Part shown: piece after piece, positions 1-64,000 of the stretch
Numbering within the stretch: the stretch's first letter is position 1
Layout of the letters: each line of letters starts with the position of its first letter
From: Mesorhizobium sp.
GTDB lineage: Bacteria > Pseudomonadota > Alphaproteobacteria > Rhizobiales > Rhizobiaceae
Length of the DNA stretch: 64,000 nucleotides
Assembly (NCBI GenBank): GCA_004017535.1
Contig: SAJS01000001.1
Span: 186,001 to 250,000 of the forward strand
Reading direction: 5' to 3'
The notes under the pieces: generated by a model
Seen by the model: the letters and a program-made list of their open reading frames with translations, nothing else
Databases searched by the model: none
What the model was told of the DNA's origin: nothing
Program-made: the position numbers and the translations under genes

Positions 1-420
1 GAAGTCATTGCCACCCCGGATTGCAACTTCATCAAGATCATCGACAAGCAGACATCGAACTGGAAGCGTGACGAGGCGCAGAACCTGATGACCAACTGGC
101 TGTCGTCGGGCAAGGCCTTCGACGGCGTCATCGCCAACAACGACGAAAGCGCCATCGGCGCCATCCAGGCGATGAAGGCCGCCAATGTCGACATGAAGTC
201 GGTGGTGGTCACCGGCGTCGACGCCACCCAGGACGCGCTGGTGGCGATGCAGGCGGGCGATCTCGACGCGACGGTCTTCCAGGACGCGGCCGGCCAGGGC
301 GCCGGCGCGCTCGACGCCGCGCTGAAGCTCTCCAAGGGCGAGAAGGTGGACAAGAAGGTCTACATCCCGTTCCAGCTCGTGACGCCGGCGAACATCGACA
401 AGTTCTTGAAGAAGAACTGA
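1..420 (+). CDS. Sugar (inositol-type) ABC transporter substrate-binding protein, 5' truncated
   Basis: The frame is open from base 1, so the window edge removes the signal peptide and N-terminal lobe; about 139 C-terminal residues remain. They match the end of the periplasmic-binding-protein-4 (ribose/inositol) family: an AIGAIQAMKAA helix, the VTGVDATQDAL strand that closes the sugar pocket, and a short C-terminal tail ending in KFLKKN. The protein would capture a sugar or cyclitol in the periplasm and pass it to the permease that follows at 528. Inositol is inferred only from the adjacent iolG; ribose, xylose or galactose binding cannot be excluded from the C-terminus. Confidence 0.85.
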   Translation, partial: EVIATPDCNFIKIIDKQTSNWKRDEAQNLMTNWLSSGKAFDGVIANNDESAIGAIQAMKAANVDMKSVVVTGVDATQDALVAMQAGDLDATVFQDAAGQGAGALDAALKLSKGEKVDKKVYIPFQLVTPANIDKFLKKN

Positions 421-527
421 GGCGCCTCGATACGGGGCGGCGCGTCCAACCGGAACAAGCGCGCCGCTCCGCCCTTCCTCCCGCCGCGCGGGAGGCCGGA
501 TAGCTGCGCCCGACGGAGGAAGAAGAC

Positions 528-1604
528 GTGTCACAGACATCGCATGGCATTGGCGGGCTGAGCTATGACGCCAGGAAGCGTCCGTGGCCTGCCGAGTTCA
601 ACGTGTTCCTGGCGCTTGTCATCCTGGTCGCGGCTTTCGAGCTGGTCGGCCGCGTCTTCCTTGGCGACAGTTTCCTGTTCAACACCCGCGAGAACGTCTC
701 CGGGCTCTTCAACGAGCAGCGCCTGCAGATCATCATCCTGCAGGTCTCGATCGTCGGCATCATCGCCATCGGCGTCACCCAGGTCATCATCTGCGGCGGC
801 ATCGACCTGTCCTCGGGCTCGATCGTCGGTGCCACCGCCATGATCGCCATGAGCTTCGCCCAGGTCGCGACGGTCAACGGCAATCCCAATCCCAAGGCGA
901 TGTTCATCGATTATGGCTGGACCGACCTGCCGGTCATCGTGCCGCTGCTGGTCGCGATCGGCTGCGGCCTGATCGCCGGCCTGATCAACGGCCTCTTGAT
1001 CGCCTACACGCGCATCCCGCCCTTCATCGCCACGCTGGGCATGATGGTCACCGCCCGCGGCATCGCCAAATGGTGGTCGAAGGGTCAGCCGATCTCGTTC
1101 CCGACCGACAGCTTCGCGGCGATCGGCAAGGGGCTGATGCCGGTCGTCATCTTCATCTCGCTGGCGATCCTGTTCCAGCTCATCCTGACCTACACGAAAT
1201 ACGGCAAGCACTGCTACGCAATCGGCTCCAACGAGGATGCCGCGCGCATGTCCGGCATCAAGATCGCCAACCACAAGGTGCTGGTCTATGCCATTGCCGG
1301 CATCCTCGCCTCGATCGCCGCGGTGGTGCTGTCCTCCAAGAACCTCACCGCACAGGCCGGCATGGGCGTGATGTATGAGCTCGACGCTATCGCGATGGCG
1401 GTCATCGGCGGCGTCTCGCTGTCGGGCGGCCGCGGCTCGATCATCGGTACCGTGATCGGCTCGCTGATCTTCGGCGTCATCATTTCCGGCTTCACCTTCC
1501 TGCGCCTCGACGCCTACTATCAGGAGATGGTGAAGGGCGTGATCATCGTCGGCGCGGTCGTTCTCGATCAATGGCGCCAGCGCCGCCGCGCGATAGGAGC
1601 TTGA
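528..1604 (+). CDS. ABC transporter permease, RbsC/inositol type
   Basis: A 358-residue inner-membrane permease of the branched-chain/ribose BPD_transp_2 family, forming the channel of the importer. Many hydrophobic helices and the family signature GGIDLSSGSIVGATAM (about residues 87-102) are visible, with a second conserved stretch IGGVSLSGGRGSIIGT near residue 290. The start is a GTG preceded by GGAGGA seven bases upstream. It lies 107 bp after the binding-protein gene and overlaps the region before the ATPase start, so the three are one operon. Inositol specificity is inferred from the downstream iolG. Confidence 0.9.
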   Translation: MSQTSHGIGGLSYDARKRPWPAEFNVFLALVILVAAFELVGRVFLGDSFLFNTRENVSGLFNEQRLQIIILQVSIVGIIAIGVTQVIICGGIDLSSGSIVGATAMIAMSFAQVATVNGNPNPKAMFIDYGWTDLPVIVPLLVAIGCGLIAGLINGLLIAYTRIPPFIATLGMMVTARGIAKWWSKGQPISFPTDSFAAIGKGLMPVVIFISLAILFQLILTYTKYGKHCYAIGSNEDAARMSGIKIANHKVLVYAIAGILASIAAVVLSSKNLTAQAGMGVMYELDAIAMAVIGGVSLSGGRGSIIGTVIGSLIFGVIISGFTFLRLDAYYQEMVKGVIIVGAVVLDQWRQRRRAIGA

Positions 1605-1606
1605 CC

Positions 1607-2377
1607 ATGTCAGATATCGTTCTGAAGACCGAGAACCTGACCAAGCATTATGGCGGCGTGCACGCGCTGCAGGAGGCGAATTTCGAGCTGCGCAAGGGCG
1701 AGCATGTCGCCATCATGGGCGACAACGGCGCCGGCAAGTCGACCTTCGTGCGCCAGATCACCGGTGTCGAGCAGCGCACCGAGGGCAAGATCTGGTTCGA
1801 CGGCAAGGAGGTGAATTTCGCCGGCCCGATCGAGGCGCGCGAGGCGGGCATCGAAACCGTGTTCCAGAACCTGGCTTTGGCCGATGATCTCGACGTGCCG
1901 TCGAACCTGTTCCTCGGTCGCGAGAAGGTGCTGTTCAACCTCGGCCCCTTCTCGATCCTCGACCGCAAGGCGATGCGCAAGGCGACGGAGGCAGCACTTG
2001 TCCGCACGGCGGTGAAGATCCCGAACCTGTCCAGCACCATCCGCCACATGTCGGGCGGCCAGCGCCAGTGCGTGGCGATCGCCAGGACCGCGACCTTCGC
2101 CTCCAAGCTCATCATCATGGACGAGCCGACCGCGGCGCTCGGCGTGCAGGAAACGGCTCAAGTCGAAAACATCATCCGCACGCTGAAGGAAAACGGCGAG
2201 CCGCTGATCCTGGTCAGCCACAACATGCGCCAGGTGTTCGACCTGGTCGACCGCATCGTCGTCTTCCGCCGCGGCCGCATCGTCGCCAATTTGCGCAAGC
2301 AGGATACTGACGGCAACGACATTGTCGCCTACATCACCGGCGCCAAGACCGGACAGGCGGAGCTGCAGGCTGCCTGA
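1607..2377 (+). CDS. ABC transporter ATP-binding protein, sugar (inositol) type
   Basis: A 256-residue cytoplasmic ATPase with one nucleotide-binding domain: Walker A GDNGAGKST, signature MSGGQRQCVAI, Walker B LIIMDEPT, and the H-loop in LVSHNMRQVF. The frame is open from 1571, but the ATG at 1607 is preferred because it has TAGGAGC just upstream and begins MSDIVLKTENLTKHYGG, the usual ABC start. The gene begins three bases after the permease stop. A single ABC domain, rather than the double domain of RbsA, is typical of the rhizobial inositol and fructose (Frc-like) importers. Confidence 0.92.
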   Translation: MSDIVLKTENLTKHYGGVHALQEANFELRKGEHVAIMGDNGAGKSTFVRQITGVEQRTEGKIWFDGKEVNFAGPIEAREAGIETVFQNLALADDLDVPSNLFLGREKVLFNLGPFSILDRKAMRKATEAALVRTAVKIPNLSSTIRHMSGGQRQCVAIARTATFASKLIIMDEPTAALGVQETAQVENIIRTLKENGEPLILVSHNMRQVFDLVDRIVVFRRGRIVANLRKQDTDGNDIVAYITGAKTGQAELQAA

Positions 2378-2459
2378 CGGCGCGCCACGACAGGATTAAA
2401 CAATCATCCGCGCCGCCTGGTGCGAATATGCCTACAAACCCACCCTCGAAGGACATTCC

Positions 2460-3452
2460 ATGACACTCCGCTTCGCTCTCCTCGGTGCCGGCCGCATCGG
2501 CAAGGTGCATGCCCGCGCCGTCGGCTCAAATCCGCAGGCCAAACTTGTGGCCGTGGCCGATGCCTTCGAGAAGGCCGCGACGGAGCTGGCCTCCGCCTAT
2601 GGCGCGGAAGTCCGCACCATCGACGCGATAGAGAAGGCCAAGGACATCGACGCCGTCATCATCTGCACGCCGACCGACACCCATGCCGACCTGATCGAGC
2701 GCTTCGCCAGGGCCGGCAAGGCGATCTTCTGCGAGAAGCCGATCGACCTCTCCGTCGAGCGCGTCGAAAAATGCCTGGCCGTTGTCGAGAAGACCGGCGC
2801 CACGCTGATGGTCGGCTTCAACCGCCGCTTCGACCCGCATTTCGCCGCCGTGCGCAAGGCGATCGACGACGGCGCCATCGGCACGGTCGAGATGGTTACC
2901 ATCACGTCGCGCGATCCGGGCGCTCCGCCGCTCGATTACATCGCCCGCTCGGGAGGCATTTTCCGCGATATGACCATCCACGATTTCGACATGGCGCGTT
3001 TCCTGCTCGGCGAGGAGCCCGTGGCCGTCAGCGCACACGCTTCGGTGCTGGTCGACAAGAAGATCGGCGATGCGGGCGATTTCGACTCGGTCAGCGTCAT
3101 CCTGGAAACCGCGTCCGGCAAGCAGGCCGTCATCTCCAACTCGCGCCGCGCCACCTATGGCTACGACCAGCGCATCGAAGTGCATGGCTCCAAGGGCATG
3201 GTCGCGGCCGAGAACCAGCGGCCGGTCTCGATCGAGCTCGCCAACGACAAGGGCTATACGCGCCCGCCGCTGCACGACTTCTTCATGACCCGCTACATCG
3301 ACGCCTATGCCAATGAGATCGCGTCCTTCATCGCCGCGGCGACTGCCGGCAAGAAGGCGGCGCCGAGCGGCAAGGATGGTCTCGTTGCGCTGAAGCTGGC
3401 CGACGCGGCTTTGGAGTCGGCGAAGACGGGGAAGACTGTCCGCGTCGATTGA
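2460..3452 (+). CDS. iolG: Inositol 2-dehydrogenase (Gfo/Idh/MocA family)
   Basis: A 330-residue NAD-dependent dehydrogenase that oxidises myo-inositol to 2-keto-myo-inositol (scyllo-inosose), the first step of inositol breakdown. The N-terminal Rossmann motif GAGRIGKVHARA, the EKPIDL motif containing the catalytic lysine, GFNRRFDPHF, and the active-site block MTIHDFDMAR followed by YGYDQRIEV are all present; length is normal. It follows the ABC genes by 82 bp on the same strand, which supports inositol as the substrate of that importer. A related IolG-like protein is encoded at 29678-30670. Confidence 0.93.
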   Translation: MTLRFALLGAGRIGKVHARAVGSNPQAKLVAVADAFEKAATELASAYGAEVRTIDAIEKAKDIDAVIICTPTDTHADLIERFARAGKAIFCEKPIDLSVERVEKCLAVVEKTGATLMVGFNRRFDPHFAAVRKAIDDGAIGTVEMVTITSRDPGAPPLDYIARSGGIFRDMTIHDFDMARFLLGEEPVAVSAHASVLVDKKIGDAGDFDSVSVILETASGKQAVISNSRRATYGYDQRIEVHGSKGMVAAENQRPVSIELANDKGYTRPPLHDFFMTRYIDAYANEIASFIAAATAGKKAAPSGKDGLVALKLADAALESAKTGKTVRVD

Positions 3453-3483
3453 CCGTTTGAACGTAGATTACAGGAGCACAGCG

Positions 3484-4278
3484 ATGAGCGGTTTGGCCGG
3501 TCGCAATTCTGAAACACGCGCCATCGTCACCGGCGGCGCGCAGGGCATCGGCTTCGCCGTTGCCGAGGCCCTGGCCGACGAGGGCTGCCGCGCGCTGGCG
3601 CTGATCGGTCGCTCGCAGGAGAAGGGCGACAAGGCGGTGGCAGTGCTGAAGAAGAACGGCGTCGACGCCATCTTCATCAGCGCCGACGTCGCCAAGGTCG
3701 CCGACTGCAAGCGCGCGGTCGCAACGGCGCTTGAGCATTTCGGAGCCTTGAACGCGCTGGTCAACGCCGCCGCCACGTCCGCGCGAGGGTCGTTGGTGGA
3801 GACCACCCAAGAGCTCTTCGACCAGATCTTCGACACCAATGTCCGCGGCCCCTTCTTCCTGATGCAGGGCCTCGTCGCGCATCTGCTCGAACGCAAGGCC
3901 CCGGGCTCGATCGTCAACGTGCTGTCAATGTCGGCGCATGCCGGCCAGTCCTTCCTCACGCCCTATTCGACCAGCAAAGGCGCGCTGATGACGCTGACCA
4001 AGAATGTTGCCAGCGCCTACCGGAAGAACCGCATCCGCTGCAACGCCGTGCTGCCTGGATGGATGGACACCGAGGGCGAGGCGATCGTGCAGAAGAAATG
4101 GCACGGAGCGTCGGATGACTGGCTGGAGAAGGCCGAGGCCGCGCAGCCGATGGGCCAGCTGGTCAAGCCGGCGCAGCTCGCCCGGCTGATCACCTATATG
4201 CTGAGCCCGCAGGCCGGCGTCATGACCGGTTCTTTGGTGGACTACGATCAGAATATAGCCGGCGTCATAAGCGAGTGA
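3484..4278 (+). CDS. SDR family oxidoreductase
   Basis: A 264-residue classical short-chain dehydrogenase. The cofactor motif TGGAQGIGFAV, the structural NAAATS, and the catalytic YSTSK (Tyr-x-x-x-Lys) are intact. The frame opens at 3457, but the ATG at 3484 has CAGGAGC nine bases upstream. It follows iolG by 31 bp, so it is probably co-transcribed and acts on a cyclitol or sugar taken up by the same operon, perhaps oxidising a different hydroxyl or another inositol isomer. The substrate cannot be read from the sequence. Confidence 0.88.
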   Translation: MSGLAGRNSETRAIVTGGAQGIGFAVAEALADEGCRALALIGRSQEKGDKAVAVLKKNGVDAIFISADVAKVADCKRAVATALEHFGALNALVNAAATSARGSLVETTQELFDQIFDTNVRGPFFLMQGLVAHLLERKAPGSIVNVLSMSAHAGQSFLTPYSTSKGALMTLTKNVASAYRKNRIRCNAVLPGWMDTEGEAIVQKKWHGASDDWLEKAEAAQPMGQLVKPAQLARLITYMLSPQAGVMTGSLVDYDQNIAGVISE

Positions 4279-4319
4279 GGCGCGGCCGAAGTCCTGTTGC
4301 AGCAGCATCGCCATTCCCA

Positions 4320-4345
4320 TATAGTCATAATGGTCAGACTAGTCA
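4320..4345 (+). promoter_or_regulatory. Candidate promoter/operator of the toxin-antitoxin pair
   Basis: A -10-like CATAAT (4326-4331) is followed directly by the perfect palindrome GACTAGTC (4337-4344), 12 bp before the antitoxin start. Phd/YefM antitoxins normally repress their own promoter at such palindromes. No convincing -35 box is seen, so this is a suggestion only. Confidence 0.35.
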
Positions 4346-4356
4346 CGAGGGATACG

Positions 4357-4620
4357 ATGCTAACGTCACCCAAAGATGCCAACTGGACGGTCGCCGGGGC
4401 AAAAGCCCGCCTATCCGAGGTCATCGAGCGCGCACAGTCTTCACCGCAGACAATCACCAAAAACGGCAAGCCAAGCGTGGTCGTCGTCTCAGCGGAGGAA
4501 TGGCAGCGAAAGACAGTGCGTAAAGGCACGCTTGCGGAGTTCCTGCTGGACTCGCCGCTGCGTGGCGCCGATATCGACCTGGACCGGCAACGCGACCAAC
4601 CGCGCGATCTGCCGCTGTGA
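4357..4620 (+). CDS. Type II antitoxin, Phd/YefM family
   Basis: An 87-residue protein. Its N-terminal half (NWTVAGAKARLSEVIERAQ, then TITKNGKPSVVVVSAEEW) is the Phd/YefM DNA-binding fold; the remainder is the toxin-neutralising tail. The frame opens further upstream, but the ATG at 4357 has CGAGGGA six bases before it and gives a normal antitoxin length. The stop overlaps the toxin GTG by three bases (GTGA), the usual tight coupling. It should bind and inactivate the PIN toxin and repress the shared promoter. Confidence 0.88.
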   Translation: MLTSPKDANWTVAGAKARLSEVIERAQSSPQTITKNGKPSVVVVSAEEWQRKTVRKGTLAEFLLDSPLRGADIDLDRQRDQPRDLPL

Positions 4621-5039
4621 GGCTGCTACTCGATACGAATGTGCTATCCGAGGTGACGAGGCCAGCGCCGGATACACGCGTTCTGGAGTGGCTGAACGAG
4701 CTCGATGAGGACCGCTCCTTCATCAGCGTCGTATCAATCGCCGAGATCCGGCGGGGCGTTGCCCTCATGGACGAGGGCCGCAAACGCGAGGCACTGGCCG
4801 AATGGCTCGCACGCGACCTACCGCAGCGCTTTGACCAGAGGGTATTGCCGGTAGACGAAGCCGTTGCCTTGGCCTGGGGCGACCTGATGGGTCTTGCCAA
4901 GCGCCGTGGCCGCGGTCCGTCGTCTATGGATGGCATGATCGCGGCTACTGCGATTGCGCGGCAGCTCACCTTGGCGACGCGCAATACGAAGGATTTCGAG
5001 GGCTTTAGAATAGAGCTCTTCGATCCTTGGAACGCATGA
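4617..5039 (+). CDS. Type II toxin, PIN-domain ribonuclease (VapC/FitB-like)
   Basis: A 140-residue PIN-domain endoribonuclease starting at a GTG inside the antitoxin stop. The metal-binding acidic residues expected of an active toxin are visible: Asp6 in LLLDTNVLSE, Glu43 in SIAEIRRG, Asp105 in SSMDGMIAATA, and Asn123/Asp126 in TRNTKDF. It would cleave RNA when free of the antitoxin. The pairing with a Phd-type rather than VapB-type antitoxin is common for the FitB-like subgroup. The pair sits between the inositol operon and the DAHP synthase with no link to either. Confidence 0.9.
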   Translation: MRLLLDTNVLSEVTRPAPDTRVLEWLNELDEDRSFISVVSIAEIRRGVALMDEGRKREALAEWLARDLPQRFDQRVLPVDEAVALAWGDLMGLAKRRGRGPSSMDGMIAATAIARQLTLATRNTKDFEGFRIELFDPWNA

Positions 5040-5123
5040 ATCCGGGCCGTATGTCGAGTGTAAAGAGCGTCCCCATTTGCTCCGTCACAAGAGAATTGAG
5101 ACGATCTGTAGCTTCAAAGACAG

Positions 5124-5152
5124 GTGACAAGCGCCCTCCCATCGACTATATG
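5124..5152 (+). promoter_or_regulatory. Candidate sigma-70-type promoter of the DAHP synthase leader
   Basis: GTGACA (5124-5129, five of six bases of TTGACA) and TATATG (5147-5152, four of six bases of TATAAT) are separated by exactly 17 bp. Transcription would start at about 5159, which is the A of the leader-peptide ATG. This fits a leaderless mRNA, as I recall for the trp leader of Sinorhizobium. No ribosome-binding site is seen before the leader, which agrees with that. Confidence 0.45.
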
Positions 5153-5158
5153 ACCCGC

Positions 5159-5236
5159 ATGATCCACCTGACCGCCTCGTTTTGGTACTTTAGCTACGGT
5201 AGCTCGCTGGCGGCGGGAGGATTGCGCTCGATCTGA
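5159..5236 (+). CDS. Aromatic leader peptide (attenuator) upstream of the DAHP synthase
   Basis: A 25-codon open frame, MIHLTASFWYFSYGSS then LAAGGLRSI, with five aromatic codons in a six-codon run (TTT TGG TAC TTT AGC TAC, 5180-5197). An in-frame ATG at 5150 would add three residues. The frame ends 23 bp before a terminator hairpin and 89 bp before the GTG of a DAHP synthase, the entry enzyme of Phe, Tyr and Trp synthesis. The arrangement is that of a ribosome-mediated attenuator: stalling at Phe, Trp or Tyr codons would favour the antiterminator and let transcription continue. The frame lacks a Shine-Dalgarno site and may be translated leaderless. Confidence 0.7.
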   Translation: MIHLTASFWYFSYGSSLAAGGLRSI

Positions 5237-5286
5237 AAACTCCAGATCAAAATCCGACAAGCCGCCAGACCTGGCGGCTTTTTTAT
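5207..5286 (+). terminator. Attenuator: terminator with competing antiterminator arm
   Basis: GCCGCCAG (5261-5268) pairs perfectly with CTGGCGGC at 5271-5278, inside a ten-base-pair stem AAGCCGCCAG/CTGGCGGCTT followed by a T run (5279-5284): a textbook rho-independent terminator. The identical arm CTGGCGGC also occurs at 5207-5214 in the last third of the leader frame and can pair with the same 5261-5268 segment, forming a mutually exclusive antiterminator. CCGCC at 5172-5176 could sequester the upstream arm when ribosomes do not stall. Confidence 0.8.
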
Positions 5287-5324
5287 TTCAGCCGGCAGGT
5301 CTCCTAAACCAGGAGCAGAAAGCC

Positions 5325-6416
5325 GTGTTGACCACCACAGACGACCTTCGGGTCACCGAAATCAGAGCCTTGAGCACGCCGGACGAGGTGATGCGCGAGA
5401 TACCGCGCTCGCTTACGGCGACGCGCACCGTTGCTGCCTCGCGCAACGCCATCCATTCCATCCTGACCGGGGCCGACGATCGACTGCTTGTCATCGTCGG
5501 CCCTTGCTCCATCCACGATCCGGTCGCGGCCGTTGACTATGCCAGCCGTCTGGCGGCGCTGCGCGAGACCCTGGCCGACCGGCTCGAGATCGTCATGCGC
5601 GTCTATTTCGAGAAGCCGCGCACCACGGTCGGCTGGAAGGGTCTCATCAACGATCCCGATCTCGACGGCAGCTTCAACATCGAGAAGGGCCTGCGCATGG
5701 CGCGCAATGTGCTCTCGGCCGTCAACAATCTCGGCCTGCCGGCGGCGACTGAGTTCCTCGACATGACCATCCCGCAATATATCGCCGACCTCGTCGCCTG
5801 GGGTGCCATCGGCGCGCGCACCACCGAAAGCCAGATCCATCGCGAGCTGGCGTCGGGCCTCTCCTGCCCGGTCGGCTTCAAGAACGGCACCGACGGAAAT
5901 CTCAGGATTGCCGGCGAAGCAGTGAAGTCGGCGGCGCAGCCGCACCATTTCATGGCAGTGACCAAGGGCGGCCGCAGCGCGATCGCGGCGACGACGGGCA
6001 ATGAGGACTGTCATGTCATCCTGCGTGGCGGCATTCAGCCGAACTACGATGCCGCAAGCGTCGATGCCGCCGCCGCCGAGCTCGGCCGCATCGGCGTGGC
6101 GCCGCGGCTGATGATCGACGTCAGCCACGCCAACAGTGCGAAAAAGCCGGAGAACCAGCCGAAGGTTGCGCATGATGTGGCGGGCCAGGTAGCGGCGGGC
6201 GACGAGCGCATCATCGGCGTCATGATCGAGAGCAATCTCGTCGCCGGTCGGCAGGACGTCGCGCCCGGCAAGCCGCTTACCTACGGCCAGAGCATCACCG
6301 ACGGCTGCATCGATTGGGCGACCACCGAGACGGTCCTGCACGGCCTCGCCGGCGCCGTCGAGTGGCGCCGGTCGGTGAAGCGCGAGATGCTCGCGACCCG
6401 TCAGGGCGCGGCGTGA
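5325..6416 (+). CDS. aroG: 3-deoxy-7-phosphoheptulonate synthase, class I (DAHP synthase)
   Basis: A 363-residue class I (AroFGH-type) DAHP synthase that condenses phosphoenolpyruvate with erythrose 4-phosphate, the committed step of the shikimate pathway. Family blocks are in order: GPCSIHDP, MRVYFEKPRTTVGWKG, GARTTESQIHRE, GFKNGTDG, and IDVSHANS near the C-terminus. The start is a GTG with AGGAG nine bases upstream, reached after the attenuator at 5207-5286. Its feedback specificity (Phe, Tyr or Trp) cannot be assigned here; the mixed Phe/Trp/Tyr leader hints at control by all three. Many rhizobia rely on class II enzymes, so this may be a second isozyme. Confidence 0.95.
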   Translation: MLTTTDDLRVTEIRALSTPDEVMREIPRSLTATRTVAASRNAIHSILTGADDRLLVIVGPCSIHDPVAAVDYASRLAALRETLADRLEIVMRVYFEKPRTTVGWKGLINDPDLDGSFNIEKGLRMARNVLSAVNNLGLPAATEFLDMTIPQYIADLVAWGAIGARTTESQIHRELASGLSCPVGFKNGTDGNLRIAGEAVKSAAQPHHFMAVTKGGRSAIAATTGNEDCHVILRGGIQPNYDAASVDAAAAELGRIGVAPRLMIDVSHANSAKKPENQPKVAHDVAGQVAAGDERIIGVMIESNLVAGRQDVAPGKPLTYGQSITDGCIDWATTETVLHGLAGAVEWRRSVKREMLATRQGAA

Positions 6417-6426
6417 CCCAAAAGGC

Positions 6427-6450
6427 GAGGGCGGCGATCACGCCGCCCTC
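6427..6450. terminator. Bidirectional hairpin between aroG and the LysE-type gene
   Basis: GAGGGCGGCG-ATCA-CGCCGCCCTC is a perfect ten-base-pair stem between two convergent genes, overlapping the last codons of the LysE-type gene. On the minus strand it is followed by a short T-rich stretch. It probably ends transcription from both sides. Confidence 0.6.
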
Positions 6451-7073
6451 AACCCTTCCAAGGCAGTGAATAGCGAAACGGCAAACAGCAGCAGTCCCGC
6501 TGCTCTGCCGGCAAATATGGTCGCTCGCGGATTGTCGACCAGCAGCCCGCGGCTGCGGCCCGCGGTGACGGCGAGCCCGCCATAGATCGCCGCCTGCGTC
6601 GCAACCGTCAGCAATCCCATGATCGTCGCCTGCATCCAGATCGGACCGTAAGCCGGCTTAAGGAATTGCGGATAGACGGCGAGGATGAAGAGATAGGCCT
6701 TTGGATTGATTAGGCAGGTGACCAGTCCCTGGCGGAACGCCTTCCAGGCCGAGCGGCTGCCGGCTGGCCCGCCATCGCCAACGGTGATCGAACTGCGCAT
6801 CAGCGAAATACCGATATAGGCCATATAGGCGGCGCCGGCGATCAGCAGCGGCGTGAACAGGATCGGCACGAAATGCATGAGCAGGCCGACGCCGATCGCG
6901 CCATTCAGCGTGTGCACCGCGCCGCCCAGCATGATGCCGGCCGTGGCCGCCAGGCCTCGATTGCTGCCGCCGGTCAGCGCATTGGCCAGCACGAACAGCA
7001 TGTCCATGCCTGGAACGGCAATGATGCCGAACAGAAGCACGAAGAACAGCCAGAGGTTTTCGCCATAACTCAT
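6438..7073 (-). CDS. LysE family translocator
   Basis: A 211-residue inner-membrane exporter of the LysE/RhtB family with about six hydrophobic segments. The family motif PGMDMLFVLANALTGG follows the first membrane segment (about residues 20-35). The frame extends to 7127, but the ATG at 7073 (MSYGENLWLFF) gives the normal LysE length. Members export amino acids or homoserine-type compounds; the substrate here is unknown. The gene is divergent from the WYL regulator at 7199, and GTCAGTTG abuts its start codon, which suggests control by that regulator. Confidence 0.88.
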   Translation of the reverse strand: MSYGENLWLFFVLLFGIIAVPGMDMLFVLANALTGGSNRGLAATAGIMLGGAVHTLNGAIGVGLLMHFVPILFTPLLIAGAAYMAYIGISLMRSSITVGDGGPAGSRSAWKAFRQGLVTCLINPKAYLFILAVYPQFLKPAYGPIWMQATIMGLLTVATQAAIYGGLAVTAGRSRGLLVDNPRATIFAGRAAGLLLFAVSLFTALEGLRAA

Positions 7074-7178
7074 GTCAGTTGCCTGTCGCTCGCCCGCACG
7101 GGCGAAAAGGAATCTGTTGATTTTCAACCGGGTAGGCCGCCCTATAGGTCACGCCAACTGACGGGGGTGTGTCAGTTG
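7074..7178. promoter_or_regulatory. Candidate operator of the WYL regulator, lysE intergenic region
   Basis: A perfect inverted repeat CAACTGAC-N8-GTCAGTTG lies at 7155-7178, 20 bp before the regulator gene. A third copy of GTCAGTTG is at 7074-7081, directly against the start codon of the divergent LysE gene. The ten-base string TGTCAGTTGC occurs at both ends of the region (7073-7082 and 7170-7179). Confidence 0.5.
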
Positions 7179-7198
7179 CGTTTCTATCGGGTGGAAAA

Positions 7199-7900
7199 AT
7201 GCGCAAGGCCTCGCGCCTGTTCGAGATCATCCAGATCCTGCGTCTGGCCAGAAAACCGGTGACCGCAGCTGCGATGGCCGGCCAACTGGAAGTGACGGTG
7301 CGCTCGGTCTATCGCGACATTGCCGCGCTCCAGGCGATGCGCGTGCCGATCGAGGGCGGGCGCGGTATCGGCTACATATTGCGCCCGGGCTTCGACCTGC
7401 CGCCGCTGATGTTCTCCATCGAGGAGATGGAAGCGATCGTGCTGTCGCTGGCGCTGCTCGAACGCACGGGCGACGACGAGCTGAAGCAGGCGGCAAAACG
7501 CGTCGGCGCCAAGATCGCCGGCGCCGTGCCGCCGCCCTTGCGGCAAACCCTCGACGCCAATGCGCTTCATGCCTGGGGTTTTGCGGCGCCTTCAGTCTCC
7601 GCCGTCGACCTTGCGCAGGTCCGCCGCGCCATCCGCGACGAAGAGAAGCTCGCTCTCTCCTACCGCGACGAGGCGGGGCGGGCGACCGAGCGCATCATCC
7701 GTCCGGTCGCGCTGATCTATTATGCCGAGACCGCCAACATCGTCGCCTGGTGCGAATTGCGCCAGGCGATCCGCAATTTCCGCAGCGATCGCATCGAGGA
7801 TTGCCGGCCAACGAACCTGTGGTTCAAGGGCGAGGGCGACCGGCTGCGGCAGGTCTGGGTAGACGGCTGGGAGATCAATGCCGCGGCCGCCGGCAACTGA
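7199..7900 (+). CDS. YafY-type transcriptional regulator (HTH_11 + WYL domain)
   Basis: A 233-residue regulator. Residues about 1-60 form a DeoR-like winged helix (VTAAAMAGQLEVTVRSVYRDI then a GRGIGY wing), and the C-terminal half carries a WYL ligand-sensing domain around ALIYYAETANIVAWCELR. The ATG at 7199 is preferred over the upstream GTG because the helix-turn-helix of this family starts at MRKASRLFEI; GGGTGGA lies before it. It is divergent from the LysE-type exporter, whose promoter region has matching inverted repeats, so autoregulation and control of the exporter are likely. The ligand is unknown. Confidence 0.88.
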   Translation: MRKASRLFEIIQILRLARKPVTAAAMAGQLEVTVRSVYRDIAALQAMRVPIEGGRGIGYILRPGFDLPPLMFSIEEMEAIVLSLALLERTGDDELKQAAKRVGAKIAGAVPPPLRQTLDANALHAWGFAAPSVSAVDLAQVRRAIRDEEKLALSYRDEAGRATERIIRPVALIYYAETANIVAWCELRQAIRNFRSDRIEDCRPTNLWFKGEGDRLRQVWVDGWEINAAAAGN

Positions 7901-7915
7901 GGCGCTGCCCCGGCT

Positions 7916-8716
7916 TCAGGGCACGATGCCGCGGCAGGCCCAGGCGACATTGGCGAAGGATCGCGGGCCGTCGGGCCGGCCGGCCTGATAGGCATCGCGG
8001 ACGGCGGCCTCGACGCGCTCCCGCTCGGCCTTATCCAGCGTGGTCATGTATTTGCCGAGCGGACCTTCTCCGGCGCGGATCGGCGCCCAGAGGTCGTTGA
8101 AATCGGCGTAGTCCATCCGGATCATCAGCTCCGCTTCCGTGACGTCGGCGAGACCCTGCTCCACAAAGGTCCGCTTCATCTCGCCCGGCTGCATCATCGG
8201 CTGGAAGCAGTAGCGGCTGCGCATCTGTCGGCCGCTTTCGCTGAGCGCGGCAATCGTGTCGATCATCATGCGCATCCCGGTCATGCCGCCGTAATGGTCC
8301 CAGACCACTGCTGCGACTATGCCGCCTGGTCGCACCACGCGGCGCATCTCGGCCACCGCCTTGCCGGCCTCCGGCACGAAATGCAGCACCAGCAGCGCCA
8401 GCGCGCGGTCGAACGCATCATCGGCGAATGGCAAGGCGGTCGCATCGGCCTGGCTGATGGTGATGCGCGGATCGGTGTTTTTCTCCTTCGCCGCCGCGAC
8501 GAAGACCGGGGAAAAATCGATGGCCTGGATCTCGGCAAGATCGGTGGATTTTGCCAGCTCGAAGGTCAGGCTCCCGGTGCCGCAGCCGACATCGAGGATT
8601 GTCTCGCCGGAGGCAAGCCCGGCGAAATCGATGAATTTTGGCGCGAGCCTGCAGCTCCAGCGCCCCATGAGTTGCTCGTAACCGGATGCGGCATGGACGG
8701 TGAAGGTTGATGTCAT
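7916..8716 (-). CDS. Class I SAM-dependent methyltransferase
   Basis: A 266-residue Methyltransf_11/25-type enzyme. The SAM-binding motif LDVGCGTGSLTFEL (about residues 40-53) is followed by the acidic AIDFSP, by ADATALPFADDAFD, and by LLVLHFVPEA, the standard UbiE-like order. The substrate is unknown: this group includes small-molecule C-, O- and N-methyltransferases. It converges on the WYL regulator with only 15 bp between the stops. No partner gene indicates a pathway. Confidence 0.85.
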   Translation of the reverse strand: MTSTFTVHAASGYEQLMGRWSCRLAPKFIDFAGLASGETILDVGCGTGSLTFELAKSTDLAEIQAIDFSPVFVAAAKEKNTDPRITISQADATALPFADDAFDRALALLVLHFVPEAGKAVAEMRRVVRPGGIVAAVVWDHYGGMTGMRMMIDTIAALSESGRQMRSRYCFQPMMQPGEMKRTFVEQGLADVTEAELMIRMDYADFNDLWAPIRAGEGPLGKYMTTLDKAERERVEAAVRDAYQAGRPDGPRSFANVAWACRGIVP

Positions 8717-8810
8717 CGGAGCCTCCCATTCATGAGCTTAAGCTAAACGACGGCGCAACTCCGGGCAATCTGCAACATCGGCAGCAAAGATAGCGGAATG
8801 AGTTGGCGCT

Positions 8811-9923
8811 TTATGTGGGTGATTTCACGCGCGCCACACTCTCCCGCTCCACCAGCGGGCATTCCAGCTTGGTGATCGGATAGCGGCCGCGGCCGGGCGT
8901 CGGCGGGGTTTCGAGCTGCTCGATCGCCCATTGGCCCATCGCCAGATGCGGCAGGATCGAAGTGGTCAGCGGCGGGAAGAGATGGCGGGCGATCTCCTCG
9001 TCGTCATAGCCCACCACGGAAATGTCCTGCGGGATATGCAGGCCGGCTTCCTTCAGCGCCTCGTAGCAGCCGATCGCCGTGCGGTCGTTCTGGCAGAAGA
9101 TCGCGGTGGGACGCTCCTTGAGCCCGAGCAGCTTCACCGTCGCGGCATATCCGGCGCTGGCTGACCAGTCGCCCTCGACCACCAGCTCGGGATCGAAGGG
9201 GATGTCGGCGGTGGCCAAAGCGCGGCGGTAGCCCTTGAGCCGGTCCTGCGCAGCCTGCATCCACGGCTCGCCGGTGATCGTGGCGATACGCCGATGGCCG
9301 TGCGCGATCAGATGCCTTGTCGCGCTCTGGCCGCCGGCGATCTCGGAGGGAACCACGGCCGGGAAGGCATAGTCGGCGGTGTAGCAGTTGAGCAGGATGA
9401 CCGGAATGTCGAGGCTATAGAGGAAATCCGGCGCCGTGATCTCGCGCGTGAAGATGGTCATGTAGATCAGCGCCGAGATGCCGCGTCGCGTCAGCGCTGA
9501 AATCGCGCGCGGCTCCATCACCGCGTCGCCCATGGTCTGGGCCACCAGGAGCACGTTGCCAGCGTTCCACGAGGCCTGCCGCGCGCCCTCGATGGCGACC
9601 ACCGCCTCGGGGCTGGTGGCGAGCTGGTCGACCGCGAAGCCGATGACGCCGTCCAGGCCCTCGAACGGCGTGACCGGCGGCCTGAGCGCCGAGAAGACCG
9701 GCGGCGAATAGCCCAGCGCCCGCGCCGCCTCGATCACCCGGTCGCGTGTCTGCTGCGACAGCCTTATGCCCGGCGAATCGTTAAGCACGAACGAGACCGT
9801 CGCCTGCGAGCAGCCGGCGGCGCGCGCAATGTCGGTCATGGTCACACGCCCCTTCGGCTTGGCCGCCGGCTTGCGGCGCCTGGAAGCCCCGGGAGGATCG
9901 TGCAGGTCCGTCGGTTCGCTCAT
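8811..9923 (-). CDS. LacI family transcriptional regulator
   Basis: A 370-residue sugar-responsive repressor. Residues about 27-75 form the LacI headpiece (VTMTDIARAAGCSQATVSFVLND, broken here: VTMTDIARAAG / CSQATVSFVLND), followed by a periplasmic-binding-like effector domain with FCQNDRTAIGCYEAL and VVGYDDEEIARHLFPPLTT. An extra N-terminal Arg/Lys-rich stretch precedes the headpiece. It is divergent from the sugar importer at 10548-14175, and the ACTAATA repeats lie between them, so it probably controls that importer and itself. The inducer sugar is unknown. Confidence 0.9.
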   Translation of the reverse strand: MSEPTDLHDPPGASRRRKPAAKPKGRVTMTDIARAAGCSQATVSFVLNDSPGIRLSQQTRDRVIEAARALGYSPPVFSALRPPVTPFEGLDGVIGFAVDQLATSPEAVVAIEGARQASWNAGNVLLVAQTMGDAVMEPRAISALTRRGISALIYMTIFTREITAPDFLYSLDIPVILLNCYTADYAFPAVVPSEIAGGQSATRHLIAHGHRRIATITGEPWMQAAQDRLKGYRRALATADIPFDPELVVEGDWSASAGYAATVKLLGLKERPTAIFCQNDRTAIGCYEALKEAGLHIPQDISVVGYDDEEIARHLFPPLTTSILPHLAMGQWAIEQLETPPTPGRGRYPITKLECPLVERESVARVKSPT

Positions 9924-10010
9924 GGTCGTTTCCCAAACCCAGCCGGCTCTAAATCAAAGGTGGCGGCAACGGCAAGATGGTCGAGGCCGCTGCGTTCATC
10001 GAGGTGCGAA

Positions 10011-10026
10011 ACTAATACATATTAGT
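10011..10026. promoter_or_regulatory. Candidate LacI-type operator (perfect palindrome)
   Basis: ACTAATA-CA-TATTAGT is a perfect 16-bp inverted repeat 88 bp upstream of the LacI regulator start, in otherwise G+C-rich DNA. The size and symmetry suit a LacI-family dimer. Confidence 0.55.
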
Positions 10027-10212
10027 AGGCATCACATGCAAGTCGCCGGCTACGCCGCTTCACGACGAACCCAGTCAGACAAGGTCATCAATGCTGACAA
10101 TTCTGTCATTTTCCGCGCGGCTGCAGACTTTGTGGCGCTCGCTCTCCTCACTCCCGGCGCGTCTTTCGACCAGCATCTCCTCCGCGTCGAAAGCGCGCCT
10201 CGCGCTATCGTA

Positions 10213-10233
10213 ACTAATAGTCTTTACTAATAC
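10213..10233. promoter_or_regulatory. Second ACTAATA site, direct repeat
   Basis: ACTAATAG (10213-10220) and ACTAATAC (10226-10233) repeat the half-site of the 10011 palindrome in direct orientation, 13 bp apart, on the side facing the sugar importer. Two sites about 200 bp apart could allow looping by the LacI-type protein. Confidence 0.45.
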
Positions 10234-10547
10234 CCGTAAGCATTCTACTGTCAACTCGCCGCGGCCGTCCGGGCGCCCGTTCGGTGCCGGCAGACGAGAG
10301 GGGCGCTCGCCCGAAATCCGGCTTTATCGCCGGTTTGGGCCCGCATCCATTCTCACGAAAATGTCAGACAAATCGGACTATTTACGAATGCCACATGAGT
10401 GTCTAGTGTCTCGACCGCGGCCCGATCGGCACCGTTCTTAAGTCGGCGGACCTTCGCGCCAGACCCTTGAGGAGGAGGGTTGTGCGGACCGCGGCCGAGA
10501 CATCGGCGACGAGTTCTACAGTCAGGTTCTACAAGGGAGGTTGAACT

Positions 10548-11510
10548 ATGAAATCCATTATCCGTAACGCATCTGTCGCCGCGGCGGCCCTGCTCATCGG
10601 GCTTGCGGCCACGGCGGTTACCCGCGCGGACGACAAGCCGACGCTGGCCTTCGTCGTCAACGGCGCGTCAGACTTCTGGAAGGCGGCGGAAGCCGGCGTG
10701 AAGAAGGCGCAGGGCGAACTGCCCGACTACAATCTCGAGCTGAAGTATCCGGAACAGTCCTCGGTCGCCATCCAGCAGCGGCTGATGGATGACCTGGTGA
10801 CGGCAGGCGTCAAGGGCATCATGGTCTCGGCCGTCGATCCCAAGACCTCGACCGATGGCCTGAACAAGATCGCCTCGGAAACCGCGCTGTTCACCACCGA
10901 CTCCGATGCGCCGCAGACCAAGCGCGTCGCCTATATCGGCTCGTCCAACGTCGATGCCGGCAAGCAGGCGGCCGAGATCGCCAAGAAGGCGATGCCGAAT
11001 GGCGGCAAGTGCCTGGGCTTCGTCGGCCTGCTCGGCGCCGACAACGCCAAGGAGCGCATCCAGGGCATGAAGGACGGGCTCGCCGGCAGCAAGATCGAGC
11101 TGGTCGACGTGCGCGGCGACGATATCGACCAGGCGCGCGCCAAGAAGAATGTCGAGGACGCGCTGGTCGCCAGCCCCGACATCACCTGCATGGTCGGCTT
11201 CTACTCCTACAACACGCCGCGCATCTATGAAGCGCTGCGCGACGCCGGTAAGCTCGGCCAGATCACCGTCGTCGGCTTCGACGACGATCCGATCACGCTG
11301 GGCGGCGTCAAGGAAGGCACGGTTGCCGCCACCGTGGTGCAGCAGCCCTTCGAATGGGCCTATCAGGGCATGAAGCTGATGGCCGCCTATCTCAAGGGCG
11401 ACAAGTCGGGCATCCCGGCCAACGGGTTGATCATCATCCCGACCAAGATCATCGGCAAGGATGACGTCGACGCTTATGCCGCCAACCTCAAGGCGATGCA
11501 GGGCAAGTAA
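10548..11510 (+). CDS. Sugar ABC transporter substrate-binding protein (RbsB-like)
   Basis: A 320-residue periplasmic protein with a Sec signal peptide (about residues 1-27, cleavage near TAVTRA/DDKP) and the periplasmic-binding-protein-4 fold: LAFVVNGASDFWKAAEAG, TDSDAPQTKRVAYIGSSN, and VVGFDDDPITLGGV. It would bind a pentose, hexose or cyclitol for the ATPase and permease that follow. A strong hairpin (11525-11555) separates it from the ATPase gene, a common way to give the binding protein more mRNA than the membrane parts. The sugar cannot be assigned. Confidence 0.92.
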   Translation: MKSIIRNASVAAAALLIGLAATAVTRADDKPTLAFVVNGASDFWKAAEAGVKKAQGELPDYNLELKYPEQSSVAIQQRLMDDLVTAGVKGIMVSAVDPKTSTDGLNKIASETALFTTDSDAPQTKRVAYIGSSNVDAGKQAAEIAKKAMPNGGKCLGFVGLLGADNAKERIQGMKDGLAGSKIELVDVRGDDIDQARAKKNVEDALVASPDITCMVGFYSYNTPRIYEALRDAGKLGQITVVGFDDDPITLGGVKEGTVAATVVQQPFEWAYQGMKLMAAYLKGDKSGIPANGLIIIPTKIIGKDDVDAYAANLKAMQGK

Positions 11511-11524
11511 GCCCGGCACAGTTG

Positions 11525-11555
11525 CGCCGGCTCAAGGGGTTTCCTTGAGCCGGCG
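11525..11555 (+). terminator. Intra-operon hairpin after the binding-protein gene
   Basis: CGCCGGCTCAAGG-GGTTT-CCTTGAGCCGGCG is a perfect 13-base-pair stem, 14 bp after the binding-protein stop. No T run follows, so it is more likely an mRNA 3'-end stabiliser or partial terminator than a full stop. Confidence 0.65.
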
Positions 11556-11617
11556 TTCGTATTGACGGACCCGCCAAGGCCGGTCAGTCTGTGGCCCACC
11601 GGCTGCTGTCAGGCGCG

Positions 11618-13183
11618 ATGACCTCTACCGAGACCACTCACCCAAACACCGCTCCGTTCCTGAGCCTCGAGGCCGTGCGCAAGACCTATCCGGGCGTTGT
11701 CGCCCTGGACAGGTTCTCGATGGAGGTCCGGCCTGGCGAGGTCATCGGCCTTGTCGGCGAAAACGGCGCTGGCAAATCGACGCTGATGAAGATCCTCGGC
11801 GGCGTGACGCGGCCGGACAGCGGCACCATCACTGTCGATGGCATCGCGCATGACGGGCTGACCGTCGAGCAGAGCATCGGCTCCGGCATCGCTTTCGTGC
11901 ACCAGGAATTGAACCTCTTCGAAAACCTCGACGTCGCCGCCAACATCTTCTTCGGCCGCGAGCCGCTTCGCGCCGGGCCGTTGAGCCTGGTCGACCGCGC
12001 CAGGCTGCGTGAAATGGTGGCGCCGCTCCTGAAGCGCGTCGGCGCCAATTTTTCTGCGGACGCGCCGGTCGCGTCGCTGTCGCTCGCCCAGCAGCAGATG
12101 GTCGAGATCGCCAAGGCGCTGTCGATCAGGGCCCGCCTTGTGATCCTCGACGAGCCGACCTCCAGCCTGCCCATGGCGGAAACCGAAAAGCTCCTCGACG
12201 TCATCAAGGGGCTGAAGGCGCAAGGCATCAGCGTCATCTTCATTTCGCACCGTCTGCATGAGATCGAGCGCGTCGCCGACCGCGTCGTGGTGCTGCGCGA
12301 CGGCACCCTGGCCGGCACGCTGGCGAAAGAGCGGATCAATCACGACGAGATGGTCAGGCTGATGATCGGCCGCATGCTGAAGGAGCGGGAGAAGGCGGGC
12401 GAAGCCGCGCGCGCGCCGGGCACCGTCGCGCTGTCTGCCGAGGCGATCCGCACCAGCACCTATCCAGATAGGCCGGTCAGCATCGAGCTGAGGCGCGCGG
12501 AGATCCTCGGCCTCGCGGGCCTGGTCGGCTCCGGCCGCACCGAGCTCGCGCGCGTGCTGTTCGGCATCGACGAGCGTTTGGCCGGCAGCGTCACGCTCGA
12601 CGGCAAGCCGCTCAATGTCGGCTCGGCCGCTGACGCGGTGGCGAACGGCATCTTCCTCGTGCCGGAAGACCGCAAGCTCACCGGCATATTGCTCGATCTC
12701 TCGATCGCGCAGAACATTACGCTGCCCAACCTGCCGGCGCACGCCAGGCGCTCGCTGGTCGCGACCGGCGCGGAGCTCGCGACGGCCGAAAAGCAGAAGA
12801 AGAACCTCGGCATCAAGGCGCCGTCGGTGCTCACCCGCACCGGCACGCTGTCGGGCGGCAACCAGCAGAAGGTGGTTCTCGCCAAATGGCTGGCGATGGA
12901 CCCCAAGGTGATGATCCTGGACGAGCCGACGCGCGGCATCGACATCGGCGCCAAGGCCGAAATCTACGGGCTGATGCGGGCGCTGGCCGATGCCGGCGTC
13001 GCCGTGCTGATGATCTCCAGCGACATGGAAGAGGTGATCGGCGTCTCGGACCGCATCGCGGTCATGCATGAGGGGCAGATCTCCGGCATTCTCGACAAGG
13101 ACGATTTCAGCCAGGAGAACGTGCTCTTGCTGGCGGTCGGCAAGAAGCCGAAACTGCTGCAAGCGGCGGGAGGACTTGAATGA
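11618..13183 (+). CDS. Sugar ABC transporter ATP-binding protein (RbsA-like, two ABC domains)
   Basis: A 521-residue double ATPase. The first domain has Walker A GENGAGKST, SLAQQQMVEIAKAL in place of the signature, and VILDEPTSSLP. The second has a degenerate P-loop region (GLVGSGRTELARVLFG), the signature LSGGNQQKVVLAKWL, and VMILDEPTRGIDIG; this asymmetry is normal for RbsA/XylG proteins. A GTG at 11591 is an alternative start; the ATG at 11618 is chosen because the conserved domain begins soon after it, though neither has a good ribosome-binding site. Its stop overlaps the permease start by four bases. Confidence 0.92.
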   Translation: MTSTETTHPNTAPFLSLEAVRKTYPGVVALDRFSMEVRPGEVIGLVGENGAGKSTLMKILGGVTRPDSGTITVDGIAHDGLTVEQSIGSGIAFVHQELNLFENLDVAANIFFGREPLRAGPLSLVDRARLREMVAPLLKRVGANFSADAPVASLSLAQQQMVEIAKALSIRARLVILDEPTSSLPMAETEKLLDVIKGLKAQGISVIFISHRLHEIERVADRVVVLRDGTLAGTLAKERINHDEMVRLMIGRMLKEREKAGEAARAPGTVALSAEAIRTSTYPDRPVSIELRRAEILGLAGLVGSGRTELARVLFGIDERLAGSVTLDGKPLNVGSAADAVANGIFLVPEDRKLTGILLDLSIAQNITLPNLPAHARRSLVATGAELATAEKQKKNLGIKAPSVLTRTGTLSGGNQQKVVLAKWLAMDPKVMILDEPTRGIDIGAKAEIYGLMRALADAGVAVLMISSDMEEVIGVSDRIAVMHEGQISGILDKDDFSQENVLLLAVGKKPKLLQAAGGLE

Positions 13184-14175
13184 GCAAGAAAGATCTCGGC
13201 CTGCTGATCCTGATCCTGGTGGTCGGGGCGGTGGTGACGGCCATCAATCCGCGCTTCCTGTCGGCGATCAATCTCGCCAACACCTCCAACCTCGTCGCCC
13301 TGTTCGGCATCCTGTCGATCGGCCAGGCCTTCGTCATCATCACCGGCGGCATCGAATTGTCCGTCGGCTCGCTGATCGCGCTGCTCGGCACGCTGTTCAT
13401 CGACTTCATCGCGGTGCGCGAGCTGGACTGGCCGCTGGCCTTCGTGGTGATCATCGTGCTTGGCGCCGTCATCGGCTTCGTGCATGGCTGGCTGATCACA
13501 AGGCTGAAATTGCAGCCCTTCGTGGTGACGCTGTGCGGCCTCTTGATCTATCGCGGCGTGGCGCGTTTCTACACCGCCGACGGCACGGCGGGCTTCGCCT
13601 TCGGGCAGAATTTCCCGACGCTCGAATTCCTGACCGCGGGCCGTTCCTACGGCCTGCCGAACTCCTTCATCGCGCTGATCGTCATCGCCATAGTCATGTG
13701 GGTGGTGCTGCACCGCTCGGTGTTCGGCCGCTATCTCTACGCCATCGGCAAGAATGAGGAAGCCGCGAAATATTCCGGCATCCGCACCGGCAGGATCATC
13801 ATCGCGGCCTATGTCATCTGCGGCGTGCTGACGGCGCTGTCGGCGATCTATTTCGCCATGTACACGCGCTCGATCTCGCCGGCGAGCCACGGCCAGTTCT
13901 ATGAGCTCTACGCCATCGCCGCGGCGGTGCTCGGCGGCTTCTCGCTGCGCGGCGGCGAGGGCTCGCTGGTCGGCGTGATCCTCGGCACCGTGCTGCTGCA
14001 GGAATTGCAGAACCTCGTCAACCTGCTCGGCATCCCCTCATCGCTCAATTTCGCGGTGATGGGCGGCGTCATCCTGATCGGCGTGCTGGTCGACCAGCAA
14101 TGGGGCGTCTTCCGCGCCCGGCGCCGCATGATCGAGGCGACGCGCCAGAACGTTGCGGGCGCGCCGGCGGAGTAA
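13180..14175 (+). CDS. Sugar ABC transporter permease (RbsC-like)
   Basis: A 331-residue inner-membrane permease of the BPD_transp_2 family, with a first membrane helix right at the N-terminus and the signature TGGIELSVGSLIALLG (about residues 60-75). AAVLGGFSLRGGEGSLVG is the conserved C-terminal block. It overlaps the ATPase gene by four bases (ATGA), so translation is coupled. With 10548 and 11618 it forms a complete importer, probably under the divergent LacI regulator. No catabolic gene accompanies it here. Confidence 0.92.
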   Translation: MSKKDLGLLILILVVGAVVTAINPRFLSAINLANTSNLVALFGILSIGQAFVIITGGIELSVGSLIALLGTLFIDFIAVRELDWPLAFVVIIVLGAVIGFVHGWLITRLKLQPFVVTLCGLLIYRGVARFYTADGTAGFAFGQNFPTLEFLTAGRSYGLPNSFIALIVIAIVMWVVLHRSVFGRYLYAIGKNEEAAKYSGIRTGRIIIAAYVICGVLTALSAIYFAMYTRSISPASHGQFYELYAIAAAVLGGFSLRGGEGSLVGVILGTVLLQELQNLVNLLGIPSSLNFAVMGGVILIGVLVDQQWGVFRARRRMIEATRQNVAGAPAE

Positions 14176-14357
14176 CCTCGCTCTTCCGCTCACGGCCTGA
14201 TTGGATCGATGCTCGCGGATGAGCCGCCGGGCGCGTGCGGATTCGTCGACGAATTGCAACAACCCGTGAACCGGAAAACAGCCCTTGTCGGCGAATCGGG
14301 GCTGGGCTAAGCAGTTGGTATCTGAGGGCTCCAAGAACAAAAATGGGAGTAACTACC

Positions 14358-15200
14358 GTGACATCATCACGTTGGATCGCGCTCGCGGCGCTGGCGTTGA
14401 CCTGCTCGACCCCGGCACTGGCCAAGGACTGGAAGACCGTCTCCGTCGCCATGGAGGGCTCCTACGCCCCGTGGAACCAGACGGACGCCAGCGGCAAGAT
14501 CGTCGGCTTCGAGGTGGATATCCTCAACGACGTCTGCGCCCGCGCCAAGCTCGAATGCAACATCGTGGCGCAGGATTGGGACGGCGTCATTCCCGGCCTT
14601 ACCGCGGGCAAATTCGACATCGTCATGGACGGCATGTCGATCACCGAGGAGCGCATGAAGACGATCGACTTCTCGATTCCCTATGCCTCTTCGCCGGTGG
14701 CCTTCCTGGCCGACAAGAACGGTCCGCTGGCCAACCTGTCCAACAAAGGCAAGATGATCGATCTGTCGAAAGACGACGCCGAATCCAAGGCGGCGCTCGA
14801 CACGCTGCGCAAGGAGCTCACCGGGAAGAATGTCGGCCTGCAGGTCTCGACCACCGAAGCGACCTTCGCCGACAAATATCTGAAGGACGTCGCCAACGTC
14901 CATGAATACAAGACCACCGACGAGCACGACCTCGACCTGATGGCGGGCCGCATCGACGTGGCCTTCGCCGACACCACCTATTTCCTCGGCACGCTGGCCA
15001 AGCCCGATGCCAAGGACCTCGAATTCGTCGGCCCGCAATTCAAGGGAGGTCCGATCCTCGGGCCGGGCATCGGCGCCGCCTTCCGCAAGACCGACAAGGA
15101 CCTGCAGGACATCTACAACAAGGCGCTCAAGGCTGCGCTCGATGACGGCTCGGTGTCGAAATACTCCATGCAATGGTTCAAGATCGACATTACCAAGTAA
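14358..15200 (+). CDS. Amino-acid/opine-type ABC transporter substrate-binding protein
   Basis: A periplasmic protein of about 280 residues (SBP_bac_3 family). A signal peptide (about residues 1-22, ending STPALA) precedes the type-2 binding fold: VAMEGSYAPWN, GKIVGFEVDILNDVC, GLTAGKFDIVMDGMSIT, and a C-terminal VSKYSMQWF. The best start is the GTG at 14358, with GGGAG eight bases upstream; an ATG at 14343 in the same frame lies within that site. The relatives are lysine/arginine/ornithine and octopine/nopaline binders, so a basic amino acid or opine is the likely ligand. Confidence 0.88.
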   Translation: MTSSRWIALAALALTCSTPALAKDWKTVSVAMEGSYAPWNQTDASGKIVGFEVDILNDVCARAKLECNIVAQDWDGVIPGLTAGKFDIVMDGMSITEERMKTIDFSIPYASSPVAFLADKNGPLANLSNKGKMIDLSKDDAESKAALDTLRKELTGKNVGLQVSTTEATFADKYLKDVANVHEYKTTDEHDLDLMAGRIDVAFADTTYFLGTLAKPDAKDLEFVGPQFKGGPILGPGIGAAFRKTDKDLQDIYNKALKAALDDGSVSKYSMQWFKIDITK

Positions 15201-15208
15201 TGTCGCAG

Positions 15209-15236
15209 CGGGAGCAGCCAAGGCTGCTCCCGTTTT
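15209..15236 (+). terminator. Hairpin with T run after the amino-acid binding-protein gene
   Basis: CGGGAGCAGCC-AA-GGCTGCTCCCG, an 11-base-pair inverted repeat followed by TTTT, lies nine bases after the stop. It resembles a rho-independent terminator placed inside the operon, so it may limit read-through into the permease genes. Confidence 0.65.
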
Positions 15237-15276
15237 GCATTGAGACAAGCAACCGTCGCCGGGAGGGAAGGCGTAG

Positions 15277-16023
15277 GTGGAGTTTCTCAACGATCTCAAG
15301 GACCAGGTGTCGACGGCCTATGAGCTGCTGGCCGCCGGCTGGGGCGTGCAACTGCTCTGGGGCATCGGCTGGACGCTCGCCGTCACGGTCGTCTCGATGC
15401 TGATTGGTGCTGCGCTGGGTTCGCTGGTCGCGGCGGCAAAGCTCTCGCATCGCGGCGGCTTGAGGTTCATCGGCGAGAGCTACACCACCGTCTTCCGCGG
15501 CGAACCGGAACTTCTGATCATCTATCTCTTCTACTATGGCGGCACGCAGGTGCTGACCGGCGTGGCGCGGTCGACCGGGTCGATCGGCTCGACCGACATC
15601 TTGAACATGCCGAGCTTCCTCGGCGGCGTGCTCGCGGTCGGCATCATTTCCGGCGCCTATCAGGCCGAGGTTTTTCGCGGCTCGTTCCTGGCGATCCATC
15701 GCGGCGAGCTGGAGGCGGCGCGCGCCTACGGCATGTCGGCCTGGCTGCGGTTTCGCCTCGTCATCGTGCCGCAGGTGCTGCGCCTCGCGGTGCCGGGGCT
15801 GGGCAATGTCTGGCAACTGACCATCAAGGATTCGGCGCTGATCTCGGTCACCGGCGTCGCCGAGCTGATGCTCACCGCCAACAAGGCCGCGCGTTCGACG
15901 CATCATTCGCTGCTTTTCTACACGGTCGCCGGCATCCTTTATTTGGTGATGACCTCGATCTCGACGCCGATCTTCGAAAAGGCCGAGCGTTACACCTCGC
16001 GCAGTTTCACGCGGCCGAAGTGA
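15277..16023 (+). CDS. Amino-acid ABC transporter permease (HisQ-like)
   Basis: A 248-residue polar-amino-acid permease (HisM/HisQ family, BPD_transp_1). The EAA loop that contacts the ATPase is clear: ELEAARAYGMSAWLRFRLVI, then PQVLRLAVPGLGN. It starts at a GTG with GGGAGG 14-19 bases upstream, so the start is slightly uncertain. It forms the heterodimeric channel with the next gene, whose GTG lies one base after this stop. Confidence 0.9.
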   Translation: MEFLNDLKDQVSTAYELLAAGWGVQLLWGIGWTLAVTVVSMLIGAALGSLVAAAKLSHRGGLRFIGESYTTVFRGEPELLIIYLFYYGGTQVLTGVARSTGSIGSTDILNMPSFLGGVLAVGIISGAYQAEVFRGSFLAIHRGELEAARAYGMSAWLRFRLVIVPQVLRLAVPGLGNVWQLTIKDSALISVTGVAELMLTANKAARSTHHSLLFYTVAGILYLVMTSISTPIFEKAERYTSRSFTRPK

Positions 16024-16024
16024 G

Positions 16025-16762
16025 GTGGCGGTGGATTTCAATTTCTACCTTTCCACCATGTGGAGCGTGCTCAAGGCGCTGCCGCTGACGCTCGAGATCT
16101 GGTTCTTCGGCATCGCCTTCGGGCTCGTCATCGCCACCGGCCTGACCTGGCTGCGGGCTTCCGACTACAAATTGGGCGAATATTTCACCCGCGCCTATGT
16201 CTTCATCTTCCGCGGCTCGCCGCTCCTGGTGCAGCTCTATCTGATCTATTTTGGCCTCTCCCAGTTCGACTTCGTCCGCCACAGCCCGATCCTGTGGCCG
16301 ATCCTGCGCGATCCGATGTATTGCACCATCGTCGCCATGGCCTTGAACACGGCCGCCTATGAGAGCGAGATTTTCCGCGGCGCGCTGCGGGCGGTGCCGG
16401 TCGGGCAGATCGAGGCGGCCAAGGCGTTCGGCATGTCGGCCTTCACCCGTTTCCGTCTCGTCACGCTGCCGATTGCACTGCGGCTCGCTCTGCCGGCCTA
16501 TTCGACGGAGATCATCCTGATGACCAAGGCGACCGCGCTCGCCTCGGTGGTCACGATCATGGAGATGATGGGAACGGCGCAGAAGATCCAGCACGACACG
16601 TTCCGGCCGATCGAGGTGCTGACCTGCGCCGGCGTGATCTACCTGCTGCTCAACCTGTCGATCGCTCGGATCTTCGCCTGGGTCGAATACCGGCTTTCCC
16701 CGCATCTGCGGCCGCCGCCGGAACAGAGGCAGCAAATCAAACCCGTACCGGAGGTGTTGTGA
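16025..16762 (+). CDS. Amino-acid ABC transporter permease (HisM-like)
   Basis: A 245-residue second permease of the polar-amino-acid importer. The EAA motif reads EAAKAFGMSAFTRFRLVTLP, followed by IALRLALPAYSTE. Five hydrophobic helices are visible. It starts one base after the first permease stop, and its end overlaps the ATPase start, so the three membrane and ATPase genes are translated as a unit. Confidence 0.9.
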   Translation: MAVDFNFYLSTMWSVLKALPLTLEIWFFGIAFGLVIATGLTWLRASDYKLGEYFTRAYVFIFRGSPLLVQLYLIYFGLSQFDFVRHSPILWPILRDPMYCTIVAMALNTAAYESEIFRGALRAVPVGQIEAAKAFGMSAFTRFRLVTLPIALRLALPAYSTEIILMTKATALASVVTIMEMMGTAQKIQHDTFRPIEVLTCAGVIYLLLNLSIARIFAWVEYRLSPHLRPPPEQRQQIKPVPEVL

Positions 16763-17577
16763 TGTCGGCAAATGTCGCCGCTGCCGCGAAAGCAGCACCG
16801 TCCTCCGGAGAGACGCCCGCCATCAGCGTCAAGGACCTGCGCAAGTGCTTTGGCGATCACGAGGTGCTCAAGGGCATTTCGCTGGAAGCCCACAAGGGCG
16901 ACGTGATTTCCATCCTCGGCTCCTCCGGGTCCGGCAAGAGCACGATGCTGCGCTGCATCAACCTCCTGGAGACCCCTGACTCGGGCGAGGTGCGGGTCGA
17001 CGGCGAGCTGATCAAGATGAAGCGAAGCCGCGACGGCCATCAGATGCCGGCCGACATCCGCCAAGTGGAACGGATCCGCGCCAACCTCGCCATGGTTTTC
17101 CAGAGCTTCAATCTCTGGTCGCACATGACCGTGCTCGAAAACCTCGTCGCCGCGCCGACGCATGTGCTGAAGCGCCCGCGCGCGGAATGCCTCGAGCAGG
17201 CCGAGGCGCTGCTGAAGCGCGTCGGCATATGGGAGCGCCGCAACTACTTTCCGCCGCATATGTCGGGCGGCCAGCAGCAGCGCGCGGCAATTGCCCGCGC
17301 CCTGGCGATGAACCCCAAGGTGATGCTGTTCGACGAGCCGACATCGGCGCTCGATCCGGAACTGGTCGGCGAGGTGCTGCGCGTCATGCGCTCGCTTGCC
17401 GAAGAAGGACGCACCATGCTGGTCGTCACGCATGAGATGAGTTTTGCCCGCGACGTGTCGAGCAAGGTGATGTTCCTGCACAAGGGCGAGGTGGATTCGG
17501 TCGGCGAACCGAAGGAAATGTTCGCCAGACCGCCGACGCCTCAATTCAAGCAGTTCATCGCCAACTTCAACAAGTGA
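16762..17577 (+). CDS. Amino-acid ABC transporter ATP-binding protein (HisP/OccP-like)
   Basis: A 271-residue ATPase with Walker A GSSGSGKST, the Q-loop in MVFQSFNLW, signature MSGGQQQRAAIARAL, Walker B VMLFDEPTSALDPEL, and H-loop VVTHEMSFARDV. This is the GlnQ/HisP subfamily. GGAGGT lies before the start; a GTG at 16759 directly before the ATG is an alternative. It completes the importer 14358-17577. Basic amino acids or opines are the likely cargo, judged from the family of the binding protein. Confidence 0.92.
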   Translation: MSANVAAAAKAAPSSGETPAISVKDLRKCFGDHEVLKGISLEAHKGDVISILGSSGSGKSTMLRCINLLETPDSGEVRVDGELIKMKRSRDGHQMPADIRQVERIRANLAMVFQSFNLWSHMTVLENLVAAPTHVLKRPRAECLEQAEALLKRVGIWERRNYFPPHMSGGQQQRAAIARALAMNPKVMLFDEPTSALDPELVGEVLRVMRSLAEEGRTMLVVTHEMSFARDVSSKVMFLHKGEVDSVGEPKEMFARPPTPQFKQFIANFNK

Positions 17578-17615
17578 AGACAGACCTCGCTCGGCGCAAG
17601 ATGTGCTGAGAATCA

Positions 17616-17722
17616 GGTCAGGCCGAACCGAAAGTGGTGGCTTCCGAGAACCGGAGCGGAGCGTACTGAAGTACGTGAGCACCGGAAGCGCAGGGAGCCG
17701 CTACTTGCAGGCCGGCCTGACC
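17616..17722. repeat. Multi-arm palindromic element between the ABC operon and phnN
   Basis: The outer arms GGTCAGGCCG (17616-17625) and CGGCCTGACC (17713-17722) are perfectly complementary. Inside them lie a second pair GCTTCCG/CGGAAGC (17640-17646 and 17683-17689) and a central hairpin CGTACT-GA-AGTACG (17662-17675). The nested arms suggest a folded RNA or a dispersed repeat of the REP/RIME kind sitting between two convergent operons. Confidence 0.55.
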
Positions 17723-17738
17723 GGAATATCAGCGCATC

Positions 17739-18365
17739 TTAGATCATGTCCGACAGATCGGAGAACGCCATCGCCTTGCGCAGCACCTCGGCGAATCGTT
17801 CGCCGGCGAGCTCCTTGTCGCCGCTGTTGTCGATCGAGGTGACGTCCGGCCCGGCCAGCTTGACGCTGGCGCTGCGCGCCAGGCGGGCAAGCACTTCGCC
17901 GCGCGATTCGCGGCCGCGCGCTGCCAGCCGTTCGGCGAGGATCTCCGGCGTGGCGGTGATCTCGACCACGGCCAGATTGGCGTAGCGCTCGCGCAGCGCC
18001 GGGATGACCGCGCGCGACACGTTGGCGACCGCGACATGGCCGTTCGCCACGGCCCAGTCGACATCGGCCGGCAGACCGTAGCGCAGGCCGTGCGCATCCC
18101 AGCACAGCGAGAAGGCGCCGTCGGCCTCGGCTTCGGCGAAGGCGGCGTCCGCCAGCGTGTCGTGGTCCTCGCTTGCCGAATCGCTCGGCCTCGTGATGAC
18201 GCGGCGCACGAATTCCAGCCGCGTCTCGCCGGCAAAGCGCTGCTTGGCGTAGCCGATCACCGTATCCTTGCCGGCGCCGCTCGGACCGACCACCGCGACG
18301 AAAACGCCATTGCGGATCGGCAGGCTCCCGGCCAGCTCGCGCTCGATGAGGGCCGAGACCATCAT
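17739..18365 (-). CDS. phnN: Ribose 1,5-bisphosphate phosphokinase
   Basis: A 208-residue P-loop kinase making PRPP from ribose 1,5-bisphosphate and ATP in the carbon-phosphorus lyase pathway. Walker A is GPSGAGKDT (about residue 20), followed by FVRRVITRP and AHGLRYGLP, typical of PhnN and its guanylate-kinase relatives. The frame extends upstream, but the ATG at 18365 overlaps the phnM stop as ATGA and is the natural coupled start. It is the last gene of a minus-strand phn operon and converges on the amino-acid importer. Confidence 0.93.
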   Translation of the reverse strand: MMVSALIERELAGSLPIRNGVFVAVVGPSGAGKDTVIGYAKQRFAGETRLEFVRRVITRPSDSASEDHDTLADAAFAEAEADGAFSLCWDAHGLRYGLPADVDWAVANGHVAVANVSRAVIPALRERYANLAVVEITATPEILAERLAARGRESRGEVLARLARSASVKLAGPDVTSIDNSGDKELAGERFAEVLRKAMAFSDLSDMI

Positions 18366-19501
18366 GCGACCCGGCGGCCCTGGCGCCACACGGTGCGCAC
18401 GACCGGCACATGGTCGTCGACGCGCACGCGTACCAGGTCGGCCCGGCGGCCGAGCTCGATGACGCCGCGATCGGAGAGGCCGACCGCTTCGGCCGGGTTC
18501 TTCGAGACCATCGCCACAGCCTGCGGCAGCGAGATCCCGTCGACGACATCGCCGAGGAAGAAGGCCGACTGGATGAGGCTGAAAGGAATGTAGTCCGACG
18601 ACAGGATGTCGAGCAGGCCGTCGGCGGCAAGCGTGCGCGCCGAGACATTGCCGGAATGCGAGGCGCCGCGCATGACGTTCGGCGCGCCCATCAGCACGCC
18701 GAGACCCGCCGCCTTCGAGGCCTTGGCCGCTTCTTCCGTCGTTGGGAACTCGGCGACGCGCACGCCCTGCTCGATGGCTTCGTCGACATGGCCCGCGGTC
18801 GCATCATCATGGCTGGCCAGCACGATGCCGCGCTCGCGGCAGGCGGCCGAGATGAAAACCCGGTTCGGGCCGGAATTGCTGGCCGATTCCGCCATCCGCT
18901 TCTCGCAGAATTTCTGGAAGTCACGGTCGGTCAGCTTCAGCTTGCGCTGGTAGTAATAGGCATAGGTCTCAAGGTTGATGAACTGGCGCTGTCCGGGCGC
19001 GTGATCCATCAGCGAGGCGAGCTTCACCCTGTCGTCAGCCTCGAAATTGGCGAAGGCCTCGAGGCAGTCCGGCGCCGAGACCTCGCAGCGCAAATGGATG
19101 AAATGGTCGGCCCTGAGCCGATCCTGGCGCACGCTGTCCTCGATCGCGTCGGCCAGCTTGCGGACATCGTCGGATTTCAGGTCGGCGTCCTCGTCCATGC
19201 CGACGCGCAAGGCGTCGAGCACGGTGGTGATGCCGGCGGTCGCCACCTGGGCGTCATGGGCAAGCACGGCGGCGATCGGGTTCCAGCGCACTTTCGGCCG
19301 CGGCGCGTAATGACCTTCAAGGTGATCGGTGTGCAGCTCGACAAGGCCCGGGATGATGTAGTCGCCGCCCATATCCTCGCCGGCGCGGGCGGCGCCCGGC
19401 GCGACGGCGGCGATCAGGCCGTCGCGCAACAGAAGCGAGCCCTCGAGGATTTCGTCGGGCAGCACGATGCGTGCATTGGTGAGAACGGTTTCGGTGATCA
19501 T
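18362..19501 (-). CDS. phnM: Alpha-D-ribose 1-methylphosphonate 5-triphosphate diphosphatase
   Basis: A 379-residue amidohydrolase that removes pyrophosphate from ribose-1-alkylphosphonate 5-triphosphate, before the C-P lyase cleavage step. The metal-binding strand IIPGLVELHTDHLEGHY (about residues 50-66) carries the PhnM HxD motif, and ISAACRERGIVLASHDD and GAPNVMRGASHSG are further family blocks. Its stop overlaps the phnN start. The core C-P lyase genes phnG to phnL are not in the window. Confidence 0.95.
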   Translation of the reverse strand: MITETVLTNARIVLPDEILEGSLLLRDGLIAAVAPGAARAGEDMGGDYIIPGLVELHTDHLEGHYAPRPKVRWNPIAAVLAHDAQVATAGITTVLDALRVGMDEDADLKSDDVRKLADAIEDSVRQDRLRADHFIHLRCEVSAPDCLEAFANFEADDRVKLASLMDHAPGQRQFINLETYAYYYQRKLKLTDRDFQKFCEKRMAESASNSGPNRVFISAACRERGIVLASHDDATAGHVDEAIEQGVRVAEFPTTEEAAKASKAAGLGVLMGAPNVMRGASHSGNVSARTLAADGLLDILSSDYIPFSLIQSAFFLGDVVDGISLPQAVAMVSKNPAEAVGLSDRGVIELGRRADLVRVRVDDHVPVVRTVWRQGRRVA

Positions 19502-19537
19502 CTCAGGCGGTCCTGTCTCGAGCGGTCGGCAATCAAA

Positions 19538-20245
19538 TCAAGCTGTCTTGCGGGCCGGGCCACGGCCAAGCGCATGGTGGGAAAGCACCATGAACGGGGC
19601 GCCGGGCTCACTTTCGACGAACAAGGTCAGCGCATCCACCGGCACCGGCTGGCGCAGCACGTCGGCGAACAGGCCGTCGATCGCCGCGCGAAGACGCGGG
19701 CTTTCCTCGGGCCCGACGCGCCCGGACAGCGTCATGTGGAAACGGAACGTGTCGAAGACGTAAGGATAGCCCCATTGGCAGAGGTTGCGGAACTCGTCCG
19801 GCTTCAGCGCATCGGGGCTGCGGCGCTCGATCTCGGCCTCGGTGAGCGGCGCGCGGAAATTGTCGAAGGCGCGCACGACCTCGCCGGCAAAATCATTGAG
19901 CGGCGCGAACCGCGTTTCCGGCACCAGCGCGAAGAAGCCGTCGATCTGACCGACGACAAGGCGCGGAATGACGACCGGTGGCGTCGCTTCGGCGAAAGCG
20001 TCGATCGCGGCGCGCAGCGAGGCTTCGGTCTCATTCGGCGCCAACCGGAAAGGCGCCTTCAGCGTCGCGTGGAATCCGTAACGCCTGGCCGAGGCGGTGT
20101 GGAAGGCGACTTCCGCGGCAGACAGATCGCCGACGGCCTCGACCGGCCGCGTCGCCGCCCCGAACGGGTCGCGGCCCAGCCAGTTGGCGGCAATGCGCGC
20201 CAGCTTCTCGTCCTGTCCCGGTGTGTAGTAGATGGCGTATCGCAT
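19538..20245 (-). CDS. DUF1045 putative phosphonate-metabolism protein (2H phosphoesterase-like)
   Basis: A 235-residue protein of the DUF1045 family usually found beside phn genes. Two His-x-Thr motifs, FHATLKAPF (about residue 63) and FHMTLSG (about residue 172), are the hallmark of the 2H phosphoesterase fold, so a phosphodiesterase or cyclic-phosphate step is plausible. Some organisms use a cyclic-ribose-phosphate hydrolase (PhnP) after C-P lyase; whether this gene fills that role is inference. It lies 36 bp before phnM on the same strand. Confidence 0.85.
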   Translation of the reverse strand: MRYAIYYTPGQDEKLARIAANWLGRDPFGAATRPVEAVGDLSAAEVAFHTASARRYGFHATLKAPFRLAPNETEASLRAAIDAFAEATPPVVIPRLVVGQIDGFFALVPETRFAPLNDFAGEVVRAFDNFRAPLTEAEIERRSPDALKPDEFRNLCQWGYPYVFDTFRFHMTLSGRVGPEESPRLRAAIDGLFADVLRQPVPVDALTLFVESEPGAPFMVLSHHALGRGPARKTA

Positions 20246-20478
20246 CGGCGTTCCTCGTCAAGCGCGCCGCGCCCGAAGGATCATGCGCCGCGCTTCAAGT
20301 CCTGGTTCTTGGCAAGTCGTGTCCCAAAAAACGCCAAGGCGTTTGCGGCGACATGCACCGGAACCGCTGCCATAGGTGATTTCCATGACGGATTGACGAA
20401 GCTTTCATGCGTTTTCGAAGGCAAGTCCAGCCGCAAGCTCGTTAGCCGACGATTTCTCCGGGCTGGACCAATGCGCGG

Positions 20479-21291
20479 TCAGGCCTTCATCAGCCACTCG
20501 TGCTCGGCCGCGTTGTGGAATTTCCACGTCCGCTTCGGTCCAGCCATGACATTGAGGTAATAGAGGTCGTAGCCGTGGCAGGCCGCGCAGGGGTGATAGC
20601 CCTTTGGCACCAGCACGACGTCGCCGTCCTCGATCGCCATCGCCTCGTCCAGCTCGCGCACGCCGTTCCGGTCGGCATCGGTGTAGACGCGCTGGAAGGC
20701 AAAGCCCTGCGGCGGGTTGAGGCGGTGATAGTAGGTCTCTTCCAGGTAGGATTCGGCCGGCAGATTGTCCTGGTCGTGCTTGTGCGGCGGGTAGCTGGAC
20801 GTGTGGCCGCCGGGCGTGATCACCTCGACCACCAGCAGCGAATCCGCCGGCTTGCCCTCGGGGAGGATGTTGGTGACGTAGCGCGTGTTGGTGCCCTTGC
20901 CGCGCACCTCCTGGCCGAGATCGTCCGGTCCGATGACGCGCACCGGCAGGCCGCCGCCGAGGCCCGGCGCCGAGCAGACGGCGAGCTCCAGCTCGGTGTC
21001 GGCGGTAATCGACCAGTCCGTGCCTTGCGGCACATAGACCGACCAGGGCTTGCCTTCGAAGGGCGACATGCGCTCGCCGAGCAGGCCGAGATCCTTGCCG
21101 CCGGCTGATGCCTTGCCCTTGCCGGTGACGAAGACGAGGCAGACCTCGCGGTCGCCCGTCTTGCCGGACGCCGTCTCGCCCGCCTTCAGCCTGTGCAGGT
21201 CGAACCCGACATAGGTCCAGCCGGCGCTTTGCGGCGTGACATGGGCGACATGGCCGTGGCCCTTGTCGGCCTTGACGATGAGTTTCGACAT
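20479..21291 (-). CDS. iolB: 5-deoxy-glucuronate isomerase
   Basis: A 270-residue bicupin enzyme that converts 5-deoxy-glucuronate to 5-keto-2-deoxygluconate in myo-inositol breakdown. Family blocks include SSYPPHKHDQDNLP and LEETYYHRLNPPQGFAFQRV, whose His residues bind the metal, and VPKGYHPCAACHGYDLYYLNVMAG, broken here as VPKGYHPCAACHGYD / LYYLNVMAG. The frame extends to 21381, but MSKLIVKADKG at 21291 has AGGAGCC directly upstream. It is the last gene of the minus-strand iol operon. Confidence 0.95.
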   Translation of the reverse strand: MSKLIVKADKGHGHVAHVTPQSAGWTYVGFDLHRLKAGETASGKTGDREVCLVFVTGKGKASAGGKDLGLLGERMSPFEGKPWSVYVPQGTDWSITADTELELAVCSAPGLGGGLPVRVIGPDDLGQEVRGKGTNTRYVTNILPEGKPADSLLVVEVITPGGHTSSYPPHKHDQDNLPAESYLEETYYHRLNPPQGFAFQRVYTDADRNGVRELDEAMAIEDGDVVLVPKGYHPCAACHGYDLYYLNVMAGPKRTWKFHNAAEHEWLMKA

Positions 21292-21307
21292 GCGGGGCTC
21301 CTTTGGA

Positions 21308-21520
21308 TCATTCCTTCGGCTCGGCCGGAGGCTTCGCCTCCTCGACCGGCTTGTAGAGATAGAAAAACTGCCACACCGCATAGCCGGCGAAGCCGAGCGC
21401 GATGACGCCCCAGAACGGCGTGCCGGAGGCGAACTCGATCAGCGACCAGATCAGGCAAACCGCCACGACGGCGATGCGACGCCACAGCGGCCGGAAGAAG
21501 GGATGCTCATAGTCTTTCAT
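21308..21520 (-). CDS. Small membrane protein (DUF3329-like)
   Basis: A 70-residue protein with two hydrophobic segments (about residues 14-30 and 36-55) after an N-terminal MKDYEHPFFRPLWRR, and a charged, proline-rich tail. It resembles short DUF3329-type proteins of rhizobia, recalled from memory rather than searched. The ATG at 21520 is chosen; 21544 is possible. It sits between iolE and iolB in the same orientation and is probably co-transcribed, but has no known role in inositol metabolism. Confidence 0.7.
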   Translation of the reverse strand: MKDYEHPFFRPLWRRIAVVAVCLIWSLIEFASGTPFWGVIALGFAGYAVWQFFYLYKPVEEAKPPAEPKE

Positions 21521-21584
21521 TGCGCCAATCCAGGATTTGCCCAAAGCGCAACGGATAGACCGGGCGCCCCGACTAATCCACCGC

Positions 21585-22499
21585 TCAGGCCGGAAAACCC
21601 TGCGTCTCCACCGTATAGCCGGCCGCCGTCATCACCCGCATCAGCTCCTTGTGGCCGACTTGCGCCATCTTGAGCGGCGGGTTCTTTTTCGGATCCTGTT
21701 CGGCTTCCACGACGAACCAGCCTTCATAGCCATAATCGGCGAAACGCTGCACGATGGCGCCGAAATCGAGCGAGCCGTCGCCCGGCACGGTGAAGGCCCC
21801 GAGCGCCACCGCATCGAGGAAGGACTGTTTGGAGCGGTCGAGCCCGTCGATCACGCCCATGCGTACGTCCTTCACATGGACATGGTTGATGCGCTTGTGA
21901 TGGTTGTCGATGGCGCGCAGCACATCGCCGCCGGCAAAGGCGAGATGGCCGGCGTCGAGCAAAAGCGGGATGCCTTCGCCGGAGTTGCGCATGAAGGAAT
22001 CGAGCTCCGGCTCGGTTTCGACCACCGCCGCCATGTGGTGGTGGTAGGAAAGCGGCATGCCCTGGTCCGCGCACCATTCGCCGAATTCCGTGACGCGCCG
22101 TGCATAGGCCTTCATCTCGTCGTCCGCGAGTTTCGGCTTGGTGGCCAGAGGCTTGGAGCGATCGCCCTGGATGGAGCGGCCGACCTCGCCATAAACGATG
22201 CAGGGCGCGTCGACCGCCTTGAACAGGTCGATCATCGGCTGGATGCGATCCTTGTTCTTCGCGAGATCCTCATCGACCAGCGTGCCTGAGAACCAGCCGC
22301 CGCAAAGCGTGACGTCGGCTGCTTTCAGGATCGGCAGCATCACCTTGGGATCGTTGGGGAAGCGGCGGCCCATCTCCATGCCGGTGAAGCCGGCCGAGCG
22401 CGACTGGCGCAAGCACTCCTCCAGCGACACGTCGTCGCTCAATTCCACGAGATCGTCATTCCACCATGCGATGGGGGACATGCCCAGTTTGGCTTTCAA
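21585..22499 (-). CDS. iolE: Myo-inosose-2 dehydratase
   Basis: A 304-residue TIM-barrel dehydratase that converts 2-keto-myo-inositol to 3D-(3,5/4)-trihydroxycyclohexane-1,2-dione. The N-terminus LGMSPIAWWNDDLVEL, the metal-site segments SYHHHMAAVVET and LLDAGHLAFAGGD, and the end GWFVVEAEQDPKKNPPL are characteristic. It lies 37 bp after iolD and is part of the iol operon. A paralogue with the same block order is encoded at 34886-35797. Confidence 0.94.
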   Translation of the reverse strand: MKAKLGMSPIAWWNDDLVELSDDVSLEECLRQSRSAGFTGMEMGRRFPNDPKVMLPILKAADVTLCGGWFSGTLVDEDLAKNKDRIQPMIDLFKAVDAPCIVYGEVGRSIQGDRSKPLATKPKLADDEMKAYARRVTEFGEWCADQGMPLSYHHHMAAVVETEPELDSFMRNSGEGIPLLLDAGHLAFAGGDVLRAIDNHHKRINHVHVKDVRMGVIDGLDRSKQSFLDAVALGAFTVPGDGSLDFGAIVQRFADYGYEGWFVVEAEQDPKKNPPLKMAQVGHKELMRVMTAAGYTVETQGFPA

Positions 22500-22536
22500 G
22501 TCGTCACTCCAAATGTCGCTTCGTTGCGAAGGCCGT

Positions 22537-24381
22537 TCAGCTCTGACGGCTGCCCACGGCTTCCTCGTATTTCTTGCGCGCGGCGTTCACCTGTGGCCGC
22601 GACGAGACTTCCGGCACGGCGACGTCCCACCAGTGGCCGCCGGCCTCGGTCGAGATCAGCGGATCGGTGTCGATGACCAGCACCGTCGTCCTGTCGTTCT
22701 TCTTCGCCTTGGCCAGCGCCGTCTCCAGCTCGGCGATCGAGGCCACCTTCTCGGCGACGGCGCCCATGCTTGCCGCGTGTGCGGCGAAGTCGACGTCGGG
22801 CAGCACCTCGTGGCGCGCGTCCTTCAAGAGATTGTTGAAGTTGGCGCCGCCGGTCGCCATCTGCAGCCGGTTGATGCAGCCATAGCCGCGATTGTCGAGC
22901 AGCACGACGGTGAGCTTCAGGCCAAGCATCACCGAGGTGGCGATCTCGGAATTGAGCATCAGATAGGAGCCGTCGCCGACCATGACGACCACTTCCTGGT
23001 CGGGCTTGGCCATCTTGACGCCGAGGCCGCCTGCGATCTCGTAGCCCATGGTCGAGAAGCCGTATTCGGCATGGTAGGAGCCGGGCGCGCCGGCCTGCCA
23101 GAGTTTGTGCAATTCGCCCGGCAGCCCGCCCGCGGCATTCAGCAGCGTGACGCCGGAACCCATGGCGCGCTGCACGGCGCCAATCACCTGCGCATCGGAA
23201 GGATAGGCGGCATTGGTCGAGGCCGTTACCTTGGCGGCGGCGGCCTGCCACTCCGTCTTGCCCCTCAGCGCATTGTCGGTCCAAGCGGTCGGTGCCTTCC
23301 AGCCCTTCAGCGCGGCGGCAAGCTCGGAGAGCCCTTCGGCCGCGTCGCAAACCAGCGGCAGCGCCCAATGCTTGCCGGCATCGAAACCTTGCGTGTTCAG
23401 CCCGATGATGGTGCGGCCGGCATTCTTGAACAGCGCCCAGGATCCGGTGGTGAAATCCTGCAGCCTGGTGCCGACGGCGAGCACGACATCGGCCTCCTCC
23501 GCCAGCCGATTGGCGGCCGACGTGCCGGTCACGCCAACCGCGGCCATGTTGAGCGGATGATCATCAGGAAGCGAGGATTTGCCGCCCTGGGTCTCGCAGA
23601 CCGGGATACCGGCACCCTGCACCAGCTTCGCCAGTTCACCGGAAGCCTGCGAATAGAGCACGCCGCCGCCGGCGATCACCAGCGGCTTCTTGGCATTCTT
23701 CAGCGCTGCGACGGCTGCCGCCAGCTCATTGCGGTCCGGGCGCAATCTGCGCGGTGTCCAGATGCGCTCCGCAAACAGGCTTTCCGGGTAGTCATAGGCC
23801 TCGGCCTGCACGTCCTGGCAGAGCGAAAGCGTCACCGGACCGCATTCGGCGGGATCGGTCAGAACCTGCATGGCGCGGTTGAGCGCCGGGATGATCTGCT
23901 CCGGCCGGGTGATGCGGTCGAAATAGCGCGATACGGGGCGGAAGCAGTCATTGACGCTCGCCGTGCCGTCGGAAAAATCCTCCGCCTGCTGCAGCACCGG
24001 GTCGGGCAGGCGGTTGGCAAACACATCGCCCGGCAAGAATAGGACGGGCAACCGGTTCACATGAGCGAGTGCCGCCGCCGTCACCATGTTCAGCGCGCCG
24101 GGGCCGATCGAAGAGGTCGCGACCATGAAGCGGCGGCGGAAATTCGCCTTGCCATAGGCAATCGCCGCATGCGCCATCGCCTGCTCGTTATGGGCGCGGA
24201 AGGTCGGCAGCTCGTCGCGCACCTGATAGAGCGCCTCGCCGATCCCGGCGACATTACCGTGGCCGAAGATTGCCCACACGCCGCCGAATATCGGCACCGT
24301 CTTGCCGTCGATCACGGTCATCTGCCGGCTAAGAAAGCGGGTCAGTGCCTGCGCCATCGTCAGGCGAACGGTCTTGCTCAT
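22537..24381 (-). CDS. iolD: 3D-(3,5/4)-trihydroxycyclohexane-1,2-dione acylhydrolase (decyclizing)
   Basis: A 614-residue thiamine-diphosphate enzyme that opens the cyclohexane ring to 5-deoxy-glucuronate. The N-terminal pyrimidine-binding domain contains GHGNVAGIGEAL and the catalytic Glu-containing ELPTFRAHNEQAMAH; the central domain has AGGGVLYSQA; the C-terminal domain has the TPP motif VVMVGDGSYLMLNSEIATS. Length is normal for IolD. It lies between iolC (53 bp) and iolE (37 bp). Confidence 0.96.
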   Translation of the reverse strand: MSKTVRLTMAQALTRFLSRQMTVIDGKTVPIFGGVWAIFGHGNVAGIGEALYQVRDELPTFRAHNEQAMAHAAIAYGKANFRRRFMVATSSIGPGALNMVTAAALAHVNRLPVLFLPGDVFANRLPDPVLQQAEDFSDGTASVNDCFRPVSRYFDRITRPEQIIPALNRAMQVLTDPAECGPVTLSLCQDVQAEAYDYPESLFAERIWTPRRLRPDRNELAAAVAALKNAKKPLVIAGGGVLYSQASGELAKLVQGAGIPVCETQGGKSSLPDDHPLNMAAVGVTGTSAANRLAEEADVVLAVGTRLQDFTTGSWALFKNAGRTIIGLNTQGFDAGKHWALPLVCDAAEGLSELAAALKGWKAPTAWTDNALRGKTEWQAAAAKVTASTNAAYPSDAQVIGAVQRAMGSGVTLLNAAGGLPGELHKLWQAGAPGSYHAEYGFSTMGYEIAGGLGVKMAKPDQEVVVMVGDGSYLMLNSEIATSVMLGLKLTVVLLDNRGYGCINRLQMATGGANFNNLLKDARHEVLPDVDFAAHAASMGAVAEKVASIAELETALAKAKKNDRTTVLVIDTDPLISTEAGGHWWDVAVPEVSSRPQVNAARKKYEEAVGSRQS

Positions 24382-24434
24382 TGGTCGTTTCCTCCGGCTT
24401 TCGTTGACGCCGTTTTCTTATGCTGCCCGTGTTC

Positions 24435-26369
24435 TTATGCTGCTTTACGGCCGCGCGCGGCAAGCCACGCCTCGGTCAACTGTTCGAAGCGGGACGCCAT
24501 GTCGGCGATGGCCTCGTCATCCGACATCTTGCCGGCCAGCCATTGTTCGGCGGCGTTGATGAAGATGGTGCGACCGACGGCAAAGCCCTTGACGATTGGC
24601 GCGTTGGCAGTGGCGGCAAACGCCGCGACCAGCTCGTCCTGCGGCGCTTCGAGCCCCAGCAGCACGACGCCGCGGCACCATGGATCGTTCTTGACGATCA
24701 CCTGTTCGATCTTTGCCCAGGCGCCTGCCGAAGCCTGCGGCTCGAGCTTCCACCAGTCCGGCTTGATGCCCAGCGCATAGAGTTCCTCCAGCGCGCGCGG
24801 AATGGTGGTGTCGTCGAGCTTGCCGTGCTTGCCGGCGATGATCTCGACCAGTAGCTCCCGGCCGACCTTCCGCGCGGCTTCGAACAAAGCGCGCAGCTTC
24901 TGCTGCTGCTCGCTCTTCAGCGCTTCCGTGTCGTCCGGGTGGTAGAAGCACAGGCATTTGATGCAGTGGTCGACCGGCCATTCGGTGAGCTGCGAGCCGA
25001 TATCCTGCGAGAACTCGAAGCGCAGCGGCCGCGATCCAGGCAGTTCGACCGGGCGGCCGAGCCAGGCGAAAGGATGGCGCGCGAACTCGAACATGGCGTC
25101 GCGGCCATATTTCTCGTCGATCAGCATGCCGTAGCCATCGCGGCCGGCGGCGACCTTTGCCGCCGCCTTGACGGTCAGCACCTTGAAATCTGGAATGCGC
25201 GAAACGTCGGCGCCGACTCTCGCCGCGACATCTTCCAACTGGACGCGATGGTCGCAGGCAAGAGCCATCAGCGATGGGATGTCGCGCCGGCGCGTCGTCG
25301 CCCAGTGGATGTGGTTGATCGCCTCGTCCTTGCGCAGCGCCAGATGCTTGCTGCCGTTCTTCAGGAAGAACTGCAGCTCCTCGAAGGTCGGATATTCCGG
25401 CGCGCAAAGCAGGCGCGACACGGCAAAGGCGCCGCAGGCATTGGCCCAGGTCGCGGCGGTGGCAAAGCTTTCGCCACCGAGCCAGCCGCGCAGGAAGCCC
25501 GACATGAAAGCGTCGCCGGCGCCGAGCACATTGTAGATCTCGATCGGGAAACCCTTGCCGACGATGCCATCCTCGAGATCGTCGCTGATCGGCCCGTCAT
25601 AGACGATGCAGCCCTTGGCGCCGCGCTTCAGCACGATGGTGGCCGCGGACAGCGCGCGGATCGTCTTCAGCGCGCTCAGGCAATCGTCGGCTCCGGAAGC
25701 GATCATGATCTCTTCCTCGGTGCCGACGATGAGATCGCAGTCCGGCAGCACAGTCTTCAGCTGCGCCGAGACGCGGTCGGATTTGACATAGCGCTCGAAA
25801 CCCTCGGCATGGCCGGCAAGGCCCCAGAGGTTCGGGCGATAGTCGATGTCGAAGACAACCTTGCCGCCTCGGGCCTTCATCAGCCGGATCGCCTTGCGCT
25901 GCGCGGCATCCGAGTTGGGCCGGGAGAAATGCGTGCCGGTGACGACCACTGAGCGCGCCGAGGCGACAAAGGCCTCGTCAATATCCTCTTCGGCCAGCGC
26001 CATGTCGGCGCAGTCGGAGCGGTAGAAGATCATCGGCGAGACGCCTTCGCTCTCGACCGAGAGCAGCACCAGCGCCGTCAGCCGATTCTTGTCGGTCTTC
26101 AGGCCGTCAACGGAGACGCCTTCGCGCCGAAGTTGCTCGCGGATGAAGCGGCCCATCTGCTCGTCGCCAACGCGCGTCAGCAGCGCCGAGCGCAACCCGA
26201 GCCTTGCCGTGCCGACGGAAATATTGGCCGGACAGCCGCCGACCGACTTGGCGAAAGAGGTGATGTCCTCCAGCCGCGAGCCGATCTGCTGGCCGTAGAG
26301 ATCGACCGAGGCGCGGCCGATGGTGATGACGTCGAGCGGCGGGTATTTCCCTTCCACGGCTTCGCCCAT
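24435..26369 (-). CDS. iolC: 5-dehydro-2-deoxygluconokinase fused to a DUF2090 domain
   Basis: A 644-residue fusion. Residues about 12-335 are a PfkB-family kinase phosphorylating 5-keto-2-deoxygluconate: IGRASVDLYGQQIG, GGCPANISVGTARLG, and NVLGAGDAFMSGFLRG with the catalytic Asp. Residues about 350-640 are DUF2090, a TIM-barrel aldolase-like domain (LMALACDHRVQLED, DEKYGRDAMF, KCLCFYHPDD, KPDWWKLEP). The fusion is common in proteobacteria. Neither a separate aldolase iolJ nor iolA is in the window. GGGAGG lies before the start, and candidate IolR sites lie about 75-125 bp upstream. Confidence 0.95.
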   Translation of the reverse strand: MGEAVEGKYPPLDVITIGRASVDLYGQQIGSRLEDITSFAKSVGGCPANISVGTARLGLRSALLTRVGDEQMGRFIREQLRREGVSVDGLKTDKNRLTALVLLSVESEGVSPMIFYRSDCADMALAEEDIDEAFVASARSVVVTGTHFSRPNSDAAQRKAIRLMKARGGKVVFDIDYRPNLWGLAGHAEGFERYVKSDRVSAQLKTVLPDCDLIVGTEEEIMIASGADDCLSALKTIRALSAATIVLKRGAKGCIVYDGPISDDLEDGIVGKGFPIEIYNVLGAGDAFMSGFLRGWLGGESFATAATWANACGAFAVSRLLCAPEYPTFEELQFFLKNGSKHLALRKDEAINHIHWATTRRRDIPSLMALACDHRVQLEDVAARVGADVSRIPDFKVLTVKAAAKVAAGRDGYGMLIDEKYGRDAMFEFARHPFAWLGRPVELPGSRPLRFEFSQDIGSQLTEWPVDHCIKCLCFYHPDDTEALKSEQQQKLRALFEAARKVGRELLVEIIAGKHGKLDDTTIPRALEELYALGIKPDWWKLEPQASAGAWAKIEQVIVKNDPWCRGVVLLGLEAPQDELVAAFAATANAPIVKGFAVGRTIFINAAEQWLAGKMSDDEAIADMASRFEQLTEAWLAARGRKAA

Positions 26370-26443
26370 TCGAACCTCCCATCGGCCTTGTTGTGCAGAG
26401 CAGCGTCGTTTTGGACAGCGCGCGCCAGCGCCGGCGTGGTGTC

Positions 26444-26495
26444 GTCAATATGAAATATTAATTCCAATCCGTAGTCAATATGGAATGAGCGTTCC
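26444..26495. promoter_or_regulatory. Candidate IolR operator region upstream of iolC
   Basis: A perfect GGAA-TGAGCG-TTCC (26482-26495) matches the GGAA-N6-TTCC consensus I recall for the Sinorhizobium RpiR-type IolR. A near copy, GAAA-TATTAA-TTCC, is at 26452-26465. The longer string GTCAATATG(A/G)AAT is repeated at 26444 and 26474, exactly 30 bp apart, so two dimers could bind on one DNA face. It lies between iolR and iolC. Confidence 0.6.
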
Positions 26496-26523
26496 CGCGC
26501 CGAAAAGCGCTCGCTCGCAAGGC

Positions 26524-27390
26524 TCAACCCTTGCGCCGCCGACCGGCTTCGCGGCGCTTTTCGCCCACGGCAACGGTCAGTGCCATCGCCAGCGCCATGG
26601 TCGCCGAGATCGAGCGGAAGCCGCCGAAATCGGCCTCAGCGACCTCGAACCAGACCTTGGCGAACTGCGCCAGCGGCGAGAAGGACGAGTCGGTGATGGC
26701 CACGATCGGCACGCCCTGTTCCGCGATCGCGCGCGTCTCCTCGATGGTCGCGGGCGCGTAGGGCGAGAAGCTGATGGCGATGACGGCGTCGCGCGGCGTG
26801 GCGAAGCCGATCATCTCGGCGTTCAGTCCGGCGGCCGATTCCACCAGCTGGTTGCGGATCTTGAGCTTGCCCAACGCGTAGGCGATGTAGGAGGCGACCG
26901 GATAGGAGCGGCGCTTGGCCAGCACATAGATGGTCTCGGCTTTCGCCAGGAGCGCGATCGCCTCCTCGAAATGCGCATCGTTGAGCGAACGCGAAATGTC
27001 GCTGAGCGAGGTGCTGGCGGCGGCGACGAAGCCGTCGAAGATCGCCCGGTGGCCGGCGCCTTCCTCGGCCTTGGCGCGCAGCGCCGCCAGCCTTTCGTCA
27101 TAGGAGGAATTGCGCTCGCGCAGGCGCTCGCGAAAAACCTGCTGCAGGCTGGTGAAGCCGTCGAAGCCGAGCTGCTGGGCAAAACGGATCAGCGTCGAAG
27201 GCTGCACGCCGGCCGAGGCGGCGATGCTCGCCGCCGTGCCGAAGGCGATGTCGTCGGGATTGTCGAGCGCGTAGGCGGCGATCTGCGCGATGCGCTTGGG
27301 CAGGCTGGCGCGCCTGTCCAGGATCGTCGCGCGCAGCGTTTCGAAATCGCGAGGCACCCGTTCGTCCATCGTCGCTCCGTCCGCGCCCAT
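26524..27390 (-). CDS. iolR: MurR/RpiR family transcriptional regulator (IolR type)
   Basis: A 288-residue regulator: an N-terminal helix-turn-helix_6 domain (about residues 20-95, RIAQIAAYALDNPDDIAFGTAAS broken as RIAQIAAYALDN / PDDIAFGTAAS, then GVQPSTLIRFAQQLGFDGF) and a C-terminal SIS phosphosugar-binding domain (SLSDISRSLND, IYVLAKRRSYPVASYIAYAL, VIAISFSPYAPATIEETRAIA broken at AISFSPYAP). The ATG at 27390 is chosen because AGGAGAGGG lies eight bases before it. It heads the iolCDEB genes, so it is probably their repressor, relieved by a phosphorylated inositol intermediate. Confidence 0.9.
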   Translation of the reverse strand: MGADGATMDERVPRDFETLRATILDRRASLPKRIAQIAAYALDNPDDIAFGTAASIAASAGVQPSTLIRFAQQLGFDGFTSLQQVFRERLRERNSSYDERLAALRAKAEEGAGHRAIFDGFVAAASTSLSDISRSLNDAHFEEAIALLAKAETIYVLAKRRSYPVASYIAYALGKLKIRNQLVESAAGLNAEMIGFATPRDAVIAISFSPYAPATIEETRAIAEQGVPIVAITDSSFSPLAQFAKVWFEVAEADFGGFRSISATMALAMALTVAVGEKRREAGRRRKG

Positions 27391-27459
27391 AAGCTTTTCC
27401 CTCTCCTGCCCCATCATAGCGAGTTAGCGCAAGAACACCATAAAAAATGATTTGTATGT

Positions 27460-27480
27460 TCCATTCTTTCCCAAAATGGA
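27460..27480. promoter_or_regulatory. Inverted repeat between iolR and a divergent dehydrogenase
   Basis: TCCATT (27460-27465) and AATGGA (27475-27480) form a perfect six-base inverted repeat in an A+T-rich patch, 46 bp before the dehydrogenase start and 70 bp from the iolR start. It may be a second site for the RpiR-type regulator. Confidence 0.4.
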
Positions 27481-27526
27481 CTAATTCATCCACATCAATT
27501 CTTTCCTTATCCTGGAGACAATCGAC

Positions 27527-28636
27527 ATGGTCGGAGTGGGCCTCATCGGCACGGGCTTCATGGGCAAGTGCCACGCCATTGCCTGGAGCGCGGTGGGCAC
27601 GGTCTTTCCCGATGTCGACAAGCCGAGACTGGTGCATCTGGGCGAGGTGAATGACGAGCTGGCCAGGAGCAAGGCCGGCGAGTTCGGCTTCGCCAAGGGT
27701 TCCGGCGACTGGCGCGCCGTGGTCAACGATCCGGAGGTCGACGTGGTCTCGCTGACCACGCCGAACCAGTTCCATCCCGAGATGGCGATCGCCATCCTCG
27801 AAGCCGGCAAGCATCTGTGGTGCGAGAAGCCGATGGCGCCGAGTTTCACCGAGGCCGAGACCATGGCGGCCGCGGCCAGGAGATCCGGCAAGGTCGCCGG
27901 GCTCGGCTACAACTACATCCAGAACCCCGCCATCCGCCACATCGGCGCGCTGCTCGAGGAAAAGATCATTGGCGACGTCAACCTTGTGCGTATCGAGATG
28001 GACGAGGACTTCATGGCCGACCCGGAAGCGCTGTTCTTCTGGAAGCATGAGGCGTCGTCCGGTTACGGCGCGCTCGACGATTTCGCCGTCCATCCGCTGT
28101 CGCTGATCAAGGTGCTGTTCGGCCGCGTTTCGCGCGTCATGTGCGACATGGCCAAACCTTACGCCGACCGAAAGACCGCTTCGGGCGCCCGCCGCGCGGT
28201 CGAGACCTATGACATCGCCAGCGTCTTGCTGCATCTCGAAAACGGCGTAGCCGGCACGCTCCTGGTCAACCGCTCGGCCTGGGGCCGCAAGGGCCGCATC
28301 GCCATCCAGATATTCGGCTCGAAAGGCTCGATCCTCTACGACCAGGAGCGGATGAACGAGTTCCAGCTCTACCTCACCGCCGACCGGCCGACCGAGCAGG
28401 GCTACCGCACCATCCTGGTGGCGCCGCACCACAAGCCCTACGATTCCTTCCTGCCCGCGCCCGGCCACGGCCTCGGCTTCAATGACCTCAAGATGATCGA
28501 ATGCCGCGAGCTTCTGATGCGCATCGCCGGTAAGCCTGCCCGCATCATCGACTTCGACGAGGGGCTGGAGATCGAGCGCACCGTGCATGCCATGGCGCGC
28601 TCCTTCCAGGAGCAGCGCTGGGTCGATGTGAGGTGA
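27527..28636 (+). CDS. Gfo/Idh/MocA family oxidoreductase
   Basis: A 369-residue NAD(P)-dependent dehydrogenase: Rossmann motif GLIGTGFMGKCHAIAW, the catalytic-lysine block CEKPMAPSFTEAE, and YGALDDFAVHPLSLIK as the active-site His/Asp segment. It is longer than IolG (330 residues) and lacks the MTIHDFDMAR block, so it is a different subfamily. It is divergent from iolR and converges on the second inositol-like operon, so a cyclitol, deoxy-inositol or rhizopine-like substrate is plausible but not shown. Confidence 0.88.
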   Translation: MVGVGLIGTGFMGKCHAIAWSAVGTVFPDVDKPRLVHLGEVNDELARSKAGEFGFAKGSGDWRAVVNDPEVDVVSLTTPNQFHPEMAIAILEAGKHLWCEKPMAPSFTEAETMAAAARRSGKVAGLGYNYIQNPAIRHIGALLEEKIIGDVNLVRIEMDEDFMADPEALFFWKHEASSGYGALDDFAVHPLSLIKVLFGRVSRVMCDMAKPYADRKTASGARRAVETYDIASVLLHLENGVAGTLLVNRSAWGRKGRIAIQIFGSKGSILYDQERMNEFQLYLTADRPTEQGYRTILVAPHHKPYDSFLPAPGHGLGFNDLKMIECRELLMRIAGKPARIIDFDEGLEIERTVHAMARSFQEQRWVDVR

Positions 28637-28704
28637 TCGAGCCGAGCGCCGGGACTGGTTTGGCGGCCCATGGCGACCGGCCAATGCAATAATGGATCTG
28701 AGCA

Positions 28705-29643
28705 TCAGGCCAGGTTAATGGCGACGTTGCGCAGCAGGGCCACGGATTTGCGCATGCCTTCCATCGGCGACAGCATCATGTCCTCGTGCTCGATCGACAG
28801 CACGTCGTCGTAGCCGGCCTGCTTCAGCGCCGTGCAGAACTGCCGCCACCAGGTCTCGCCGTGGCCGTAGCCCAGCGTGATGTAGTTCCAGGCCCTTTCG
28901 GCGAAAAGCGTTGGCGGTCGCGCATCGAGCACCCCGTCGATGCCGACCGGCACCGGCTCGACGCGCGTATCCTTGGCGTGGACATAGTAGATCGCCGAGC
29001 CAAGCTTGCGCACGGCGGCGATGGGATCGGCGCCCATCCACATCGGATGGCTCGGATCGTAGTTCGCGCCGACCGTTTCGCCGACAGCATCGCGCAGCCG
29101 GAACAGCGTCTGGACGTTGTAGACGGCCTGATGACCGTGCAGTTCCAGGCAAAGCTTCCTGATGCCCAGATTGTTCGCAAATCCGACGAGATCGCGCCAA
29201 TAAGGGATGATGCAGTCGTCCCACTGGTAGCGCTGGATGTCGGCGCATTCGGGCGGCCAGTCGGTGATGATCCAGTTGGGGTTGGCGTCGCCCGGCCCGC
29301 CGGGCAGCCCCGACATCATCACCACGCGGTCGATGCCCATCAGGCTAGCAAGCCGGATCGTGTCCTCGGTCACCTGGCGGTGCTGCTTGCCCTGCGGCCC
29401 CGGATGCAGCGGGTTGCCCGAGCAGTTGAGCGCCGCGATCGTCAGCCCGTGGTCGCGGACCTTGGCGACGAATTCGGCGCGGGTCGCAGGACTTTCCAGC
29501 ATGGCCGCCAGGTCGATATGCGGCGCCGACGACCAGTTGCCGCAGGCGAATTCCAGCGTCTCGAGCCCCAATTCGGCCGAGGCGCGCAGCATCTCGTCGA
29601 ACGACAGGTTGCCCAGGCTGTCGGTGATCATGCCAATCTTCAT
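28705..29643 (-). CDS. Sugar phosphate isomerase/epimerase family TIM-barrel protein
   Basis: A 312-residue AP-endonuclease-2-like TIM barrel. Metal-ligand positions typical of IolE/IolI/tagatose epimerases are visible: Glu in LCLELHGHQAVYN, Asp and His in GANYDPSHPMWMG, His in YYVHAKDTRV, and Glu in LSIEHED. It is the last gene of the minus-strand operon, after the IolG-like dehydrogenase, so an inosose isomerase (IolI-like) or dehydratase step on the dehydrogenase product is the likely role. Confidence 0.87.
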   Translation of the reverse strand: MKIGMITDSLGNLSFDEMLRASAELGLETLEFACGNWSSAPHIDLAAMLESPATRAEFVAKVRDHGLTIAALNCSGNPLHPGPQGKQHRQVTEDTIRLASLMGIDRVVMMSGLPGGPGDANPNWIITDWPPECADIQRYQWDDCIIPYWRDLVGFANNLGIRKLCLELHGHQAVYNVQTLFRLRDAVGETVGANYDPSHPMWMGADPIAAVRKLGSAIYYVHAKDTRVEPVPVGIDGVLDARPPTLFAERAWNYITLGYGHGETWWRQFCTALKQAGYDDVLSIEHEDMMLSPMEGMRKSVALLRNVAINLA

Positions 29644-29677
29644 GTCGGTGACTCCCGCTTGCCTTCAGACCATCCGC

Positions 29678-30670
29678 TCAGAGCTTTACCGGTTCGAACC
29701 TGCCGGACCGCGCCGACGCAAGCGCCGCCTCGCAGAGGATCATGGCCTTGCGACCGTCGTTGGCCGTGACCGCCGGGCTGCTGCCGGTTTCGACGCAGGT
29801 GATGAAGTGATCGATCTCGGCGGCGTAGGATTCCGCATAGCGTTCGACGAAGAAGTAATAGGGCTTGTCGCGCGATATACCCTTGCCGCCGTACATCTCC
29901 ACAGAGGTCGGCAAGCGGTTGCCGGCCTGCAGCATGCCGTCGGCGCCGTGCACCTCGATGCGCTGGTCATAGCCGTAGGCCGCCCTGACGCTGTTGTTGA
30001 TGTGGCACTGCCGGCCTGACGCCGTGCGCAGGATGAACATCGCGGTGTCGTAGTCGCCGAGCTTCCTGTATTGCGGCGCCACCAGCGAGGAGCCGGTCGC
30101 GAACAGCTCGACCGGTTCCTCGCCGAGCATGTTCCGCGCCATGTCGAAATCGTGGATGGTCATCTCGCGAAAGACGCCCCCGCCTCCGGCCAGCGCTTCC
30201 TCGGTTTCGGGTTCGGGGTCGCGGCTGGTAATGATGACCTGCTCGACGGCGCCGATCTCGCCGCCGTCGAGGCGCTCCTTCAGCGAGCGGAAGCTCGGAT
30301 CGAAGCGACGGTTGAAACCGATCTGGAACGGCACGCCGGCCTCTGCGACCGCCGCCAGGCACTCGTCGGTGCGCTTGAGGTCGAGATCGATCGGCTTCTC
30401 GCAGAAGATCGCCTTGCCCTTTGCCGCCGCTGCCATGGCGAGGTCGGCGTGGGTGCGCGTGGCGGATGCGATGAATACCATCTTCACCGCCGGATCGTTC
30501 ATCACGGTCTCTGTGTCGGCGATCTCGGCGCCGGTCGCGGCCGCGACCTTGGCGGCGGCTTCGCGGTTGGGATCGACGATATAGCGCAGCCGCACCTTCG
30601 GGTGACGCGCGAGATTGCCGGCATGCACCCTTCCGATCAGTCCCACCCCGAACAGACAAACATCCATCAT
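29678..30670 (-). CDS. Inositol 2-dehydrogenase-like oxidoreductase (second IolG)
   Basis: A 330-residue Gfo/Idh/MocA dehydrogenase with the same block order as IolG at 2460: FGVGLIGRVHAGN, CEKPIDLDLKR, IGFNRRFDPSF, MTIHDFDMARNMLGEEP and YGYDQRIEVHG. It therefore probably oxidises an inositol isomer or a close cyclitol. AGGAAAG lies nine bases before the ATG at 30670; a TTG at 30679 is possible. It sits between the MalG-type permease and the TIM-barrel gene in one operon. Confidence 0.88.
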   Translation of the reverse strand: MMDVCLFGVGLIGRVHAGNLARHPKVRLRYIVDPNREAAAKVAAATGAEIADTETVMNDPAVKMVFIASATRTHADLAMAAAAKGKAIFCEKPIDLDLKRTDECLAAVAEAGVPFQIGFNRRFDPSFRSLKERLDGGEIGAVEQVIITSRDPEPETEEALAGGGGVFREMTIHDFDMARNMLGEEPVELFATGSSLVAPQYRKLGDYDTAMFILRTASGRQCHINNSVRAAYGYDQRIEVHGADGMLQAGNRLPTSVEMYGGKGISRDKPYYFFVERYAESYAAEIDHFITCVETGSSPAVTANDGRKAMILCEAALASARSGRFEPVKL

Positions 30671-30730
30671 TGCGTTCAACTTTCCTGTGCGGCCGTCCGC
30701 GACGGCGAGTTCAACATGCCCGGCCGGCGG

Positions 30731-31549
30731 TCACTTCACGGCGCCCATGGTCAGGCCGCGAACCAGGTGCCGCTGCACCAGCAGCGCGAAGAAGACGATC
30801 GGCAGCGCTCCGATGACCCCGGCTGCGGCCATCGAGGCCCAGTCGGTATCGATGCGCCCGATGAGCGTGGCGGTGCCGCGCGGCATGGTCATCGCTCGCG
30901 GGGTCGCGGTCAGCGCCAGCGCGAAAAGGAATTCGTTGAAGGTGACCAGCACGGCGAAGATGGCGGTAGCTGCCAACCCAGGTGCTGCCAGCGGCAGCGT
31001 GATGCGGCGGAAGGCGCCAAAGCGTGAATCGCCATCCACCATGGCCGCCTCCTCGAGGTCGACCGGGATCTCGCGGAAGAAGCTCTCCATCATCCAGACG
31101 CAGAAGGTGACGTTGAAGGCGGTGTAGGTGGCGATCAGGCCGAGCCAGCTGTCGAGCAGTCCGAGGCTGAGCATCAGGAGATAGACGGGGATCAGGATAA
31201 CGACCGGCGGGATGATGCGCAGCGTAAGCAGGAAAAGGCCGACCTTGCGCTCCGCGGCGAAGGGCAGACGAAACCTGGCGATCGCGTAGGCGCCCATCGC
31301 GCCGAAGACCAGCGCTATCGCGACCGAGAAGAATGTGACCACCAGCGAGTTCGTCAGGTAGGAGCCGAACTGCTTTTCGGTGAACAGCCTGACGTAATTG
31401 TCGAGCGTCGGCACATGCGGATAGAGCGTGCCTTCCTGGGTGATCTCGCGATTGGACTTGAGCGAGGTGGAGACCAGCCAGTAGATCGGCAGCAGCACGA
31501 TTGCCAGCACGAAGATGGTGGTAAGGATGCGCGCCAGACGGGTGCTCAT
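30731..31549 (-). CDS. Carbohydrate ABC transporter permease (MalG-like)
   Basis: A 272-residue inner-membrane permease of the CUT1 group. Six hydrophobic helices are apparent, and the EAA loop reads EEAAMVDGDSRFGAFRRITL, then PLAAPG. Its start overlaps the stop of the MalF-type gene by four bases. It forms the channel with that protein and is energised by the ATPase at 33761-34858. Confidence 0.9.
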   Translation of the reverse strand: MSTRLARILTTIFVLAIVLLPIYWLVSTSLKSNREITQEGTLYPHVPTLDNYVRLFTEKQFGSYLTNSLVVTFFSVAIALVFGAMGAYAIARFRLPFAAERKVGLFLLTLRIIPPVVILIPVYLLMLSLGLLDSWLGLIATYTAFNVTFCVWMMESFFREIPVDLEEAAMVDGDSRFGAFRRITLPLAAPGLAATAIFAVLVTFNEFLFALALTATPRAMTMPRGTATLIGRIDTDWASMAAAGVIGALPIVFFALLVQRHLVRGLTMGAVK

Positions 31550-32451
31550 GACGCGTCGATCCTGCGCAGGAGCCTGATGGCGCTGAAGGCGAGGGCGAGC
31601 ACGACGAGGCCGATCGTCACGAACAGCGCCGCCGCGTATCCGGTCTGCTGGAACTTGAACGCGGTGTCATAGCCATAGATCGAGATCAGCCTCGTCGCTT
31701 CGCCCGGCCCGCCTCGGGTCAAGACGAAGACCTGGTCGAAGGTGCCGAAGGCGTCGATGGTGCGCAGCACGATGGCGATCGCCAGCACCGGCCGCATCAT
31801 CGGGAAGGTGAGATCGGCAAAGACTCGCCAGGACCCTGCACCGTCGACGCGCGCCGCCTCGAACGGCTCGTGCGGCAGCGACTGCAGGCCGGCCAGCAGG
31901 ATCAGGAACATCAGCGGCGTCCACTCCCACACGTCGAGCACGACAAGGCCGATGAAGGCGTTGAGCGGGTTGCCGAGGATCTGGACGCCGCCGCCGCCCA
32001 TGGCCTCCGAGAGCGCCGTCAGCATGCCGGCATCGCTGGCGTAGATCAGTCGGAACAGAATGGCGACGACGACGGGCGTGATCACCATGGGAATGATCAG
32101 CACCGTCCTCAGCAGCCTTATGCCGCGGAATTCGTGCAGGCAGAACAAGGCCAGCGCGAAACCCAGCACCGCCTCGATCGACACCGAAAGCGCGACGAAC
32201 TTGACCGTGACCCACAGCGAATTCAGGAACTGCGCGTCGCTCCAAAGCTGCACATAGTTATGGAAGCCGACATCTGCGACCGGCGAGCCATAGCGGTAAG
32301 CCCTGGTGCTGGCGCGCAGCCCATCCCAGAGCGGATAGACCAGCACGCCGAGCACGACCATCAGACCCGGCGCCAGCATGAGATAGGGGAGGGCGAGGTC
32401 GAGCCCCGCCCCCTGCAGGCGATATTTGCGTGCCTGCATGCCGGTTTGCAT
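31546..32451 (-). CDS. Carbohydrate ABC transporter permease (MalF-like)
   Basis: A 301-residue CUT1 permease with the EAA motif EAARVDGAGSWRVFADLTFP, then MMRPVL. The open frame runs about 97 codons further upstream, but that extension is Arg/Ala-rich and lies antisense-frame over the binding-protein gene, so it is not real. The ATG at 32451 shares one base with the binding-protein stop (TGATG); an ATG at 32439 is an alternative. The order binding protein, MalF, MalG is the usual CUT1 order. Confidence 0.9.
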   Translation of the reverse strand: MQTGMQARKYRLQGAGLDLALPYLMLAPGLMVVLGVLVYPLWDGLRASTRAYRYGSPVADVGFHNYVQLWSDAQFLNSLWVTVKFVALSVSIEAVLGFALALFCLHEFRGIRLLRTVLIIPMVITPVVVAILFRLIYASDAGMLTALSEAMGGGGVQILGNPLNAFIGLVVLDVWEWTPLMFLILLAGLQSLPHEPFEAARVDGAGSWRVFADLTFPMMRPVLAIAIVLRTIDAFGTFDQVFVLTRGGPGEATRLISIYGYDTAFKFQQTGYAAALFVTIGLVVLALAFSAIRLLRRIDAS

Positions 32452-33764
32452 CAGTAGTACCCGGCCGTGGTCAGATAGTCCTTGACCTGCTTGGCCGCCG
32501 TATCCAAAGCGGCGCCGCCGCCGGAGCCGGCCTGCAAGGCCTTGTTGAGCTCGATGCCGAGCAGTTCCTCGACCTTCGCCCAGTCGGGCGTGCGCGGCCG
32601 CGGCAGCGCGCCTGCGTCGAGCTGCTGGAGCGCGACCGGTATAAGCCGGTTGCCGGGCTTGGCGATGCCGAAGGCGCTGCGCTTGACCGGAATAGAGCCG
32701 GCCTCCGAGAGCTTGGCCTGGGTTTCCGCGCTGACATACCACTTCAGGAACTCGATGGAGTTCGCCTTGTTGGGAGCCGACTTCGGCACGCCGGCGATGA
32801 AGATGCCCATCTGGGCGATCGCCTTTTCCTGTTTCGGCACGACGCCGAAATCGAGCTTGCCGGCCACCTTCGTCTGGGCGGGGTCATCAGCCTTCAGCGC
32901 ATTGCCCGAGTACTGGATGATGGCGCCGGCGTCCCCGCCGAGGATCGCCGCGCCCTCCTGGTCGGAATCGAACTCGACCACGCCGCTCGCCGTGTTCTGC
33001 TTCATCGTGCCGACGAAGAAATCGGCCGAGGCCTTGCCTTCGGCCGAATTGAAGATCGGGTTCCACTTGTCGTCGAAGAAGGAACCGCCGAACGACAGGA
33101 AGACCGGATACCAGCTGGTGACGATCGGGTTGCCGGAAACGCCGCGGAAGACGACCGGATATTTGATCTTGCCGGCCGCGACACCTTCCTTGCCCTTCGC
33201 GATCACCTCGTCCCAGGTCTTCGGCGCGCCGCCGGTGAAGACGTCGTTGCGATAGGTGAGCGTCTGCAGGTCGCCGACGAAGGGCACGCAGATCAGCGTC
33301 GGCTTGGCGTTCTCGAAGCCCTTGACGCGCGGCCCCTTCTGCGGCGGCCAGTAGCCCATGTCGATCATCGAGCCGATCCAGTCCTTGTCCGACCCGTCGA
33401 TGCCGCCGGCGCCAAGGTCCTCGAGCACGTTGGCGGCGCCGAACTGCGGCACCCACGGATCGTCGAGCAGATAGAGGTCGTACTGGCCGGCGCCGCTTTG
33501 GGCGTCGGCGAACCACTTTTCGAGCGTCACCCCGTATTCGTCCTCGAGGAACTGGATGTCGAAGCCCTGTTCCTTGGCCAGCGGGATGATCTTTTCCTTG
33601 AACGGCGTCAGGCCGCCGTCGGCGAAGGCGCCGATGATCACTTTCTTGCCGGCTGCCCTAGCCGGCATCGGCAGCCCGAGCGTGGTCAGCGCGGTGGTCG
33701 CCAGGGCAAGGCCAAGCCCGCCCTTGATGACGGAACGGCGAGTAAGTCTGCTGGAATGCATCAT
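32451..33764 (-). CDS. Extracellular solute-binding protein (CUT1 sugar ABC), Tat signal
   Basis: A 437-residue periplasmic binding protein (SBP_bac_1/MalE family). The N-terminus has a twin-arginine motif, LTRRSVIKGGLG, then a hydrophobic core and cleavage near MPARA, so export of a folded protein by the Tat route is likely; most CUT1 binders use Sec. GKLDFGVVPKQEKAIAQMG and FLKWYVSAETQAKLSEAGSI (20 residues) are family-typical. It overlaps the ATPase gene by four bases. The ligand is unknown; context suggests a cyclitol or its glycoside. Confidence 0.9.
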   Translation of the reverse strand: MMHSSRLTRRSVIKGGLGLALATTALTTLGLPMPARAAGKKVIIGAFADGGLTPFKEKIIPLAKEQGFDIQFLEDEYGVTLEKWFADAQSGAGQYDLYLLDDPWVPQFGAANVLEDLGAGGIDGSDKDWIGSMIDMGYWPPQKGPRVKGFENAKPTLICVPFVGDLQTLTYRNDVFTGGAPKTWDEVIAKGKEGVAAGKIKYPVVFRGVSGNPIVTSWYPVFLSFGGSFFDDKWNPIFNSAEGKASADFFVGTMKQNTASGVVEFDSDQEGAAILGGDAGAIIQYSGNALKADDPAQTKVAGKLDFGVVPKQEKAIAQMGIFIAGVPKSAPNKANSIEFLKWYVSAETQAKLSEAGSIPVKRSAFGIAKPGNRLIPVALQQLDAGALPRPRTPDWAKVEELLGIELNKALQAGSGGGAALDTAAKQVKDYLTTAGYY

Positions 33765-34858
33765 GTCACTCTCCCATTGTTGTTGACCCTGTGGACGGCT
33801 GTCAGGCCGGCCGAATTGAAGAAACAGGCGTTCGCCGGGTCGAAGGCGACGCCGATGCTTTCACCCACCGCACCCCGGAATTCGCGGCCGGCCCGGACAG
33901 AGACGTTGCCGCCTTCCAGGCGGACATTGACCAGCGTCTCGTTGCCCATCGGTTCGACGACGTAGATTTCTCCGGGCAGCGCATCGGGCGTATCGGCGGC
34001 GGCAGCGCTGCAATCTTCCGGCCGCAGCCCGATTTCGGCGATCGAGGCGGCGCGGCAGGCGGCGAGCCGCGCGGCGTCCAGCGGGACGGCCTTGCCGGCC
34101 ACGATAACGCCTTTCTCCGAAAGCGCTGCCGGCAGGATGTTCATCGGCGGGTTGCCGACGAAGGTGGCGACGAAGCGGTTTGCCGGGCGGTCGTATATCT
34201 CGATGGGCGGCGCCATCTGCTGCAGCTCGCCGCCATGCATGACGGCGACGAAGTCGGCCATGGTGAGCGCCTCGACCTGATCGTGGGTGACGTAGATGGT
34301 GGTGGCGCTGAGGCGCTGGCAGAGCCGCTTGATCTCGCCGCGCATGGTGAGCCGCAGCCGCGCGTCGAGATTGGAGAGCGGCTCGTCCATGAGGAAGGCC
34401 GCCGGGTCGCGCACGATGGCGCGTGCGAGCGCCACGCGCTGGCGCTGTCCGCCCGATAGCTGGCGTGGCCGGCGGTCGAGCAGGTGGCCGATCTCGAGAA
34501 TGGCGGCGACCTCGCCGATCTTCGCCTTTCGCCCGGCATCCGGTGTGCCGCGGATCCACAACGGATAGCCGATGTTTTCGGCGACCGTCATCTGCGGGTA
34601 GAGCGCGTAGCTCTGGAAGACCATGGCGATGTCGCGGTCGCGCGGCTGCAGCCGCGTGACGTCGCGCTCGCCGATGAAGACCTTGCCCGCGCTCGGCATG
34701 TCGAGCCCGGCCAGGATGCGCAGCGCCGTCGTCTTGCCGCAGCCCGACGGACCGAGCAAAGCGAGGAATTTATGATCCGGCACGGCAAGGTCGAGCGACC
34801 GCAGCACATTGAGCGCGCCGAAGCTCTTGACCACCTTCTGGTACAGAACCGAACTCAT
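33761..34858 (-). CDS. Sugar ABC transporter ATP-binding protein (MalK/UgpC-like)
   Basis: A 365-residue ATPase: Walker A GPSGCGKTT, Q-loop MVFQSYALYPQMT, signature LSGGQRQRVALARAI, Walker B FLMDEPLSNLDA, H-loop YVTHDQVEAL, then a C-terminal OB-fold TOBE region (about residues 240-365). Length and TOBE domain fit the MalK/UgpC class serving CUT1 importers. It is second in the minus-strand operon, after the IolE-like gene, and its stop overlaps the binding-protein start. Confidence 0.92.
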   Translation of the reverse strand: MSSVLYQKVVKSFGALNVLRSLDLAVPDHKFLALLGPSGCGKTTALRILAGLDMPSAGKVFIGERDVTRLQPRDRDIAMVFQSYALYPQMTVAENIGYPLWIRGTPDAGRKAKIGEVAAILEIGHLLDRRPRQLSGGQRQRVALARAIVRDPAAFLMDEPLSNLDARLRLTMRGEIKRLCQRLSATTIYVTHDQVEALTMADFVAVMHGGELQQMAPPIEIYDRPANRFVATFVGNPPMNILPAALSEKGVIVAGKAVPLDAARLAACRAASIAEIGLRPEDCSAAAADTPDALPGEIYVVEPMGNETLVNVRLEGGNVSVRAGREFRGAVGESIGVAFDPANACFFNSAGLTAVHRVNNNGRVT

Positions 34859-34885
34859 CTCCCTCCCCGGCGCCCCATGCTTTCT

Positions 34886-35797
34886 TCAGGCCTTGCGCTC
34901 GTGGACGTAGAAGCCCGCGCCCTCGGCCAGCTTCTTGAGATTGCGATACCCCATCGTGGCATAGGTCAAGGGGTGCGCCTTGGCCGGGTCCTGCTCGGCC
35001 TCCACCACCAGCCAGCCGGAATAGCCTTGGTCGGCGAGGATCTTGAGCAGCGTCGGATAGTCGATCGCGCCGTCGCCGGGCACGGTGAAGATGCCTTCCA
35101 TCACCGCGCCCATGAAGCTCATGTCGGTCTCGCGCGCCTTCTTCAGCATGGCCGGGCGCACGTCCTTGCAATGCACATGCACGACGCGCTCCACATGCCG
35201 GCGCAGCAATTGCTCCGGGTCGCCGCCGGAAAAGGCGCAATGCCCGGTGTCGTAGAGCAGGCCGACCGCCTCGCCGGTGCTGTGCATCAGCTGGTCGATC
35301 TCCTGGTCGGTCTCGACGATCGTGCCCATGTGATGGTGGAAGGCCATGCCGACGCCGAAATCGGAGAACCGCTCGGCGAGCCTGGTGATCTTTTCGCCAT
35401 AGGCCTTCCATTCGCCGTCCATCAGCTTCGGCCGCTGCGAGATCGGATCGTAGATCGCGCCATGCCGGCCGCGCGAGGTGTCGGCATAGACGACATGCCG
35501 GGCGCCGAGATCGCGAAGCAGCGTCAGATGCGGCCGGATCGCCTCGAATTCCTCGTCGACCTCCTTCTCGCAGATGCGCCCGTCATACCAGCCGGAGACC
35601 AGCGCCAGCCCGTAATGGTCGAGGATGGGCCGAAGCGCGCGGCTGTCGCGCGGGAACTTGCCGCCAAGCTCGGTGCCGGCATAGCCCGCTTCCGCGGTTT
35701 CGCTGAGGCAGGTCTCGAGCGGCGTGTCGCCGCCCAGTTCCGGCACGTCGTCATTGGTCCAGGTGATCGGGTTGATGCCAAGTCGAACGGTTGTCAT
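34886..35797 (-). CDS. IolE-like TIM-barrel protein (second myo-inosose-2 dehydratase)
   Basis: A 303-residue protein with the same blocks as IolE at 21585: LGINPITWTNDDVPELGGD, GTELGGKFPRD, MAFHHHMGTIVET, LLYDTGHCAFSGGDP, VVHVHCKDVRP, FTVPGDGAIDY, and WLVVEAEQDPAKAHPL. All the metal and active-site regions are kept, so it is probably an active inosose dehydratase, perhaps for another inosose isomer. It is the first gene of the seven-gene operon ending at 28705. Confidence 0.9.
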   Translation of the reverse strand: MTTVRLGINPITWTNDDVPELGGDTPLETCLSETAEAGYAGTELGGKFPRDSRALRPILDHYGLALVSGWYDGRICEKEVDEEFEAIRPHLTLLRDLGARHVVYADTSRGRHGAIYDPISQRPKLMDGEWKAYGEKITRLAERFSDFGVGMAFHHHMGTIVETDQEIDQLMHSTGEAVGLLYDTGHCAFSGGDPEQLLRRHVERVVHVHCKDVRPAMLKKARETDMSFMGAVMEGIFTVPGDGAIDYPTLLKILADQGYSGWLVVEAEQDPAKAHPLTYATMGYRNLKKLAEGAGFYVHERKA

Positions 35798-36345
35798 TGC
35801 TCGCTTTCCGCCCTGCGGCCGGGATGGCTGCGGGGTTCATGGTCTCGGGAGGGAAATGGCTTCATGCCTGCGGCGGGCGATGCGTCGCCCTGCCTTGCCT
35901 GTCCGGCCGGCAGCCTCCCAGTTGCCTTGCCCGGACCTGTGTTCCCCGTCTTGCGTCGACGTCTTTTTCCCCAACGTCTATGAGCGAAGTCTACGCCGCT
36001 CTGTCTCCATCGCGAGGGCCAGTTTTCCGGAAAATGAAGGAACCAGTTTGTGACGGGAGGCGGCTGTGGCAGGATGGGGGATGGACAGTCTCGAAATCAT
36101 CGATCGTCGGCGCGAGGCCCCCCTCTCTGCCCTGCCGGGCATCTCCCCCTCGAGGGGGGAGATTGGCAGCTTCAGCTCCGGCGCTCCTTTTGCAACGTTG
36201 GCGATTGGCGAAAGCCGACGGGACATCCGATCTCCCCCCTTGAGGGGGAGATGTCCGGCAGGACAGAGAGGGGGGCGAAGGAACTCGACGTCGGAAGCCA
36301 AGCGTGCCGCGGCTCACCAGCGCACCTGCGGGTGGGCATAAACCC
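35798..36345. other. Intergenic region with an inverted pair of palindromic repeats
   Basis: These 548 bases separate the IolE-like gene and the MocR regulator, which are divergent. Two copies of the CTCCCCC/GGGGGAG repeat lie at 36117-36170 and 36228-36277. The rest shows no convincing gene; GAGGGAAA (35850-35857, on the minus side) is not near a start. Promoters for both directions must lie here, but none stands out. Confidence 0.6.
36117..36277. repeat. REP-like palindromic repeat, family 1, inverted pair
   Basis: Copy one (36117-36170): CCCTCTCTGCCCTGCCGGGC, then an ATCTCCCCC/GGGGGAGAT hairpin. Copy two (36228-36277) is the same element in the opposite orientation. About 57 bp separate them. 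The same element recurs at 40986-41142 and 42344-42522. Confidence 0.8.
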
Positions 36346-37818
36346 ATGCGCCCGCACCCCAAACCCCAACCCTTCCCCCTCGACACGCTCACCGTGAACC
36401 GCGCCGGCCCCGAGCACCTCTCGCGCCAGCTCTATCACGGCCTCGTCGCCATCATCCGCAGCCGCGCGCTTCCCCCCGGCTCGGAGCTGCCGTCCACCCG
36501 CGCCTTGGCCGCCGAGCTCGGCCTTGGCCGCAACACCATCGTCGCCGCTTACGACCAGCTCGTCACCGAAGGCTATCTCGCCAACCGCCAGGGCGCGCGG
36601 CCGGTGATCGTCGACCTGCCCGAAGGTCCGCGAGAAATACCGACCGAGGAACATCCTGTCCCGCTGCGCCAACCCTCGCTGCGCGGCCAGCTTCTGCTCA
36701 GCCAGCCCTATCATCACGGCAGGCCGGGGCATGTCGCCTTCCACCCCGGCATGCCGGATGCGGGCAGCTTTCCCTTCGGCGTCTGGGGCCGGCTGGTGGC
36801 GCGCCGCGCCAGCCATGGCGGCGAGACGCTGTTCGGCACCTATGACGTAACCGGCCACCCGGCGCTGAAGGAGGCGATCGCCGGCTATCTCTTCTCCGCG
36901 CGCGGCGTGCGCTGCCGTCCGGAGCAGATCGTCGTCACCACCGGCGCGCAGGCCGCCTTCGATCTGCTGGCGCGCCTGCTGCTCGATCCCGACGACACGG
37001 TATGGATGGAGGAGCCCGGCTATTACGGCGCCAAGGCCGCCTTCACCGTGGCCGGCGCAAGGGTCCTGCCCATTCCGGTCGACCAGGAGCGCGGCTGGTC
37101 TCTCGAGCCGCCGGACCCGTTGCCCCGCCTCATCTATGTGACGCCGGCCTGCCAGCATCCGCTCGGCATCACCATGCGCATGGAGGAGCGGCTGCGCCTG
37201 CTCGACATCGCCGAGACCGCCAATTCATGGGTGATCGAGGACGATTTCGACGGCGAATACCGCTTTCAAGGGAGGCCCGTGCCGGCGATCCAGAGCATGG
37301 ACCGCTCCGGCCGCGTCATCTATGTCGGCACTTTCGCCAAGCTCCTGTTCCCGGCCCTGCGCCTCGGCTTCATGGTGCTGCCGCCGGAGCTCGCCGGCCG
37401 CATCGTCAACGCGCTCTCCACAACCGGCCAGTTCGCGCCGCTGCTGCTGCAGGCCGCGCTCGCCGATTTCATCACCGAAGGCCATATGAGCCGGCATCTG
37501 AAGCGCATGCGCCGCATCTACGCCCAGCGCCGCCAGCTCTTCCGCGACATCGTGACCGAGCGCCTGCGCGACGAGATCACGCTCTCCCCCGCCGAGGCCG
37601 GCATCCAGGTGGTGGGCTATCTGAGGGACGGCATCGACGACATCAAGGTCAGCCAGGCCGCGGCGAAAAGGGCCATCAACGTCTCGCCGCTGTCGAAATA
37701 TTTCCAGAACACGGCGCCGACCCAAGGCCTGGTGCTGGGCTACGCGGCGTGTGACGCGGCGCAGACGCGGGACGGGGTGGAGAGGCTGGCGGCGGCGATA
37801 GGGGAGGTGCTGCGGTGA
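36346..37818 (+). CDS. MocR-type PLP-dependent transcriptional regulator
   Basis: A 490-residue MocR/PdxR protein. Residues about 20-95 form a GntR winged helix (LSRQLYHGLVAIIRSRALP, SELPSTRALAAELGLGRNT); the rest is a class I aminotransferase-like domain with GAQAAFDLLARLLLDP, EEPGYYGAKAAF, VIEDDFDGEYRF, and the PLP lysine in VGTFAKLLFPALRLG. The ATG at 36346 is preferred over 36304, which lies in repeat-flanking sequence. Members control vitamin B6, amino-acid or rhizopine (mocR) genes; the target here is unknown. Its stop overlaps the next gene by four bases. Confidence 0.88.
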   Translation: MRPHPKPQPFPLDTLTVNRAGPEHLSRQLYHGLVAIIRSRALPPGSELPSTRALAAELGLGRNTIVAAYDQLVTEGYLANRQGARPVIVDLPEGPREIPTEEHPVPLRQPSLRGQLLLSQPYHHGRPGHVAFHPGMPDAGSFPFGVWGRLVARRASHGGETLFGTYDVTGHPALKEAIAGYLFSARGVRCRPEQIVVTTGAQAAFDLLARLLLDPDDTVWMEEPGYYGAKAAFTVAGARVLPIPVDQERGWSLEPPDPLPRLIYVTPACQHPLGITMRMEERLRLLDIAETANSWVIEDDFDGEYRFQGRPVPAIQSMDRSGRVIYVGTFAKLLFPALRLGFMVLPPELAGRIVNALSTTGQFAPLLLQAALADFITEGHMSRHLKRMRRIYAQRRQLFRDIVTERLRDEITLSPAEAGIQVVGYLRDGIDDIKVSQAAAKRAINVSPLSKYFQNTAPTQGLVLGYAACDAAQTRDGVERLAAAIGEVLR

Positions 37819-38681
37819 ATATACCGGCCCAACAGTTGAACATCTACGATGACATTGAAGAGCGCTGGCGTGCGGCTTACAGCGAAATGGGCCGTGATCC
37901 GTCCTCTCGACATGGGTTCAACGAACTTTTACTAAAAGCTGAGGCCGAGGCACGAGCCAAAACGAGCATTGCCTTTCAGCCGCACCTCGCGATTTTCGAA
38001 TTTGGTCTAGAATTTCTATCCTATGTGCATGTGGCGCTTAGTTCCGTCGAGGGGTTCGGTCCATCTAATGAAAATGTGCGTGCAGCGTGGGCGCTGGTAG
38101 GTTCGGCAGTGTCATTCGGCGTGTCGATCCGGTCTCTTGTGATCTCGGGACTGGATACACCAGCTAAGGCTCTTCTACGCACATACGTCGAGACGCTGCT
38201 TCTTTGCATTGCAGTGTTACATGACCGTCCACTGGGCCTGGCCTACATCGCCGCTGACACAGACGCCCAGATCAAAGATTTCTGGCACTCCGTGGTCTCA
38301 CCAAAGAAGCTGCACGAGAAGGTCATTTCTATCGAAAGGAAGATAGGTCTGGACAACGAGATCGTCGAAGGAATGGCAAGCTGGCGTCGCGAAGAATACG
38401 AGATACTTTCCCAGTCATCGCATCTGTCTTACCTGGCTGCGGCGCTAACAAGCTTGAGCCCTGAGCTTGGCGATGAAGACATGTTTGCAACGGCCATATT
38501 CGGTCGCGCGACGAAGAATTCGTATCGCACAATTTTCTACGCTGCGGCAACTACTTGGTATTTTTCGCGACTGAGCAACCAAGTTCTATTAGGGAAGGAT
38601 GCAGATGTGCAATCCTCCTCGACAAGGAGAACGATTGGCACCAGCGGATGGTGGCGGCACGCGACACCTTATCTCATATGA
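37815..38681 (+). CDS. Hypothetical protein (DUF5677-like), A+T-richer than its neighbours
   Basis: A 288-residue soluble, mostly helical protein with no catalytic motif that I recognise; the FEFGLEFLSYVHVAL and KALLRTYVETLLLC segments resemble the DUF5677 type of hypothetical proteins. Codon use is clearly more A+T-rich than in the flanking genes, which suggests transfer. From about 38610 the frame turns into a Ser/Arg/Trp-rich tail while another frame reads ILLDKENDWHQRMVAARD and stops at 38746, so the true C-terminus may be altered by a frameshift or a joined gene remnant. It starts inside the MocR stop. Confidence 0.6.
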   Translation: MNIPAQQLNIYDDIEERWRAAYSEMGRDPSSRHGFNELLLKAEAEARAKTSIAFQPHLAIFEFGLEFLSYVHVALSSVEGFGPSNENVRAAWALVGSAVSFGVSIRSLVISGLDTPAKALLRTYVETLLLCIAVLHDRPLGLAYIAADTDAQIKDFWHSVVSPKKLHEKVISIERKIGLDNEIVEGMASWRREEYEILSQSSHLSYLAAALTSLSPELGDEDMFATAIFGRATKNSYRTIFYAAATTWYFSRLSNQVLLGKDADVQSSSTRRTIGTSGWWRHATPYLI

Positions 38682-38746
38682 TGCTTAAATTCTGGGATAC
38701 CCAGCCCGGCGACGAGCAGGTCAAAGGCATAGTGCCGGGCGACTAA
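38611..38746 (+). pseudogene. Out-of-frame coding-like tail or gene remnant
   Basis: This frame reads ILLDKENDWHQRMVAARD, LSHMMLKFWDTQPGDEQVKG and ends at a TAA at 38744-38746. It is G+C-rich with normal-looking codons, unlike the A+T-rich gene before it. Either a one-base shift split it from the 37815 gene, or it is the end of an older gene displaced by insertion of that gene. Confidence 0.4.
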
Positions 38747-38767
38747 GTTTTAATTTCATCGGCAGAT

Positions 38768-38844
<77 letters not shown>

Positions 38845-38995
38845 CTTCCCGGGGACCGGAAAACGAACCGACCGGTGAGCCGGCCAGCCACGGCTTCTTA
38901 GCGGAAGCCGCTGCGGGCTTCAACGGGCAATTGGCGATTGTGCGGTGGGCTGGTGGGGAGATTGGCTGACCGATGGGCTGTCGGATAGGGCGCTC

Positions 38996-39065
38996 CCATC
39001 TCCGTCTCGGCTTCGCCGAGACACCTCTCCCCACTGCGTCCCACTGCGTGGGGTGAGGAAACGCG
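38996..39065. repeat. Palindromic repeat, family 2
   Basis: CATCTCCGTCTCGGCTTCGC, CGAGACACCTCTCCCCACTG, then a CCCCAC/GTGGGG hairpin and GAGGAAACGC. Related copies lie at 40155-40232, 40265-40325 and 59995-60050. Confidence 0.65.
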
Positions 39066-39066
39066 C

Positions 39067-40008
39067 TCAGCCCTCCACCCCCACCTTCGCAGTCTTGCGC
39101 CGTACCGCCCGTGTCGCGCGTTTCACCTTCTTCGCCGCGGTCAGCTCGTGCATCGCATCGAGCTGCATCTGCTGCATTTCGGCCAGGCGCTGCCATTGGC
39201 GCGAGATCAGGTAGTCGAGCTTTTCGTGCAGGTGCCGCACTTCCAGCTCGGCCTTCAGGTTCACCCGGTAGTCGTTGAAGGAGCGCAGCCGGTCTTTGGC
39301 TTCCTGGCGCTTCTGGCTCATCATGATCACCGGCGCCTGGATGGCGGCGATGCAGGAGAGCATCAGGTTGAGCAGGATGAACGGGTAGGGGTCGAAGGCG
39401 TTGGTCGTGCCGGCGACCAGGTTGACGCCGATCCACAGCAAAAGCACCGCCGCGAACGAGATCAGGAACCACCAGCTGCCGCCGAACTCGGCCATGGTGT
39501 CGGAGACGCGGTCGGGGAAGGAGCGGTGCTCCTCATATTCCTCTTCCGAGTTTTCCGAGATCGTGTCCTGCTTGGCGATCGATTCCACCACCTGGCGGTC
39601 GAGCTCGGAGAATTCGCCGTGCTCCTGCTGCAGCAGCTCCTCCATGTAGCGCATGCGGTAGCGGCCGAGCTCCTCGCGGCTGATACGGGCGCCGCGCGGC
39701 AGGTCGGGATGGTCGGAGCGGATGCGGTCGGCGAGGCTGGGCCTCAGATCGTCGATGCGCACCAGGTCGCGCTTGCGGAATTTGCGCCCCGATATCGCCG
39801 AGGGTTTCTTCTTCGCCTTGATCCGGGCAGTGCCCGGAACATGCGGTTCGGCGTGCGGCTCGGAATCCGGCACCTCCGGCGCTTCGAGGATCTCGTCGGC
39901 TGCTGCCTGGGCATCCTCCGGCACGGTTTCCGCCTCGAGATATTCGCCGGCGACGTCGTTCTCGTCGTCGGCCTGGATTTGCGCGGATGCCTTCGGGTCG
40001 CCTGCCAT
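39067..40008 (-). CDS. DUF1003 domain-containing membrane protein
   Basis: A 313-residue protein. The N-terminal third is acidic and low-complexity (EAETVPEDAQAAADEILEAP), followed by a Lys/Arg-rich segment (ARIKAKKKPSAISGRKFRKR, 20 residues). The C-terminal DUF1003 part has two membrane helices around GGSWWFLISFAAVLLLWIGV (20 residues) and FILLNLMLSCIAAIQAPVIM, then a coiled region ending in basic residues. The start at 40008 has AGGAGCACC upstream; the frame continues to 40386, but that extension runs through repeat sequence. Function is unknown; DUF1003 proteins are often annotated as CorA-like or stress-related. Confidence 0.85.
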   Translation of the reverse strand: MAGDPKASAQIQADDENDVAGEYLEAETVPEDAQAAADEILEAPEVPDSEPHAEPHVPGTARIKAKKKPSAISGRKFRKRDLVRIDDLRPSLADRIRSDHPDLPRGARISREELGRYRMRYMEELLQQEHGEFSELDRQVVESIAKQDTISENSEEEYEEHRSFPDRVSDTMAEFGGSWWFLISFAAVLLLWIGVNLVAGTTNAFDPYPFILLNLMLSCIAAIQAPVIMMSQKRQEAKDRLRSFNDYRVNLKAELEVRHLHEKLDYLISRQWQRLAEMQQMQLDAMHELTAAKKVKRATRAVRRKTAKVGVEG

Positions 40009-40491
40009 GGTCGGTGCTCCTGTTCGAGGCTTTGCGGCTACGATACGCCAAGCCGGCGCGGCATATCCATGGTCAGTATGAAGAGCATGTGACGGAACAA
40101 GTTCTTGTGATTGGGCAGGACGGGCTATTGGGGCAATCGCATAGGTCGGCGCAGCCCCCTCTCCGTCTCGGCGCTGCGCGCCGATCCACCTCTCCCCCAC
40201 TTTGTACCCACTTTGTGGGGGCGAGGAAACGCCAGTCGCCGTTGCTGCGCCGCTTGCAAGCCTGGGTTCCTCGCCCCGCACAGCGGGGCGAGGTGGCTCG
40301 GCGACGCCGAGACGGAGAGGGAGCGTCGCCCGCGATTTCACGCCCTGGCGCAATCGTCTCCGCCGCCTGGCCTTGAGCCACATCAAACTGGCCCTGTGGC
40401 GGGCCTGATAGGCCGACTATATCGAAACCAGGCCTGAGCGTTCAGGCTCCCGCCACTGGGGCATCGCCCCGAGAAATGAGGGATCGCCGCC
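40009..40491. other. Intergenic region made largely of family 2 palindromic repeats
   Basis: Between the divergent DUF1003 and universal-stress genes. Two family 2 copies face each other: 40155-40232 (CCCTCTCCGTCTCGGCG...CCCCCACTTTGT, GTGGGGGCGAGGAAACGC) and 40265-40325 (CCTCGCCCCGCACAGCGGGG, CGAGGTGGCTCGGCGACGCC, GAGACGGAGAGG). The first 140 bases and the last 165 bases show no gene; a start-proximal GAGAAATGAGGG precedes the stress-protein ATG. Confidence 0.65.
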
Positions 40492-40941
40492 ATGTACAAG
40501 AAAATCCTCGTCGCCACCGACGGCTCCGAACTCGCCCAGAAGGGCGTCGCCCACGGGCTGGAGCTGGCCAAGGGTCTGGGCGCCAGCGTCGCCTTCGTCA
40601 CCGTCTCCGAGCCGTTCCCGGCGCTCGCCTGGGGCGGCGCCATGGCCGGCTATGTCGCGGCCGACGAGCTGGTCAATTACGAGGAAAGCGCGCGCAAATA
40701 CGCAAGCGAGCTGCTCGGCAAATGCAAGGCCGACGCGGATGCGAAGGGCGTCGGCGCGAAAACCCTGCATATCGAGAACCGCACCCCCGCCGAGGCGATC
40801 CTCGAAGTCGCCGCCAGCGAAGGCAGCGACATCATCGTCATGGCCTCGCACGGCCGCCGCGGGCTGGGCCGCCTGGTGCTGGGCAGCCAGACGGCGGAAG
40901 TGGTGTCGCTGACGCAGATCCCGGTGCTGGTGGTGAGATAG
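40492..40941 (+). CDS. Universal stress protein (UspA family)
   Basis: A 149-residue single-domain Usp protein. The N-terminal strand YKKILVATDGSELAQKG (about residues 2-18) and the ATP-binding signature IIVMASHGRRGLGRLVLGSQ (20 residues, near the C-terminus) are intact, so it probably binds ATP. It is a cytoplasmic stress-tolerance protein. It stands alone on the plus strand, flanked on both sides by palindromic repeats, with no operon partner. Confidence 0.92.
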   Translation: MYKKILVATDGSELAQKGVAHGLELAKGLGASVAFVTVSEPFPALAWGGAMAGYVAADELVNYEESARKYASELLGKCKADADAKGVGAKTLHIENRTPAEAILEVAASEGSDIIVMASHGRRGLGRLVLGSQTAEVVSLTQIPVLVVR

Positions 40942-40985
40942 GCAACGGCAGCGCGGCCTGAGAAAGAGAAGCGCCGCATTCCTTC

Positions 40986-41142
40986 GCCCCCCTCTCTGTC
41001 CTGCCGGACATCTCCCCCTCAAGGGGGGAGATCAGCCGTCGCGACCGCCTTCGCCAATCACAGACGTTTGCAGACGAGCGCCGTCGCCAAAGCTGCCAAT
41101 CTCCCCCAAGTGGGGAGATGGCCGGCAGGCCAGAGGGGGGCG
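40986..41142. repeat. REP-like palindromic repeat, family 1, inverted pair
   Basis: Copy one at 40986-41032 (CCCTCTCTGTCCTGCCGGAC, ATCTCCCCCTCAAGGGGGGA) and an inverted copy at 41093-41142 (CTGCCAATCTCCCCCAAG, TGGGGAGATGGCCGGCAGG). They occupy most of the space between the stress-protein and carboxypeptidase genes. Confidence 0.8.
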
Positions 41143-41174
41143 CTGTCCCGCCGGCGTCTAAAACTTTCGCCCGC

Positions 41175-42221
41175 CTACTGCGTCGGCAGCAGCGGCGCGC
41201 CGGGTGATGCCAGATCCGGCGACGGAAAATCGGATGCCGACTGGTTTGGCGCGGTCGACGCAGGCGCGGCCTGCGGCGGCAACCCTGGCAGCGCCGAGTC
41301 CGCCGGTGGAAGCAGCGGCGGCGAGGCCGGCTGCTGGCCGGAATACATCAGCCTGGGCTGGCTTGCATCTGCGATCGCCGGCCCAAGGCTGCGCTGGATC
41401 AGCGCCTCGGCATGATCGTTGCGCTGGCGCGCTGTGTCGGCGCCCATCACCACCACGATCAGATGCCGCCCGTCGGCATTGTAGGAGGTGACGATGTTGT
41501 AGCCGGAAGCCCGTATGTAGCCGGTCTTGATGCCGTCGACGCCGCGCACGCGGCCCAGCATGTCGTTGTGGCCACGCACCAGCCTGCCGCGGAACATGAA
41601 GTCGCTTTCGGAGAAATAGTGGAAATGCTGCGGGAAGCGCTTTTCCAGCGCCATGCCCAGCACCGCCATGTCGCGCGCCGTGGTCACCTGGCCGTCATCC
41701 GGCAGGCCGCAGGCGTTGCGGAAATTGGTGCCGCTCATGCCGAGCGAGCGCGCCTTGGCGGTCATCATGGCGGCGAACTGATCCTCCGAGCCGCCGCCCA
41801 GATATTCGCCCACCGCCACCGCAACGTCGTTTGCCGACTTCACCACCATGGCGCGGATGGCGGAATCGACGTCGATCGTCTCGCCGCGCCTAAAGCGCAG
41901 CTTTGTCGGCGGTTGCGAGGCGGCATGATCGGAAACCGGGATCCGCGTTTCCTTGGTCACCCGGCCGCTCTCCAGCGCCTCGAACAGCATGTAGAGCGTC
42001 ATCATCTTGGTCAGCGACGCCGGATAGCGCTGCGACCGCGAATTGACCTCGAACAATGTCTTGCCGGTCGAGGCGTCGACCACGATCGCCGCATATTTCT
42101 GCGGCTGCGCCGGCACGGGAAGCACGCTTTCAGGCGGTGCGGCCGTCGTGCAGCCGGCGACCAGCGCGAGCAATGCCAATACGGCGATGAGTTTTTGCAG
42201 GATAGGGAAGGTAGGGGGCAA
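41175..42221 (-). CDS. D-alanyl-D-alanine carboxypeptidase (peptidase S11), lipoprotein
   Basis: A 348-residue penicillin-binding protein that trims the terminal D-Ala of peptidoglycan stem peptides in the periplasm. All three active-site motifs are present: Ser-x-x-Lys in PASLTKMM (about residue 68), Ser-x-Asn in VVKSANDVAV (about residue 128), and Lys-Thr-Gly in VDGIKTGYIRASG (about residue 235). The N-terminus ALLALVAGC is a lipobox, so the protein is probably lipid-anchored. The only plausible start is a TTG at 42221. A Pro/Ala-rich tail follows the catalytic domain. Confidence 0.9.
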   Translation of the reverse strand: MPPTFPILQKLIAVLALLALVAGCTTAAPPESVLPVPAQPQKYAAIVVDASTGKTLFEVNSRSQRYPASLTKMMTLYMLFEALESGRVTKETRIPVSDHAASQPPTKLRFRRGETIDVDSAIRAMVVKSANDVAVAVGEYLGGGSEDQFAAMMTAKARSLGMSGTNFRNACGLPDDGQVTTARDMAVLGMALEKRFPQHFHYFSESDFMFRGRLVRGHNDMLGRVRGVDGIKTGYIRASGYNIVTSYNADGRHLIVVVMGADTARQRNDHAEALIQRSLGPAIADASQPRLMYSGQQPASPPLLPPADSALPGLPPQAAPASTAPNQSASDFPSPDLASPGAPLLPTQ

Positions 42222-42620
42222 GATTGTTCTAGAACTGTTGCTGAGATGCGGCGAAGCTAACGTAACCCATATGCCGCGTCCAACTGGTTAACGGGGGTAA
42301 GAAGGCATTTGCCCAGGTTTCGGAGGTTCGCGCCGCCGCCGAAGCTGCCAATCTCCCCCCTTGAGGGGGGAGATGCCCGGCAGGGCAGAGGGGGGTGCTG
42401 TCCCGCCGGCGTGGCCGCCAGATCCTGCGACGCACCTTGATGGGACATCGTTCATGCTCCAGGGCAGCATTCCTTCACACCCCTCTCTGTCCTGCCGGAC
42501 ATCTCCCCCGCAAGGTGGGAGATCAGATGTCGCGCAGGCTTTCGCCAATCGCCAGCATTGCTTTGCCATCCCCGCCTCCTTTCCGCTAATATGTCGCGGC
42601 TTGGATTTGGGGGGATCGGC
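42222..42620. other. Intergenic region with family 1 repeats
   Basis: The 399 bases between the divergent carboxypeptidase and membrane-protein genes contain two family 1 repeat copies (42344-42397 and 42479-42522, opposite orientations) separated by about 80 bp. Outside them I see no gene; short open frames here are Pro/Arg-rich readings of the repeats. Confidence 0.6.
42344..42522. repeat. REP-like palindromic repeat, family 1, inverted pair
   Basis: The copy at 42344-42397 (CTGCCAATCTCCCCCCTTGA, then GGGGGGAGATGCCCGGCAGG) shares the extended flank GTGCTGTCCCGCCGGCGT with the copy at 41093 apart from one base. The copy at 42479-42522 is inverted (CCCTCTCTGTCCTGCCGGAC). Confidence 0.8.
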
Positions 42621-44429
42621 ATGTCGGAAATCGCCACGGGTACGACCTCGTTGCTTAGGGCGTCGCTCAGCCGCACAGGCAAATGGGCGGCGAGCTTCGC
42701 TTTCATCAGCGGCGCGGTCGGCGACGTGCTCAACCCGCTCGGACCCTTCGCCGCCTACATTGCCCTGGTCGCGGCCGTGGCAGCCATCATCATCGCCATC
42801 GCCATGGTGCTGCGGCTGGTGCTGGCGGCGAAAGCCATGCCGGCGCTGATCTTCGCCACCAGTGCGGCGGCGATCGCCGGCGGCGTCTATGGCATTCAGC
42901 AGGAAACGAATTCGCAGAACGGCGTGATCGCCAATCTCGTGCCGGCGGTCGCCGAGCTGCAGCAATCGCTGGGCATCGTCTCGCAGCAGGTGGCGAAGAT
43001 CGAGCAGAGGGTCACCGAGACGCAGAAAACGGTCGAGGAGGTCAAGAAATCGACCGATACGGTCGCCAAGACCACTGAGCAGATCGCTTCCGCCCAACAG
43101 CAGCAGTCGGCGCAAGGCGCCGAGACGCAGAAGACTGTCGAGGCGGTCAAGCAGACGACCGATACCCTGGCCGCCGGCCAGCAACAGCAGCAGGCGCAGG
43201 CTGAAAAACTGCAGGCGACCACCGAGCAGATCGCCGCTTCCATCGACACGATCGCCAAGGGTTTTGCCCAGCTCTCGGCGCAGGGCGGCGCGATCGTCGA
43301 TCCGAAGCGTCCGGACGAGTTCTACCACAATGCCCGCGTCTATGAGCTCGCCGGCGACATGCTCAACGCCCGCCGTTCCTATCTCGCCTTTGCCGGCTTC
43401 GACGTCGACGCGATCGATCGCTACACGCGCTTTGCCACGCTGCTCAGGGTCCAGGACGGCAAGGCCGGCGCCCGCGAAGTGTTCGGCACGCTGGCGGAAA
43501 AGGCCAAGGCGCCCTCGATCAAGCTCGTGCATCTGTTGCAGTTCGACGACGCCCAGCGGCTCGACAAGCTCAACGCCTTCATTGCGGCCAATCCGGATTA
43601 CGCGCCGGCTTACTTTCTCCTGGCGCAGGAATTTTCCGAGGATCGCCTCGGCAGCCAGACGCTGGCCGACAAGCGCAGCGAGGCGCAGGCGCTGGGCAAA
43701 TTCGTCTCCTACGAGAAGGACGGCGGCCTGCTCAAATATTTCGTCGACCAGACGCAACTGGCCGATTGGCTGGACCGCAGCCGCAGCCGGCTGACCGCGC
43801 TTGGCGATATGCTGGACCCGTCGCGCTTCGTGCCGACGCTGACGCCGATGCGCTCGAACGCCGGCTGGTCGATGATGATCTCACTGCCCGAGCCGGCGAC
43901 GGCGATTTCCTGGCGTCTCGGCGATTCCGGCCCGTTCACCGACACCGGTGTTATGGCGATGAACGACCAGCGCACCGGCAAGCCGATGCCCAATCCGAGC
44001 TTCGAATTGCCGGGCAGCACCGCCGCCACCACCATCGCGATAAAATATCTCGACATCAGGGGGCGCGAGACCGGCCCGTTCGACATCCGTTTCGACCCCG
44101 ACGGCGCGCTCCAGCAGGAAAACAAGCAGATCCTCGACCAGTTCTGGACCTCATGGATCGCCTTCGATTCCGGCGGCAATCGCGGCCTGGTCTATTTCAC
44201 CCAGATGCTCTCCTACCGCTGCGCCATCAAGGAAGTCCGTTACAGCCTCAACGGCGCCGCGCTCGACAAGGAGATCAAGATGCCGCCCTGCGACGCCAAG
44301 GACCCCTACGCCATTCCCTCCGACTACCAGCCCTATTTCAAGGTCAAGGATGACGTGAAATCGATGGCGGTGCAGGTGACTTATACGGATGGCACGAAGT
44401 CGCCGGTGCGGGAGTATAAAAGGCAGTAG
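42621..44429 (+). CDS. Uncharacterised membrane protein with coiled-coil repeats
   Basis: A 602-residue protein of unknown function. Two hydrophobic helices (about residues 43-66 and 73-91) are followed by a Gln/Thr/Glu-rich coiled coil (about 100-215) that contains two copies of ETQKTVE(E/A)VK(K/Q) followed by (S/T)TDT. The rest (about 225-600) is globular and includes a tetratricopeptide-like stretch (ARVYELAGDMLNARRSYLAF, 20 residues) and a beta-rich end. The ATG at 42621 starts MSEIATGTTS. The layout suggests an anchored protein with a large domain in one compartment; no enzyme motif was recognised. Confidence 0.75.
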   Translation: MSEIATGTTSLLRASLSRTGKWAASFAFISGAVGDVLNPLGPFAAYIALVAAVAAIIIAIAMVLRLVLAAKAMPALIFATSAAAIAGGVYGIQQETNSQNGVIANLVPAVAELQQSLGIVSQQVAKIEQRVTETQKTVEEVKKSTDTVAKTTEQIASAQQQQSAQGAETQKTVEAVKQTTDTLAAGQQQQQAQAEKLQATTEQIAASIDTIAKGFAQLSAQGGAIVDPKRPDEFYHNARVYELAGDMLNARRSYLAFAGFDVDAIDRYTRFATLLRVQDGKAGAREVFGTLAEKAKAPSIKLVHLLQFDDAQRLDKLNAFIAANPDYAPAYFLLAQEFSEDRLGSQTLADKRSEAQALGKFVSYEKDGGLLKYFVDQTQLADWLDRSRSRLTALGDMLDPSRFVPTLTPMRSNAGWSMMISLPEPATAISWRLGDSGPFTDTGVMAMNDQRTGKPMPNPSFELPGSTAATTIAIKYLDIRGRETGPFDIRFDPDGALQQENKQILDQFWTSWIAFDSGGNRGLVYFTQMLSYRCAIKEVRYSLNGAALDKEIKMPPCDAKDPYAIPSDYQPYFKVKDDVKSMAVQVTYTDGTKSPVREYKRQ

Positions 44430-44607
44430 TGAGGCTTTTTTCCCGTGCACGGGGAGAAATGCCCGGCAGGGCAATGAGGGGCAGCGCCTGCGGCTACAGG
44501 TTAAGCGACTCCGACCACGCCTGATGCAAAATGCCGATCGCGTTGCTTGCACAGGAGGCATTCGACGGGCTTTGCTCCCCGCGAGAAAAGATTCGCGGGA
44601 GGCATTC

Positions 44608-45714
44608 ATGAACACGGTCACGATCGGCGCAAAAGGCATCTCCGTCTCGCTCGATCTTGCCGTCGGCCATATCGCTGCCATGGAGGTCGAGTCCGATGGC
44701 CGCATCCTGAAGCCGCTGCATCGCGCGCCCTGGGTCGGCGCGCCGCGCGAGACATTGCCCGCGAACCTGCCTGAAGGCACGGTGCGCCTCTCCGGCGATT
44801 TCCTCTGCGCGCCCTTCTCCGCCAGCGACGTCGAGGCGGCACCTCTGCATGGCTGGCCGGCCAACAGCGAATGGGACATCGTCGAGAACGCTGCCATCGC
44901 CGGCGGCTGGCGGGCCGTGTTCCGGCTGCGCCGCAAGGTGATGGGCGCCACCATCGACAAGGTCTTCACCCTGCGCGACGGCCACCCTTTCCTGTACCAG
45001 GAGCACGTCCTTTCCGACGGCTCCGGCGCCATTTCCATCGCCCATCATCCGATGACGGTCATGCAGGGCGGCGGCCGGCTCGCCTTCTCGCCCAAGCGCG
45101 TCGCTGTCACGCTCCCAACGCCGCTGGAGCCAGACCCGGCGCGCGGTCGCTTCATGCTGGCCTATCCGGCCCGCGCCGCCGACCTGACGCAGTTTCCGCT
45201 CGCCGCCGGCGGCACCACCGACCTCACCGACTACCGCGTGGAGGACAAGCGCGAGGATTTCATCACCCTGGTCGAGGCCGATCACGGCGGCCCGGGCTGG
45301 ACGGCGATTGCGCGGCGCGCCGAGCAGGACCTGGTTCTGGTGCTGAAGAACCCGACCGAACTGCCGGTGACGATGCTTTGGTTCTCCAATGGCGGCCGCG
45401 ACTACGCGCCCTGGAGCGGCCGCCATCGCGGCGTGCTCGGCATCGAGGACGGCCGCACCGCGATCGGCCATGCCGCCTCGCTCGGCGACAACTGGCTGAA
45501 GCATGAAGGCGTGGCGACGGCCTTCGCGCTGGCCGAGGGGCGGTCGGTCTCGTTCCGCCATGTCATAGGTGCGGTTCCGTTCGCCAAGGCAGAGGCGCCG
45601 GCCGAGATTGAGGCAGTGGCCGATCGTTTGCGCATTCTTGCGCCGAACGGCGCGGTGAAGGAGGCGCCGTTCGACCGCGACTTCCTGCGCATCGGGCGTT
45701 CGGCTCCGGCGTAG
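44608..45714 (+). CDS. Galactose mutarotase-fold protein, function unknown
   Basis: A 368-residue protein whose all-beta layout (KVFTLRDGHPFLYQEHVLSD, 20 residues; IAHHPMTVMQGGG; LPVTMLWFSNGGRDYAPW) resembles the aldose-1-epimerase (galactose mutarotase-like) superfamily. The His in AHHPM and the closing WFSNGGR segment fit this fold, but catalytic residues cannot be confirmed by eye. GGGAGG lies before the ATG at 44608; the frame extends upstream into repeat-like sequence. It stands between an unknown membrane protein and a P-loop kinase. Confidence 0.65.
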   Translation: MNTVTIGAKGISVSLDLAVGHIAAMEVESDGRILKPLHRAPWVGAPRETLPANLPEGTVRLSGDFLCAPFSASDVEAAPLHGWPANSEWDIVENAAIAGGWRAVFRLRRKVMGATIDKVFTLRDGHPFLYQEHVLSDGSGAISIAHHPMTVMQGGGRLAFSPKRVAVTLPTPLEPDPARGRFMLAYPARAADLTQFPLAAGGTTDLTDYRVEDKREDFITLVEADHGGPGWTAIARRAEQDLVLVLKNPTELPVTMLWFSNGGRDYAPWSGRHRGVLGIEDGRTAIGHAASLGDNWLKHEGVATAFALAEGRSVSFRHVIGAVPFAKAEAPAEIEAVADRLRILAPNGAVKEAPFDRDFLRIGRSAPA

Positions 45715-45740
45715 GGGTTCAGGCGGGGGCGCCTGGGAGT

Positions 45741-45760
45741 TCGTCATTCCAGGGCGGAGC
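45741..45760. repeat. 20-base dispersed repeat (copy 1)
   Basis: TCGTCATTCCAGGGCGGAGC is identical at 45741-45760 and 47096-47115. Both copies are intergenic; the second is part of a nested palindromic element. Confidence 0.7.
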
Positions 45761-45911
45761 CCGTGGATGACGAAGGGGACAGACGTTCCGGCCAATTTCG
45801 AAAGCGGGAGGCTGCCGAACAAGCGGTCGAGTCTCAGTCACCAAGAGCAGGTTTGAAATTTCCACCGACACCCGCCAAAATACCGGCCGCAACCTTACCG
45901 AAGAGGCGCCG

Positions 45912-46526
45912 ATGTCCGAGATCGCCCATATCACAGCCGCCATCTTCAAGCGCGCCGGCAAGGCCAAGCGCTTCGTCGTCGCCATTGCCGGTCCGCCGGG
46001 CTCCGGCAAGTCGACGCTGTCGGCGAACCTGCATGAGCTTCTGCCCGAAGGCACATCAGAGGTCGTGCCGATGGACGGCTTCCACTATGACGACATCATC
46101 CTCAACCGCCGCGGCCTGCGTCCGCGCAAGGGGGCGCCGGAAACCTTCGATTTCGCCGGCTTCGAGACGCTGCTGAAGCGCATCCGCTCCGGCGAACCCG
46201 ACATCGCTATCCCGGTCTTCGACCGCAGCATCGAACTGTCGCGTGCGGCGGCCGAGATCGTTTCCGCCGACACCAAGTTCATCCTGGTGGAGGGCAACTA
46301 CCTGCTGCTCGACGAGGAGCCGTGGTCGCGGCTGGCGCCATTGTTCGATTTCACCATCTTCGTCGATGTGCCGCGGGCAGAGCTTGAGCGTCGGCTGATG
46401 GAGCGCTGGCGCGAACATGGCAAGTCAGACGAGGATGCCCGCGCCTGGATCGCCTCCAACGACATGCCCAACATCGAGCGGGTGCTGGCGCGGCGCCGGC
46501 CGGCCGACATGGTGATTGGTCAATGA
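45912..46526 (+). CDS. P-loop kinase of the uridine kinase/FrcK type
   Basis: A 204-residue nucleoside/sugar-kinase-like protein (PRK/uridine-kinase family). Walker A AGPPGSGKSTLSANL (about residues 27-41), VVPMDGFHYDDIILNRRGL (substrate loop), LVEGNYLLLDEEPW, and DFTIFVDVPRAELERRLMER (20 residues) are as in FrcK-like and pantothenate-kinase-like proteins. It probably phosphorylates a small metabolite; the rhizobial relative FrcK sits in the fructose import operon, but no such operon adjoins this gene. Confidence 0.85.
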   Translation: MSEIAHITAAIFKRAGKAKRFVVAIAGPPGSGKSTLSANLHELLPEGTSEVVPMDGFHYDDIILNRRGLRPRKGAPETFDFAGFETLLKRIRSGEPDIAIPVFDRSIELSRAAAEIVSADTKFILVEGNYLLLDEEPWSRLAPLFDFTIFVDVPRAELERRLMERWREHGKSDEDARAWIASNDMPNIERVLARRRPADMVIGQ

Positions 46527-46695
46527 CCGCGGTGATTGGTTAACCCGCTCAATTCTCAATATTTTCGGGCGGGAACTTTAAGGTTTTCTCGCCGTTATCA
46601 ACCTGTCCCGAATTGTCCGGCGCCGGAGCAATTCCTGGAAGCGTGCAATCGCTTTCCGTCCGGAATTGTGAAAAGAACAGAGCAGGAGCCGTCAG

Positions 46696-47022
46696 ATGGC
46701 AACCAACAGCAGAAAGCCCGTGGCCAAAAAAGCCAGGGCCACCCAATCCAGGACGACGCAGGCCAAGGCGGGCGCCGGCCCGGCGATCGCCGAGCGGTCG
46801 AAAGACGCCAAGCCGGCTTTCGGCAAGGCGGCGCCGAAGAAAGTGACGCCCGGCGTGGCCCACAAGGTCGCGCCCAAGGCGCATAAGCCGCACAAGCCGG
46901 CAACGAAGACGTCGGGCCCGATCCGCACCGTTGCAAGCGTTGCGACCGGCGCGGTGGTAGCGACGGCAAGGCTGGCTGCGTCCGTGCTTGGCCGTGGTGG
47001 TGGAAAGGCCAAGGCGAAATAG
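46696..47022 (+). CDS. Lysine/alanine-rich basic protein (histone H1-like composition)
   Basis: A 108-residue very basic protein dominated by Lys, Ala, Pro, Thr and Arg (KKARATQSRTTQAKAG, AHKVAPKAHKPHKPATK), with a hydrophobic C-terminal stretch (TVASVATGAVVATARLAASV, 20 residues) and a GRGGGKAKAK end. Such composition is seen in bacterial H1-like or AlgP-like DNA-binding proteins, but low complexity makes family assignment weak. AGGAG lies before the ATG. It may bind DNA or membranes; nothing more can be said. Confidence 0.6.
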   Translation: MATNSRKPVAKKARATQSRTTQAKAGAGPAIAERSKDAKPAFGKAAPKKVTPGVAHKVAPKAHKPHKPATKTSGPIRTVASVATGAVVATARLAASVLGRGGGKAKAK

Positions 47023-47409
47023 CTTCTTTTTACGCGATTCCGGACGGCGAAGTCGCCGAGCCGGACCTTCGCGATTGGCCGTCAAGACAGCTCGGTCGTC
47101 ATTCCAGGGCGGAGCAAGGAGCGAAGCGACGCGCGCAGACCCTGGAATCCATGCCGTGACGCTAAAGCGTTGCTGCGGTTACAGAATTCTGCAGCGTTGC
47201 ACTCTACGGCAGCGGCCACGGCATGGATACTCGGGTCAAGCCCGAGTATGACGACGTCATGGGGTTTTCGGCTAATCTCCAATGTGGGCGCTAGCCGCGC
47301 CCGCTTAGCCCACTGCTACCTTCAGCCAAAGCGCCGAGCGGCGAAACCAGCCCGGCATGGGCGCTCCCGCAGGACTTTTTTGTGCCGCACGCGTTTACCG
47401 GAACCGTCT
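47023..47409. other. Intergenic region dominated by a nested palindromic element
   Basis: These 387 bases between convergent genes contain the palindromic cluster at 47096-47248. The flanking parts (47023-47095 and 47249-47409) show no gene or clear signal. Confidence 0.6.
47096..47248. repeat. Nested palindromic element
   Basis: Three nested or adjacent perfect inverted repeats: ATTCCAGGG/CCCTGGAAT (47101-47109 and 47140-47148), ATCCATGCCGTG/CACGGCATGGAT (47147-47158 and 47217-47228), and the hairpin TACTCGGG-TCAAG-CCCGAGTA (47228-47248). A CAGAATTCTG palindrome lies at 47182-47191. The 20-base string at 47096-47115 recurs at 45741. Confidence 0.7.
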
Positions 47410-48114
47410 TCAGCCCTTTGCCGGAATGGTAAGGCCCCGTTTCACCGCCGGCCGCGCCAAGCCGCGCTCCAGCCATTCGGCGACGGTCGCGAAATCATCG
47501 AAGCCGACCAGGTCGCGCGCTTCGTAGAAGCCGATCAGATTGCGCACCCAGCCCAGCATCGACACATCGGCGATGGTGTAGTCGTCGTCCATGATCCACT
47601 TGCGGCCCTTCAGGCGCGTTTCGAGCACGCCGATCAGCCGCCGCGATTCGTCGCGGTAGCGCTCGAGCGGCCGCTTGTCGGCGATCTCGCGCCCGGCGAA
47701 TTTGTGGAAGAAGCCGACCTGCCCGAAGATCGGGCCGATCGCCGCCATCTGGAAGAACACCCACTGGATCGTCTCGTAGCGCCGTGCCGGATCGGCGGGA
47801 ATGAGCTTGCCGGTCTTGTCGGCCAGATAGAGCAGGATGGCGCCGGACTCGAACAGGCCGATCGGCTTGCCGCCCGGGCCGTCCGGGTCGACGATGGCCG
47901 GTATCTTGCCGTTCGGGTTGAGCGACAGGAACTCCGGCGTCCAGCTCTCGTTCTTGCCGATATCGACATAATGCGGCTCATAGGGAAGGCCGATCTCCTC
48001 CAGCGCGATCGAGACCTTCACGCCATTGGGCGTCGTGGCGGAATAGAGCTGCAGGCGCTCGGGGTGCTTGGCCGGCCAGCGCTTGGCGATCGGAAAGGCG
48101 GACAGGTCGGTCAT
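47410..48114 (-). CDS. Glutathione S-transferase-type disulfide oxidoreductase (YfcG/YghU-like)
   Basis: A 234-residue GST-fold protein. The N-terminal thioredoxin domain has LYSATTPNGVKVSIALEEIG (20 residues), whose TPNGxKV is characteristic of the YfcG/YghU group, then NPNGKIPAIVDPDG and LFESGAILLYLADK, the glutathione-binding Glu-Ser. The C-terminal helical domain contains DDYTIADVSMLGWVRN. Relatives reduce or form disulfides with glutathione. The gene converges on the basic-protein gene across the palindromic element. Confidence 0.88.
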   Translation of the reverse strand: MTDLSAFPIAKRWPAKHPERLQLYSATTPNGVKVSIALEEIGLPYEPHYVDIGKNESWTPEFLSLNPNGKIPAIVDPDGPGGKPIGLFESGAILLYLADKTGKLIPADPARRYETIQWVFFQMAAIGPIFGQVGFFHKFAGREIADKRPLERYRDESRRLIGVLETRLKGRKWIMDDDYTIADVSMLGWVRNLIGFYEARDLVGFDDFATVAEWLERGLARPAVKRGLTIPAKG

Positions 48115-48264
48115 CGGAAACTCCGGTTAGGGCTGGCGCCGGGCGGCGCTCACAATGGGTGGCGAAGAATGCGGCGGGGTGAGCAAGAATTAGGTCCCCG
48201 GCCGGCCGGGATCAATACACCGGCCACCGGCGGCCGATGCACATACAGTCAACCGGGATTGTCT

Positions 48265-49473
48265 TCAGACCGCCTTGAAGGCCAACACCGCGTTGGTTCC
48301 GCCAAAGGCGAAACTGTTGCTGAGCGCGGCGCGCACCTTGCGTTCGCGCGCGACGTTGGGCGTCACATCAAGATCGCATTCCGGGTCCGGCTCGCGATAA
48401 TTGGCGGTCGGCGGCACGATGCCGTCGCGGATCGCCATCACACAGGCGATCATCTCCAGCCCGCCGGAAGCGCCAAGGCAATGCGCATGCATCGACTTGG
48501 TCGAGGACACTGAGAGCGAAGGGGCGTGGTTGCCGAAGACGCGCTTGATCGCGGCGGTTTCGATCTGGTCATTGGCCTTGGTGCCGGTGCCATGCGCGTT
48601 GAGGTAGTCGACGTCTTCCGGATTGAGCCCGGCATCCGCCAGGCAGAAGCGCATCGCCGCTTCCGGCCCCTCGACGGTCGGCGCGACGATGTCGGAGGCA
48701 TCGGCCGAAAGCCCGACGCCGGCGATCTCCGCCAAAATCGTGGCGCCGCGCGCCATCGCATGATCGTAGCTTTCCAGCACCGCCATGCCGGCGCCTTCGC
48801 CAAGCACAAGCCCCGCGCGGTCGGCCGAGAACGGCCGGCACGTGTCGGGCGAAAGCACTCTCAGCGCCTCCCAGCCCTTGAGCACGCCCCACACCAGGGG
48901 CGCTTCGGTGCCGCCGGCGACCATCACGTCGGCGCGGCCGAGTCTGATCTGGTCGACCGCCGTGGAGATTGCATGGTTGGCCGACGAGCAGGCCGAGGTG
49001 GCGCCGAACACAGGGCCGCGCAGGCCGAGCGCCATGCTCACCTGGCCGGCGGCCGCGCCCGGCATCACTTTCGGCACGGTGAAGATGGCGGCGCGATTGC
49101 GCCCCTCGAGCAGGATCGCGCGGTAATTCTCCTCGATGGTCTCGAAGCCCGCGACGCCGATGCCGACGATTGCGCCCATCCGGTAGGTGTTGTCGGCATG
49201 CGCCGTCAGTCCGGACTGCCGCATCGCTTCCCGCGCGGCGATCACCGCCAGGAGGCTGAAACGGTCCATCGACACGACCTGCTTGCGGTCGATGCCATGT
49301 TCGGGCAGTTCCTTGATTTCGCAGCCGGTCTTGACCTTCAGGTCATGCAGCGACGGATTGTCGATCGGGCCGATGGCCGAGCGGCCGGCGCGCATGGCGT
49401 CCCACATCGCCGGCGCATCGTTGCCGAGCCCGCAAATCCCGCCGATACCGGTGATGACTACGCGTTTTTGCAT
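48265..49473 (-). CDS. Beta-ketoacyl-ACP synthase, NodE/FabF type
   Basis: A 402-residue condensing enzyme. The Cys-His-His catalytic set is intact: Cys in [13 protein letters not shown], His in [13 protein letters not shown], and His in [15 protein letters not shown]; it ends [15 protein letters not shown]. It starts five bases after the stop of a dedicated acyl carrier protein, so the two form a NodF-NodE-like pair making a special acyl chain. No nod box or nodulation gene is nearby, so a lipid, lipopolysaccharide or secondary-metabolite acyl chain is more likely than a Nod factor. Confidence 0.9.
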
Positions 49474-49477
49474 GCAG

Positions 49478-49732
49478 TCAGGCTTTTTTCGCGATCAGTT
49501 CGCGAACCGCCTCGACCATGTCGCCGACGTTCTTCAGGTTGCTCCAGGCATCGACCGTGTTCATTTCGATCTCGATGCCGTACTTCTCCTCCAGATCGAA
49601 AATGATCTCGGTCAATTCCAGCGAATGGATGCCGAGCGTTCCGAGATCGGTGCTGGCCGTGATTTCCTCACCACCGGTGTCGGCATGCGCTTTGATCTTT
49701 TCGATGATCTCGGTCGTCAGTTGGTCAGCCAT
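49478..49732 (-). CDS. Acyl carrier protein (NodF-like)
   Basis: An 84-residue acyl carrier protein. The phosphopantetheine serine lies in [20 protein letters not shown] (20 residues), with HSLE in place of the DSLD/E of ordinary Acp[12 protein letters not shown] follows. This variation and the neighbouring KAS are typical of specialised carriers such as NodF. Four bases separate it from the KAS gene. It is divergent from the urease cluster. Confidence 0.9.
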
Positions 49733-49928
49733 TCGGTTCCTTCCCTGTCGTTTCCCGACGCCAACTGATCAGCGCCCTTTTTGGTCCCCGGATCCAACAA
49801 CGCCGTTGCCCTTACCTCGCCAGACACCGCGCGACCGCTCCAGGGTGGCTTCCCTCTATAGAAACCAAAACGATGTCAAGCAACAAGCGATATATCGACA
49901 AAGCCGCCGGAGTGCTTAACCTGGAAAC

Positions 49929-50810
49929 GTGGACACGATCGACAACGCCCTGACACCCGCCTTGCCTTCGGCCGGCGCTCCTTTGCCTGCCGCGCAACGT
50001 GTTGCCGGGCGAGCCAGGCTTTTCTGCGGCAAGAGCGACGGCCGGACGCGCCTGCAGCGGCTCTACCAGGACGGATCGGCCAAGATCCGCCTGCCGGCGG
50101 TGCAGGGCGATCCGCTCGAGGCGGTGCTCATCAACACGGCCGGCGGGATGACCGGCGGCGACCGCCTCGGCTGGACGATCGAAGTCGGCGCCGGGGCCTC
50201 AGCCTCCATCACCACCCAGGCCTGCGAGAAGGTCTATCGCGCCGCCGCCGACAGGGCCGAGACAAATGTCGGCCTGCGGGTCGGGCCGGGCGGGCGCCTC
50301 GCCTGGCTGCCGCAGGAAACCATCGTTTTCGATCGTGCCGCCTTCGCCCGCACGCTGGATGTCGATCTCGCCGGGGATGCCGAAGCGCTGGTGCTCGAAG
50401 CCACGCTGTTCGGCCGGCTGGCGATGGGCGAGCGGACGGTTCGAGGCAGCTTCCACGACCGCTGGCGGGTCCGCCAGGGCGGCGTGCTGGTCCATGCGGA
50501 GGATTTCCGGATCGGTCCCGATATCGCGGCAACGTTGCGGCGGCCGGCGGCGACCGGCGGCGCGCTTGCCGTCGCGACGCTGCTGCTCGTTTCGCCGCAA
50601 GCGGAAAGCCTGCTCGAGCCGGCCCGCGCCATCATCGGCGAAGCCGGCACTGGCAGCTGGGGCGGCGCCAGCTTCTGGAGCGTCGGCCGATCTGGCAAGC
50701 TTCTTGCGAGGCTCACCGCCGGCGACGGCTACCAGCTCCGCAAGCGGTTGGTTCCGCTCGTCGAACTGCTCAACGGACGGGCGGGCCTGCCTAAATTGTG
50801 GTCACTCTGA
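49929..50810 (+). CDS. ureD: Urease accessory protein UreD
   Basis: A 293-residue chaperone that binds apo-urease and, with UreF and UreG, delivers nickel. Conserved blocks: INTAGGMTGGDRLGWTIEVG (20 residues), TTQACEKVYRA, LAWLPQETIVFDRAAF, and FGRLAMGE. It starts at a GTG at 49929, 196 bp from the divergent acyl-carrier gene. It is the first gene of the urease cluster. Confidence 0.94.
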   Translation: MDTIDNALTPALPSAGAPLPAAQRVAGRARLFCGKSDGRTRLQRLYQDGSAKIRLPAVQGDPLEAVLINTAGGMTGGDRLGWTIEVGAGASASITTQACEKVYRAAADRAETNVGLRVGPGGRLAWLPQETIVFDRAAFARTLDVDLAGDAEALVLEATLFGRLAMGERTVRGSFHDRWRVRQGGVLVHAEDFRIGPDIAATLRRPAATGGALAVATLLLVSPQAESLLEPARAIIGEAGTGSWGGASFWSVGRSGKLLARLTAGDGYQLRKRLVPLVELLNGRAGLPKLWSL

Positions 50811-50831
50811 TCTGAAATACCGGGTCATTGC

Positions 50832-51134
50832 ATGAATCTTACGCCGCGTGAAAAAGACAAGCTGCTGATCGCCATGGCGGCGATGGTGGCGCGCAAGCGC
50901 CTGGAGCGCGGCGTCAAGCTCAACCACCCCGAAGCCATCGCCCTGATCACCGACTTTGTCGTCGAAGGCGCCCGCGACGGCCGTCCCGTCGCGGAACTCA
51001 TGGAGGCCGGCGCCCATGTCGTCACGCGCGCCCAGGTCATGGACGGCATCGCCGAGATGATCCACGACGTCCAGGTCGAGGCGACGTTTCCCGACGGCAC
51101 CAAGCTGGTGACCGTGCACGAGCCGATCAGGTAA
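50832..51134 (+). CDS. ureA: Urease gamma subunit
   Basis: A 100-residue gamma subunit with the usual length and sequence: [20 protein letters not shown] (20 residues), [13 protein letters not shown], and [13 protein letters not shown]-like [15 protein letters not shown]. It forms the (alpha-beta-gamma)3 urease with UreB and UreC. It follows ureD by 21 bp and precedes a DUF1272 gene. Confidence 0.96.
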
Positions 51135-51162
51135 AGGGCCGGTCCGGTGAGGAGGAAGACCG

Positions 51163-51417
51163 ATGCTGGAGCTTAGGCCAAATTGCGAATGCTGCGACAA
51201 GGATCTGCCGCCGGAGGCCACGGATGCGCTGATCTGCACCTTCGAATGCACCTTCTGCGCCGACTGCGTCGATAATGTGCTGGGCGGTGTCTGCCCGAAT
51301 TGCGGCGGCAATTTCGCGCCGCGGCCGATCCGGCCGGCAGGCAAGCTGACGAAATATCCGCCGTCGACCAGGCGCGTGCTCAAGGCCGAAGGCTGCGGCC
51401 CGCGCAGGGCCGCTTAA
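51163..51417 (+). CDS. DUF1272 zinc-ribbon-like protein
   Basis: An 84-residue DUF1272 protein. Seven cysteines in CECCDKDLPP, CTFECTFCADCVDN and CPNCGGNF look like a treble-clef or double zinc ribbon. Family members are widespread in alpha- and beta-proteobacteria, with unknown function. Here it lies between ureA and ureJ, 28 bp after ureA, with AGGAGGAAG before the start, so it is co-transcribed with urease and might help metal handling; this is inference. Confidence 0.85.
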   Translation: MLELRPNCECCDKDLPPEATDALICTFECTFCADCVDNVLGGVCPNCGGNFAPRPIRPAGKLTKYPPSTRRVLKAEGCGPRRAA

Positions 51418-51443
51418 CCGGGTCAATTGGAAAGGGCAGAAAG

Positions 51444-52037
51444 ATGATCCCCGCCTCGACGAAACGAACCACACTTGCCGCGATCCTTTTCCTGGCGGCC
51501 GCCATGCCGGCTGAAGCCCATGTCGGCGCAGGCTCCACCTCTTCCTTCGCCGCCGGTCTGGCGCATCCGCTGTCCGGCCTCGACCACATGACGGTCATGA
51601 TCGCCGTCGGCCTCTGGGCGGCGCTGAAGGGCGGCAAGGCGCTCTGGGCCTGGCCACTTGCCTTCCTCGGCGTGATGCTGGCCGGCAGCGCGCTCGGCAT
51701 GCTGCATGTGCCGGTGCCTTTCGTCGAGCCGGGCATCCTCGCTTCCGTCGTGGCGCTCGGCCTCCTGGTGGCGCTGGCGATCGACCTGCCTGTTCCGGCC
51801 GGGGTCGCCATCATCGGCCTGTTCGCTCTCTTCCACGGTCACGCCCATGGCGCCGAGGTGCCGGAAAACGCTGCCGGCCTCGAATATATGGCTGGCTTTG
51901 CCGCCGTCACCGCGCTGCTCCACGGTGTCGGCATGGCAGCCGGCCTTCGGCTTGGGTGGCGCTTCCGCGGCCTGGCGCGCGCCGCCGGCGCCGCTTGCGC
52001 GGCGATCGGCGTCGGCCTTTCCTTCGGCATGGTGTGA
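51444..52037 (+). CDS. ureJ: HupE/UreJ family nickel-transport-related membrane protein
   Basis: A 197-residue membrane protein with a signal peptide (about residues 1-25, ending MPAEA) and about six helices. The His-containing motif [20 protein letters not shown], then [11 protein letters not shown], marks the HupE/UreJ family, linked to nickel or cobalt uptake for urease and hydrogenase. [14 protein letters not shown] carries more histidines. The ATG at 51444 has AAAGGGC upstream. It lies between DUF1272 and ureB in the operon. Confidence 0.92.
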
Positions 52038-52044
52038 GGGCGCG

Positions 52045-52350
52045 ATGATCCCCGGTGAAGTTATTGCGGCCAAAGGCGAGATCGACCTCAACAAGGGCCG
52101 GCCGACCGTCACCCTCAAGGTCGCCAACAGCGGCGACCGGCCGATCCAGGTCGGCAGCCATTATCATTTCTTCGAGACCAATGAGGGCCTGAAATTCGAC
52201 CGCGAGCGCGCGCACGGCATGCGGCTGGACATTGCCGCCGGCACCGCCATGCGCTTCGAGCCGGGCCAGGAACGCGACGTCACGCTGGTGCCGCTGGGGG
52301 GAAAACGCGAGGTCTATGGCTTCCAGCAGAAGGTGATGGGCAAGCTGTGA
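52045..52350 (+). CDS. ureB: Urease beta subunit
   Basis: A 101-residue beta subunit. [20 protein letters not shown] (20 residues), [20 protein letters not shown] (20), and [19 protein letters not shown] are typical. It starts seven bases after the ureJ stop. The gene for the alpha subunit follows only after 1270 bp, because two minus-strand genes intervene. Confidence 0.95.
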
Positions 52351-52385
52351 GGTCCGCCGCCGCGCTCAAATCACTTCGGAGGCCA

Positions 52386-52874
52386 TCACTTCGGGGGCTT
52401 GGCGGCCGCGTAGATGACGACCTGCCCCGGATTGTCGAACTCCACGGCGAGCACGTCCTCGGCCTGCACGCGCCGGGAATCGATCGCGTTGAAGAACAGG
52501 GCGTTCGCCTCGATCTCCTGGCGCAGCTCGGCGACATCGTCCTGATGCTGCTTCATTTTGTTCTCGATGGCCGGCGGCGGCCCGCCTTCGCTGCGCGCCG
52601 CATCGGTCAAGAACACGATGTCGACCCTGTCGAGCTTGGTGGTCTTGCGCACCGTGCCGATATTGTCGCGGGTCCGGTCAATGGCAGTGATGACTTTTCC
52701 GGCCTCCGTCCTGGAGAGCGCCTCTTCCTGGCGGACATCGGAATCGACGATCGCGGCGGCAGGCTTGTCGCTGCCCAACGGCTGGGCAGCGGACGCGGCA
52801 TGGGGCGCGGCGACCGCGAAAAGCGAGGCGGCAACCACGGAACTCCATCTTGCAAAACGCAGGCCATTCGCCAT
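52386..52874 (-). CDS. Secreted hypothetical protein in the urease cluster
   Basis: A 162-residue protein with a Sec signal peptide (about residues 1-29, ending HAASAAQ). The mature part has no cysteine motif and no family I recognise; DRTRDNIGTVRKTTKLDRVD (20 residues) and NKMKQHQDDVAELRQEIEAN (20) suggest helices. It lies on the opposite strand between ureB and ureC and is probably unrelated to urease. Confidence 0.75.
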   Translation of the reverse strand: MANGLRFARWSSVVAASLFAVAAPHAASAAQPLGSDKPAAAIVDSDVRQEEALSRTEAGKVITAIDRTRDNIGTVRKTTKLDRVDIVFLTDAARSEGGPPPAIENKMKQHQDDVAELRQEIEANALFFNAIDSRRVQAEDVLAVEFDNPGQVVIYAAAKPPK

Positions 52875-52938
52875 TGCTCGCTCCTGACTGACCTCGTGGC
52901 GGGGCGAAAACAGCGAAACGGTCTGGCCTGGCCGCAGG

Positions 52939-53064
52939 TTCCCTTCGAAGGCCTGACGGCGGACCGAGAGGCGGCCCGCATTCCCTTCAAAATATGGGCG
53001 GCGGACCGCAAGACGGTCCGCATTCTTTTCAAAATATGGGCGGCGGACCGCAAGACGGTCCGCC
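52939..53064. repeat. Three tandem copies of a 42-bp unit with hairpins
   Basis: Copies run 52939-52980, 52981-53022 and 53023-53064, all exactly 42 bp. Copies two and three differ at only three positions; copy one is more diverged. Each of the last two contains the perfect stem GCGGACCG-CAAGA-CGGTCCGC (53001-53021 in copy two). The array lies between the two minus-strand secreted-protein genes. Confidence 0.9.
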
Positions 53065-53075
53065 CGGGCGCGCGA

Positions 53076-53453
53076 TCAGCTCGCCTTCTTGGTGATCAGC
53101 GTCAGCGCGCCATTGGGCTGCATGCTGGCGGCAATCACCTGCGCCGAGCTCATGCCCTTGGCTTCGAGCGCGGATTTCACCTTGGGCGTCGCGTCGATCG
53201 ACTTGCGCAAGGTCTGCAGGCCGGCGTCGCCGCGCTGCGCCACGATTTGGTTCACCTGCGTCTGCGCATCCTTGGGCAGTTCGGTGATGTCGACAACGTT
53301 GACGCGCTGGATCGCTGGCGCCGCGGACTGGGCTTTCGGCGCGGCGGGGGCGGTCGGTGCCGGGCTGGGTTGTTGCGTCGGCTGCTGTTGGGCGCCGGCA
53401 CTACCCGCCATCATCAAGGTAGCGGCTGCGGCGACAAGGATCGCGTTGCGCAT
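53076..53453 (-). CDS. Secreted hypothetical protein, Pro/Ala/Gln-rich N-terminus
   Basis: A 125-residue protein with a signal peptide (about residues 1-21, ending AGSAGA), then a QQQPTQQPSPAPTAPAAPKA (20 residues) linker and a small C-terminal part (DITELPKDAQTQVNQIVAQR, 20; KGMSSAQVIAASMQPNGALT, 20). No family was recognised. The ATG at 53453 is preferred to 53468 because the signal peptide begins there. Only 12 bp separate its end from the tandem repeat array. Confidence 0.72.
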   Translation of the reverse strand: MRNAILVAAAATLMMAGSAGAQQQPTQQPSPAPTAPAAPKAQSAAPAIQRVNVVDITELPKDAQTQVNQIVAQRGDAGLQTLRKSIDATPKVKSALEAKGMSSAQVIAASMQPNGALTLITKKAS

Positions 53454-53620
53454 GGATATTCCTTCCATCGGATTGGGAGTGATTCCGCCCGCCTCAACGG
53501 CCCGATGGGAACGCTGAAATGGGCGCTCAAAGTGTCGGCGAGCGGGTCATTGCGTGACCATTGGGTGGCGTCAATGTGTGCCCCGCGCACAAACAATTGG
53601 AATTTCGGGAGCAATTGCTG

Positions 53621-55333
53621 ATGGCCAGGATTAGTCGCGCCGCCTATGCGCAGATGTATGGACCGACGGTCGGCGACAAGGTGCGGCTCGCCGACACCGA
53701 GCTGTTCGTCGAGGTCGAGAAGGACCTCACCGTCTACGGCGAGGAAGTGAAATTCGGCGGCGGCAAGGTTATCCGCGATGGCATGGGCCAGAGCCAGGTG
53801 ACGCGGGCAGAGGGCGCCGTCGACACCGTCATCACCAATGCGCTGGTCGTCGACGCGCTTGCCGGCATCGTCAAGGCCGATATTGGCCTGAAGGATGGCC
53901 GTATCGCCGCGATCGGCAAGGCCGGTAATCCGGATACGCAGGATGGCGTCACCATCATCATCGGCCCTGGGACCGAGATCATCGCCGGCGAAGGCAAGAT
54001 CCTCACCGCCGGCGGCTTCGACGCGCATATCCATTTCATCTGCCCGCAGCAGATCGAGGAAGCGCTGATGAGCGGCATCACCACCATGCTCGGCGGCGGC
54101 ACAGGCCCGGCGCATGGCACCTTGGCCACCACCTGCACGCCCGGCCCCTGGCATATGGCGCGCATGATCCAGTCCTTCGACGCCTTCCCGATGAATATCG
54201 GCCTGTCGGGTAAGGGTAATGCGTCAAAGCCGGCGGCGCTGGAAGAGATGGTGCTGGCTGGCGCCTGCTCGCTGAAGCTGCATGAGGATTGGGGCACGAC
54301 GCCGGGCGCCATCGATTGCTGCCTGTCGGTCGCCGACGCTTACGACGTGCAGGTGATGATCCACACCGACACGCTGAACGAATCGGGCTTCGTCGAGAAC
54401 ACGGTGGCGGCCATCAAGGGCCGCACCATCCATGCCTTCCACACCGAGGGCGCCGGCGGCGGCCATGCGCCCGACATCATCAAGGTCTGCGGCCTGCCCA
54501 ACGTCATCCCGTCCTCGACCAACCCGACCCGGCCTTACACGCTCAACACATTGGCAGAGCACCTCGACATGCTGATGGTCTGCCATCATCTGTCGCCGTC
54601 GATCCCCGAGGACATCGCCTTCGCCGAAAGCCGCATCCGCAAGGAGACGATCGCGGCGGAGGATATCCTGCACGACATAGGCGCCTTCTCGATCATCTCC
54701 TCCGACAGCCAGGCCATGGGCCGCGTCGGCGAGGTGGCGATCCGCTGCTGGCAGACCGCGGACAAGATGAAGCGCCAGCGCGGCGCGCTGCCCGATGAAA
54801 CCGGCGACAACGACAATTTCCGCGTCCGCCGCTACATCGCCAAATACACCATCAATCCGGCCATCGCGCACGGCCTGTCGAAGGAGATCGGCTCGATAAC
54901 GGTCGGCAAGCGCGCCGATCTCGTGCTGTGGAATCCGGCCTTCTTCGGCGTCAAGCCGGAGATGGTGCTGGTCGGCGGCTCGATCGCCGCTGCCCCCATG
55001 GGTGATCCGAACGCCTCGATCCCGACGCCGCAGCCGATGCACTACCGGCCGATGTTCGGCGCCTATGGCAAGGCGCTGACCAACTCCTCGGTGACCTTCG
55101 TCTCGAAGGCGGCGCTCGACGCCGGCCTGCGGGACAAGCTTGGCGTCGACAAGGCGATGGTCGCGGTCGAAAACACACGCGGCGGCATCAGCAAGCATTC
55201 CATGGTGCTCAACGACGCCACGCCGTATGTCGAGGTCGATCCGGAAACCTATGAGGTGCGCGCCGACGGCGAGCTCTTGACCTGTGAGCCGGCCACCGTG
55301 CTCCCGATGGCGCAGCGGTATTTTCTGTTTTGA
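53621..55333 (+). CDS. ureC: Urease alpha subunit
   Basis: A 570-residue catalytic subunit that hydrolyses urea to ammonia and carbamate with a dinuclear nickel centre. His136 and His138 in [13 protein letters not shown], the carbamylated Lys in SLKLHEDWG (about 219), the flap Cys-His in MVCHHLSPS (about 321), and the Asp in [14 protein letters not shown] (about 362) are all present. The ATG at 53621 has GGGAG nine bases upstream; the frame extends 20 codons further. It lies 1270 bp after ureB. Confidence 0.97.
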
Positions 55334-55423
55334 CGGGCGGCTGGTCCGATTAACGGGCAAATGGCGTTGCGGCTCGCGCGCGCAGATCGCAATATGCTGC
55401 AAAGCAGCAGCTTGTGATCAGGT

Positions 55424-56017
55424 ATGGCCACCGAAATCGCCTCCCAGCACGACATCTTCCCGCATATTCGCATCGTCATGGGCATGGTGATCGGCCTCGG
55501 CGTCACCCGGCTGCTTTCGGGAACCGCCCGCATCGTCCAGCATCCCGGCCAATACCGGCTCTATGCGGTGCATCTCGCCTGGGTCGCCTCGGTGCTGTTG
55601 ATGCTGGTGCATTTCTGGTGGTGGGAGTTCGGCCTCTACGCCATCGAGAACTGGACCTTCGGCAAATATCTTTTCATCATCTTCTACGCCATCACGCTGT
55701 TCCTACTCTGCGCGCTGCTCTTTCCGGATTCGATGCTCGATTACACCAGCTACGAGGACTATTTCTATTCGCGCCGCGCCTGGTTCTTCGGCCTGCTCGG
55801 CTTCACCTATCTGCTTGATGTGATCGACACGCTGCTCAAGGGTTCGGAGCATTTCGCCCGCTTCGGCAACGAATATCTGTTCCGCACCCCGGTCTTCGTG
55901 GCGCTCTGCATCGTCGCGATCCTGGTGCGCGACAAACGTTTCCACATCGCCTTCGTCGCGGCCGCGCTGATCTATCAGATATCCTTCATCCTGCGGCTGT
56001 TCGACACCATCGTCTGA
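55424..56017 (+). CDS. Multi-pass membrane protein, function unknown
   Basis: A 197-residue protein with about six hydrophobic helices and aromatic-rich segments (LVHFWWWEFGLYAIENWTF, 19 residues; YFYSRRAWFFGLLGFTYLLD, 20). No family was recognised. It lies 90 bp after ureC and 45 bp before a GST gene on the same strand, inside the urease cluster, so it is probably co-transcribed; a role in urea or ammonia transport is conceivable but unsupported. Confidence 0.75.
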   Translation: MATEIASQHDIFPHIRIVMGMVIGLGVTRLLSGTARIVQHPGQYRLYAVHLAWVASVLLMLVHFWWWEFGLYAIENWTFGKYLFIIFYAITLFLLCALLFPDSMLDYTSYEDYFYSRRAWFFGLLGFTYLLDVIDTLLKGSEHFARFGNEYLFRTPVFVALCIVAILVRDKRFHIAFVAAALIYQISFILRLFDTIV

Positions 56018-56062
56018 GCGTTCGCGATGCGGTAGGGTTCTCGGAAAGGCAAGGGTTCAACC

Positions 56063-56668
56063 ATGTACAAGGCTGTCGGATCGCGCGGCTCCCGCGTCAG
56101 CCGGGTGCTCTGGATGCTCGAGGAACTCGGGCAGCCCTACGCGTTCGTCGAGGTGAAGCTGCGCTCGCCGGAAGCCTATGCGCTCAACCCCTCAGGCAAG
56201 GTGCCGATCCTGATCGACGGCGACCTGAAAATCACGGATTCGGCGGCGATCTGCGTCTATCTGGCCGACAAGCATGCCGATAGAGGCATGGGCGCTGATC
56301 CGGGTGTCGCCGGCCGTGCCGAGATGGATTCCTGGATGCATTTCGCCCAGAGCGAGCTGGAAGCCCCGCTATGGAACAAGCTGCGCCACCGCTTTCTCTT
56401 GCCCAAGGATGTCCGGGTCGATGTCGGCCCGGCCGCGGCCTATGATTTCGCATCCGAAATAAAGGCCTTGGGCCGCCGGCTTGGCGATAAGCCCTATGCC
56501 TTGGGCGACCGCTTCTCGGCCGTTGACGTCTTGCTCGGCGATATGGGCGGCTGGGCCCGCGCCGGCCGTTTCCCTATCGAATCCGAACGCGTGAACGCCT
56601 ATTTCGACCGTGTCCTTCAGCGCCCCGCCCGTGCCAGGGCGCAGGCCAATGGCGGAGCCATGAAATGA
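56063..56668 (+). CDS. Glutathione S-transferase family protein
   Basis: A 201-residue GST: thioredoxin-like N-terminus [20 protein letters not shown] (20 residues), [14 protein letters not shown], and [15 protein letters not shown] (the Asp-Ser that binds glutathione), then a helical C-terminus with [14 protein letters not shown]. Its ATGA overlap with ureE shows translational coupling, yet GSTs are not known urease factors. A thiol-protective or metal-related role is a guess. Confidence 0.88.
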
Positions 56669-57234
56669 AGCTCAACATCACCACCGATTTCACCAAGTTT
56701 CCACGCGCTGTCTCGGTGCTTGTCGCCGGCGATCCCGGATTGACGACGCCCTACGACAAGGCCGTGCTGCCGCATGACGAGCGCCATCTGCGCCGCCGCG
56801 CCATCGAGACCGCGACCGGCGACAAGGTGCTGGTCGACCTGCCTGAACCCGTCGCCCTCGCCAATGGCGACCGGCTGGTGCTGGAAGACGGGCGGCAGCT
56901 CGAAATCGTCGCGGCGCCCGAGGAGGTCTACGACATCCGCGCCCGCGATGCCGTTCATCTCACCGAGCTCGCCTGGCACATCGGCAACCGCCACCTCGCG
57001 GCGGCGATCGAGGCGGACCGCATCCTCATCCTGCGCGACCATGTCATCAAGGCGATGCTAGAAGGCCTCGGCGCCACGGTGCATGAGGTTTCGCAGCCGT
57101 TCAGCCCCGTGCGCGGCGCCTATTCCGGCCACGACCATGGCCATTCGCATGACCATCACGATCATGACCACCATGACCATGATCATCACGATCACGACCA
57201 TCACCACCACGGCCACCACCATCACCATGACTGA
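56665..57234 (+). CDS. ureE: Urease accessory protein UreE, His-rich tail
   Basis: A 189-residue nickel metallochaperone. The peptide-binding N-terminal domain ([20 protein letters not shown], 20 residues) and the metal-binding C-terminal domain with [15 protein letters not shown] and the conserved His in [11 protein letters not shown] are present. The last 35 residues contain 22 histidines in His-Asp/His-Gly runs, so nickel storage capacity is high. It overlaps the GST gene by four bases and ureF by eight. Confidence 0.95.
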
Positions 57235-57898
57235 GCAGCTTTCCACCGTCACGCTTTTGCGGCTGATGGCCTGGCTGTCGCCGGCCTTTCCGGTCGGCGG
57301 CTTCTCCTACAGCCACGGGCTCGAGCGCGCCGCGCATGACGGGCTGATCGCAAATCGCGACGATCTCGCCGGCTGGCTCGAGACTCTGGTCGAGATCGGC
57401 TCGGGCTGGAACGACGCCGTGCTGTTCGCCGAAGCCTGGCGCCGCGCTCGCGATGATAGCGATCTCAACGAAGTCGCCGCGCTGGCGGAGGCGCTTGCCG
57501 GATCGCGGGAGCGTCATATGGAGACAATGCTCCAAGGCGCGGCCTTCCTCAAAGCGGCATCTGCCTGGCCGTCTCCGGTGTTTGAACGACTGCCCGCTGA
57601 TTGCCCCTATTGCGTTGCGGTCGGCGCCGTTGCCGGCAGCAGCGGCATCGGCCTTTCGGATGCGCTTTCCGCCTTCCTGCAGGCTTTCTTCTCCAATCTT
57701 GCGCAAGCGGCGATCAGGCTCGGCGCTGTTGGCCAGGTCGGCGCCGTTGCATTGTTAGCCGGCTTCGAATCTCGGGCGCTGGCGGTTGCGTCGCGTGCCG
57801 CCGCTTCCAGCCTGGACGATCTTGGCGGCGCGGCCTTCATGTCCGACATAGCCGCGATGCAGCACGAAACGCAATATTCCAGGCTGTTTCGCTCATGA
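57227..57898 (+). CDS. ureF: Urease accessory protein UreF
   Basis: A 223-residue helical protein that activates UreG in the urease maturation complex. [20 protein letters not shown] (20 residues) is the family hallmark, with [14 protein letters not shown] and [15 protein letters not shown] later. The ATG lies within the last codons of ureE, giving an eight-base overlap, and the stop overlaps the next gene as ATGA. Confidence 0.95.
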
Positions 57899-58331
57899 CC
57901 GTGCTTGCCGTCATCCTCTCCTTCGTGCTGCTTTTGATCACCACGCTGCATGTCTATTGGGGCATAGGCGGCATCTGGCCGGGGACTGACCAGGCGTCAT
58001 GCGCCCGCGCCGTCGTCGGCTTCCGCGGCATCGATGAGATGCCGTCGTCCTTCGCGAGTTTCGCCGTCGCCGCTTGCCTCGCGCTGGCGACGCTCTGGCC
58101 GCTGGCGCTGGCCGGCGTCTTTGCGACGCCCTTTCCACGGCAAGGCCTGGCTGCCACGGCATTGATGATAGGCCTCGTCTTACTCGGCCGCGGCATAGCC
58201 GGCTTCACGCCCTGGTGGCGCAGGCTTACGCCGGAGCAACCTTTCGCGCGGCTCGACCAAAGTCTCTATTCGCCGCTCTGTCTGTTGATCGGGCTGGGCT
58301 TTGTCATTCTCTCTATCTCGGAGTTCCCGGC

Positions 58332-58335
<4 letters not shown>
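57895..58335 (+). CDS. DUF3995-type membrane protein
   Basis: A 146-residue protein with four hydrophobic helices. [20 protein letters not shown] (20 residues) near the first helix is typical of DUF3995 proteins, whose function is unknown. It overlaps both ureF and ureG by four bases, so it is translated as part of the urease operon. This insertion between ureF and ureG is not part of the standard urease set. Confidence 0.82.
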
Positions 58336-58964
<629 letters not shown>

Positions 58965-59038
58965 GCCGCTGACCCACCGATTATCGGTTGCTGGCAGCGG
59001 CGTCGCACGGCATTCTCACCCAAACTGGAGGATTTTCG

Positions 59039-59806
59039 ATGAGCCTTGCCCGTCTGCACAAGGAACCGCTGAGCAACCTGCCTTATTACGAGGAGCGGGT
59101 CGACCTTGCTGCCGCCTTCCGCTGGACAGCGCGGCTCAACATGCATGAGGCGGTGGCCAATCACTTCTCGCTGTCCGTCAACGAGGACGGCACGAAGTTC
59201 CTGATGAACCCGAACCAGGTGCATTTCTCGCGCATCAAGGCGAGCGACCTGCTGCTGATCGACGCCAACGATCCCGACACGCTGTCCGGTCCCAACGCGC
59301 CGGACCCGACCGCCTGGGGCCTGCATGGCGCCATCCATCGCAACGTCCCGCACGCGCGCTGCGCCATGCATGTCCATTCGATCCACGCAACGGTGCTTGC
59401 CTCGCTCGCCGATTCGACGCTGCCGCCGGTCGACCAGAACTCGGCCATGTTCTTCAACCGCCATGTCGTCGACGCCAATTATGGCGGGCTGGCTTTCGAG
59501 GAAGAGGGCGAGCGCTGCTCGCAGCTTCTCACCGACCCCAAGGTCAAGGTGATGGTCATGGGCAATCATGGCGTCATGGTCATCGGCGACACCGTCGCCG
59601 ACACCTTCAACCGCATGTTCTATTTCGAGCGCGCCGCCGAGACCTACATCAAGGCGCTGTGGACCGGCCGCCCGCTGCGCACGCTCTCCGACGAGATCGC
59701 CGAGAAGACCGCGCGCGAGATGGACGACTACCCCGGCCAGGCCGAGCGCCATCTGGCCGAGCTGAAAGCGATCCTCGACGAGGAAGAGCCGGTTTATCGG
59801 AATTGA
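59039..59806 (+). CDS. Class II aldolase/adducin family protein
   Basis: A 255-residue protein of the class II aldolase family. The metal site is visible: His-x-His in ARCAMHVHSIHATVLASL, and His in MGNHGVMVIGDTVAD. The N-terminal AVANHFSLSVNEDG is also typical. Relatives split or epimerise phosphorylated sugars such as fuculose or ribulose phosphate, while others have unknown roles. The ATG at 59039 has TGGAGGA upstream; it lies 74 bp after ureG and may be partly co-transcribed. Confidence 0.88.
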   Translation: MSLARLHKEPLSNLPYYEERVDLAAAFRWTARLNMHEAVANHFSLSVNEDGTKFLMNPNQVHFSRIKASDLLLIDANDPDTLSGPNAPDPTAWGLHGAIHRNVPHARCAMHVHSIHATVLASLADSTLPPVDQNSAMFFNRHVVDANYGGLAFEEEGERCSQLLTDPKVKVMVMGNHGVMVIGDTVADTFNRMFYFERAAETYIKALWTGRPLRTLSDEIAEKTAREMDDYPGQAERHLAELKAILDEEEPVYRN

Positions 59807-59892
59807 TGCCCGGACTCCTTCCTCCGGTTACGCTACGCCTGTGACTGGCGTGACTGATTAGGCCTCGGCTTGATTGCCACGTGGTTCCCCCA

Positions 59893-60050
59893 ATCCGTCG
59901 CTGCTTCGCAGCGCCACCTTTCCCTCTCCGGAGGGAAAGGAAGGGAGCGTTGCTGGACGAGCGTTGGCGGGCAAGAAGCTTGGCGCCTTTCCTCTACCCC
60001 GTCGGTCGGGGGAGAGGTGGCTCGGCGAAGCCGAGACGGAGTGGGGGTCG
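59893..60050. repeat. Palindromic repeats, family 2
   Basis: The GCGAAGC/GCTTCGC-type segment CTGCTTCGCAGCGCCACC and the perfect stem TTTCCCTCTCC/GGAGGGAAA (about 59929-59949) are followed by the conserved GGGGGAGAGGTGGCTCGGCG (60008-60027) and AAGCCGAGACGGAG. It fills the space between the aldolase and HAD genes. Confidence 0.6.
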
Positions 60051-60075
60051 ACCAGCGCCTCCGTTGGCGATTTTC

Positions 60076-60708
60076 TCAGAGCCCCAACTGCGCCCGCAAT
60101 TCCTCGGCGCTGTTGATCACAATCGCCCCGGCCGGACCCTCCATCGGCGCTTCCGGCCAGAAGAGCGTCTTCATGCCGGCAGCCAGTCCGGCCATGGCGC
60201 CCGTCAGGCTGTCGTCGACGGCGAAAGCATCCGCCGGGTCGACGCCGGCGAGATAAGCGGCGCGCAGGAAGGGTTCGGGCAGCGGCTTGCCGTCGATCAC
60301 GTCGTTGCGGCTGACCGTCATCATGCCCGGATAGGTGAGGCCGACGGCGCGCAGATTGGCATCGACGATCAGCCGGTCGGAATTGGACACCACAGCCTGC
60401 TCGACACCGAGCACCCGCAATTCGTTGAAAACCTGGATCGCGCCGGGGCGTGGCTTCAGCGTTTCCGCCAGCGGCAGGTAGTGATCGTATTTGCGCACGA
60501 TCCAGTCGTCGAAGGGCAGCGATAGGCCGAATTCGTCGCGCAGCATCTCGTAGACCGGCCATGCGGCGATGCCCAGCACGCGCTCGTGCAGGTCGTGCGG
60601 CGGGGCGATGCCGACGCTGCGCAGCGCCGCCACAAGTGCTGCCTCATGCAACGGCTCGCTGTCGACCAGCGTCCCGTCCATATCCCAGAAAACGGCTTTC
60701 GGCGTCAT
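60076..60708 (-). CDS. HAD family phosphatase
   Basis: A 210-residue HAD hydrolase (beta-phosphoglucomutase/phosphatase subfamily). Motif I FWDMDGTLVDSE (Asp nucleophile, residue about 9), the Ser of VVSNSDRL (motif II), Lys in DGKPLPEPF (motif III), and VDDSLTG (motif IV) are complete; a helical cap lies between. Related HAD proteins accompany rhizobial sorbitol/mannitol loci, and this gene is divergent from the SorC-type regulator, so a polyol-phosphate substrate is plausible. Confidence 0.9.
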   Translation of the reverse strand: MTPKAVFWDMDGTLVDSEPLHEAALVAALRSVGIAPPHDLHERVLGIAAWPVYEMLRDEFGLSLPFDDWIVRKYDHYLPLAETLKPRPGAIQVFNELRVLGVEQAVVSNSDRLIVDANLRAVGLTYPGMMTVSRNDVIDGKPLPEPFLRAAYLAGVDPADAFAVDDSLTGAMAGLAAGMKTLFWPEAPMEGPAGAIVINSAEELRAQLGL

Positions 60709-60825
60709 GCGCGGCTCCCTTCGCCGATCCCCTTAATTGGTTTCCAAGTGGAGATAAACCATCCCGCCGGCAAATGGTCGCAAGCGCGACGAATTGATCC
60801 TTCGTAGCCCGCAGGGCGCCCAAGC

Positions 60826-60852
60826 AATTGCTCTTTCGATAGACAATTGCGC
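60826..60852. promoter_or_regulatory. Candidate SorC/DeoR-type operator before the polyol regulator
   Basis: AATTGCTC (60826-60833) and AATTGCGC (60845-60852) lie 19 bp apart in direct orientation; the first is within the perfect palindrome AGCAATTGCT (60823-60832). The same pair with the same 19-bp spacing occurs before smoE at 63203-63229. Confidence 0.55.
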
Positions 60853-60915
60853 GCCGGCATATTCGCTGTAAGCTATGGCGCCCGTTTCAGCGTTGCGCGG
60901 GTTGGGAGGCAGGAC

Positions 60916-61872
60916 GTGAGTTTGCGACAGGAAACCGGCAGCACCAGGTTGGATGATGCCGCGCGCGCCGGCTGGCTTTATTATGTTGCCGGCAACACGC
61001 AGGACCAGATCGCCGCCAAGCTCGGCATCTCCAGACAGACGGCGCAGCGGCTGGTGTCGCTGGCTATGTCCGAAGGGCTGATCAAGGTGCGCGTCGATCA
61101 CCCGATCGCCAACTGCCTCGACCTAGCCGCCCGGCTGAAATCGCGTTTCGCGCTCGACCTCGTCGAGGTGGTGCCGAGCGATCCGACGTCGAACTCGACG
61201 ACGATCGGCATCGCCGAGGCGGCCGCGGCCGAGATCGAACGCCGTCTGCGCTCTGAAGCCCCCATCGTCATGGCGATCGGCACCGGGCGCACGCTGAAGG
61301 CTGCGATCGAGCAGCTGCCGCCGATGGACTGCCCGCAGCACAAGGTCGTGTCCTTGACCGGCAACATCTCGCCCGACGGCTCAGCCGCCTTCTACAACGT
61401 CATCTTCACCATGGCCGACCGCGTCAAGGCGCGGTCCTTCCCGATGCCGCTGCCGGTCATCGCCTCCTCGCCGGCAGAGCGCGAGATGCTGCTTAAACAG
61501 CCGATGATCCAGCCGACGCTGGCGCTGGCCGCGGAAGCCGACGTCACCTTCGTCGGCATCGGCGATCTCGGACCCAAGGCCCCGCTTTACGAGGATGGCT
61601 TCATTTCCGAAAGCGAATTGAAGGCGCTGCAGAAGGCCGGCGGCATCGCCGAGATCGTCGGCTGGGTGTTCGATCGCGAAGGCCGCATGATCGAGGGCAT
61701 CACCAACGACCGCGTGTCGTCCGCCGCGCTGCCGTCGCGGGAAAAGTCGCTGGTCATCGCCTTGGCCATGGGCGAGCGCAAGCTGCCGGGCATCCTCGCC
61801 GCCGTCAATCGCCGGCTGGTCAACGGCCTCATCACCGATGAGCGGACGGCCGACGCCCTGCTTGCAAGCTGA
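60916..61872 (+). CDS. Sugar-binding transcriptional regulator, SorC/DeoR type (SmoC-like)
   Basis: A 318-residue regulator: an N-terminal helix-turn-helix (AARAGWLYYVAGNTQDQIAA, 20 residues, then KLGISRQTAQRLV) and a large sugar-binding domain related to glucosamine-6-phosphate isomerase (IGTGRTLKAAIEQLP, SPDGSAAFYNVI, FVGIGDLG, EIVGWVFDREG). The GTG at 60916 has GGGAGG seven bases upstream. Regulators of this type precede smoE in rhizobial sorbitol/mannitol loci; here smoE is 1.4 kb downstream with two other genes in between. Confidence 0.9.
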   Translation: MSLRQETGSTRLDDAARAGWLYYVAGNTQDQIAAKLGISRQTAQRLVSLAMSEGLIKVRVDHPIANCLDLAARLKSRFALDLVEVVPSDPTSNSTTIGIAEAAAAEIERRLRSEAPIVMAIGTGRTLKAAIEQLPPMDCPQHKVVSLTGNISPDGSAAFYNVIFTMADRVKARSFPMPLPVIASSPAEREMLLKQPMIQPTLALAAEADVTFVGIGDLGPKAPLYEDGFISESELKALQKAGGIAEIVGWVFDREGRMIEGITNDRVSSAALPSREKSLVIALAMGERKLPGILAAVNRRLVNGLITDERTADALLAS

Positions 61873-61892
61873 TTGCCCATAAAAGGAGCCGG

Positions 61893-62078
61893 CTATTGAG
61901 AGGGTCCGCGCGGATCATTGCCGTCGAGAAAACCCATGTCGCGCTGCAGATGCTCGGATAGTTCCCGAACATCGATGTAGCCGCGCCTGCGACCCGAAAA
62001 CCTTGCAAATTCCCGTACCAGCGTGAAAAACCAGCCGCGTGCGGGAGTGGAAACGAGTTTTTCCTGAACCGTGACCAT
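61893..62078 (-). CDS. DUF1127 small protein
   Basis: A 61-residue protein. The C-terminal part RRRGYIDVRELSEHLQRDMG (20 residues) is the DUF1127 signature (R-x-EL-x8-RD-G-L-like), with Arg-rich character. Short DUF1127 proteins in alphaproteobacteria have been linked to RNA turnover and phosphate or stress responses; the function here is unknown. It is divergent from the LysR gene at 62179. Confidence 0.8.
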   Translation of the reverse strand: MVTVQEKLVSTPARGWFFTLVREFARFSGRRRGYIDVRELSEHLQRDMGFLDGNDPRGPSQ

Positions 62079-62178
62079 GATCGTCAGCCTTGAACTGGAT
62101 TGATCGTTGATCCCAAATATCGGTGTGGCTGGTTCGTGCTTCCAATTAAACCTCGATCATGACCCATAAGGAGGCCTT

Positions 62179-63087
62179 ATGCCCGATCTGAGTTCTCCGC
62201 AGCTTGCGCCGCTGCCGCCGCTGCAGGCGGTCCGGGTGTTCGAAGCGGTGGCAAGGCACCTGTCCTTCACCAAGGCGGCGCAGGAATTGGGCATGACCCA
62301 GGCGGCCGCGAGCTACCAGATCAAGCTGCTGGAGGAACGCATCGGCGCGCCGCTGTTCCTGCGCCGGCCGAAGCAGATCGAGTTGACCGGACCCGGCCAG
62401 CGCCTGGCGCCCGCCGTCAGCGAAGCCTTTTCCATCCTGGGTCAGGCCTATGCCGCGGCGCGCGGCGGCGCCGAGGGGCTGCTTTGCGTTACTACCGTGC
62501 TGACCTTCGCCTCGAACTGGCTGGCCCAGCATCTGGGCTCATTCCAGATTGCCCATCCGGCCCTTGCCGTGCGGCTCGACACGTCGAGCCGCCTGACCGA
62601 TTTCGCGCGCGAGGATGTCGACCTCGCCATCCGTTCTGGCGGCGGCAAGTGGCCGGGCCTGGAGGCGCACAAACTGCTCGACGCCGACTTCACGCCGATG
62701 CTGAGCCCCAAGCTCGCGGCGAGCATAGGCGGCGTCAAGGAGCCGGCGGACCTTTTGCGCCTGCCCATCCTCGACCCCGGGGACGTCTGGTGGTCGCAAT
62801 GGTTCGAGGCCGCCGGTGTGACTGGCCATGATCTCGCCAAGCGGCCGGGTTCCAGCATGGGCGCGCAGGCCTATGAGGCGAATGCGGCGATGGCCGGCCA
62901 TGGCGTGGCGATCCTGACCAGGGCGCTGTTCAAGAACGAGATCGCCGACGGCCGCCTGATCCAGCCCTTCGATCTCGTCGGCGATGACGGCCATGCCTAT
63001 TGGCTGGTCTATCCGACGGCGCGTCGCAACGTGCCGAAGATACGCGCCTTCCGCGACTGGATCCTCGCCGAGATCGCCTGCGCATGA
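62179..63087 (+). CDS. LysR family transcriptional regulator (GcvA-like)
   Basis: A 302-residue LysR-type regulator. The N-terminal winged helix reads LQAVRVFEAVARHLSFTKAA (20 residues), then QELGMTQAAASYQIKLLEER (20); the effector domain contains VTTVLTFASNWLAQHLGSF and LDTSSRLTDFAREDVDLAIR (20), the GcvA-subgroup pattern. TAAGGAGG lies before the ATG. Targets are unknown; the divergent DUF1127 gene is a candidate. It splits the SorC-type regulator from smoE. Confidence 0.92.
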   Translation: MPDLSSPQLAPLPPLQAVRVFEAVARHLSFTKAAQELGMTQAAASYQIKLLEERIGAPLFLRRPKQIELTGPGQRLAPAVSEAFSILGQAYAAARGGAEGLLCVTTVLTFASNWLAQHLGSFQIAHPALAVRLDTSSRLTDFAREDVDLAIRSGGGKWPGLEAHKLLDADFTPMLSPKLAASIGGVKEPADLLRLPILDPGDVWWSQWFEAAGVTGHDLAKRPGSSMGAQAYEANAAMAGHGVAILTRALFKNEIADGRLIQPFDLVGDDGHAYWLVYPTARRNVPKIRAFRDWILAEIACA

Positions 63088-63177
63088 GCTGACTGCTCTC
63101 AGCCTTCCTCGCCAAGATCCAGGCGGCGTCGCCGGGTCGGGGTCACGTTTCTGCTGCGCTGCAGCATCGATTCCGCC

Positions 63178-63230
63178 TTGACATAAATCACTCCAAGTGA
63201 GTAATTGCTCAAAGCCAAGGCAAATGCTCA
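63178..63230 (+). promoter_or_regulatory. smoE promoter and candidate SorC-type operator
   Basis: A perfect -35 TTGACA (63178-63183) is followed 18 bp later by TAATTG (63202-63207), a moderate -10. AATTGCTC (63203-63210) and AAATGCTC (63222-63229) repeat at 19-bp spacing, overlapping the -10 and start region, as at 60826-60852. TCACT-CCA-AGTGA (63188-63200) is an inverted repeat within the spacer. Confidence 0.55.
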
Positions 63231-63253
63231 TCTTGGTTTATGGGAGGAATTTG

Positions 63254-64000
63254 ATGAAACTTCGCACGCTCACCCTGGGCTTGTTGTCGGCCAGCGCCCT
63301 CGCTTTCGCCGCGCATGCCGAATCCATCACCATCGCCACCGTCAACAATGGCGACATGGTCCGCATGCAGAAGCTGACGGACGACTTCACCAAGGCCAAC
63401 CCCGACATCCAGCTCAACTGGGTCACGCTTGAAGAGAATGTGCTGCGCGAGCGCGTGACCACTGATATCGCCACCAAGGGCGGCCAGTACGACGTCATGA
63501 CCATCGGCACCTACGAGGTTCCGATCTGGGCCAAGCAGAGCTGGCTGCTGCCGCTCGACAAGCTCGGCGACGACTATGACGTCAAGGACATCATCCCGGC
63601 CATCGCCGGCGGCCTTTCGGTCGACGGCAAGCTCTATGCCGCGCCCTTCTACGGCGAAAGCTCTTTCGTCATGTACCGCAAGGACCTGATGGAGAAGGCG
63701 GGCCTGAAGATGCCCGACGCGCCGACCTGGGAATTCATCAAGCAGGCCGCCGACAAGATGACCGACCGCGCCAATGGCGTGAACGGCGTCTGCCTGCGCG
63801 GCAAGGCCGGCTGGGGCGAGAACATGGCCTTCCTCACCGCCATGTCGAACTCCTTCGGCGCCCGCTGGTTCGACGAGAACTGGAAGCCGCAATTCGATCA
63901 GCCCGAGTGGAAGAACACGCTGCAGTTCTATGTCGACCTGATGAAGGCCGACGGCCCTGAAGGCGCTTCGTCAAACGGCTTCAACGAGAACCTGGCGCTG
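63254..64000 (+). CDS. smoE: Polyol (sorbitol/mannitol) ABC transporter substrate-binding protein, 3' truncated
   Basis: The first 249 residues of a CUT1 binding protein; the window ends inside the gene. A Sec signal peptide (about residues 1-22, ending AAHA) is followed by ESITIATVNNGDMVRMQKLT (20 residues), LNWVTLEENVLRERVTTDIA (20), and DVMTIGTYEVPIW, which closely resemble the SmoE/MtlE polyol binders. GGGAGG precedes the ATG, and a TTGACA promoter lies upstream. The permease and ATPase genes would be expected just beyond the window. Confidence 0.92.
   Translation, partial: MKLRTLTLGLLSASALAFAAHAESITIATVNNGDMVRMQKLTDDFTKANPDIQLNWVTLEENVLRERVTTDIATKGGQYDVMTIGTYEVPIWAKQSWLLPLDKLGDDYDVKDIIPAIAGGLSVDGKLYAAPFYGESSFVMYRKDLMEKAGLKMPDAPTWEFIKQAADKMTDRANGVNGVCLRGKAGWGENMAFLTAMSNSFGARWFDENWKPQFDQPEWKNTLQFYVDLMKADGPEGASSNGFNENLAL

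Follow-up and report, generated by a model that had tools for sequence, protein, structure and literature searches.

A probable aromatic-amino-acid attenuator upstream of an aroG-type DAHP synthase gene in Mesorhizobium and other Proteobacteria

Introduction

What is the role of a short reading frame, crowded with codons for aromatic amino acids, that precedes a gene for a DAHP synthase in Mesorhizobium? The locus lies in a 64,000-nucleotide stretch of DNA from a Mesorhizobium species, here called the window, and all coordinates given below are positions on its plus strand. The original prediction, which was made from the letters of this DNA, held that the frame belongs to an attenuator. Leaders of this kind are classical, and those of Escherichia coli pheA, pheST, trp and ilvGMEDA combine control codons with an antiterminator and a terminator. 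Leaders that read several amino acids are equally classical, that of ilvGMEDA reading three.

We judge that the element is very probably a ribosome-mediated transcription attenuator controlling the aroG-type DAHP synthase gene, and that it would act as an OR gate, responding when any of the aromatic amino acids runs short. This reading is a prediction from sequence that is supported by conservation across relatives, and below we describe the parts of the element, their recurrence in other bacteria and the merits of competing explanations.

The aroG gene and its neighbourhood

The gene that follows the leader (aroG, 5325 to 6416) begins with GTG, is preceded by a likely ribosome binding site (AGGAGC, 5311 to 5316) and codes for a protein of 363 amino acids. 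The original prediction took this protein to be the first enzyme of aromatic synthesis, and it is indeed identified as a type I-alpha DAHP synthase by PF00793, by TIGR00034 (521.8 bits against a cut-off of 173.2) and by matches to the E. coli AroG structures 1n8f and 1gg1 (E about 1e-137; 9.4e-138 for 1n8f). Its score under the stricter AroG cut-off NF006723 is 534.5, where 568 is needed. Given that this cut-off is missed and that of TIGR00034 is far exceeded, we name the enzyme AroG-type and leave its inhibiting amino acid unclaimed. The closest named AroG genes are from Mesorhizobium records and are 91–95% identical.

A vapBC-like gene pair is located upstream on the same strand and ends at 5039. 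Among 33 loci from the genus (L001 to L033), a VapC gene is present in only 7 whereas the SDR gene that comes before it in the window (3457 to 4278) is present in 32. It is thus the toxin pair that comes and goes, while the leader stays. The pair lies outside the unit formed by the leader and aroG.

A type II DAHP synthase is also encoded in 40 of 41 genomes of the genus. Upstream of the type II gene from the same genome as the window (L211), we found no short ORF with more than three aromatic residues in eight, and the covariance model described below produced no match at E values up to 1. With no such leader seen at this gene, the division of labour between a switched enzyme and an apparently unswitched one becomes open to testing.

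Anatomy of the leader region

The leader peptide ORF (5159 to 5236) comprises 25 codons, runs from an ATG at 5159 to a TGA at 5234 to 5236 and translates as MIHLTASFWYFSYGSSLAAGGLRSI. Its control codons (5180 to 5197, TTTTGGTACTTTAGCTAC) specify Phe-Trp-Tyr-Phe-Ser-Tyr, exactly as originally described in letters and coordinates, and aromatic runs recur in relatives. When the 300 nucleotides upstream of aroG are shuffled, a short ORF with at least five aromatic residues in eight arises in 3 of 2000 trials. An in-frame ATG at 5150 could lengthen the frame at its start and overlaps the likely −10 box. Among 34 loci whose AroG is at least 84% identical, the ATG at 5159 is kept in all 34 and the one at 5150 in 30. 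No Shine-Dalgarno sequence was seen by eye before the leader ATG.

The remainder of the leader can be divided into four regions. Region 2 (5207 to 5223) consists of CTGGCGGC (5207 to 5214) plus GGATT (5219 to 5223), and region 3 (5251 to 5268) of AATCC (5251 to 5255) plus GCCGCCAG (5261 to 5268). Pairing of these two regions would form a long antiterminator hairpin, with an inner GGATT/AATCC helix and an apical helix (5230 to 5248; GATCTG at 5230 to 5235 with CAGATC at 5243 to 5248) that contains the stop codon. This apical hairpin, which was derived from folds, is a feature of the window sequence and does not align in all relatives. The GCCGCCAG segment is common to the antiterminator and to a predicted intrinsic terminator (regions 3:4, 5259 to 5288) situated between the leader ORF and aroG, whose other strand is a second copy of CTGGCGGC (5271 to 5278) and whose T-rich tail begins at 5279. 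A terminator scan reports a stem of nine pairs with a loop of four nucleotides at 5259 to 5280, in keeping with the pair counts in 43 relatives that are given below.

Three 8-nt arms that permit either an antiterminator or a terminator followed by a T run were the core of the original prediction, and their coordinates check. We scanned for sites where an 8-nt arm faces its complement across a hairpin-sized gap and is accompanied by a T run and, further upstream, by a third copy. Over both strands of the 64 kb a single match was returned, namely the site at 5207, 5261 and 5271. No such triple appeared in 5000 dinucleotide shuffles of 5100 to 5324, in which a hairpin with a T run alone appeared four times.

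Two further parts, region 1 and a promoter, had not been named previously. Region 1 (5160 to 5176) is a candidate protector strand that pairs with region 2 in the minimum free energy (MFE) folds of both 5150 to 5287 and 5150 to 5258; 3 nt separate its end from the first aromatic codon, and 9 nt separate the last aromatic codon from region 2. The MFE structure of the full leader combines 1:2 with 3:4 (−52.6 kcal/mol, z −3.89), whereas the 2:3 fold is obtained on 5192 to 5270, when regions 1 and 4 are left out (−33.4 kcal/mol, z −3.73). Because both alternative folds are found by computation, the window sequence on its own allows an attenuator of four regions.

Predicted promoter and RNA start

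The predicted promoter (5123 to 5151) consists of GGTGAC (5123 to 5128), a 17-nt spacer and CTATAT (5146 to 5151). A generic sigma-70 scan found no promoter at 5123 to 5151; the boxes were read directly from the sequence and then compared among relatives. With the spacer limited to 12–21 nt and the distance from the box to an in-frame ATG limited to 6–9 nt, a TGAC element, spacer, CTATAT-like box and in-frame leader ATG are present in 53 of 64 loci from the same order, compared with 1 of 12,800 mononucleotide shuffles; a narrower count with spacers of only 12–17 nt gives 52 of 64 loci and 0 of 12,800 shuffles. Within the 53 promoter-bearing loci the spacer is 17 nt in 52 and 18 nt in one, and the box is 7 nt from the ATG in 39 and 8 nt in 14. 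When similar sequences are thinned, the pattern is seen in 11 of 17 representatives of the order.

Since the −10 box lies 7 nt from the ATG at 5159, the A of this codon is the predicted transcription start, and the leader mRNA is probably leaderless, with its first nucleotide on the start codon.

Similar leaders precede aroG in many Proteobacteria

We collected 140 loci of AroG relatives, which became 134 after removal of six duplicates and 132 after removal of two with short upstream sequence, such that at least 250 nt upstream is available for each. This sample represents the closest AroG relatives and includes many from Mesorhizobium. A short ORF with at least four aromatic residues in eight is present in 115 of the 132 loci (154 of 2640 shuffles), one with at least five in 95 (20 of 2640) and one with at least six Phe, Trp or Tyr residues in 66 (1 of 2640). 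At the level of the genus, DNA matching 5100 to 5700 is present in 59 of 61 genomes, although for two of these 59 (G013 and G051) the match is confined to a short segment within the gene.

Similar leaders occur before AroG relatives in Mesorhizobium, Bradyrhizobium, Devosia, Rhodanobacteraceae, Xanthomonas, Burkholderiaceae, Oxalobacteraceae and two Paracoccus plasmids. Examples of the encoded peptides are SYFWYFSYDSSLAAGG (Bradyrhizobium), SFYFWYYGFPMPLAEEG (Xanthomonas), KFYFYFFWHLRPLADREG (Caballeronia), RYYFWFYGYPMPLAEVG (Dyella) and FFTRYFYFSHSSPWRW (Massilia). The plasmids (NZ_CP087599 and NZ_CP044425) score 39.0 and 34.2 bits with the covariance model, and no leader gene is annotated among the genes listed for them in an incomplete gene table.

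Exact GGCGG/CCGCC/GGCGG arms are present in 104 of the 115 leader-bearing loci, the remaining 11 (L040, L042, L043, L048, L059, L072, L079, L090, L092, L094 and L140) being left out for want of the exact core set. Thinning of the 104 at 85% likeness yielded 43 representatives, which were used for most comparisons below. All three aromatic residues occur within the run in 30 of these, and Trp is absent from the run in 13. The original prediction looked to close relatives to see whether the aromatic codon run and the two competing pairings are conserved, and both are found there and well beyond Mesorhizobium.

Pairing, covariation and reading-frame phase

The 43 representatives were picked for an exact core, and therefore the high pairing of 3:4 and of the outer part of 2:3 is partly by construction, while the core pairs fixed by this selection are uninformative either way. 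With this in mind, 95.8% of cells are paired in terminator 3:4, and 26 cells carry two-sided changes compared with a shuffled mean of 7.3 (none of 500 shuffles as high). The covariation score for this helix is 0.169, against 0.084 in shuffles (0 of 500 as high). For antiterminator 2:3, the outer helix is paired in 85.2% of cells and the inner helix in 55.8%, with 35 two-sided-change cells against 20.4 in shuffles (0 of 500 as high) and a covariation score of 0.133 against 0.096 (2 of 500 as high). For neither structure does the number of distinct pairs showing two-sided changes stand clear of the shuffles (three against 1.4 for 3:4, with 46 of 500 as high; eight against 6.3 for 2:3, with 55 of 500 as high). 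When the five core pairs are excluded, 154 of 170 cells are paired for 3:4 and 77 of 123 for 2:3.

Covariation in the arms, to which the original prediction had also looked, has little room to show itself: in nature the GGCGG core hardly varies, and within the selected alignment it does not vary at all. It is at the flanking positions that the pairing evidence emerges. For the base just before GGCGG, pairing in both helices is seen in 28 of 43 representatives (permutation mean 22.9), for the base just after it in 18 (14.6), and the base two before shows a slight excess (28 against 24.8). No joint pairing was detected by permutation at arm positions −3, +6 and +7 of the same representatives. 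In 5 of the 43, arm 2 lies in another reading frame with its letters unchanged, and for this reason the arm looks selected as RNA. Support for arm pairing, as judged by sequence comparison, thus comes from the flanking positions together with the retention of arm letters in other frames.

Spacing offers a further view of the leader. In a set of 46 loci whose AroG is at least 76.5% identical, the distance from the first aromatic codon to arm 2 is 23, 26, 29 or 32 nt, which is one phase in 46 of 46, and the phase of the leader frame survives indels in every locus, an indirect sign that the leader may be translated. The distance from the stop codon to arm 3 in these loci is 24–27 nt and takes all phases. 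The 9-nt gap between the last aromatic codon and region 2 is found again in 24 of the 43 representatives, and in 21 the stop codon is 25 nt from GGCGG. At this distance, and with the textbook ribosome footprints that were used for the geometry, a ribosome terminating at the stop codon would not cover the arm-2 core, which counts against the attenuator model.

The 1:2 protector helix is the weak member of the four-region set, and we infer its existence chiefly from folding. Covariation sought for it over the 43 relatives was not found: 59.4% of cells are paired, a level matched by 86 of 500 shuffles, and the figure is 61.0% when the helix is slid by +3. In MFE folds, the arm-2 core pairs with sequence upstream of it in 24 of the 43 representatives.

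Model searches and Rfam comparison

We searched 398 Pseudomonadota genomes with a covariance model built from the 43 leaders, under filter settings that miss weaker matches. Full-length matches scoring 39.8 bits or more number 48, each in a different genome, and all 48 precede an AroG-type gene; every model sequence had itself been taken from upstream of an AroG gene, and the 48 include members of the model (at least those of the genome that contains the window and of G054). Given that the strong matches are tied to one target, the element can be annotated. Among ten further places checked below 39.8 bits, one (G500, 32 bits) precedes AroG, two (L200 and L201) precede pheS, one (L207) precedes pheA and one (L203) precedes trpE, as confirmed by NCBIfam, and five (L202, L204, L206, L208 and L210) are bare terminators or unclear. 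Among the matches listed, those below about 35 bits are mostly partial and cover the terminator end. The genome from which the window derives has one strong match, with the next at 27.4 bits.

AroG relatives (E at most 1e-60) are encoded in 225 of the 398 genomes and a leader before AroG was confirmed in 49; the model thus detects no leader of this kind in the majority of genomes that carry an AroG-family gene.

No Rfam family is reached at its gathering score in the leader region, and at loose thresholds no named family accounts for the element. Phe_leader (RF01859) scores 25.2 bits against a gathering score of 55, and Trp_leader (RF00513) 18.2 bits against 41. BjrC1505 (RF02356) was considered on account of its 19.8 bits in the window (gathering score 50) and was rejected, as two Bradyrhizobium loci have no match at the gathering score. 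In a comparison of 20 related loci with Rfam, the sole match at a gathering score was a glycine riboswitch located 3′ of aroG in L075.

Distribution and history

A quick tree was made of 73 AroG proteins, of which 57 have a leader and 16 have no recognised leader. Counted as leader-bearing are L080, L094 (labelled Chloroflexota, with no arms) and five loci with incomplete arms or an inexact core (L048, L059, L079, L090 and L092). The leader label requires five changes on this tree, compared with a shuffled mean of 15.5 that was computed with L080 as leaderless, and the number of changes is the same when L094 is left out of the labels. One side of a well supported branch holds 28 rows from alphaproteobacteria, Rhodanobacteraceae and Lysobacteraceae, and these are leader-bearing throughout. 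Within the order to which the window belongs, AroG itself is patchy (30 of 249 genomes at E up to 1e-40). This distribution fits an old leader that has been kept with its gene and lost in some lines, with a single gain being unproven.

Proposed mechanism and alternative explanations

In the mechanism that we favour, transcription would begin at or beside the ATG at 5159, and the leader peptide would be translated from a leaderless RNA. If tRNA-Phe, tRNA-Trp or tRNA-Tyr were poorly charged, the ribosome would pause on the Phe-Trp-Tyr-Phe(-Ser-Tyr) run and, judging by the geometry, cover region 1. Region 2 would then be free to pair with region 3 as the latter emerges, the terminator would be blocked and aroG would be transcribed. 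If all three amino acids were plentiful, the ribosome would reach the stop codon and regions 1 and 2 could pair behind it before region 3 exists. The 3:4 terminator would then form and release a leader RNA of about 130 nt, with its 3′ end near 5284 to 5288. Because any of three kinds of codon could hold the ribosome, the same geometry predicts an OR gate for shortage.

Several other explanations were considered. The same attenuator may be controlled by only one or two amino acids, Phe for example, with the other aromatic codons as passengers, and this we regard as possible if somewhat doubtful. Trp is missing from the run in the 13 representatives noted above, Arg replaces Trp in one locus from the same genus (L030), Asn replaces Tyr in one model match (L156), and the available portion of the literature on Corynebacterium glutamicum aroR offers a precedent in which Tyr availability is without effect (PMC11802643). 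Against this, the 30 representatives with all three aromatics would call for an explanation, as would the fact that almost every listed leader of the same order keeps Trp, Tyr and Phe together despite adjacent indels. A different sensor, in which the nascent peptide stalls the ribosome on a free metabolite in the manner of TnaC rather than through tRNA charging, could be imagined from the near fixation of Trp-Tyr-Phe in leaders of this order. However, the order and identity of the aromatic residues differ by lineage (FYFYFFW, FYFWYY, FFTGYFYFS and YFWFYGY), a variability more easily reconciled with codon sensing than with an arrest peptide of defined shape, and we therefore consider such arrest very improbable.

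Two proposals shift attention away from attenuation. Intergenic terminators are common and the vapBC-like pair is on the same strand, so that the hairpin might be a plain terminator of these upstream genes that happens to follow a chance ORF. Yet a conserved predicted promoter is located between vapC and the leader, and the leader stays where VapC, present in 7 of 33 genus loci as against 32 for the SDR gene, is missing. Together with the shuffles of the aromatic ORF and of the arm triple, the promoter conservation leads us to reject this explanation, to which we attach next to no probability. It is also improbable, though less so, that the locus chiefly serves to make the terminated leader RNA, its peptide or both for action in trans, like rnTrpL and peTrpL of Sinorhizobium meliloti, with attenuation being secondary. 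The predicted leaderless layout is the same as that described for rnTrpL in the part of the source available to us (PMC7298713), whereas the location of all 48 strong matches before aroG is explained by attenuation alone. A broader version of the attenuator reading borrows from the same analogy and appears unlikely to us, without being far-fetched: an old, vertically kept aromatic OR gate might have travelled with the AroG lineage across alpha-, beta- and gammaproteobacteria and the Paracoccus plasmids, and its leaderless RNA of about 130 nt or its aromatic peptide might act in trans in addition.

If attenuation by shortage of any of the three amino acids is correct, a single cis switch at the entry to the aromatic pathway would answer to any of its three end products. 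In E. coli, three DAHP synthase isoenzymes operate with the regulators TyrR and TrpR, according to the portion of a published account that was available (PMC5343134). For rhizobia, Burkholderiaceae and Xanthomonas, the leader raises the question of which aromatic amino acid limits in the cell.

Comparison with known systems

The type of switch proposed here is already known; for its recurrence before aroG in many Proteobacteria we found no description. The literature covered was open access and in several cases the best-ranked entries of it, with most subscription literature outside its scope, and no description of this proteobacterial aroG leader was encountered in the available parts of that literature, including those of PMC2965389, PMC4833913, PMC5343134, PMC4117421, PMC3937554 and PMC1273637. 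The points of interest are the breadth of the distribution, the codon run for three amino acids and the probable leaderless start.

Compared with the Phe_leader and Trp_leader of the E. coli type, the leader in the window shares control codons, an antiterminator and a terminator, and yet it scores below the gathering scores of both families. The C. glutamicum attenuator at aroR and aroF reportedly has its source study in Neshat et al. 2014. The original prediction called a leader of this kind unusual, which is partly right; however, in the parts of two accounts available to us, the aroR leader of aroF already places Phe-Tyr-Phe ahead of a gene for DAHP synthase, and Phe limitation, in contrast to Tyr limitation, is reported to raise transcription through ribosome stalling (PMC11802643, PMC4046766). 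As far as those parts extend, the two leaders have in common an aromatic peptide ahead of a DAHP synthase gene, a likeness that we claim as functional analogy. The C. glutamicum leader is actinobacterial and is described with Phe and Tyr only, whereas the window leader has three aromatics and a CTGGCGG arm set that is common to alpha-, beta- and gammaproteobacteria.

Attenuators have also been predicted ahead of the Vibrio aroA(Iα)Y-tyrA operon (Table 7 of PMC1173090, from Merino's database). These likewise precede a type I-alpha DAHP synthase gene, there in an operon with tyrA, and the available part of that source does not give a leader peptide. The trpL (rnTrpL) attenuator of trpE(G) in S. 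meliloti is rhizobial, like the element described here, and ribosome-mediated, as proposed for that element, and in the portions of the reports available its RNA starts with the leader AUG, as predicted for the window leader. It differs in that its 14-amino-acid peptide carries Trp codons, it controls a different gene and functions in trans have been reported for it (PMC7298713, PMC10117765).

Genomic neighbourhood of aroG and a second DAHP synthase

The final two genes ahead of the predicted aroG promoter, at positions 4297-5039 of the window, form a toxin-antitoxin pair: the first encodes an antitoxin of the Phd/YefM type (PF02604) and the second a VapC-like toxin with a PIN domain (PF01850). 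Given that VapC was found in just 7 of the 33 genus loci, this pair is a variable insert. On its other side, aroG is adjoined by a gene on the opposite strand for a LysE-type amino acid exporter (PF01810; 6438-7127, minus strand). Elsewhere in the window, Rfam matches correspond to the small RNAs 5_ureB_sRNA (53771-54062, minus strand; 118.5 bits) and MH_s36, a Mesorhizobium sRNA (56024-56113, plus strand; 58.8 bits).

The same genome also carries a type II DAHP synthase gene (G000:C5:107544-108854; PF01474, E = 1.6e-209), and the enzyme is present in 40 of 41 genus members. No recognisable aromatic leader was found before the copy in the window's own genome.

Related leaders in other genomes

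Aromatic runs that include Phe and Tyr but lack Trp are found in leaders from Oxalobacteraceae (L047, L049-L052, L056 and L058) and Bordetella (L046). The stop codon in L047, L050, L056 and L058 starts only 10 nt past the start of GGCGG, the core of antiterminator arm 2, and therefore a terminating ribosome could mask this arm directly.

An AroG gene with a leader of the same kind is also located on each of two large Paracoccus plasmids (NZ_CP087599 and NZ_CP044425), and thus the gene and its predicted switch may be able to move jointly.

Low-scoring matches to the aroG-leader covariance model lie directly upstream of pheS (L200, L201), pheA (L207) and trpE (L203), where the leaders carry the runs FFFYFS, FFFAFFFTF and NWWWAR. 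These matches are a natural positive control, showing that the model detects putative attenuators of the same kind.
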